Shown here: positions 1 through 37,443 of the stretch, one piece after another
Layout: each line of letters begins with the position of its first letter
Numbering within the stretch: the first letter of the stretch is position 1
Source: Candidatus Levyibacteriota bacterium
GTDB lineage: Bacteria; Patescibacteriota; Microgenomatia; Levybacterales; UBA12049
Direction of reading: 5' to 3'
DNA: 37,443 nucleotides
Assembly (NCBI GenBank): GCA_027459725.1
Contig: DAIDHK010000012.1
Location: forward strand, 1 to 37,443
Made by a program: the position numbers and the translations under genes
Notes under the pieces: generated by a model
What the model was told of the DNA's origin: nothing
Seen by the model: the letters and a program-made list of their open reading frames with translations, nothing else
The model's database searches: none

Positions 1-252
1 CTACTAACGGAATCTCAAAGATTTATATTCCTGGCGCTACTTAGATGTTTCAGTTCGCGCCGTACCCAGCTAATTGCTATCCCTCTGATAAATCAGAATC
101 TTTACAACTAGCTACTCCATAAAGGAGTGGATTGCTCCATTCGGAAACCGCCGGATCACAGGTCTGTAGCACCTCCCCGACGAGTATCGCCGCTATATGC
201 GTCCTTCCTCGGTCAATATCTCCTAGGCATTCATTATTGGCATTATGAGTAG
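1..252 (-). rRNA. 23S ribosomal RNA, 5' end (partial, continues beyond left edge)
   Basis: Reverse complement contains 23S 5'-domain signatures: 'GAATGCCTAGGAGATATTGACCGAGGAAGGACGC', 'CGATACTCGTCGGGGAGGTG', 'CGGTTTCCGAATGGAGCAATCC', 'GCGAACTGAAACATCTAAGTAGC'. Exact 5' end estimated. Confidence 0.95.
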
Positions 253-384
253 ATAATAAAAATTACATTTTGAAATTGAGTTTGTACTCATTTACCCCGA
301 TTAAATCGGGGTTATTTCATCGTGTGTACAATCCCGTTACAGTATTACCAAAGGTAACAATTGTTACGGGATTTTCTCTTCACT

Positions 385-396
385 TGTTAAAGAGCG
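385..396 (-). promoter_or_regulatory. boxA-like rRNA antitermination element upstream of 23S
   Basis: Minus strand CGCTCTTTAACA, close to bacterial boxA TGCTCTTTAACA; followed by an imperfect inverted repeat at 330-373. Confidence 0.65.
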
Positions 397-480
397 AACC
401 TCGCCCATTAGTCTATATCCGCTGGTCAAAGAATTACCAATGCCAACTAACTAACGATTAGAAGGCTTGCGCTTTCTAAG

Positions 481-504
481 AAAAACCCCCTCTAAACTAG
501 GGGG
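481..504 (-). terminator. intrinsic terminator-like hairpin between tRNA-Ala and 23S
   Basis: Minus strand CCCCCT-AGTTTAG-AGGGGG-TTTTT; 6-bp GC-rich stem plus U5. Confidence 0.6.
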
Positions 505-540
505 CTTGTCTCAGCAAGCCAAACCCAAAAAAAACACATG

Positions 541-613
541 TGGACCGGAAGAGATTCGAACTCTCGACCTTCGCGATGCAAACGCGACGCTCTACCAGCT
601 AAGCTACCGGCCC
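541..613 (-). tRNA. tRNA-Ala (anticodon TGC)
   Basis: Cloverleaf on minus strand GGGCCGG...CGCGTTTGCATCGCG...GAGAGTTCGAATCTCTTCCGGTCCA; anticodon UGC, G3:U70 Ala identity pair present. Confidence 0.96.
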
Positions 614-788
614 GTAAGCAAATAACAAGAGCCCCTTTCGGTCTAACAATATAAACTAAAATTGAAATGTTCCAGTCAGAAGAAAAAGCTTGCTGGCAGA
701 GGTAAAATAATTAACGATTCAGAAAAAAACAACTTATGTTGTGTTTCAAATTAAACATAGCAAAACGATTTCTTCGATCTGTGATCAG

Positions 789-817
789 ATAGTATCATAG
801 CTATTTGAGGCTGTCAA
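789..817 (-). promoter_or_regulatory. sigma70-type promoter for tRNA-Ala/23S
   Basis: Minus strand TTGACA (812-817) -17 nt- TACTAT (789-794). Confidence 0.8.
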
Positions 818-847
818 GCCCTCAAACATTTGATGATGAAAAGAAAA

Positions 848-1783
848 TTATTTAGTAGCTAACCAGTTTTGAACTTCTAATGCCGCGGCAGCGCCATACC
901 CTGCGGCAGTGATAGCTTGACGATACTGACGATCATGAACATCACCTGCTACAAATACTCCTTCAACATTTGTGCGAAAATGGTCTTTAGGTAAGATATA
1001 TCCTTCTTTATCTACATCGATTCCTGTAAACTTCTTAGAATTTGGTATATGTCCAATTGCTACAAATACTCCATCGATGGGCATCTCCGATACCTCATTA
1101 GTTTGATTATTTCTAACCCTTACACTCTGTACTCTATTCTCCCCTAATATCTCAGTAATTTCAGAGTTTAACACTGGAGTAATTTTAGGATTTTCCCCCA
1201 CTCTTTTTTGCATTATGTCACTGGCGCGAAACTCTGATCTACGATGGATCAGCTTTACACTGCTAGCTACATTAGCTAAAACTAATGCCTCCTCCATCGC
1301 ACTATCCCCTCCACCCACAATAATCACATTTTTATTGCGGAAAAAGGCAGCATCACAAGTCGCACAGGAAGAAACACCACGGCCGATGCGTTCTTTTTCA
1401 CCTGGTACATTTAACCAACGGGCATCAGCTCCTGTGGCTACAATCACTGACTTGGCAGTAAATTTCTCTTCCCCTGCTACTATTTCAAAAGGCTGTTTAC
1501 TAAAATCTGCAGATTTAAATTCTATATCTTTAATTTCCGCTCCGGTTTTTTCTGCCTGTTTGCGCATGTTCTGCATTAATTCTGGTCCCAAAATGCCGTC
1601 AGGGAAACCAGGAAAATTCTCAACCAGAGTAGTCAGCATTAACTGTCCTCCCCAGGTAGGGCCGGCTAAAACTAAAGTTTTCAGATTGGCTCGGGTAGTA
1701 TAAATAGCCGCAGTTAAACCGGAAGGTCCGGCACCGATAATAATAACGTCGTACATAAGAGAATTATTTGAGGGCTGTTTCAA
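848..1783 (-). CDS. trxB: thioredoxin reductase
   Basis: IIIGAGPSGLTAAIYTTRA FAD motif, CATC redox motif (SSCATCDAAFF), GGGDSAMEEA NADPH motif, C-terminal VFVAGDVHDRQYRQAITAAGYG. Confidence 0.97.
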   Translation of the reverse strand: MKQPSNNSLMYDVIIIGAGPSGLTAAIYTTRANLKTLVLAGPTWGGQLMLTTLVENFPGFPDGILGPELMQNMRKQAEKTGAEIKDIEFKSADFSKQPFEIVAGEEKFTAKSVIVATGADARWLNVPGEKERIGRGVSSCATCDAAFFRNKNVIIVGGGDSAMEEALVLANVASSVKLIHRRSEFRASDIMQKRVGENPKITPVLNSEITEILGENRVQSVRVRNNQTNEVSEMPIDGVFVAIGHIPNSKKFTGIDVDKEGYILPKDHFRTNVEGVFVAGDVHDRQYRQAITAAGYGAAAALEVQNWLATK

Positions 1784-2093
1784 TCGCCGCTTTATATGCT
1801 TCTTTACTTTGTGCGCCTACAATTGATTTGACTGGCTGACCATTTTTAAAAATCATTACTGTAGGAATACCCATAATACCAAAGTTGCCGGGAATCTGCG
1901 TATTTTCATCAACGTTCATCTTACCAACTTTAACCTTTCCCTCATAATCTTTGGCTAACTCTTCAATAGTTGGACTAACCATACGACACGGACCACACCA
2001 GGGAGCCCAGAAATCAATCAAAACAGGTATTGAAGTGGAAGCCTTGACTACATCGTTATTAAAATTTTGGTCGGTAAATACAACATCTGACAT
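1764..2093 (-). CDS. trxA: thioredoxin
   Basis: FWAPWCGPCRMVSPTIEELA, cis-Pro loop GIMGIPTVMIFKNG; overlaps trxB start. Confidence 0.97.
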   Translation of the reverse strand: MSDVVFTDQNFNNDVVKASTSIPVLIDFWAPWCGPCRMVSPTIEELAKDYEGKVKVGKMNVDENTQIPGNFGIMGIPTVMIFKNGQPVKSIVGAQSKEAYKAAIETALK

Positions 2094-2104
2094 AGAACTT
2101 ATTC

Positions 2105-2133
2105 ATACTATCAGTATCCTACATTTATGTCAA
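2105..2133 (-). promoter_or_regulatory. promoter of trxA
   Basis: Minus strand TTGACA -17 nt- TAGTAT, -10 ends 11 nt before trxA ATG. Confidence 0.75.
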
Positions 2134-2165
2134 TATAATTTCCAAAAAGTAAGTATAAACTAGAA

Positions 2166-2525
2166 CTATTTGGGGAAGAAAGTATTAGAGGATAAATGTG
2201 ATCTTAACCTTCTGGACTCCCAGCGGTGTTTTGTCATTTCTTTCCATAATGGACAATGACCCCGTAAGTAATTTACTGCCAACCTACCCGATTTATAATA
2301 AGGTTCATTGCCATAACCATGTACAACAAAAGTTTTTCGTACTTTACACTCAGAACGAGGACATCTAATTTTTCTTGTTGCGCTCATCCAATCCTCTCTT
2401 GGGTCATGAGTAGTATTTACTAATCCATCAGATGTAATGGTTCCATTGCACCCTTGCGTCTTTAAATCAGTAATCGTGAATTGAGTACTTGCCAGACAGA
2501 AATTTCTCTCAACTAGTTGCCTCAT
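2166..2525 (-). CDS. hypothetical small Cys-containing protein (119 aa)
   Basis: Open frame with CPRSEC motif; no family recognised. Confidence 0.55.
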   Translation of the reverse strand: MRQLVERNFCLASTQFTITDLKTQGCNGTITSDGLVNTTHDPREDWMSATRKIRCPRSECKVRKTFVVHGYGNEPYYKSGRLAVNYLRGHCPLWKEMTKHRWESRRLRSHLSSNTFFPK

Positions 2526-2582
2526 ATTTCTAAAAGATTCGCAATTGATAAGCTTTTACATGGCTGATAATTGAATAATCTC

Positions 2583-4250
2583 TCATCCCAGTTCTTCCCG
2601 CTTATCATGCAAGAATCTAAACCATTGCTCGGCGAAAGCAAAAACGCTTTTAAAGGGTGTTTCGATTAGAAAATCAAAAACAAACAACAAAAAATTGATT
2701 TGCGCTATACCTTCGGTAAATTTTCGCCCTACTCTGACTACTGGCATGAAAAAGAAATCAATAAGTGGAGTTAACAACCCCTGTTTTTCTCCCAAACGAT
2801 ACAAATTGGCCGTTAAGGTAATACGATATGATAAGAATGAAACTACTGCTAAAAAGAAGATGAAGATACCCTTACTGACGATATTAAACTGCAGGTCATT
2901 TAGAACAATGTAAACAAAACCAAAGGAAATTACAAATGCCAGGAACCATAAAACGGCAAACACTACAGTTAAAACAGTACGTTTTTCTTTACCAGCCTTA
3001 ATAAATAATGGACTACCATAGATTGGATTGTCCACATGGAGCAACTTATCAATATAGTCATAAATTCTGTCTGAATTTTCCTGACCGGGCGTATGTATAA
3101 AAAAGCTGACAATAATCATTAGCAAAGGAGGAATTCCGGTATTGATACCCAAAGCCAAAAAATTAATATATCCATATACAATACGCTCATAAGTACCCTC
3201 CACCATAAACGCAAAAATCACTTTCGTAGTTAAAATAAAAATAACACTACGAATAATAGCGGTACGTACTTTTTGTGAAATATTTTTATACTTGCTCTCG
3301 CAGGCAGCCATAACCGCGTCTTTAAATGATGCTTCATCCTGGATGAAGCTGCGCACTGACGACTTATGAACCCGCATGACATCCTCCAGAATCAAAAAAG
3401 CTGCCGCTCTACGCCGGACATATATATATACTCTTTCACGTGAACGGTAACTGAGCTGTTTTACAATTTCTGAGTATCCATCCATAAAACCTTCTGCAAT
3501 ATGATCTAGACTTTCAGCCGTTAATCTACCGAAGAATAGACTAAATAAATGGAAACGTAGAAATGCCAAATCATCTTTGGAGAAAGCCCGGCGAACGGCT
3601 AAATAGACCTGTGCATTCTTGGTTTCTTCTGACTCTCCCTCCAAAGTTACATCTTCTTTTAAAATCTGATACATAAAGTTATTCACAGTCTCTTTCTCAA
3701 CATTCGGACTTAGGAGATGCACCAAATCAGAAGACATTAAATGATAAATCCATTGATTAAGTACAGAAACTGAAAACTTACGCTGATTAATAACCTTGAA
3801 ACGCAACTGCAACCATAAATCAATTGTGTGTTCTACTTTTTGTACCATTGACTCAGGAACCGAAGCATCGGCTAAATATCTTGCCCAGATCAATTCTCTC
3901 ACTAGTGGCTCAGCTGTAGTTTGGGCATTCCCTCCTAAGAGTAAACGCCGTTTGAGAATTCTTTCTATACTCGAACGTAAAATAACCTCCTCATCACGTA
4001 TTTCCATGGCATTACGCAGTTTCTCATACCAGGCAGCAAACTTCGCTACCACTGGATTAACAGATATTTTGCGCTCATTTATTTCCTGTTCCTCCCGTTC
4101 AAAAGTTTTTACTACTTGTTCAGCAAGTTTGGAAAGCGGTTTGTTGGGTTTAGCCTCGTTTTGGCCTAAAGATTGAAGTAAATTATGCAACGTATCAGCT
4201 GACTTCTGTTTAGAATCTGAAGCAGTGGTTTGTGAAACGTTTTGTTCCAT
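2583..4250 (-). CDS. hypothetical membrane protein (555 aa; soluble helical N-terminus, C-terminal TM segments)
   Basis: Long ORF; hydrophobic stretches such as AIIRSVIFILTTKVIFAFMV, FLALGINTGIPPLLMIIVSFFI, VLTVVFAVLWFLAFVISFGFVYIVL, GIFIFFLAVVSFLSYRITL. Confidence 0.85.
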   Translation of the reverse strand: MEQNVSQTTASDSKQKSADTLHNLLQSLGQNEAKPNKPLSKLAEQVVKTFEREEQEINERKISVNPVVAKFAAWYEKLRNAMEIRDEEVILRSSIERILKRRLLLGGNAQTTAEPLVRELIWARYLADASVPESMVQKVEHTIDLWLQLRFKVINQRKFSVSVLNQWIYHLMSSDLVHLLSPNVEKETVNNFMYQILKEDVTLEGESEETKNAQVYLAVRRAFSKDDLAFLRFHLFSLFFGRLTAESLDHIAEGFMDGYSEIVKQLSYRSRERVYIYVRRRAAAFLILEDVMRVHKSSVRSFIQDEASFKDAVMAACESKYKNISQKVRTAIIRSVIFILTTKVIFAFMVEGTYERIVYGYINFLALGINTGIPPLLMIIVSFFIHTPGQENSDRIYDYIDKLLHVDNPIYGSPLFIKAGKEKRTVLTVVFAVLWFLAFVISFGFVYIVLNDLQFNIVSKGIFIFFLAVVSFLSYRITLTANLYRLGEKQGLLTPLIDFFFMPVVRVGRKFTEGIAQINFLLFVFDFLIETPFKSVFAFAEQWFRFLHDKREELG

Positions 4251-4259
4251 ATACCAAAC

Positions 4260-4265
4260 ATTATA
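4260..4265 (-). promoter_or_regulatory. -10 element (TATAAT) 9 nt upstream of the 4250 ATG
   Basis: Minus strand TATAAT-gtttggtat-ATG. Confidence 0.55.
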
Positions 4266-4292
4266 GCCCTTTCGCCTTTCAAAGGTAAGTCA

Positions 4293-4321
4293 TTGACAAG
4301 GCTGCAGGTGTGAAGTAGTAT
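4293..4321 (+). promoter_or_regulatory. promoter of the small membrane protein gene
   Basis: TTGACA -17 nt- TAGTAT; -10 overlaps the upstream-most ATG (4320), placing +1 at the ATG of 4329. Confidence 0.75.
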
Positions 4322-4328
4322 GTTAAGG

Positions 4329-4553
4329 ATGAAAACAAAAGCCCCGTTCGCTCAATCAATAGAGGGAAAACCTAAGAATAATGAATATATTGAGATCCGC
4401 TTACCTAAAATTCCCTTATCTAAGCTAAGCTCTCTTAAATCTTTAAAAAAACTTAACGATCAGAAAGTTATGCCTGTAATTGTAGTTTTACTGCTCATTG
4501 CCGCGTACCTTTTAGGTGTGGTCACTGCTCATATTCAACCATTTGTGAAGTGA
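4329..4553 (+). CDS. small single-TM protein (74 aa from second ATG)
   Basis: ORF 4320-4553 with C-terminal TM helix VMPVIVVLLLIAAYLLGVVTA; start moved to 4329 because of promoter position. Confidence 0.6.
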   Translation: MKTKAPFAQSIEGKPKNNEYIEIRLPKIPLSKLSSLKSLKKLNDQKVMPVIVVLLLIAAYLLGVVTAHIQPFVK

Positions 4554-4554
4554 A

Positions 4555-4833
4555 TTAGAAAAGTATTTTAAATTCTGAAAGTTCGTTCCCTTCTTCCCAC
4601 TGACTCTGAGATTTTTCAATTTTAGCCATCCCATTGCCTTTTATGATTGTATTAATAACTTGTTCAATCAGTTTTTTTTCACCTTGTAAAACAGCTTCTA
4701 CACTACCATCAGGTACATTCTTTACCCAACCAGTTATGCCTAACTTATCTACCTCATCACAAATAAAAGAACGAAAACCCACCCTCTGAACCCGACCATA
4801 AATAAATACATGCAACTGTTGCATAGAGAGCAA
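4555..4833 (-). CDS. acyP: acylphosphatase
   Basis: GRVQRVGFRSFICDEVDKLGITGWVKNVPDGSVEAVLQG matches acylphosphatase signature. Confidence 0.95.
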   Translation of the reverse strand: MLSMQQLHVFIYGRVQRVGFRSFICDEVDKLGITGWVKNVPDGSVEAVLQGEKKLIEQVINTIIKGNGMAKIEKSQSQWEEGNELSEFKILF

Positions 4834-4848
4834 ATAAGTTATGCAGCT

Positions 4849-5451
4849 TTACTTTATGATATCTGTAGAAGAAGAGGACGACATTTTCCCATCACGCACT
4901 TCCCTCATGCGTGCCTTATTTCTTTTCTGCAATACATCCACCGCAGTTTGTTGGGCATGTTTTCTAAACTCCGGATTGTTCGTTGTATTCATTGCTTCAA
5001 CGGCAAATTTAGAAACCCCATCAGGCTCGGGAATAACAACTGTGTCTGAAGACTTAGGCCCCCTTATCCTATTAAACAAACTTTTGATCCTTCCTCCCAT
5101 ACGCTTAAGCAACCCCCCGGATTCACCTGCTGCGGTTCGTAATAATGGCTGTTCTTCCATTTTTACCTTGTACAATTCCGGTTCCAAAGCTGCTTTAACA
5201 GCCTCATATACTCGAGGATCAGCAGCTTTAGCTGCATCAATAGCCGCAGCTAGATCAGGTGCATTATTGGTATCTTTCTTTTGAGCTTCACGAAGTATAG
5301 CTCTGACGTCAGCTAAAGCTTCCTGACTTTTAAGATCTGCAGGATCGACCGGAATGTCTACAATCTTAGTAGTATATCTGTGCTCATGTGCTAAGTATTC
5401 TATACGCCCAGTATTATCTGAGGAATTTATTTCTGTATTATTTTCGGCCAT
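4849..5451 (-). CDS. hypothetical protein (200 aa)
   Basis: Open frame, polar/alanine-rich, no recognised family. Confidence 0.6.
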   Translation of the reverse strand: MAENNTEINSSDNTGRIEYLAHEHRYTTKIVDIPVDPADLKSQEALADVRAILREAQKKDTNNAPDLAAAIDAAKAADPRVYEAVKAALEPELYKVKMEEQPLLRTAAGESGGLLKRMGGRIKSLFNRIRGPKSSDTVVIPEPDGVSKFAVEAMNTTNNPEFRKHAQQTAVDVLQKRNKARMREVRDGKMSSSSSTDIIK

Positions 5452-5513
5452 AACTAAATCCTAACAAAATAAATTAATTATTGCTAGCATTAAATATACT
5501 TAAAATATAGAGC

Positions 5514-5909
5514 TTAATTGCTGATTCCATACTTCTCAATTACTTTCTGTAAATACTCACCTGCTAACTGCGCTTCGTCTAAAAAATTTTTATCAGGCAC
5601 AAAACGAAATTTGGACATATCTACTCTTAAATCCTCACTTACCATCACTCCTTCTGCTTCCAGTAATTTTCTTTGTAACATCTTATCGTTATATTTGGTT
5701 CCTGCTATTGTAATGATACCATCCCGGTTGATAACTCGCCACCACGGTAAATTTACTCTACCTTCTGTTTGATTAAGAATCCACCCCACTTGGCGTGCAG
5801 CCCGGGGAAGACCCACATACACTGATATCTGTCCATAACTTACCACTTTGCCATAGGGAATCTTCATCACGGTTTTTATCACACGGTCTTTAAAAACTGA
5901 CATACTCAA
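5514..5909 (-). CDS. alkyltransferase-like protein (MGMT DNA-binding domain, no active-site Cys)
   Basis: IPYGKVVSYGQISVYVGLPRAARQVGWIL...LPWWRVINRDGII: MGMT fold, but PCHRV replaced by PWWRV. Confidence 0.9.
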   Translation of the reverse strand: MSMSVFKDRVIKTVMKIPYGKVVSYGQISVYVGLPRAARQVGWILNQTEGRVNLPWWRVINRDGIITIAGTKYNDKMLQRKLLEAEGVMVSEDLRVDMSKFRFVPDKNFLDEAQLAGEYLQKVIEKYGISN

Positions 5910-5919
5910 ATTTTGTATT

Positions 5920-6195
5920 CTAACCTTTCTTTTCTAATTTTTGTCCTTTACGCAGTTCAGTTAACTTCCACATAAATAAAGCGCCTTTATTTTTTGCCAT
6001 ACTATCCACAGCAAACGCCAGCGCCTTCTCTAAGATCGCCCGGTGAACGGTTTTAGAAAGTTTCATATATAAAGCTTTGTGTTTATAGTCATCCAGCTCT
6101 TCGGCTAAATGTAAGGCAAAGGTTTGAAATTCACGAGAAACGTATTTATCAGTTGTGGGATTAAAATCTTTGAGAACGACCTTAATAGAATCCAT
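5920..6195 (-). CDS. hypothetical protein (91 aa)
   Basis: ORF in line with the gene cluster; no family recognised. Confidence 0.55.
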   Translation of the reverse strand: MDSIKVVLKDFNPTTDKYVSREFQTFALHLAEELDDYKHKALYMKLSKTVHRAILEKALAFAVDSMAKNKGALFMWKLTELRKGQKLEKKG

Positions 6196-6271
6196 ATAAA
6201 TAAACGAATAAGTTAATTATAGAATAATCCAAACACTAATTCCTTCATCTATTAGTTATTCTATTAACTGA

Positions 6272-6889
6272 TTACTTTGAATTGTACTTGCTCATGGCTG
6301 CTTCAAGACTGTTTTCTAAAGAGAATTGGACTGCTTTGCTGGCATGATGAATTAATTCACTCAGTCTACCATGCTCTTCATGGGTAAACTTACCCAATAC
6401 ATAGTCTTCAACATTATGTAGTTTGTGATGGGCCACCTCTTCTTTATTTCTGGCAAAACCAATTCCCAATCTAAAGCGCCAAAACTTATCGGTATTTAAT
6501 CCTGCAATAATTGATTCAACTCCATGATGTCCGGCTGCTGCTCCTCCCAAACGAATCTTCATCAGACCAAACGGTAGATCAAGCTCATCATGTATTATCC
6601 AGACGTCTTGCGGAGCCACTTTATAATAAAGTGATAATAAATTAACCGCCATACCGGAGTTATTCATGTAGGTTAAAGGTTTTGCTAAAATCACTTTTTC
6701 CATCTGTCCTTGTTTGGGTTGCCAGTCAAGCAAAACTATATCACTTTTAACTTTATCTTCAAGCTGCCATACTGTCTTATTGACTGATTCGAAGTCTTTG
6801 AGGAATTGTTCTACCACCATGAAACCCAGATTGTGGCGGGTATTAGTATATTTATCACCTGGATTTCCCAAACCTACAATTAGTTTCAT
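6272..6889 (-). CDS. pth: peptidyl-tRNA hydrolase
   Basis: MKLIVGLGNPGDKYTNTRHNLGFMVV, PLTYMNNSGMAV, HDELDLPFGLMKIRLGGAAAGHHGVESI. Start set at the conserved Met (ORF extends to 6931). Confidence 0.97.
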   Translation of the reverse strand: MKLIVGLGNPGDKYTNTRHNLGFMVVEQFLKDFESVNKTVWQLEDKVKSDIVLLDWQPKQGQMEKVILAKPLTYMNNSGMAVNLLSLYYKVAPQDVWIIHDELDLPFGLMKIRLGGAAAGHHGVESIIAGLNTDKFWRFRLGIGFARNKEEVAHHKLHNVEDYVLGKFTHEEHGRLSELIHHASKAVQFSLENSLEAAMSKYNSK

Positions 6890-6952
6890 CTGTAGGTACT
6901 TTAGTCCACAATCAAAAAAATTGCAAGACACTATAACTGCGCTCTAACATAG

Positions 6953-8296
6953 TTAGAAATTAAAACTAAGTTGTGGAGAATATTCATTTTCATCTTGTTT
7001 ATCTTCCCACACTTTTACTTTACCGTATTCTCCATCATAACCAGGTTTAATCGATAATTTGCCGTGTCGCACTTTATCTACCGCTTGAGCTATTTGCTCT
7101 CCTCCTACTCCTAAAATCTTTGAAATATCTGCCGATATTAAAACATTAAATTCTGACTTTAATTCCTGACACAGCTTATTGTATAAATTCTGTGACTTCT
7201 GGCTGCCGACAGATGAATGCAGGCTCTGCGCCACAATTTCCAGTAAGGGAACTAATTTGATAAATGGCGGATGCTTTTTAACGGGATCCGTAAACCATAC
7301 TAAACCAGCCTCATTAAGGTTGCACTCGCCAATTGCCAAATCAGTTTTATTTGTAATTTGCATAACTCTATACAACACCCCCTCGGTCAAACGTTGATGG
7401 CAAACCGGACATATGCTGCCATTTTTTTTTATTTCCTGCGGACCAAAAGACACTTTGCAATTGCGATGTCCTGAGTAATGATACTTACCTTCTTCAGGGT
7501 AAAACTCAACGGTATAACCTACTTTTAATTTCCCTTCCCTGTTTCTTTTTATTGCTTCCCTAATATCTTCATAGCAAAAATTCCTGACTACATCTTGAGT
7601 AGGTACAAAAACCGTCAGTTCACGGCCCATTTTGGGTGCTGAATGTGCATCAGAAAAAGACAATATCGAACGATTATCCAACTCCGGCACTACCCAATTC
7701 ATTTCCGGATCACTGGAAATACCAGTTTCAATTCCATACACAAACCTGGCTAAGTCTCCAAATGCATCCTCTAAACTGTCAAATCCACTCGCAGATCCAT
7801 AGACGCCAAAATGCGGAGTCCAGATATGACATGGAATTAACATACATCTCTCATCAATATTTAAAATTAATTCGAGTAAGTCGTGACAGGACATGCCGAT
7901 GATTGGCCTTCCATCCGCATTCAAGTTGGCACCTCTTTTAGTTAATGCCTGATTAACTTTTTCCGCAGTTACTATATTGGGTACAAAAACTAAATTATGA
8001 ACTCTTCTCACTTTTTCACCCTGCTTGTAGATTAAACTAATCTCAGTGGAGAGAAGAAATTTGGCAGATGAATTTGCATTTTTAACTTGCCCTGATTTCA
8101 ACTGATAAATTCCTGGGGATATTTCCTCCAGAGCATTTTGTACTTCCTTAAACCAAACTGGATGAGTCCAATCACCGGTAGACAAAAGATCAATTCCTTT
8201 TTGTGACGCATAAGTTGCCATAGTCTGCAGATTCATATTGGGAGAGACTGCCCTGGAGAATTTAGAGTGCAAATGCAGATCTGAAACTATTTTCAT
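6953..8296 (-). CDS. PHP-domain nuclease, endonuclease Q-like
   Basis: SDLHLHSKFSRAVSPNMNLQTMATYASQKGIDLLSTGDWTHPVWF, ISFSDAHS-type SILSFSDAHSAPKMGRE, zinc cluster CKVSFGPQEIKKNGSICPVCHQRLTEG. Confidence 0.8.
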   Translation of the reverse strand: MKIVSDLHLHSKFSRAVSPNMNLQTMATYASQKGIDLLSTGDWTHPVWFKEVQNALEEISPGIYQLKSGQVKNANSSAKFLLSTEISLIYKQGEKVRRVHNLVFVPNIVTAEKVNQALTKRGANLNADGRPIIGMSCHDLLELILNIDERCMLIPCHIWTPHFGVYGSASGFDSLEDAFGDLARFVYGIETGISSDPEMNWVVPELDNRSILSFSDAHSAPKMGRELTVFVPTQDVVRNFCYEDIREAIKRNREGKLKVGYTVEFYPEEGKYHYSGHRNCKVSFGPQEIKKNGSICPVCHQRLTEGVLYRVMQITNKTDLAIGECNLNEAGLVWFTDPVKKHPPFIKLVPLLEIVAQSLHSSVGSQKSQNLYNKLCQELKSEFNVLISADISKILGVGGEQIAQAVDKVRHGKLSIKPGYDGEYGKVKVWEDKQDENEYSPQLSFNF

Positions 8297-8375
8297 ATTA
8301 ACTAAATTCTAGCAAAAAAAAACTATAAATTGCTTGTTTAAAATATACTCAATATTTGCAATAATTTATAGGACT

Positions 8376-9041
8376 ATGTCTAGCGAAGTTCTTAAATACA
8401 ATTTACAACTGCCTGAATCCCCTATCACAACCAATAAACCCGAACGGTTAGGGAGAGGTCACAGAATTAAAAATGCGGCTAGCGGATTAAAAGATGGGAT
8501 GAACTATATAGCGGTAAGAGGAGGTAGTTTGTGTCAAGCAACCTTAAAAGTTGCAAGGTCTCTATTAGACAACACGGCGCCACCTCTGGTTACTGATTTA
8601 GAACCAAATCCTAACTCTCCTATAGCCAGGCCTTTCGAGGATAACGTTACTGTTAGAGTTATATTAGAAGAGTTACGACATCCCACTTCCTCAGAAAGGG
8701 TAATTGAATCTGGTATATACGAAGATCTATTCACTAAGATGCGCATGAATGGTGGCATCATAGCCACAAATAGATTAACCGATTGGGAAAGAATAGCTAT
8801 GGAACAAGCGGGAGGACACCTAGATGAGTCTGGTAAAGTAATGATCGTTGAAGCGTTGGCCAACCAGGCACCCGTGATTAAACCGTTAAGTGAGCCTAGT
8901 CGTATTAGAAACTTATATACACAGGCTGAAAAAAATGGTGGCATTCTACCTAGAAAAGGCCTTCAATATTACGAGGCAGATGCATTAGAAACCTTGGGTG
9001 GGAGATCAGATTCTTCAGGAGAAGTTCTAATTTTTGAGTAA
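8376..9041 (+). CDS. hypothetical protein containing two 45-aa tandem-like repeats
   Basis: ORF 8334-9041, probable start at MSSEV (8376); repeats at 8718-8852 and 8904-9038. Confidence 0.65.
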   Translation: MSSEVLKYNLQLPESPITTNKPERLGRGHRIKNAASGLKDGMNYIAVRGGSLCQATLKVARSLLDNTAPPLVTDLEPNPNSPIARPFEDNVTVRVILEELRHPTSSERVIESGIYEDLFTKMRMNGGIIATNRLTDWERIAMEQAGGHLDESGKVMIVEALANQAPVIKPLSEPSRIRNLYTQAEKNGGILPRKGLQYYEADALETLGGRSDSSGEVLIFE

Positions 9042-9080
9042 TTTGCAAATCAATATCAACAGTACTTTGATTTACCCTAT

Positions 9081-9642
9081 ATTATATCTATTTGGTCAAT
9101 CCTGGTCACTATTTTTGCTATTATTCTCTTAATATACATTTGGGAAACTTATAATGCCGTTATTAGAAGCAGAAATCAGGTAAAAACAGATTTTGCAGAT
9201 GTTGATGTACAACTAAAGCGGCGTGCTTCCCTGATCGCCAAACTGGTAGAAGAAGTTCGGGAGTATTCCAAGCACGAAAGAGGCAACTTTGAGAATAAGC
9301 AAATGCACGATCTGCGCTTAATCAACCTCCTGGTCCCAAGGAAGCTGCTCATCTAGAAAATATGCTTGCTGACAACATGAAGACGCTTTTTGCAGTCTCT
9401 GAAAATTATCCAAAACTTCGTGCCTCAGAAAATTATCAATGTCTTCAGGACAATCTAAAAGAGCCGGAAGATAATATTACTAAATATCGCGAAACATATA
9501 ACCAAAGCATCATGAATTACAATACCCTTATCCAAACATTCCCCACTCTATTAGTCTCAGGATTGTTTGGTTTTAAGGAAAAAGAACTTTTTCAGGCTAT
9601 CGCACAGATCGTGGTAGTGTTGTTATCACACTTGGAAAATAG
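9081..9642 (+). pseudogene. LemA-family protein, frameshifted remnant
   Basis: Frame 1: IYIWETYNAVIRSRNQVKTDFADVDVQLKRRASLIAKLVEEVREYSKHERGNFENKQ; then frame 2 from ~9305: ARSALNQPPGPKEAAHLENMLADNMKTLFAVSENYPKLRASENYQCLQDNLKEPEDNITKYRETYNQSIMNYNTLIQTFPTLLVSGLFGFKEKELFQA; probable further shift near 9598. Confidence 0.8.
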
Positions 9643-9716
9643 CTATAGAAACCCAACCTACCAGTCCTTCTAATTATCAAGTCTGTTTAAGAGACGCGAT
9701 GTTATTTCGCTAATGA

Positions 9717-10034
9717 TTTATATTTCTCACCCTTATTCTCATTGTAGCTGGACTCAGCTACATTGCAGTCTATATCGAGAATGCTAACGGAGAAATTCAT
9801 CATAAGCAAAAATCACTCACTCAAATATGAAATGACTTTGGAAAGGCTCTAAACCAAAGTTTAACAACTCTTCAAGAAAGTATCCCTACTCTCACACCTG
9901 CCTATTCTACCTGTTCTGTGCAGATTAAAACCTTAAGCTCAACAACCAATGAATCAGTTTCAACAACAATCACAACAAAACGTCCAACAGTTTCAACAGG
10001 TGCATGTGATCACGCCTTAACAACTCCCTCTTTT
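9717..10034 (+). pseudogene. decayed TM / Thr-rich protein remnant with in-frame TGA
   Basis: FIFLTLILIVAGLSYIAVYIENANGEIHHKQKSLTQI*NDFGKALNQSLTTLQESIPTLTPAYSTC...; TGA at 9828-9830 in frame with ORF 9918-10121; no in-frame start. Confidence 0.5.
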
Positions 10035-11816
10035 CTACTTCTTCCCCTGTTCTTTAAACATTTCAATCAGCTCTTTCACAGTAGTGGCATCTTCGGGTTT
10101 TTTATCCTTATCGCGAAATGAAACTAACCTGGGAAATCTTAATGCGTAACCCGTAGATTTTCCCTCCATTTTTTTTGTCTCGTCATTTAACTTTGAATCT
10201 ACTTCCATCCCCGCCGTATGTAAAGGACTGCGTGTAATCTCATCTGCTAGAACTTCTATCACAATTTCTGGACGCACCCAAACGCTAGGCACAATCAGAG
10301 AATTAACCCGCGCCGGTTTATGATCAACTTTGATTTTATCCGCCCGCTTGTGAATCTCCTGCCATTCCTCATCCGACAAGCCTGTCCCAATCTTACTTAC
10401 TGACACAAACTCATCATTCTGCTCATCGTATACCCCGACGAGTAATGCACCGGCCCCGAAGGCCGTACGTTTTCCCTTGCCGGTAATATATCCTAAAATG
10501 ACACAATCTATCGTATCGTGCAATTCTCCGGCTGCATGCCGTTTTAGCTTGACCCAGTTAAAGTTACGTCCTCCTGCCTGATAAGGAGAATCGACTCTTT
10601 TTACAACTACACCCTCCAACCCTTTGGAAATACTATCTTCCAGCATAGCTTGTACCTGCTCGGCTTTTTTCAATACTTTTCCAGGAGCCGGAATTAAAGT
10701 CTCATCACCATGAACTGCTTTTTTTATATACTCCAAACGCTCAAGTAAAGGCGTATCTAACAATGACTTTCCCTCAAAATATAGAATGTCAAAAACAAAT
10801 GCACGCAAAGGCAAACTCTTAGCCACTTCTTCAATATTATGTTTACGACGACGTTTGGTTGTTTCCTGAAAAGGTAAAAACTCCTCTGATTCCGGTTGAT
10901 ATGCTAAAGCTTCCGAGTCTAGAATAACTGATTTCACTTTAACTTGTTTTCTCACTCCCTCGATCAAATCAGGAAACATATGTGTCATATCTTCCAAATT
11001 ACGGGAAAACATTTCCACCTTATCTCCGTTTTTATGAATTTGTACGCGAAATCCATCATATTTTGGCGTTACATGTACCCCTTGATTGTCTACCGACATT
11101 TTCTCGACTACTTTTTGAGCATTAGGCAGTCGTTCGCATAATTCAGAGCGAATCGGACGACCAACCGAGACTTTTAATTTTCTGACTGCTTCCAAACCAC
11201 CCTGCCATAAGGTAGTTGCAATTAAGCCTAAATCGGAGGTTTCGTTGTATGATTTCTCCAATAGTTTCCTTTGCACTTTATCACCTAACTTAGCCGTAGC
11301 TAAACCATCTAAAATAGTCGGATCACCAATTCCTAAACGGTTATTGCCCAAAGGAATTCTGACCAGATGCTTGGCAGAATTTGCATCACATTGTTTTAAC
11401 ATATCTGCTAACATTCTTTGTTTTTTCTCCACAGATCCTTCTCCGTTTGTATGAGCAATTTCGGTCAACCCCTCAAACACGTCAGCCACTGTTAATACAC
11501 TCTTTTTGTCTTTACTCTCAGCTCTTAACTGCTTAGCGGCTAATCCCATGTCTCCCAGCTTGTTGAATAGATGCAAAACTTTATCTTTATCTTCATCAAA
11601 AGCCAGACCGATCGCTGCTGCCACGTTTTTATCCGCCATTCCTATTTCGACAGGTGCATAAAAAGGTGCTACCCTGCCCTGAGATAAATAAACGATCTTT
11701 GCAATCTCATCATTGTGAGCTGACTTAAATAAATCGGAGAGTATTTCAATCAGTGAAAGGCGTGAAGATGTTGTCTCCATTTTTTCAAAATATCTTGTCA
11801 ATTCTACAAATGTCAT
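10035..11816 (-). CDS. lig: ATP-dependent DNA ligase, archaeal/LigB type
   Basis: Nucleotidyltransferase motif I PKYDGFRVQIHKNG, IEEVAKSLPLRAFVFDILYFEG, EGVVVKRVDSPYQAGGRNFNWVKLKR, N-terminal helical DNA-binding domain. Confidence 0.95.
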   Translation of the reverse strand: MTFVELTRYFEKMETTSSRLSLIEILSDLFKSAHNDEIAKIVYLSQGRVAPFYAPVEIGMADKNVAAAIGLAFDEDKDKVLHLFNKLGDMGLAAKQLRAESKDKKSVLTVADVFEGLTEIAHTNGEGSVEKKQRMLADMLKQCDANSAKHLVRIPLGNNRLGIGDPTILDGLATAKLGDKVQRKLLEKSYNETSDLGLIATTLWQGGLEAVRKLKVSVGRPIRSELCERLPNAQKVVEKMSVDNQGVHVTPKYDGFRVQIHKNGDKVEMFSRNLEDMTHMFPDLIEGVRKQVKVKSVILDSEALAYQPESEEFLPFQETTKRRRKHNIEEVAKSLPLRAFVFDILYFEGKSLLDTPLLERLEYIKKAVHGDETLIPAPGKVLKKAEQVQAMLEDSISKGLEGVVVKRVDSPYQAGGRNFNWVKLKRHAAGELHDTIDCVILGYITGKGKRTAFGAGALLVGVYDEQNDEFVSVSKIGTGLSDEEWQEIHKRADKIKVDHKPARVNSLIVPSVWVRPEIVIEVLADEITRSPLHTAGMEVDSKLNDETKKMEGKSTGYALRFPRLVSFRDKDKKPEDATTVKELIEMFKEQGKK

Positions 11817-11821
11817 ATCAA

Positions 11822-12874
11822 CTAAGCCATTATATACTTTGCCGCTTTTGTTTTACCAGTCTTCTTAACCAATCCTGCCGTCAATAATACCTTTAATTCA
11901 TTTAAAACTGTGTCTTCTGACACCATCGGAAATAGAGAAGCAAAAGCGGCATTCTGCAAATAACCTGTCTCCTGAATGTATTCAATAATCTTTATTTGGC
12001 GCTCAGATAATAGCAAAGGACGACCACCTAATTTTGCTTTTAATTTACTATCTACAGATATTCTTTCCACTTTATCTTTAATCTTGGATAACTCGGTTGC
12101 CAAACCCCGACAAAAGTACTCTAACCATTCTGTTAAGTCTCCTTCACGTTTACCTACACTTTGCAATGCGGTATAGTATGATGCTGCATCATGATCAAAA
12201 TATTCTTCCAGAGAAAAGAAACGTCTAATATCATACCCTTCCTGGAAAAGAATCAGGGTTGACAAAGCTCTAGCTACTCGCCCATTGCCATCTACAAATG
12301 GATGGATACGTACAAATTCATAATGAACAATACCTGATTTTAAAACCGGATGTAAATCATCTGCCGAGCTATGTTGTATAAACTCAATTAAATCTTTCAT
12401 ACCAGGATCAACCACGTCTGGAGCCGGCGGACGAAATGATATTTCTTTCGTCTGTGAATTGCGAATTACCACCTGCGTAGTTCTAAACTCTCCGCTTTTT
12501 TCATCCGGTAGGATTTTATAAACTGTCATTTTATGCAGTTGTTTAATTAAAGACTGATTAATTTTTTGTTCCTGAACTTGCGCACCCAACTGACCTATAT
12601 AGTCCATAACTTTACGATAATTTATAACTTCTTGAATATCCCTTTCACGTGCGACAATATCTTCACCTTCAATCACTTTTTCCGCCTGTGTTTTATTCAA
12701 TTCATTGCCTTCAATGTGTGTACCATGATAAACAGCACGTACAAGGGCATCCTGCTGAAATTTCTTTTCGTAATACGGCAGTAGAGGTGCGTTATCGATA
12801 ATTTCTTTACTCCCCTCCACTACTCCAATGTATTTGAGAATGGAATTGGTTATTGAATACTTAGGAGTATACAT
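11822..12874 (-). CDS. Fic family protein
   Basis: Fic motif HPFVDGNGRVARAL; N-terminal inhibitory-helix-like THIEGNEL; C-terminal winged-helix-like segment. Confidence 0.95.
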   Translation of the reverse strand: MYTPKYSITNSILKYIGVVEGSKEIIDNAPLLPYYEKKFQQDALVRAVYHGTHIEGNELNKTQAEKVIEGEDIVARERDIQEVINYRKVMDYIGQLGAQVQEQKINQSLIKQLHKMTVYKILPDEKSGEFRTTQVVIRNSQTKEISFRPPAPDVVDPGMKDLIEFIQHSSADDLHPVLKSGIVHYEFVRIHPFVDGNGRVARALSTLILFQEGYDIRRFFSLEEYFDHDAASYYTALQSVGKREGDLTEWLEYFCRGLATELSKIKDKVERISVDSKLKAKLGGRPLLLSERQIKIIEYIQETGYLQNAAFASLFPMVSEDTVLNELKVLLTAGLVKKTGKTKAAKYIMA

Positions 12875-13075
12875 ACTAAATCAAAAATCTAATACCTAAC
12901 TAGCCAAACAATTGTATTGCAAATGTTAGATTTAAGTTCGACTAATTATTGCTCATTTCCCGAACAACTGCAAGAGAATGCTATAAATAGCGGAGCAATT
13001 TTATAAGTAAAAACTGACAAACTAAACGTTTGTTTATTCTATTTTAAACATTGGATTATTTGTTTATTAATCTGC

Positions 13076-13081
13076 TATACT
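13076..13081 (+). promoter_or_regulatory. -10 element (TATACT) 6 nt upstream of ATG 13088
   Basis: TATACT-tcagct-ATG. Confidence 0.55.
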
Positions 13082-13087
13082 TCAGCT

Positions 13088-13384
13088 ATGGCAAAACATA
13101 AAGAAACATCTGCTGAGGAAAAGACCAATTTACGAATAGCACTACTACGGCAAATGGTCACTCTGGCTACAAGTGGTTTTGGCCTGGTTGCTGCCTTAGC
13201 CTGGAATAGTTTAATTCAAACTTTTGTAACGACTTATATCAAAAAATGGTTACCACAAGGCGGAGATCTAATCTCTTTATTAATTTATGCCCTTGTAGTA
13301 ACAATCATCGCGGTCCTGGTAACGTATAATCTTAGCGCCTCACTCAAGCGACTGGAATCGCTCCATGAAAAATATACTAAGTAG
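13088..13384 (+). CDS. small two-TM protein (DUF5654-like)
   Basis: LATSGFGLVAALAWNSLIQTFVTTYIKKW...ISLLIYALVVTIIAVLVTYNL. Confidence 0.75.
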   Translation: MAKHKETSAEEKTNLRIALLRQMVTLATSGFGLVAALAWNSLIQTFVTTYIKKWLPQGGDLISLLIYALVVTIIAVLVTYNLSASLKRLESLHEKYTK

Positions 13385-14261
13385 CAATTAGCCTTTTCAT
13401 TACCACGGGAATTTCTTTAACTAGATCTGTCGAATTAAAATAGTATCCTACTTTTTCAAACAAACTATCCCCGGCCTTTTTATTGATATACGATCCTGCT
13501 GCAGAGCTTAAAAATATCTCATTTTTGCAACTTAATGCGGCTATTAAACCAGCCAGTACGTCACCCGTACCACCTTTGGTCATACCAGCATTACCTCCTT
13601 CAATAACTATACTTTTATCCGGACTACAAACAAAATCTTCTTTTCCCTTTAGCACAATTACACAATTATATTTCCTAGCCATTATTTTTGCGTTCTCAGA
13701 CGTAGGTTCTATCTCAAATATTTTTTTAAATTCCTGATGATGTGGGGTTAAAATAACATTTCCATTCAGTTGAACTAGATCTGACAAATCAAGCATCTGC
13801 AAAGCTCCTGCATCAATGACCCATTTTTTCTTTGACCATTTCTTCATCAGATACTTGGTTATAAAAAAAGTTTTTTCACCTTCAGAGCTTGCCCTTTCTT
13901 TTATCTCTTCAATTGAGTCCAATACTTCTAAGGACCTAACCTTGTAATCCTCTCGTTCCATACCCGGTCCGATCAATATGGTATCTGCTTCCGTGGCATA
14001 GTTATTAATATCTTCCTCTCTTATGACCAAACCGTTTTTGAATTGCTCTTTGGCATTTTGGATAATCTGATTATTTTGAGGCACTGAAGCAAAAAAGACC
14101 ATATCAACAATTCTTGAAGCTATTTCCAACGACCAGATAGGCGAAGCATGAAATAGAGGTGATCCTCCAATAAGTAGTAACTTGCCATTCTGCCCCTTGT
14201 GTGAATCTGCCGGAGGAATATATAACTGTTTTAACAATTGCGTATCAAATTTTTCCATCAT
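13377..14261 (-). CDS. nnrD: ADP/ATP-dependent NAD(P)H-hydrate dehydratase domain protein
   Basis: GGSPLFHASPIWSLEIASR, LTPHHQEFKKIF, GMTKGGTGDVLAGLIAAL. Confidence 0.85.
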   Translation of the reverse strand: MMEKFDTQLLKQLYIPPADSHKGQNGKLLLIGGSPLFHASPIWSLEIASRIVDMVFFASVPQNNQIIQNAKEQFKNGLVIREEDINNYATEADTILIGPGMEREDYKVRSLEVLDSIEEIKERASSEGEKTFFITKYLMKKWSKKKWVIDAGALQMLDLSDLVQLNGNVILTPHHQEFKKIFEIEPTSENAKIMARKYNCVIVLKGKEDFVCSPDKSIVIEGGNAGMTKGGTGDVLAGLIAALSCKNEIFLSSAAGSYINKKAGDSLFEKVGYYFNSTDLVKEIPVVMKRLIAT

Positions 14262-14312
14262 ATTATTAGATTCAAAACTATCAGATTGAATTTTTGTTGA
14301 AAATTGTATGTT

Positions 14313-15404
14313 CTAGTTTAATTCTATCACCCTAGCATTTAACAAAATATCCTTATTTATAAATTCCTCATGCGTAGTCGTGATGATAGTCTGCTGTCCT
14401 CCTACCATCTCAGAAACCAAATTAATATGTCCTTCATCAAGCTCTGAAAAAATATCGTCTAACAGTAATAGTGGTGCAGTTTGCAAATGTTCTTTTAAAT
14501 ACTTCAGCTGTAATAATTTTAGTTGTAAAACAACCAGACGCTGCTGTCCTCTACTTCCAAATGCCTTAGCCAAGCGAAATTCATCGTTTATAGTTCTTAA
14601 CTCAATAAGCATATCGTCTCTCTGCGGCCCTACCAAAGTTACTCCGGCTCCTATTTCTGCCTCCCTATACTTCTCCAAACGTTCTTCAGAAATAATACTG
14701 TGATCATATAATAAAAAACAGTCAATAATTTCCTTAGGTTGTTTATTAACATAATCAATAAACTCCTGCCTAAGTTTATGTAAATATTGCCCATGTCTGA
14801 TCAGAATTTCATCCCAGTAGCTAAATTCTCTATCTACCCTCACTCCAGTCTCTCTCACTTTATCAATTAAAGCATTACGCTGACGAAGTGCTTTAGTATA
14901 TTGCGTTAAACTAAGTTTGTAATCGTTATCTGTTTGTTCTAGAACTTGATCAAAGAAATTGCGCCGATAACTTGGCCCATCACTAATAATCTCCAAATCC
15001 ATGGGTGTAAAGAGTAGTACAGGCAAATAACTGCTAAATTCCGTCCGCCTTTTGGCAGTATCGTTGACAAAAAAACGCTTACCCGCCCGGTGGTTAGTTG
15101 ATTCCGACGTAATCAATACTTCCAAAATATTACTTTCACGTCTTTCCTTATTCTTAGGATCTTCAATTTTAAAATCTTCTTCTACTTTCCCCTTAACCCG
15201 AGCAAAATCTTCACTAAACCTTACTAATTCTTCTTCTTTCTCAGTCAAAAAACTTCTACCAGTCGACAGTAAATGAATACTATCTATCAAGTTAGTTTTA
15301 CCCGCGGTATTATGCCCGACTATCACAGTCACTCCATGATTAAAATAAAAATTTTCTAATTGATAATTACGGAATTGTTGTAATGCGATGGAAACTAGTG
15401 TCAT
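14313..15404 (-). CDS. recF: DNA replication and repair protein RecF
   Basis: ALQQFRNYQLENFYFNHGVTVIVGHNTAGKTNLIDSIHLLSTGRSF; VGPQRDDMLIEL; SRGQQRLVVLQLKLLQL; LLLLDDIFSELD. ORF to 15428; likely start MTLVSIAL. Confidence 0.96.
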   Translation of the reverse strand: MTLVSIALQQFRNYQLENFYFNHGVTVIVGHNTAGKTNLIDSIHLLSTGRSFLTEKEEELVRFSEDFARVKGKVEEDFKIEDPKNKERRESNILEVLITSESTNHRAGKRFFVNDTAKRRTEFSSYLPVLLFTPMDLEIISDGPSYRRNFFDQVLEQTDNDYKLSLTQYTKALRQRNALIDKVRETGVRVDREFSYWDEILIRHGQYLHKLRQEFIDYVNKQPKEIIDCFLLYDHSIISEERLEKYREAEIGAGVTLVGPQRDDMLIELRTINDEFRLAKAFGSRGQQRLVVLQLKLLQLKYLKEHLQTAPLLLLDDIFSELDEGHINLVSEMVGGQQTIITTTHEEFINKDILLNARVIELN

Positions 15405-15526
15405 ATTAATTTTCAATTTAAAACCCACATTCTATAATGAATTTTCACTGATTTTTATTAAAATTTGAAAATTGAAAATGTTCCCGATTAAATAAGAATT
15501 GATTAAAAATTGAAAATTTATCAAAA

Positions 15527-16231
15527 TTATTCTATCACGGTTCCTATAAATTGTTTATTTTCGAAAAAGTTGGTTAAATTAGTAAAGTCTTTACCTAAAA
15601 CAACTACTTTAATGCCAAACTCTTGTGCACGTTTAGCGGCGATTGGATCAAAAGGAGCATTCATGCCCGGGCTCCATTTATCGCCAATCAGTCCGCGAAA
15701 ACCAGCCCAAGAAATTTTATCTATAGGCTTCGCCTCCGGAAACTGCCGAGGATCTTTCTCATAAACCTGACTAATGTTACTCATATTGATAACGGTTTTA
15801 ATGTGATAGTCTTCGCATAAAAGTGTAGCACAATAATCAGTTGACCATCCGGGTCTCCACCCAGCCGCTACAACAACTTGTTCAGGAACCTTACGGATAA
15901 TTTCATAGTGTTTGATAAGATTAGGATGAGCAATATCACGAAAAATGGTACGTACTAACTGAGCGTTCAATCTAGTAGCATGAATCCCAAGCCAATCCAT
16001 ATCATCTTCAGTCAAATCATGTCCCACCACTTCTCTACCTGCATCTCTATAGTGTCTGGCAGTCGTACCACCCCCAATAACCAAAAAAAACTGGCGCTCT
16101 TTGTGATTCGCCAGTTGATTACGTACAAACGCATTCAAACGTTTTAAGAATTCAGTATCAATACCACCGTTAGGAACTACCAAAGACCCACCTACCGAGA
16201 TAATAACCTTGTCTGAATAATTACTACCCAT
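15527..16231 (-). CDS. pyrH: UMP kinase
   Basis: KVIISVGGSLVVPNGGIDTEFL, IGGGTTARHYRDA, WLGIHATRLNAQLVR, STDYCATLLCEDY amino-acid-kinase fold. Confidence 0.9.
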   Translation of the reverse strand: MGSNYSDKVIISVGGSLVVPNGGIDTEFLKRLNAFVRNQLANHKERQFFLVIGGGTTARHYRDAGREVVGHDLTEDDMDWLGIHATRLNAQLVRTIFRDIAHPNLIKHYEIIRKVPEQVVVAAGWRPGWSTDYCATLLCEDYHIKTVINMSNISQVYEKDPRQFPEAKPIDKISWAGFRGLIGDKWSPGMNAPFDPIAAKRAQEFGIKVVVLGKDFTNLTNFFENKQFIGTVIE

Positions 16232-16255
16232 AAAAAAGGCACTCCTGATAGCGCC
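16232..16255 (-). promoter_or_regulatory. 5'UTR hairpin followed by U6, directly before pyrH ATG
   Basis: Minus strand GGCGCT-ATCAGG-AGTGCC-TTTTTT-ATG; SD-like AGGAG lies inside the hairpin. Confidence 0.55.
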
Positions 16256-16262
16256 ACCATTG

Positions 16263-16291
16263 ATACTATCATACCATTAAAAAAAATACAA
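16263..16291 (-). promoter_or_regulatory. pyrH promoter
   Basis: Minus strand TTGTAT -17 nt- TAGTAT. Confidence 0.6.
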
Positions 16292-16302
16292 TTATAGCCT
16301 CA

Positions 16303-17184
16303 TCAAATCTGACAGACGGAGCAATAGAATGTTCCCCGACCACCCACAACATCCCTGATAATCTTTACACCACACCGTTTACAAGCCTTACCATTTTGTC
16401 CGTAAACCAGAAAGTGTTTCTGATATTCTCCTTCCTGACCTAACGCATTGACAAAATTTGTTTCACTTGCCCCACCTAAAGAAATACTTTTTTGTAAAAC
16501 TGCTTCTATAGCATGAAATAAAGCATCAGTCTCGTCTTCAGTTAAACAATTGGCCTTTCTTTTCGGATTAATCTTGGACATCCATAAAGCGTCATTGGCG
16601 TATATATTCCCGATTCCTCCAATTTTTGTCTGTTCCATCAATAATGGCTTAATCGTACCCTTGGATGATTTAAGGATAATTTTAAACTTACGTAAATCCA
16701 AATCCTTCAACGGTTCAGGGCCTAAATTATGAAAATATGACATATTTTTAAGCTCTGTGGTTTTTACCACCTTCAACCAGCCGAATTGTCTAATGTCGTT
16801 ATAAAAGAGAGTTGCATTTAGAGGATGACCCTTTGTTTTTAGCAAATGGAATATAACATGGGTATACTTATTTGGTAACTTCCCCATCACCTTGGATGAA
16901 CGCTTACCCTTTGATACACCTACAACTTTTCTCCTTTTTTCTCTTGCTTCATAAATCAGCTGTCCTGTCATCTTCACGTGAATTGCCAATGAGTATTGAT
17001 TATCAAAGTTAATAACCAATCCTTTGCCAAATCTCTCAACTCCAGTAATTTCAGTTTCTAAAATAGCAGCTTTGTCTCCTAAAAATATGCGCGGCAGAAG
17101 TACCTGAATATCGATAATTTTTAAACCAAGTAAATTTTCTTCCAAACCTCTTCTGATTGTTTCAACTTCTGGTAATTCCGGCAT
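16303..17184 (-). CDS. mutM: formamidopyrimidine-DNA glycosylase
   Basis: MPELPEVETIRRGLEENLLG N-terminus, GIGNIYANDALW, zinc finger CKRCGVKIIRDVVGGRGTFYCSVCQI. ORF extends to 17193. Confidence 0.97.
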   Translation of the reverse strand: MPELPEVETIRRGLEENLLGLKIIDIQVLLPRIFLGDKAAILETEITGVERFGKGLVINFDNQYSLAIHVKMTGQLIYEAREKRRKVVGVSKGKRSSKVMGKLPNKYTHVIFHLLKTKGHPLNATLFYNDIRQFGWLKVVKTTELKNMSYFHNLGPEPLKDLDLRKFKIILKSSKGTIKPLLMEQTKIGGIGNIYANDALWMSKINPKRKANCLTEDETDALFHAIEAVLQKSISLGGASETNFVNALGQEGEYQKHFLVYGQNGKACKRCGVKIIRDVVGGRGTFYCSVCQI

Positions 17185-17185
17185 A

Positions 17186-18199
17186 TTAGGCAACTTTGTC
17201 TGCTACAAAGCTTCGAGCATCTATAGTGCTCATATTGTAGGCTGTATGGACACGAGCTTCAGGGATAGTTTGCCCAACAAAAGTAGCCAATAGCGGCTTT
17301 GGACCAATTTCAATAAACGCACTGTGTGCGTTATTTTTAACCCCTTCATCCCATAAAATAGGCATAGTAAAGCTATTTAATAAATCCTCACCCATTTGAG
17401 AAGGAGTATTAGTTGCTTTTCCAGTAGTACCTAGAATTACAGGAAATTTTGGCATAGACATATGAACAGTATTAAGTAACCTTGCAAAAGCAGGCTGCAC
17501 TGGTTCCATGAGCTTTGAATGGAATGCTCCTTTCATATCAAGATTTCTGGCCTTAAAATTCCCCGCGAATTGATTACTAATACCTGCCACCAATTCTGTT
17601 ACCTTCTTTACCTCGTCACTTATTACAATTTGTAAAGGAGAGTTAAATAGACCAATATTTACTCCTCTTTCTGCACAAAATTCCTTCACTCTAGCAATAA
17701 TACTAGGATCCTTGGAAAAAATAGCCGCCATTACTCCTTCATGCATTTTACTTGCTTCCTGAGTAAGAACTGATCTTGCCTGTATTAGCCTTAAAGCATC
17801 AGCAAATTTTAGAACATCAGCAGCTACTAAGGCAGCATATTGACCAGCACTATGGCCAGCCGAGGCATGAATATTTTTCAAAATGTCACTATTTCTTGAT
17901 TTAAAAAGTCTCCATAAAGCCACCGACTCTGCTAATAAAGCTTCTTGTGCATTTTCAGGTAAATTAAGCTCTTTAGGACTTCCTCTTAAACACAAGTTAG
18001 TTAAAGATAGTGAACCAGATCTTTTCAAAACATCATCAGCCTCTTCTAGCGTGTCTTGTATAATTGACTCTCCATGCACATCTTCTGCTAATGCTTGCAA
18101 ACCACCTTGACCCGGGAACATCAAGATAATACCTGAAGGTAGCCTAACTTCTTTATGTTCTGGAATTGGTCCTTTTGATAATCTTTCTCCGCTAAACAT
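17186..18199 (-). CDS. fabD: malonyl-CoA-ACP transacylase-like (FabD family)
   Basis: ILMFPGQGGLQ, nucleophile elbow SAGHSAGQYAALVAADVL, MKGAFHSKLMEPV, FIEIGPKPLLATFV. Confidence 0.9.
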   Translation of the reverse strand: MFSGERLSKGPIPEHKEVRLPSGIILMFPGQGGLQALAEDVHGESIIQDTLEEADDVLKRSGSLSLTNLCLRGSPKELNLPENAQEALLAESVALWRLFKSRNSDILKNIHASAGHSAGQYAALVAADVLKFADALRLIQARSVLTQEASKMHEGVMAAIFSKDPSIIARVKEFCAERGVNIGLFNSPLQIVISDEVKKVTELVAGISNQFAGNFKARNLDMKGAFHSKLMEPVQPAFARLLNTVHMSMPKFPVILGTTGKATNTPSQMGEDLLNSFTMPILWDEGVKNNAHSAFIEIGPKPLLATFVGQTIPEARVHTAYNMSTIDARSFVADKVA

Positions 18200-18205
18200 A
18201 GCATC

Positions 18206-19309
18206 TTACTTCCTATTCTCTATCAACTTCTTTATTTCCTTCATAAATCTGTCTTTACTAAACTTCACGGCCCAGGATCTGCATTCTTTTTCACTAAACT
18301 TCCTACTCTCAAACTTTTTTATTGCTTGTATAAGACTTTCTACACTTAAATCATTAAAAAATATACCTGTCTTATTCTCTAGTACGGTTTCCTTAACTCC
18401 ACCACTTCTATGGGCAATAACGGGCGTTCCAGAGGCCATACTTTCCACGGGCATGATACCAAAATCCTCATCTTCAGAAGCAAATAAATAAGCTTTAGCC
18501 CCTTTATATAATTTCCATTTCTCCTCATCGGACACCTCACCTAAAAATTCAATTTTACTATTGGCTAATAACTTCAACTCTTCTCCATAACCGGCAAAAG
18601 ATTTACCGAAAACTTTCAAAGACTTATTCAAATCAACACATGCTCGAATGATCAAATCAATATGCTTGGCTCTAGCCAATCTTCCTCCCGCCAGAAAATA
18701 ATCCTGATTCTTTTCCGCTAGATATCTATTAGGTGCGGGAATATCAACGGGAGGATAAATAACTACGGCATCTTTGCGATAAAATTTCTTAATTCTTATG
18801 GCTACTTCTTCTGAATTAGCGATATATTGATCAACATTTTGCGAGGCTTTAAAATCCTGCATTCTCAGAAAATGATTGGCCACGTGTGCGCCTGCTCTTA
18901 ACCAGGGATTTCTAGCCCAGTTTCTTGCTGTCGCATATCCATAAAGGTATCGGGGAGGTGTATGACAATAACAAAAAAGTTGTGAAGTTTTTTTGTTCAA
19001 TAAGTTCGGAACGTACGCACCCGTAGAAGAAGATATAATTACATCAAACACTGAGAAATCAAAGCTTTTGAAGACTGATCCAGATAAAAGTCTAAAGGGG
19101 CTGATTAATTTGTGTTTGAATGGAATTTTCTGCAGAAATGAAGTTCTGATATCCCAATCTGCAAATCTTTCTCTATGGGGTCCTAAAAATTGAGGTAAAT
19201 AAACTGAGGTAAATACAGGTGCATCAGGAAATAATTCATGTAATGCTTCCAATACTTTTTCCGCCCCGCCATATTCTTTAATATAATCATGCACTAATGC
19301 GACTTTCAT
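18206..19309 (-). CDS. glycosyltransferase family 4
   Basis: MKVALVHDYIKEYGGAEKVLEAL; AGGRLARAKHIDLIIRAC; SEDEDFGIMPVESMASGTPVIAHRSGGVKETV. Confidence 0.95.
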   Translation of the reverse strand: MKVALVHDYIKEYGGAEKVLEALHELFPDAPVFTSVYLPQFLGPHRERFADWDIRTSFLQKIPFKHKLISPFRLLSGSVFKSFDFSVFDVIISSSTGAYVPNLLNKKTSQLFCYCHTPPRYLYGYATARNWARNPWLRAGAHVANHFLRMQDFKASQNVDQYIANSEEVAIRIKKFYRKDAVVIYPPVDIPAPNRYLAEKNQDYFLAGGRLARAKHIDLIIRACVDLNKSLKVFGKSFAGYGEELKLLANSKIEFLGEVSDEEKWKLYKGAKAYLFASEDEDFGIMPVESMASGTPVIAHRSGGVKETVLENKTGIFFNDLSVESLIQAIKKFESRKFSEKECRSWAVKFSKDRFMKEIKKLIENRK

Positions 19310-20226
19310 AATAATTCCATCTGTCCCTCACTCTGTCTACTTTTTTTCTTTTCTCTAAAATCTAGAAAAATCTCTGTCAACCTTTTGTTTAAACTTTTAA
19401 AGTTTAACTTTTCGAAAGCTTGCTGTAAACCATGAATATCAAAGTTTTTACTGGAACAGTCTTCATGATTAAATTGCAGGGGTACATCACGTATAATAGT
19501 AGCTAATTTTTTGGCTAGTACAGCCTGCTCTGCATCAGTCGCCAACTGCATACGCTGCTTCTCTGGAACTTCATTTAAATGCTCATATAAACCTTCAAAA
19601 GTCTTAAATTTCTGTAATAAATTAGCTGCCGTTTTAGGTCCTATGCCAGTTACCCCAGGATATCCATCAGAAGCGTCTCCAACCAGAGCTTTAAAGTCGA
19701 TAAATTGTCTTGGATGAACCCCGTATTTTTCTTCTACAGCTGCTTCATCAAACAAAAGTGTCTTGGTCATACCAGTAATTAACATTAAAACTTTAGTATG
19801 TTTATCAACCAGTTGTAATAAATCTCTATCCCCTGTGACAATAATAGTCTCTATGTCTTCTCTGGCATCAATACGGGAAATAGTACCTATCACATCATCT
19901 GCTTCATAACCATCTACTGCATAAATATTAACTTTCATCTTTTCTAATACCTCATCAACTTTACCAATCTGTGTGGCAAAATCATCTGGTAATTGTGGAC
20001 GATGGGCATGGTAGCCAACATACATACTCTGACGAACAGTGGGTTTGGAACGGTCAAAACAGACAGCTAAATAGTCGGGCTTTTTCTCAGAAATCACTTT
20101 AAGAAGCATTGAAAAAAAACCATAAACAGCATTTACCACTTCACCCTTGGAGTCGGTTAAAGGAGGTAAAGCATGATATGCCCTATGCAATATCGCATTC
20201 CCATCGATAACTACCAACTTTTGCAT
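19306..20226 (-). CDS. 5'-3' exonuclease (PolA N-terminal domain-like, stand-alone)
   Basis: VIDGNAILHRAYHALPPL; VDGYEADDVIGTISR; VTGDRDLLQLVD; KALVGDASDGYPGVTGIGPKTAANLLQKF; ends at 306 aa with no polymerase domain. Confidence 0.95.
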   Translation of the reverse strand: MQKLVVIDGNAILHRAYHALPPLTDSKGEVVNAVYGFFSMLLKVISEKKPDYLAVCFDRSKPTVRQSMYVGYHAHRPQLPDDFATQIGKVDEVLEKMKVNIYAVDGYEADDVIGTISRIDAREDIETIIVTGDRDLLQLVDKHTKVLMLITGMTKTLLFDEAAVEEKYGVHPRQFIDFKALVGDASDGYPGVTGIGPKTAANLLQKFKTFEGLYEHLNEVPEKQRMQLATDAEQAVLAKKLATIIRDVPLQFNHEDCSSKNFDIHGLQQAFEKLNFKSLNKRLTEIFLDFREKKKSRQSEGQMELL

Positions 20227-20232
20227 AGGCTA

Positions 20233-20238
20233 ATTGTA
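20233..20238 (-). promoter_or_regulatory. -10 element (TACAAT) 6 nt upstream of exonuclease ATG
   Basis: Minus strand TACAAT-tagcct-ATG. Confidence 0.45.
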
Positions 20239-20254
20239 GCAAATTTTAGTGTAA

Positions 20255-20848
20255 TTAACTCAATCTAAGTTTAAGAAATGCTTCCAACTTATCTGAACGT
20301 AAAGCCCTTCTAATATTAGTCCTGTGATTTATTGGATTCCATCTTGAAGAAGATAATTCAACATTGGTAGCTCCCTCTAAGATAGTACTGTTAGGAGGAA
20401 CTACTCTGTCGTAGATTCCTCGCATGGTTAACATATGATCTTTTTGTTCTGCAGTTAGATAAGGATATATTTGTGACTCAAAATGGACTACCGCTTCACG
20501 AACCACAGGATTTTTTCTTGCTTCCTCTTCCAGAACTGAAGTGTTATTCACTCCTCTTCTTAAACTACCAGCTACATTGACCAAGGCATACATTTCCTCT
20601 AAATCATGCCCTGCAGCAAAAACTAAACTTGCGCTTGTATCCACTCCAATGGCTGCTTTAAAACCACGAAATCGCATTTCATGACGCACCCTTCTTATTT
20701 TCTGCTCTAGAGATTCTTGCGGATTTAGCCAATTACCTGACATCACTCGCACATCAAATCCTGCCTCTACTAAACCCATTGAATTCCTAGATATACGTTT
20801 AATGTTATCACTAGCCCCTGGTAATAATAAGATTCTTGGTCTTTCCAT
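20255..20848 (-). CDS. hypothetical protein (197 aa; possible alpha/beta-hydrolase-like)
   Basis: ILLLPGASDN...GVDTSASLVFAAG; family assignment weak. Confidence 0.6.
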   Translation of the reverse strand: MERPRILLLPGASDNIKRISRNSMGLVEAGFDVRVMSGNWLNPQESLEQKIRRVRHEMRFRGFKAAIGVDTSASLVFAAGHDLEEMYALVNVAGSLRRGVNNTSVLEEEARKNPVVREAVVHFESQIYPYLTAEQKDHMLTMRGIYDRVVPPNSTILEGATNVELSSSRWNPINHRTNIRRALRSDKLEAFLKLRLS

Positions 20849-20883
20849 ATCTGATACTTAAACAAAATTTTAAAGATCCCCAA

Positions 20884-21711
20884 CTAAACAAATCCTACTC
20901 CTTTCTCAGGTAAGACAACTTGCGGCAATAAGTATTCTCCATATCTTGTTTCAACTTCTTCTTTAAATCCGTTATCTACTAATCTTATTAATTCTCCTCT
21001 CACTACCTCTCGGAATTCTTGTTGTGCTTCTGGAGATAATAATAGAAGTAAGGGAGGTACATAGGACATCATTTTGTCTAATGCTTTACAATGCCGCTGC
21101 TTCAATTCGGGTGTAATTAAATCTCCATGTAGCACCGGATTATATACATATTCAGCTCCAGTACGACTTACAGAATGTGCATTATCAATGAAGTTAGTAA
21201 ATAAAGCTTCTTTATCAGTAACATTCATACCTTTTTGTAGAGAATGTTTTACACCTTCATACCGAGAATATATTGATAAGACTTCTGCCTGCTGCCCATC
21301 TCTAACATACTTTTTAATCATTAATCTGGTAATCAGTGATTCAGCACGTTTTACTCTTTTACCTTTTCTAGAGTCTCTTAGACCCCCTACCGCAGGCACA
21401 TCACCCACAACTATTTCTGCGGCATCATGCACTATAATCATACGCTGAATATCCTATAAATTTACTTCCGATGCAAGATATGGTCTGGAACTGACAATAT
21501 CCGATAAAATACCTGCCAAAGCAAAAATATGATGCATATCATGCTCGTTTAATCCTTCTACCAAAGGAGTTAATTGCTCATCCTGCCAGCGAGGAGTATT
21601 TCGCATCCCTCTTTCAAATGAACGTCTGTGTTTTCTTTTTAAGCTAGCTTTATAAAAAACTTTTGTTTCAGAAGAAAATAAACTTGAGCTAAGAATAGTT
21701 TCAACTGACAT
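20884..21711 (-). pseudogene. HD-domain phosphohydrolase gene interrupted by one in-frame TAG
   Basis: ORFs 21454-21711 and 20884-21441 are in the same frame: NEHDMHHIFALAGILSDIVSSRPYLASEVNL*DIQRMIIVHDAAEIVVGDVPAVGG; TAG at 21454-21456. May instead be a read-through gene. Confidence 0.7.
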
Positions 21712-21729
21712 AAATTATATTTACCAAAC

Positions 21730-23607
21730 TTAGGCTTTAGCAACAGCTGGAGTAACTTTGGGACCGATTAATTTGACGAATTCGTCTGCATCCATAGTTT
21801 CTTTTTTCAATAACTCCGCCGCTAATAAATCCAACTTGCCGCGCAATTTAGTTAAGATACTCAACGCTTGTTTGTAAGCTTTATCAGTCATCTTTTTAAC
21901 TTCTTCATCTACTCTGGCAGCCATTTCGGGCGATAACTCAGATTGTTCATATATATTTTGTCTGTCTCCTTCAAAATCAATAGGTCCTAAACTACTCATA
22001 CCAAATTTCATAACCATAGCACGTGCTACATGGGTAGCCTTTTCAATATCTGAGCCGGCACCGGTTGTCATTTCGTCAAAAACTATTTGTTCCGCAGCTC
22101 TTCCACCTAACATTGCTACTATTTGCTCTAAAAGATGTGTCTTTGTTTCATGAGTCCTTTCAATTGGCTCCATCATGGTGTGACCCAACGCCATACCACG
22201 CCTCACAATAGAAATACGATGCACAGGCTCCAAATGAGGTAATTCCCACATCACTAGGGCATGACCTGCTTCATGATATGCCGTCATCTTACGGTCATCC
22301 TCAGACTGCAGTTGCTTTTTCTCCGGTCCCAGTTTAACTTTAGTCGCAGCTTCTTCCAAATCCATCATATCAATAGCTTTTTTGCTCAATCGTGCCGCCA
22401 AGATAGCTGATTCATTTAACATATTTTCCAAATCAGCACCAGAAAACCCAACTGTACGACGAGCAACTTTATCCCAATCAACTTCCGGGGTAAATGGCTT
22501 ACCCTTAGCATGAATGGCCAGAATGGCTTTGCGCCCTTCAACATCTGGCAAATCCAAGGTGACACGACGATCAAAACGTCCGGGACGAACTAAAGCTGGA
22601 TCCAGTACGTCAGGACGATTAGTAGCTGCCATTACAACAATTTGCTCATTAGGGTTAAATCCATCCATTTCAACTAAAATTTGGTTTAAAGTTTGTTCTC
22701 TTTCGTCATGCCCCCCCATCAATCCAGCTCCACGCTGACGGCCAATAGCATCTATTTCATCTATGAAAATAATAGCTGGCTGACTTTTCTTAGCAGTGTT
22801 AAACAAATCGCGCACGCGACTGGCACCTACACCTACCAGCATTTCCATAAATTCAGAACCGGCCATTGAGAAGAAGGCCACATTGGCTTCCCCCGCAGTA
22901 GCACGAGCAAGTAACGTCTTTCCTGTACCTGCGGGTCCAACCATCAAGACACCTTTTGGTGTACGTGCACCCATAGATTTGTACTTTCCTGGGTTTTTTA
23001 AAAAATCTACAATTTCTGTTAATTCTTGTTTTGCTTCATCAACACCAGCTACATTGGCAAAGGTAGTACGGGGATTGTCTTTATTAAAAAGTTTGGCGCG
23101 TGATTGTCCAAAAGAAAAAATATTTTCCTGGGTACCTCTGGCTTGACGAAACATGAAATATAAAAAGCCAATTAATAAAACTACCGGGACTACACCACCT
23201 AAAAAATTAAGCCAGTTAGCTAAAGAGTTGTCAGTAACCACATTAACTTTGACTGTATCAGGAATTGGAGCACCTGCATTCTTAAAGAAGGTATAGACAT
23301 CTGTTCCCGGATCTCTATTAGCAGATATAACCAAACCATTATTTTCTGTAGCTGTAAATTTATCGGTCGTAACGGTAATGGATTTTACCTTACCCGCCTT
23401 AATATCACTAACAATTTGAGATACACTCACCATTTTACTGTTATCTACTGGAACACTAAGTGCCGCAAAAATAAATAAAAGAAAAATAAATAAAAAGCCG
23501 TAAATTACGGCTGATTTCCATGAAAATTTCTTATTGAACTTTGCATTAAGCTGTTTGGACAATTTATTACCGTTTGTTTTTTTATTTGTAGAGTTATTAG
23601 AGGCCAT
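21730..23607 (-). CDS. ftsH: ATP-dependent zinc metalloprotease FtsH
   Basis: [40 protein letters not shown], zinc motif HEAGHALV. Start moved to ATG 23607 (ORF called from TTG 23619). Confidence 0.98.
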
Positions 23608-23618
23608 AAGTATGAGCA

Positions 23619-23624
23619 ATTATA
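23619..23624 (-). promoter_or_regulatory. -10 element (TATAAT) 11 nt upstream of ftsH ATG
   Basis: Minus strand TATAAT-tgctcatactt-ATG. Confidence 0.5.
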
Positions 23625-23707
23625 GCAGAAATGAGGAAATTTTTCTAGAGAAAAACTTATTCTTTATACCCAAGATTGAGGCTGACCTTACATTTCTTGC
23701 ATTTCCC

Positions 23708-24559
23708 TTACATGTTTTTTAATTTAAGAAAGGCTATTAAGGGAAAATGATCTGAGCCTATTGTTTCAACTCTGGCTGCCCCTTCCGATTCAAGATTTTG
23801 TACCCAGATATAATCCAATTTTTGTCTAAAATGTAAATTAAAATTCTCTATTATTTTTTTGGCGAGCAGACCATCTCTTCCCATATTAGCCTGATAAATA
23901 TCATGGCTCCAATCTATCTTGTTAGTTACATCAAAAAAATCATAATTAGCAAAAATATCCTGTAAATCTTTACGTTCACGATCCTTAAAAATAATATTAA
24001 CTGTATTGAAATCTCCCGCTATCACGGTACATTCGACCATAGAAAGTGTCTTTAGATGATCAAGTAAAAACCTGACTTGACGTTTACGGTGTGAAGCACC
24101 CCCTAATAAATCAGCATGTACAGAACATACTCTAATCTTTTGTTTATTTAACATAAAATCTATCACTAAACCACGACGAATAATCAATTTACCAGTAAAT
24201 CCAATCATACGCGAAAATATTTTTTCATGACTCCGGGGTTCTCTCCTTTCGGGGAGAAGCACGATCTCAGAACCTATTCTTTTAAGCACTTTTTCGTTCC
24301 AGATGATAGCATTGCCAAATGCCATTGGTTGAGTTGTGTCTGAAAGCGACCATTCCGCCTGCCAATCTTTGCCTAATCGTTTGAGCACTTTAGTAATAAT
24401 AAACTGTTCACCCTCCCCTGGAGCCACTTCCTGTAGACAAAAAATATCTACACCTTCTTTGGCCATCTCATAAATATTTTTAATCAATCTCTCCGGCTGA
24501 CGCGAAACTTCTAGATTATATGTAGCGACATTCAAGGTTTGCGAAGCACTCTTAACCAT
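23708..24559 (-). CDS. endonuclease/exonuclease/phosphatase (EEP) family protein
   Basis: VATYNLEVSR, IFCLQEV, VIAGDFNTVN, DYIWVQNLES, GSDHFPLIAFL. Confidence 0.92.
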   Translation of the reverse strand: MVKSASQTLNVATYNLEVSRQPERLIKNIYEMAKEGVDIFCLQEVAPGEGEQFIITKVLKRLGKDWQAEWSLSDTTQPMAFGNAIIWNEKVLKRIGSEIVLLPERREPRSHEKIFSRMIGFTGKLIIRRGLVIDFMLNKQKIRVCSVHADLLGGASHRKRQVRFLLDHLKTLSMVECTVIAGDFNTVNIIFKDRERKDLQDIFANYDFFDVTNKIDWSHDIYQANMGRDGLLAKKIIENFNLHFRQKLDYIWVQNLESEGAARVETIGSDHFPLIAFLKLKNM

Positions 24560-24565
24560 GTAAGT

Positions 24566-24571
24566 ATTCTA
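24566..24571 (-). promoter_or_regulatory. -10 element (TAGAAT) 6 nt upstream of EEP gene ATG
   Basis: Minus strand TAGAAT-acttac-ATG. Confidence 0.4.
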
Positions 24572-24592
24572 ACATAGCCACAGACATAAAAC

Positions 24593-25600
24593 TCACCTGT
24601 AGATGAGTCCCATTTTGGTTTTTACTTCCTGGATGGTTTCTCTAGCTCGTATCAAACATTTTTCACGACTTTCAGCAATAATCTCATCTACTTCCTGAGG
24701 ATGCTCTTCAAAATATTTACGTTTTTCCTGCAAAGGTTGCAGTTCGTTAAAAATCAAATTAGCTAATTCTTCTTTCATTTGGCTATAGCGAATCGTTTTA
24801 TCACGATATTCGTTTTCGTATTTTTCATATATATGATCTAAGGAGCCATCCTGCTTATTTGTAAAAAGATATAACAAGGTAAACAAAGCACCCACCCCTT
24901 CTTTATCCCGTTCAATTTGTCCACCAACTTTTCCACTATCTGTAGGGGCATTTGCCAACCGTTTTCTGATTGTCTCCAGATCGTCTGTTAAAGTTATATA
25001 ACTTCCCTCTACTGACTTACTCATCTTGCCATTCCCAGTTAGCGAGGGCACATATTCCCCCTCTGTGTTAAATCGATGCGGTTGTGGAAAAGTTTCACCA
25101 AACATAGAGTTAAACTTGCGCACAATTTCTCTTGTAACCTCGATATGGGGCTCTTGATCAATGCCAACCGGCACTAACTCACCTTTATATAACATAATGT
25201 CAGCTGCCATTAACACAGGATAAAAAAGTAATCCCATATTTACATACTTGGGGTACTGTGCTTTCTTATCCTTGTAGGTAGGTAAATCTTCTAAACGAGA
25301 AACTGGATAAATTGTCGACAACAGATATGCTAACTCTGTATGTTCAGGTATTTGCGATTGAATTTCCAACAAACATTTCTTAGGATCCAACCCAGCTGCT
25401 AAATAATCAATAATAATCTCTCTCACATTTGTCTGCAAAATCTTTGTGTCATAAGGAGTTGTAATAGCATGTAAATCCACCACAGAGAAAATACAGTCAT
25501 AGTCTTCCTGTACAGTCAACATCCCCTTTACAGCACCTAGATAATTACCAATGTGTAATCGATTAGTCGCCCGAATTCCAGAATAAACCTTCTTTTTCAT
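24593..25600 (-). CDS. trpS: tryptophanyl-tRNA synthetase
   Basis: YSGIRATNRLHIGNYLGAVKG, PVLMAADIMLYKGELVPVGIDQEPHIEVTREI, KMSKS motif (GKMSKSVEGSYI). Start at MKKKVYSG; ORF extends to 25618. Confidence 0.98.
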   Translation of the reverse strand: MKKKVYSGIRATNRLHIGNYLGAVKGMLTVQEDYDCIFSVVDLHAITTPYDTKILQTNVREIIIDYLAAGLDPKKCLLEIQSQIPEHTELAYLLSTIYPVSRLEDLPTYKDKKAQYPKYVNMGLLFYPVLMAADIMLYKGELVPVGIDQEPHIEVTREIVRKFNSMFGETFPQPHRFNTEGEYVPSLTGNGKMSKSVEGSYITLTDDLETIRKRLANAPTDSGKVGGQIERDKEGVGALFTLLYLFTNKQDGSLDHIYEKYENEYRDKTIRYSQMKEELANLIFNELQPLQEKRKYFEEHPQEVDEIIAESREKCLIRARETIQEVKTKMGLIYR

Positions 25601-25608
25601 ATAGCCTG

Positions 25609-25614
25609 AGTATA
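25609..25614 (-). promoter_or_regulatory. -10 element (TATACT) 8 nt upstream of trpS ATG
   Basis: Minus strand TATACT-caggctat-ATG. Confidence 0.5.
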
Positions 25615-25763
25615 GCATAGATTATTTATCATTTTGATCTTTGTACACATAACATTGAGAATACTAATCTTCATCTTTAAATGATATATAAACTAAAACA
25701 CCGGGTTACAGCTGCCCTTCTCTTGAGATTGTTATATCGGCAGTCAAAAATTGAATACCTTTA

Positions 25764-27056
<1,293 letters not shown>

Positions 27057-27115
27057 TCATTCAAGATAAAAAATATAAGTGTAGTAAGAAGTTGGATTAC
27101 TTCAAATATTAGATA

Positions 27116-28516
27116 TTAGGACTTAGGACTTAGATTTAATACTTCTTTACTAAACTGTTCTCCTCTCTCCTTATAGTTTTTAAACATACCAAAACTGGCA
27201 CATGCAGGTGACAATAGGACTATATCACCTGGCTGAGCAATCACACTAGCTGCCTTTACAATCTGCTCCATGGTTTTTGCCCCTTCCACTAAAAATACTT
27301 CCCTTCCATCCTCTCTCATACCCCATACTCCATCTCCAATCTCCTCTTTTATTCTTTCCCATTCCAATCCAATACCAATAATTGCTCTAATATTCTTTGC
27401 TAAACGAATATTTCTGCCTAATTCAGAAAAATCACTATTCTTGCTTGAACCACCTAGAATTAATATCTCAGGTCGCTCAAATGCATTCATCGCAGCAATG
27501 GCAGTCTCTGGGGTAGTAGAGAATGAATCATCATAATAACGCACTCCATCTAACTCGCGTATTAACTGTAGACGGTGTTTTAAACCCTTAAACGTTTTGA
27601 GGACTGCTGAAATGTTATGTCTTTTTACACCTGCTAAAGTAGCAGCCATGACAGCGGCACAAACATTTTCTAAATTATGTTTTCCGGGTAAGAGAATATG
27701 TTCTGTCTTAATTATTTCTTCATCTACCCCCAAACCTACCATATGTACCGCACTATCTTTAACAAAACAGCCAATGGCACTATCACGTTCTGTGCTCACA
27801 TGAAATACTTTTGCTTCTGTATAGATGTCTGATTCATTGGATGCAATATAATCGCGGTTGATCACTGCATAATCATCTGCTTGTTGATGACGAAGAATAT
27901 TTCTCTTGGCATCAATATATTCATAAACATCTTTATGATAATCCAGATGCTCACTTGTAATCATCAATATCACAGCAATGTGAGGGCTTCTTGTCAGGTC
28001 TATCAATTGAAAACTGGATAATTCAAGTATAACTTTAGATTGTTCATCTAGTTTATCCAAAAAGTCTAAAGGGGGCTTTCCTATGTTCCCTCCTAGGTAC
28101 GCAGATATACCTTCTTTTATTAACATTTCATAGATCAGAGTGGATGTAGTTCCTTTACCCTTGGTACCAGTTACCCCGATAATTTCAACTGGACATAAGT
28201 CGAAAAATAATTGTGTATGAGAAGTCAATACCCCACCCTTTTTTTTAAATTCAACTAATTCTTCACGAAATGGAGAGATACCTGGACTACGAAAAATCAC
28301 ATCATAGTCAGTTAACTTTGCAAACACATCACAGCCTAATAAAAATTTAATCCCCTTCTCTTTTAATGTCTGAATTGAAAGATTATCTAGTGTCAATTGT
28401 TCATCCAATACAACAGGTGTAATACCATGCTTGACTAGATAATTAACCGTAGATATTCCTTCTACTCCCAAACCGAGTATAGCAACTTTTTTATTTTGTA
28501 ATTCTTCTATTCGCAT
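27116..28516 (-). CDS. murD: UDP-N-acetylmuramoylalanine--D-glutamate ligase
   Basis: VAILGLGVEGISTVNYL, EIIGVTGTKGKGTTSTLIYEML, LELSSFQL, LKGLKHRLQLIRELDGVRYYDDSFSTTPETAIAAM, VLLSPACASFGMFKNYKERGEQF. Confidence 0.97.
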   Translation of the reverse strand: MRIEELQNKKVAILGLGVEGISTVNYLVKHGITPVVLDEQLTLDNLSIQTLKEKGIKFLLGCDVFAKLTDYDVIFRSPGISPFREELVEFKKKGGVLTSHTQLFFDLCPVEIIGVTGTKGKGTTSTLIYEMLIKEGISAYLGGNIGKPPLDFLDKLDEQSKVILELSSFQLIDLTRSPHIAVILMITSEHLDYHKDVYEYIDAKRNILRHQQADDYAVINRDYIASNESDIYTEAKVFHVSTERDSAIGCFVKDSAVHMVGLGVDEEIIKTEHILLPGKHNLENVCAAVMAATLAGVKRHNISAVLKTFKGLKHRLQLIRELDGVRYYDDSFSTTPETAIAAMNAFERPEILILGGSSKNSDFSELGRNIRLAKNIRAIIGIGLEWERIKEEIGDGVWGMREDGREVFLVEGAKTMEQIVKAASVIAQPGDIVLLSPACASFGMFKNYKERGEQFSKEVLNLSPKS

Positions 28517-28605
28517 AAATTATCTTAATACTCTGATATTATACCTATCGCCATTGACAAAGGCAAAAAAAAGTTTCATGATAAATTCAGCATTAACTCA
28601 GAAAT

Positions 28606-29637
28606 ATGCAGAATACCAATCCTATTTTTCCAACTATCAGCAGTCTTTTCTCTGACAGCTGGAATTTGTTCATTACTCGTCTGGGGAGATTTTTTCTGCT
28701 TACTATTACTTCTATTCTCTTCAATTTATTAATAATAGGTGTAGGACTTGTCCTTGCATTTGTTATTGTCTTAGTAACTAATCTAGGATCTGCTTTAATG
28801 ACGGGACATACCACTAACATTAATCCTTCAACCGTTATTGGTGTGATAACTTTTTTAGTAGTAATTTTCTTAATAGTCAGTATTATCGTTAACTCTGTTT
28901 ATAATGCATGGCTTTTACTTGCACTGAATGAGCCTAAAGAAACAGGCTTCTCTTCGATTTTTAGTAAAGGTTTTGGTTTTATTATTCCTCTCTTTGTCGT
29001 GGGAGTATTAAGTTTCTTTTTTTCTATCGGAGGATTATTCTTTTTTATCATACCTGCCATTTTGTTTGCCTACTTCTTTATGTTTATGAGTTTTGAAGTA
29101 GTTTGTGATAATCAGAGAGGTATTAATGCCTTTAAACGCAGTTATGCTATCGCTACCAGTCACTTTGGTGAAACTTTTATCCGGGCAGTTTTGATGATAG
29201 TTATAAACTTAGTGGTTTCCTTCTTAGCCGAACAGATAGTACATAACAATCCTGTATTGACACTTGTATGGATAATTATCGCAATTCTCTTTAGTTGGTA
29301 TCAAATTGTTTATTTTTTCACTCTTTATCAACAAGCCAGGGCACAAACGGACTTTTCAAAGCCGACCTCTCTTGTGTGGATATGGATAATTTCAACTCTG
29401 GGATGGATTATTTTTATTATTATTATTATGTTTATGTTAGTGACGGGCTTAACTAATCTGGTCAAATCTGGTGTCCTACAAAAGTTTCTACAGTCATATA
29501 GTCATTCAAGTACTCCTACTCCAACCGTACAAAACAATATAAATATCAACTATCTAACACCGGCTGCTGGAGCTGTGAACACTTACGGTTACCCCACCAC
29601 TGCTCCGACCATTGATAACAATACTCAACCACAATAA
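28606..29637 (+). CDS. polytopic membrane protein, paralog A
   Basis: PTISSLFSDSWNLFITRLGRFFLLT... multiple TM helices; homologous to 29808-30842. Confidence 0.85.
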   Translation: MQNTNPIFPTISSLFSDSWNLFITRLGRFFLLTITSILFNLLIIGVGLVLAFVIVLVTNLGSALMTGHTTNINPSTVIGVITFLVVIFLIVSIIVNSVYNAWLLLALNEPKETGFSSIFSKGFGFIIPLFVVGVLSFFFSIGGLFFFIIPAILFAYFFMFMSFEVVCDNQRGINAFKRSYAIATSHFGETFIRAVLMIVINLVVSFLAEQIVHNNPVLTLVWIIIAILFSWYQIVYFFTLYQQARAQTDFSKPTSLVWIWIISTLGWIIFIIIIMFMLVTGLTNLVKSGVLQKFLQSYSHSSTPTPTVQNNININYLTPAAGAVNTYGYPTTAPTIDNNTQPQ

Positions 29638-29807
29638 CAAGAGAAACAGGCTCGCAAATGCAAAAACAGATGCTGCAGAAATATAATCAAAACGTTCAGT
29701 AGCAAAAAATTACTTCTCTCAATATCCTATTTTGCTCTTTCTTGCTATAATACTGAATGTCTTGACTTTCAGAAATAAATTGCTCAGTATAGAAGGAGTT
29801 AAATAAG

Positions 29808-30842
29808 ATGATTTTAAAACGAAGTAAAACTTATACAAATAATAAACCATACCTTTTCCCATCAATAAGTTCTCTTTTTAGCGACAGCTGGTATCTCCTC
29901 ACAAGTCGAATAAACCGTTTTTTTCTCTTCACGCTGATAAACTTTGCTATTCTGATAGTTTTTTATATAGCTTTCTTTACATTAGTAGCCTTTGTGATTA
30001 GGCCAATCCTAAATCCTCTTTTACAACCACACCCTACTGTTTCAGCTGTACAACTTCTACCCACTTTAATACCAGCTGCTGTAGTACTATTTCTACTTCT
30101 GATTGTAGGACTGATTATTATTGGCTCTGTGAGTATCACCTGGATGTTACTATCTATCAAAGAAGATGAAGGAATCCCGTTTAAAAAAATCTTTTCAGAA
30201 AGTCCTACCTACATAAAACCAGCCATTACCACCGGCTTGTTACTCACAGTTCTAAACATGGGTGTGTTTGTACTTTTCGTTCTACCTTCAATGGCCTCCG
30301 GAATCATATTCTTCTTATCCGTATTTTTTGTGTTTTCATTCTCAGAATTAATCTTCTTAGGTAAAAAGAATCTTGCGGCTATAAAACGGAGTTACGTTGT
30401 AGGTATCAGCCATTTTAAATCAGTTGCTCTTCGCTTGGGCAGCTTACTTCTGGCTTATGTGATCCTTATCTTAATGCTTAACATTTTACAGTTTGTCCAG
30501 TCCTCAGTTATCGACTGGATCTCCGCCATTTTTGAGATACTCTTCTCTTGGTATGCGATCTGTTATATATATCTGCTCTATCAACAAGCCGCTCAACTCA
30601 CGGATGAAGAAAAAACCATCTCTAAGAGGTGGTTATGGGGAGTAGCTATCGCGGGATGGATCTTAACTGTGTTATTAATTGTATTAATCAGCTTTGGCAT
30701 CTCTTATTCGATAAAATCAGGAGCATTTCAAAAGACTATAGATCAAATAGCCAGCCAGACTATCCAAACTGGCAAGAGTACAACCAAAGCCCCGACTCCC
30801 AACCCTTCTCTTACTCCTCAAGTTAAAACTCTCAACCAATAA
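29808..30842 (+). CDS. polytopic membrane protein, paralog B
   Basis: PSISSLFSDSWYLLTSRINRFFLFT; SD-like GAAGGAG upstream. Confidence 0.85.
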   Translation: MILKRSKTYTNNKPYLFPSISSLFSDSWYLLTSRINRFFLFTLINFAILIVFYIAFFTLVAFVIRPILNPLLQPHPTVSAVQLLPTLIPAAVVLFLLLIVGLIIIGSVSITWMLLSIKEDEGIPFKKIFSESPTYIKPAITTGLLLTVLNMGVFVLFVLPSMASGIIFFLSVFFVFSFSELIFLGKKNLAAIKRSYVVGISHFKSVALRLGSLLLAYVILILMLNILQFVQSSVIDWISAIFEILFSWYAICYIYLLYQQAAQLTDEEKTISKRWLWGVAIAGWILTVLLIVLISFGISYSIKSGAFQKTIDQIASQTIQTGKSTTKAPTPNPSLTPQVKTLNQ

Positions 30843-30895
30843 ACTAGAACTAATAGAGTCTATGATTTACACCTGGAGATTTAGATTTAAATCTG

Positions 30896-30968
30896 TACCA
30901 GGGATGAGATTCGAACCCATGACCGCTGCGTTATGAATGCAGTGCTCTAACCACTGAGCTACCCTGGC
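30896..30968 (-). tRNA. tRNA with CAT anticodon (elongator Met or Ile2)
   Basis: Minus strand GCCAGGGTAGCTCAGTGGTTAGAGCACTGCATTCATAACGCAGCGGTCATGGGTTCGAATCTCATCCCTGGTA; loop TTCATAA. Confidence 0.93.
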
Positions 30969-31044
30969 AAATTCTTCATTAGTCCAGTACCTTTCGTCTC
31001 GGACTAAAAAACTCATGATCAATGATGATCATAATTGTATCAGG

Positions 31045-31074
31045 TTGACCACGCTCAAGGCAAACTGTTATAAT
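31045..31074 (+). promoter_or_regulatory. promoter of the initiator-like tRNA
   Basis: TTGACC -18 nt- TATAAT. Confidence 0.75.
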
Positions 31075-31103
31075 GACTTGTGGGTGTATCTTAAGACAAA
31101 ACG

Positions 31104-31172
31104 TGCGGGGTAATGTACGGTGCATAAAGGGCTCATAATCCTTTTGGTCAGGTTCAACTCCTGACCCCGCAA
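31104..31172 (+). tRNA. initiator tRNA-fMet-like (CAT), short D-arm
   Basis: TGCGGGG TA ATGTACGGTGCAT A AAGGG CTCATAA TCCTT TTGG TCAGG TTCAACT CCTGA CCCCGCA A; acceptor, anticodon and T stems fold; GGGCTCATAA initiator signature. Confidence 0.7.
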
Positions 31173-31194
31173 CACATTTCAGTTAAACTTCTAC

Positions 31195-31620
31195 TTAAGG
31201 CAACGGTGCATACAAATCTCTCATTCTTGCTAAATCTTGAGTACAATCACGACAAAACTGCCATGGTCCTTCATAAAAATGATTGAGTAAATTCTACATT
31301 TTTACTTGTGAACCATGAACTCTATCCCTAAATTCCCCCTGTCATCTACTTGCTTCGTCTCTATACCAGTCAGGATTACTATAATATCCTACTCTCCTGG
31401 GTCTAGAGCTAAAGATTTCCACCGCGCTTGCCTGCATTGAAGCTTTCATTGTATCGTGGATACCAGCTACTGCAGCTACAGCTTACCTTGGAGGAATATC
31501 CGTAGTCCTAGGAAAAAAATCATGAGGCCACTAATTCGCCCTACGCTGCCTTTCAGGATTATGTCTAACACTAATCGTACGAATTTCTATGCGTGGTAGT
31601 AAATAGTTATCAAGAATCAA
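31195..31620 (-). pseudogene. degraded ORF with four in-frame stops
   Basis: Single minus frame: LLPRIEIRTISVRHNPERQRRAN*WPHDFFPRTTDIPPR*AVAAVAGIHDTMKASMQASAVEIFSSRPRRVGYYSNPDWYRDEASR*QGEFRDRVHGSQVKM*NLLNHFYEGPWQFCRDCTQDLARMRDLYAPLP; stops at 31531-31533, 31483-31485, 31342-31344, 31294-31296. Confidence 0.55.
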
Positions 31621-31621
31621 C

Positions 31622-31975
31622 TTAATTACCAAAAAAATAATTCCACCACTGTTGCCAGTTGGACTGTGATGATTGAATTTGAGTTGATTGATTTGCATCA
31701 CTAGGACTCAAAGTTCCACTAGGAATTAGAACTAAGCTCTCATTTGGTTTCACTAATAGCAGCTTATCTCTCGCCTGCTCCCGCACGAATTGCGGTTGAG
31801 AAACTTTTTTTAATTGCGTTTCTAGTTGATTATGTCTTTTTTGTTCCTGTTTGAGACTATTTTGTGCCTCGATAAGATACCTGCGTTGTTGCCATGTTTG
31901 TATAATCGAATGAGTCAGATTGTTAATAATAACCAAACAAATAATTACTGTGAAAAAAAAGAGTATTCTCTTCAT
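31622..31975 (-). CDS. septum formation initiator (FtsB/DivIC) family protein
   Basis: N-terminal TM, coiled coil, QFVREQARDKLLLVKPNESLVLIP. Confidence 0.85.
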   Translation of the reverse strand: MKRILFFFTVIICLVIINNLTHSIIQTWQQRRYLIEAQNSLKQEQKRHNQLETQLKKVSQPQFVREQARDKLLLVKPNESLVLIPSGTLSPSDANQSTQIQSSQSNWQQWWNYFFGN

Positions 31976-32001
31976 ATTTAGAATGATTATGCTTTTCGTG
32001 C

Positions 32002-32030
32002 TTGACTTACGCTCAAATTATTGATATTAT
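32002..32030 (+). promoter_or_regulatory. promoter of recombinase gene
   Basis: TTGACT -17 nt- TATTAT, 12 nt before ATG 32043. Confidence 0.7.
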
Positions 32031-32042
32031 GGGCTTCACAAT

Positions 32043-32903
32043 ATGAAGCAAATCAGTGTTCGTGACGCACATAAAGCATTTACTGACTTCCTGCGTGAAA
32101 AAAAACATTCCAGTGCTACCATTTTAGCATACGGTAAAGACATTGATCAGCTCGCCACTTTCCTTGAAGAAATGCAAAAACATCAAGTTCATGAGATCGG
32201 TAAAGATGATCTTCAAGCATTTCTGGCTAAAATGACAGAAAAGGGATATACACCAAAGTCTGTATCAAGAAAACTTAATTCTACACGCACTTTTTATCGC
32301 TTTCTCAAAGTAAATGAGTATATCACAGATGATCCTTCTCTGTTAGTTTCTCATCCACACTATGAGTTAGCAGCCCCTCGTATCTTAAAACCTACTGAAT
32401 ATCGCGCCCTTAGAGATGCATCAAAGAATGATCCACGTATGTATGCTGTCATTGAGTTATTATTACAAACCGGTATCCGTATTGGGGAATTAGCCATGCT
32501 GAAGTTAGAAGATATGCGTGATGAGGGTCTGCTTATTCGACCCTTTGAAAAGCATGAAGAACGCGTAGTTCCTCTTAATAAACCAGCCCGTGAAGCCTTG
32601 AATCGTTATTTAAAAGTCCGTCCACAAGTAGAAAATAATCATATTTTTATTACCAAATCCGGCAAACCATTCTTAGTTCGCAATATTCGCACAGCCATTG
32701 AACGCTACTTCCGGCTCGCTGGTATTGAAGATGCCAAAGTCAATGATTTGCGTCACACTTTTGTTGTACACCATCTCAAACATGGAGTCTCTTTGGTTCT
32801 ACTCTCCAAAATCCTGGGTCATAAGAGACTGTCTACCACGGAGAGATATCTGGAGTATGTATCAGATCGAGGCAAAGACACCTCCGTGCTTAGCGAGCTA
32901 TAA
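32043..32903 (+). CDS. tyrosine recombinase (XerC/XerD-like)
   Basis: N-terminal SAM-like domain; catalytic TGIRIGELAML, LRHTFVVHHLKHGVSLVLLSKILGHKRLSTTERYLEY. Confidence 0.95.
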   Translation: MKQISVRDAHKAFTDFLREKKHSSATILAYGKDIDQLATFLEEMQKHQVHEIGKDDLQAFLAKMTEKGYTPKSVSRKLNSTRTFYRFLKVNEYITDDPSLLVSHPHYELAAPRILKPTEYRALRDASKNDPRMYAVIELLLQTGIRIGELAMLKLEDMRDEGLLIRPFEKHEERVVPLNKPAREALNRYLKVRPQVENNHIFITKSGKPFLVRNIRTAIERYFRLAGIEDAKVNDLRHTFVVHHLKHGVSLVLLSKILGHKRLSTTERYLEYVSDRGKDTSVLSEL

Positions 32904-33051
32904 ACTCCACTCTCCTCAAAAAATAATCGCACAACATTGCTTCTTACCCCTGTTTCATAGTAAAATTCAATATTGATAAGAGTTGTAGATTTTAGATTTA
33001 AGGATAATTACCTATACCGTTCATTAATCTACTATTACTTCCTATCAACCC

Positions 33052-33136
33052 GGAGAGGTCGCATAGTGGTCGAGTGCAGCGGTTTACTAAACCGCCGATC
33101 CGCAAGGATTCGCGAGTTCGAATCTCGCCCTCTCCG
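33052..33136 (+). tRNA. tRNA-Ser, anticodon ACT
   Basis: GGAGAGG...GCGGT-TTACTAA-ACCGC, long variable arm GATCCGCAAGGATT, GCGAGTTCGAATCTCGC, CCTCTCC-G73. Confidence 0.93.
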
Positions 33137-33180
33137 CACTCATATTTACAAAATTCAGTTTTAAATAAGTGCATACTTGT

Positions 33181-34320
33181 TTATATTTTTCCTATAGAAG
33201 AGACAATTCCACTTATGACAGCTAATTGGCCATTAACTCTCATTTCTTGATCTGATGAAAGACAGGATGTTTCAATAGTAATTGAAGGGATATGATTACG
33301 AGAAACATACCATTCCAAAGTAGCTGTATCAAACAAACTACCTAAAGCATTGGCTGTTTTAAATGCTTTACCGAATTGCAGGTAACCTTCTTCTTCTAGA
33401 GGTATACCCAGAAAACCGCTTCTGCCTAAAGTAATATTTTGTCTTCTAAGCTCACTCAAAACAGCATCTTTTATTGAATCAGAGATCATTAGTCCCCCCA
33501 CAAAGGTTTTAGGACGAGCAGCCTCATGGTTAGTTATAACTATATCTGGTTTAGTTAAATTTAATGTATCCCGAATTATTCTTGCCTCAGGAGTATGAAA
33601 TCGAACGAAATCTCTATTTATATCATAGCCCTGTCCATTATAACGAGAGTTGTAATCTGCTCCAATGGGATTTGCAGGAGTAATTACGTTTATGTTAACT
33701 CCAGCGAAAGCAGAACTATTATCAGCTAACTCTCTTAAAAGTTGTAAACTAGCCAGTAAGGGAGCTTGCTCGTTACCATGTATCGCAGTTACAACTGACA
33801 TTGTAGGAAAGGAAGAGTCAAATACTCGCGAAATGTTATACATCGAATATTTTTTTCCTTTATATTCTACTTCTCCAACCTGTTGGCTTTGTAAATTGGC
33901 TGATCCCATAAGTTCATTTAATTTCTTATAATAATCTTCTAGCCTAAAATCCAGCTCTTGTATACCTAACCTTGTCTCCTCTACTGGACTGTGATACGGT
34001 CGTAATCTAACTAGGTCCATGTAAGTTCTAACTTGTTCAATTGGTTTGGAGAGAAGAATTAATAATCTGTTAGAATTTTTAATCAGTGGCACTCTTACTG
34101 TTTCAGATACCCTAGGATGTGGCTCTACATCAACAAAGGTAGAAGTACCAACTTTTTGTATCTCATCTCTTATTTGGCTTGTTCTTCCTTGTATGCCTGT
34201 GCCTTCACTTATATCGGGGGGATTAAGATCAGCAGCAAATCGTCGATCTAATACTTCTGGGTCGTCTGTCCCATGTTTTATGATAGTTTCTCCTTGCTCT
34301 ATTTGTGTACCTTCGCTCAT
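33181..34320 (-). CDS. succinylglutamate desuccinylase/aspartoacylase (M14)-like zinc hydrolase
   Basis: Zinc motif TAIHGNEQAPLLASLQLL, RYNGQGYDINRDF, DIVITNHEAAR, ITIETS. Confidence 0.75.
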   Translation of the reverse strand: MSEGTQIEQGETIIKHGTDDPEVLDRRFAADLNPPDISEGTGIQGRTSQIRDEIQKVGTSTFVDVEPHPRVSETVRVPLIKNSNRLLILLSKPIEQVRTYMDLVRLRPYHSPVEETRLGIQELDFRLEDYYKKLNELMGSANLQSQQVGEVEYKGKKYSMYNISRVFDSSFPTMSVVTAIHGNEQAPLLASLQLLRELADNSSAFAGVNINVITPANPIGADYNSRYNGQGYDINRDFVRFHTPEARIIRDTLNLTKPDIVITNHEAARPKTFVGGLMISDSIKDAVLSELRRQNITLGRSGFLGIPLEEEGYLQFGKAFKTANALGSLFDTATLEWYVSRNHIPSITIETSCLSSDQEMRVNGQLAVISGIVSSIGKI

Positions 34321-34374
34321 TTATAAATTCATAATAAGCTATGTATGATGTACAGTCAATTTTAAAAAGGCACT

Positions 34375-34545
34375 ATAAATGCAGATGGTCTGGGCTGAAG
34401 CCCTGTGCTCTTGGGCTTTCTGGTAATGCTGTTCATTTAGTGACAACAGTGTGCGTTGGTTTTGGTGTTTTAAGTATAAAAGTAGATTCTTGGAGGTGTC
34501 CTAAGTATGGAGATGTTAAATTAGTAGCTGCAGAACACTAACACT
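34375..34545 (+). ncRNA. candidate structured RNA (unassigned)
   Basis: Locally GC-richer intergenic block with several hairpins (GGGCtgaaGCCC; CTGTT..AACAG; CTTGGAggtgTCCtAAG) and TGCAG/CTGCA ends; no family recognised. Confidence 0.3.
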
Positions 34546-34690
34546 ATGAATAAATATATACCTTTACCTCATAACTGAGCCTTATACACAAATAATGATA
34601 TATATACTACTATTGGCAAACACAATGTTATGTGTAAAAAGTTCTAACTCGCCTACACCCCCCCTCTAAGGCTAAAAAGGCATATAAAAC

Positions 34691-34720
34691 TTGATAAAAT
34701 TATTCAACGTATGTTATACA
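34691..34720 (+). promoter_or_regulatory. promoter of RHH gene
   Basis: TTGATA -18 nt- TATACA, 8 nt before ATG 34729. Confidence 0.65.
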
Positions 34721-34728
34721 TTAGACAT

Positions 34729-34998
34729 ATGATACGAACACAGGTATATCTTCCTCAACAATTAAGCCAAACGTTAGACCTTGTAGCCAAACGAGAAAAA
34801 AAACCAAAAGCTCAGATAATCCGTGAAGCGCTAGATGACGGTATTAGAAAAAGGGTAAACACAGGGAATGCTGGACAAGCATTATTAGAACTCGCAGAAT
34901 TAGGTAAAAAACTTCACGTAATGAGTCCTAAAGATTTATCTGCAAATATTGATAAATATCTTTACGTATCCTTCCTTTTATCCGAATTTGCTGATTAA
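34729..34998 (+). CDS. ribbon-helix-helix (CopG/antitoxin-like) protein
   Basis: MIRTQVYLPQQLSQTLDLVAKREKKPKAQIIREALDDGI; ORF called from 34711 but -10 lies downstream of that ATG. Confidence 0.85.
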   Translation: MIRTQVYLPQQLSQTLDLVAKREKKPKAQIIREALDDGIRKRVNTGNAGQALLELAELGKKLHVMSPKDLSANIDKYLYVSFLLSEFAD

Positions 34999-35020
34999 GA
35001 CATATATACAAGCACCAATG

Positions 35021-35434
35021 GCCATGAATATACAGGATAATTATTACCGTCTAAGTATTAAAGCATTAATTTTAGACAGCAAACAAAAATTCTTACTCTT
35101 AAAAGAAGCTAATGGTAAATGGGAGCTACCAGGAGGAGGTTTGGAATTTGGAGAAACACCTGTGGATTGTATAAAACGGGAAATGCTAGAAGAAACAGGC
35201 TTAATAGTAACTGAGATAAAGACAACTCCCTGCTATCTGGTAACCGGAAGTACCGACAATATTCACTGGAAAGCAAACATTCTCTTTGAAACCAAAGTCA
35301 AGAATCTTAACTTTATACCTTCCAATGAATGTATAGATTTAAAATTCTTTACTGCAAAAGAAGCCATAAAATTGAATACTTTCTCATCTGTAATAAATTT
35401 TATTAAAGTATTCAATCCTCAAAATCACTGTTAA
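35021..35434 (+). CDS. NUDIX hydrolase
   Basis: Nudix box GGGLEFGETPVDCIKREMLEETGL; likely start near MAMNIQ/MNIQ (ORF extends to 34949). Confidence 0.95.
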   Translation, partial: AMNIQDNYYRLSIKALILDSKQKFLLLKEANGKWELPGGGLEFGETPVDCIKREMLEETGLIVTEIKTTPCYLVTGSTDNIHWKANILFETKVKNLNFIPSNECIDLKFFTAKEAIKLNTFSSVINFIKVFNPQNHC

Positions 35435-35497
35435 TATTCCCGCCTATCCATACTCTTCTTTGTTTAAAAAGGACAAATCAAGTAAAATAGTATCACA

Positions 35498-37291
35498 ATG
35501 AAGAAATACCTATCTGTAATAAGCGCATTTCGCGAACCATTTATAGTTCTGGCCTGTATAGTTCTTTATGGCCTGTTTTTTTTAGTTCAGGCATATCTAT
35601 GGGCCTTGGGAATCATCTTATTAGGAATAGTCGTCGGCAGTTATAGGCTTTTTGGGGAAATATATGAATCCCTACGCAGACGACAATACGCCCTTGACTA
35701 TATCGCCGCTTTAGCTATTATCGTCTCCTTTATCACAGGAGAATTCCTGGTTTGCGCCGTCATAGCTTTGATGATCTCCAGTGGTCGTAACCTAGAGGAT
35801 TTTGGAGTATCACAAGCTAAAAAATCGCTTTCTTTGCTGGCTAAACGTATCCCTCAAACAGTTACTCTTTACGAAAAAAATAAACCTGGGGACAAGTTGC
35901 ATTTAGGTAAGGTTGAAGTTGGCCAAAAGATCTTTGTGCGAAAAGGAGAAGTCATCCCTCTGGATGGTGTACTCGATTCAGAGAACGGCGAATTGGACGA
36001 ATCTTCTTTAACTGGTGAGCCATACCCGATAGAAAAAGTAAAAAATGATCTCATCCGATCTGGTACAGTCAACACTGGTGAAGCTATCATCATAACAGTC
36101 AACAAGGTAGAGAAAGACTCTACCTACCGTAAAATCTTGCTGATGGTACAAACAGCGCAAAATGAGAAAGCACCCTTAGTGCGTCTAGCCGACCGTTACA
36201 GTACATACTTTACAATTGTCACTCTTGTCATTGCCGTGATTGGCTTTAATATTGCCGGTGGGCTACCAGGAGCACTCGCTGTACTCGTAATTGCTACTCC
36301 TTGCCCACTGATAATTGCTACACCTATTGCTTTAATTGGAGGAATGAATGCAGCAGCCAGAAAAAGGATCATCATTAAAAGATTATCAAGTTTAGAAACG
36401 TTGTCCAAAGTAAACACGATGGTGTTTGATAAAACAGGCACGATTACGCTTGGCAAACCCCAAGTAACTCAACTAATCTTAAAGAAAAAGACCATAAGCA
36501 TATCTGAAGCGCTAGGCATTGCAGCTGCGATTGAGAGAAATTCTCTTCACCCATTGGCAAAATCCATCGTCAATTACGCTAATGAACATAAAGCCAAAAA
36601 ATTAGTTGCCACCCACATTCAAGAAAAAGTAGGTAAGGGTATTTCTGCCACTATTAATGCCAAACAATATTCATTAACTCGTGATAAAAATTATTCGGGT
36701 GAAGGCATAGCCATTGAACTTTTAGAAGAGGATAAAGGGCTGGCTTCTATTATATTAATTGATGAAATCAAACAGTCTTCCCGAGAAAGTATTGCCAGTT
36801 TAGCAAATAAACTGGAATTACATATCTTTACAGGTGATAAAAAAGCCGAAGCGGAAAGAATCGCCAAGATGTTAAATACTCCCGTTAACATTCAAGCCGA
36901 GATGAAACCCGAAGACAAAGAGCTAGGTGTGGAGAAATTGCAGAAAAATAATAAAACTGTTGCAATGCTTGGAGATGGTATTAACGACGCACCTGCCTTG
37001 GCAAAAGCAGATGTGGGAATGGTATTTAGTAACGAAGAACAAACTGCTGCCTCCGAAGCTGCGGACGTGGTACTTCTAGGGGGAGATTTCAGTCTTACTG
37101 AACAGACTATAGTTATTGCCCACAAAACGATTAATATTGCTCTCCAAAGTATTCGCTGGGGAATCGGATTGAGCATATTGGGCATGATAATTGCTGCATT
37201 TGGTTTTATTCCACCTATCATCGGTGCAGGACTACAAGAAGCAATTGATGTGGCTGTGATTTTAAACGCTCTACGCGCTAGCAGAACATAA
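35498..37291 (+). CDS. P1B-type heavy-metal ATPase with TPC motif, no N-terminal metal-binding domain
   Basis: VIATPCPLIIATPIALIGGMNAAARKRIIIKRLSSLETL; DKTGTITLGKP; NSLHPLAKSIV; GDGINDAPALAKADVGM. Confidence 0.95.
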   Translation: MKKYLSVISAFREPFIVLACIVLYGLFFLVQAYLWALGIILLGIVVGSYRLFGEIYESLRRRQYALDYIAALAIIVSFITGEFLVCAVIALMISSGRNLEDFGVSQAKKSLSLLAKRIPQTVTLYEKNKPGDKLHLGKVEVGQKIFVRKGEVIPLDGVLDSENGELDESSLTGEPYPIEKVKNDLIRSGTVNTGEAIIITVNKVEKDSTYRKILLMVQTAQNEKAPLVRLADRYSTYFTIVTLVIAVIGFNIAGGLPGALAVLVIATPCPLIIATPIALIGGMNAAARKRIIIKRLSSLETLSKVNTMVFDKTGTITLGKPQVTQLILKKKTISISEALGIAAAIERNSLHPLAKSIVNYANEHKAKKLVATHIQEKVGKGISATINAKQYSLTRDKNYSGEGIAIELLEEDKGLASIILIDEIKQSSRESIASLANKLELHIFTGDKKAEAERIAKMLNTPVNIQAEMKPEDKELGVEKLQKNNKTVAMLGDGINDAPALAKADVGMVFSNEEQTAASEAADVVLLGGDFSLTEQTIVIAHKTINIALQSIRWGIGLSILGMIIAAFGFIPPIIGAGLQEAIDVAVILNALRASRT

Positions 37292-37443
37292 GGACTATAA
37301 ACCCAGATTAATATTTAAGTGCCATACAACATATTCTTTTAAAAAAAAGGGTAATGTTAAGATAATTGGCTTAATTAAACAAACGTGTTGACATTTTAGG
37401 CCTCTTTGGTATTACTCTAGGATAGTTTGTCTTGATTGTAGAA

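Follow-up and report, generated by a model that had tools for sequence, protein, structure and literature searches.

Why does a bacterial genome encode a serine tRNA whose anticodon begins with adenosine? A gene for such a tRNA, tRNA-Ser(ACU), lies in a genome of Candidatus Levyibacteriota, a lineage of the Patescibacteria, which are small, mostly uncultured bacteria. The stretch of DNA analyzed here (the window; 37,443 nucleotides) is contig 12 of this genome (G000), which comprises 1.495 Mb in 52 contigs and is 98.7% complete. The initial annotation of the window regarded an A34 in the two-codon AGY box as abnormal for bacteria, and we agree. Across 319 genomes, A34 tRNAs other than tRNA-Arg(ACG) were found to be strikingly absent from bacteria (PMC4041420), and unmodified A34 tRNAs are exceedingly rare in all life (PMC11066159). 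We consider it probable that tRNA-Ser(ACU) is a dedicated reader of AGU with an unmodified A34, that tRNA-Ser(GCU) reads AGC and also AGU, and that the ACU tRNAs are an old Patescibacteria family.

The tRNA-Ser(ACU) gene and its surroundings

The gene occupies positions 33052 to 33136 of the forward strand. ARAGORN calls a tRNA-Ser(act) at 33052-33137 on that strand, and the Rfam tRNA model RF00005 matches 33052-33136 with 54.6 bits, every stem pair being standard. Structure prediction yields a clean cloverleaf that includes a long variable arm (z = -3.1 relative to shuffled sequences). The anticodon stem pairs GCGGT (33079-33083) with ACCGC (33091-33095) and encloses the loop TTACTAA (33084-33090), in which the anticodon ACT spans 33086-33088. 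The T-loop is standard, the discriminator is G73 (33136), and CCA is not encoded. The long-armed cloverleaf and G73 are those of a bacterial type II tRNA-Ser, with ACU in place of the GCU anticodon. Judged from these features, this is a genuine and well-formed tRNA-Ser(ACU), which bears out the initial description of its body, discriminator, loop, and anticodon. The wobble base had been placed at 33094; A34 is in fact at 33086, eight bases away, according to both ARAGORN (gene position 35) and a direct reading of the sequence. A sequencing error at A34 is ruled out, since the A is common to a genome of the same genus (G001) and many other genomes.

Among the 46 tRNA matches in G000, ACU is the sole A34 tRNA. 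A counterpart with 94% identity is present in G001, where the surrounding region is collinear. The window copy is chromosomal. Its upstream neighbor (32043-32903, forward strand) encodes a tyrosine recombinase of the XerC/XerD kind that scores below the XerC/XerD equivalog cut-offs. We considered whether the tRNA is mobile-element cargo or an attachment-site copy, given the recombinase nearby; this is unsupported, as the recombinase is XerC/D-like and the gene order is kept in the congener. The downstream gene (33181-34320, reverse strand) encodes a metallopeptidase or deacylase, weakly AstE/AspA-like, and is probably unrelated to the tRNA.

Two other features of the window merit mention. A 69-nt tRNA-Met-like gene with anticodon CAU (31104-31172, forward strand) lies beside an opposite-strand tRNA-Met (30895-30968), in a stretch kept in the congener; it is perhaps an initiator with an odd D arm. 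At 10035-11816 (reverse strand), a large ATP-dependent DNA ligase (TIGR00574, 418 bits) is encoded, which is conserved in another genome, G004. Ligases of this kind are common in archaea and eukaryotes.

Distribution, ancestry, and the anticodon arm

G000 also contains a separate tRNA-Ser(GCU), at positions 279294-279381 of contig C1. This rules out tRNA-Ser(ACU) as the sole reader of AGY and covers AGC, so that the decoding of this codon, initially described as a puzzle, is mostly explained. It had also been proposed that a second tRNA-Ser(GCU) would make the ACU tRNA dispensable. The second tRNA does exist, but the ACU tRNA is not thereby an ordinary leftover, because ACU genes form a distinct family that has been conserved through much of the phylum. 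GCU tRNAs were confirmed in four carriers of the ACU gene (G000, G001, G009, and G033). They were missed in several carriers by a strict pattern, and in some by a looser one; the tRNA sets of those genomes look incomplete (G080, for example, has only 26 tRNA matches). Where matches are listed, a GCU tRNA lies within 8 kb of the ACU tRNA at 73 of 117 carrier loci, with a median gap of 142 bases.

Some of the GCU tRNAs are themselves unusual. The partner in G000 and its counterpart in G001 (contig C15) both have G8 rather than the nearly universal U8. Three genomes have a tRNA-Ser(GCU) with loop TCGCTAA, in which C33 takes the place of the universal U33 (G004:C18:21139-21222, G074:C47:5746-5830, and G079:C42:3955-4039). 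Two of the three carry the ACU tRNA, and the third is only 61% complete.

We searched for tRNA-Ser(ACU) with a pattern in which nothing was fixed beyond the loop TTACTAA, the T-loop, U8, and the acceptor ends. Within the order, 22 of 82 genomes have it; a phylum-wide sample of 380 genomes includes 24 carriers, which belong to several families and classes. Since roughly three-quarters of the order lacks the gene, AGU can evidently be read in its absence. A scan covering about 85,000 named species recovered at least 119 stretches. Among the matches listed, those with phylum-naming titles are mostly Patescibacteria (Nomura-, Magasanik-, Roizman-, Taylor-, Levy-, Kaiser-, Adler-, and Zambryskibacteria, and others). 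The named exceptions among them are two Lactiplantibacillus, two Firestonebacteria, and one Elulimicrobium; two further exceptions were not called Ser(ACU) by ARAGORN. In the two Lactiplantibacillus species, tRNA-Ser(ACU) adjoins tRNA-Asn and, in one, also tRNA-Ile(UAU); these might be prophage tRNAs.

Cellular ACU tRNAs behave, at the sequence level, as one old family apart from the GCU tRNAs. With the wobble base masked, a tree of 129 cellular ACU and 105 GCU tRNAs requires 6 label changes, versus 77 in shuffles. For 128 of the 129, the nearest neighbor is another cellular ACU tRNA. Constraining ACU to a single clade is not rejected (p-AU 0.65), the likelihood being better than that of the free search; with so few columns in a tRNA alignment, the tree permits a single origin but does not prove it. 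Our search of the full-text literature turned up no account of a bacterial tRNA-Ser(ACU), although a survey table may mention one. This conserved Patescibacteria family of A34 serine tRNAs is thus apparently undescribed.

The family has a characteristic anticodon arm. Positions 30 to 40 read GUUUACUAAAC in 129 of 129 distinct cellular ACU tRNAs; in the window, this invariant segment (GTTTACTAAAC) spans 33082-33092 on the forward strand. Without exception, 30-40 is a G-C pair and 31-39 a U-A pair, while the outer pairs 27-43, 28-42, and 29-41 show compensated variation. Among the 105 GCU tRNAs, those two inner pairs are of many kinds. The search pattern left positions 30, 31, 39, and 40 free but prescribed the loop positions, the T-loop, and U8, which therefore carry no weight as family evidence. 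We propose that the constancy of G30-C40 and U31-A39 probably reflects a requirement of the A34 anticodon for this extended anticodon. The arm would then be tuned to A34 for efficient and error-free decoding.

ACU tRNAs also occur in phage tRNA arrays. We detected them in 43 viral contigs. In 26 of these, the fetched stretch contains at least three tRNAs; a GCU tRNA accompanies the ACU tRNA in only 3. In these viral tRNAs, the pair 30-40 is kept and 31-39 varies. Isolate phages yielded two matches to the window tRNA, both weak.

The phage copies bear on the first alternative, that tRNA-Ser(ACU) sustains AGU or AGY reading when a putative toxin or anticodon nuclease cuts the anticodon of tRNA-Ser(GCU), and that phages and hosts retain it because A34 and the fixed arm escape recognition. 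On this account, it would still be an old, selected isoacceptor with unmodified A34, serving beyond the supply of AGU reading as a protected stand-in for the GCU tRNA against tRNA-cutting nucleases, common to Patescibacteria and phages; we regard such a further purpose as rather unlikely. The scarcity of GCU tRNAs in the viral arrays, the invariance of the 30-40 arm, and the patchy distribution in the order would fit, and phage tRNAs with altered anticodon loops have been proposed to evade host tRNA nucleases (PMC10264068). However, in the congener the gene occupies the corresponding chromosomal site rather than a mobile element, and the loop bases other than 34 are identical to those of GCU tRNAs. 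A role as a nuclease-proof spare is therefore, in our estimation, a possibility of low probability.

It is more doubtful still that tRNA-Ser(ACU) is a relic left when a spare GCU gene tolerated a mutation of G34 to A, with no selected role. The coexistence of a GCU tRNA and the lack of the ACU gene in most of the order are compatible with this idea. The tree and the nearest neighbors (128 of 129) instead point to one old family rather than to repeated local copies of GCU genes, and the 30-40 segment is invariant while compensatory changes occur outside it. In addition, the same pattern finds tRNAs of this body with UCU or CCU on just one viral contig each, against 43 for ACU and at least 120 for GCU. 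A relic was thus already disfavored, and we consider it quite improbable.

State of the wobble base and codon reading

What tRNA-Ser(ACU) reads depends on the state of A34. In most organisms, an encoded A34 becomes inosine (PMC11066159). Deamination by TadA or another enzyme would enable the tRNA to read both AGU and AGC and would put AGA at risk. The initial annotation advised looking for tadA. None was found in G000 using PF14437 or NF008113, so that this genome encodes an A34 without a detectable deaminase for it. PF14437 matches 12 of 14 control genomes. As the genome is 98.7% complete in 52 contigs, it is possible but unlikely that a TadA gene was overlooked through assembly gaps. The broader deaminase model PF00383 has one match in G000, a 285-aa protein whose N-terminus resembles a nucleotidyltransferase and whose C-terminus resembles a dCMP deaminase. 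This fusion (contig C13; L097:1057-1914) is weakly similar to an anti-phage dCTP deaminase model (42.5 bits; cut-off 400).

Across 44 carrier genomes, none reached the NF008113 cut-off of 150 bits, and 36 had no match whatever. The other eight had matches of 21 to 71 bits, including a short TadA-like deaminase in three carriers (67 to 71 bits); as most control genomes also fall below the cut-off, these three may still be TadA. Because only 5 of the 14 controls reach this cut-off, we rely on the absence of any match and not on the cut-off itself. Furthermore, G000 reads CGY with tRNA-Arg(GCG) rather than tRNA-Arg(ACG), and AGA and AGG with tRNA-Arg(UCU) and tRNA-Arg(CCU). The usual TadA substrate is therefore gone, in keeping with a published screen in which tRNA-Arg(ACG) is missing from the whole radiation and replaced by tRNA-Arg(GCG) (PMC8629427). 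Given that no TadA was found and that CGY is read by tRNA-Arg(GCG), A34 probably remains an unmodified adenosine. Some other enzyme could modify it, but inosine at position 34 would misread AGA, and we consider deamination very unlikely.

Published work shows how an unmodified ACU anticodon can behave. Carried by an orthogonal tRNA and assayed with a reporter in E. coli, it read AGU at 9.4%, while AGC and AGA were below detection and AGG was at 0.36% (PMC11066159). Misreading of the arginine codon AGA is thus unlikely. This test, the absence of a detectable TadA, and the arginine tRNAs of G000 together largely settle the concern, raised initially, that AGA might be misread. With AGC left to tRNA-Ser(GCU), tRNA-Ser(ACU) most likely reads AGU alone.

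Codon usage agrees with this reading and offers weak support, as it is not specific to AGU. Carriers favor AGU over AGC more than noncarriers do (0.635 versus 0.518; residual p 0.0008), and a TCU/TCC control shows no difference. Contrasts within three genera, each small, are positive in all cases. When descent is corrected for with an RpoB tree (29 genomes), carriers retain a shift toward AGU of +0.29 log-odds (p 0.008). For sign tests on independent pairs, informative pairs were too few. The tree-corrected test covered all 16 NNU/NNC boxes. In these 29 genomes, all from the order, carriers also favor UGU and GGU more, and UUU, CUU, AUU, and GUU less, with shifts as large as that of AGU or larger. 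Codon usage therefore does not single out AGU, and we dropped it as proof of AGU reading.

We thus favor a mechanism in which the gene makes a normal serine tRNA that is used by the ribosome and whose wobble base is kept as unmodified adenosine. The ACU tRNA would pair with AGU by a Watson-Crick A34-U3 pair, while tRNA-Ser(GCU) would read AGC, plus AGU by wobble. It would represent an old Patescibacteria isoacceptor family rather than a recent G34-to-A mutant of a GCU gene, and its loop-proximal pairs G30-C40 and U31-A39 would be fixed for accurate decoding with A34. Signs of a translating tRNA, as far as primary sequence can tell, are the D-loop GG (128 of the 129 cellular ACU tRNAs) and the standard T-loop and G73 of the window copy.

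The least likely alternative is a serine tRNA reserved for work outside translation, such as supplying serine to cell-wall or lipid ligases: a conserved extra gene with a redundant anticodon would fit, but the D-loop GG and T-loop resemble those of a translating tRNA, no linked partner gene was seen, and the fixed part is the anticodon arm, for which we know of no need on the part of such ligases.

Relation to known tRNAs

The closest known relative is bacterial tRNA-Ser(GCU), which has the same amino acid and codon box, the same type II body with G73, and the same anticodon loop apart from base 34, and whose gene is often next to that of tRNA-Ser(ACU). The ACU tRNA differs in having A34 instead of G34, in the fixed pairs at 30-31/39-40, and in its separate branch of the tree. 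The tRNA-Thr(AGU) of Mycoplasma, with an unmodified A34 (PMC11066159), is similar in that A34 is encoded without the expected inosine in a small genome. However, the Mycoplasma tRNA serves the four-codon box of threonine within a reduced tRNA set that leans on superwobble (PMC11066159), whereas the Patescibacteria ACU tRNA serves a two-codon serine box and a full G34 partner is kept. tRNA-Arg(ACG), the sole A34 tRNA in most bacteria, is a TadA substrate read as ICG; it requires TadA and a four-codon box, while G000 instead has tRNA-Arg(GCG) and no TadA that we could find. Phage tRNAs with altered anticodon loops resemble the ACU tRNAs in their occurrence in phage arrays. For those phage tRNAs, host nucleases and anticodon-loop mutations are known (PMC10264068), whereas the ACU tRNA is mainly chromosomal and its nuclease is hypothetical.

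A conserved, phylum-wide natural family would offer many independent systems in which decoding by unmodified A34 can be studied. It could show why A34 is usually shunned and what loop-proximal stem pairs contribute. For annotation, calls of tRNA-Ser(ACU) in Patescibacteria should not be discarded as errors or pseudogenes.

Two further observations concern the arrangement of these genes. At one locus (G059, contig C78), two different ACU tRNAs are encoded in opposite orientation, separated by roughly 1 kb that holds GCU and UGA tRNAs. G000 also has a tRNA-Ile with anticodon UAU (C1:248091-248163), and such tRNAs occur near ACU tRNAs at several Nomurabacteria loci.
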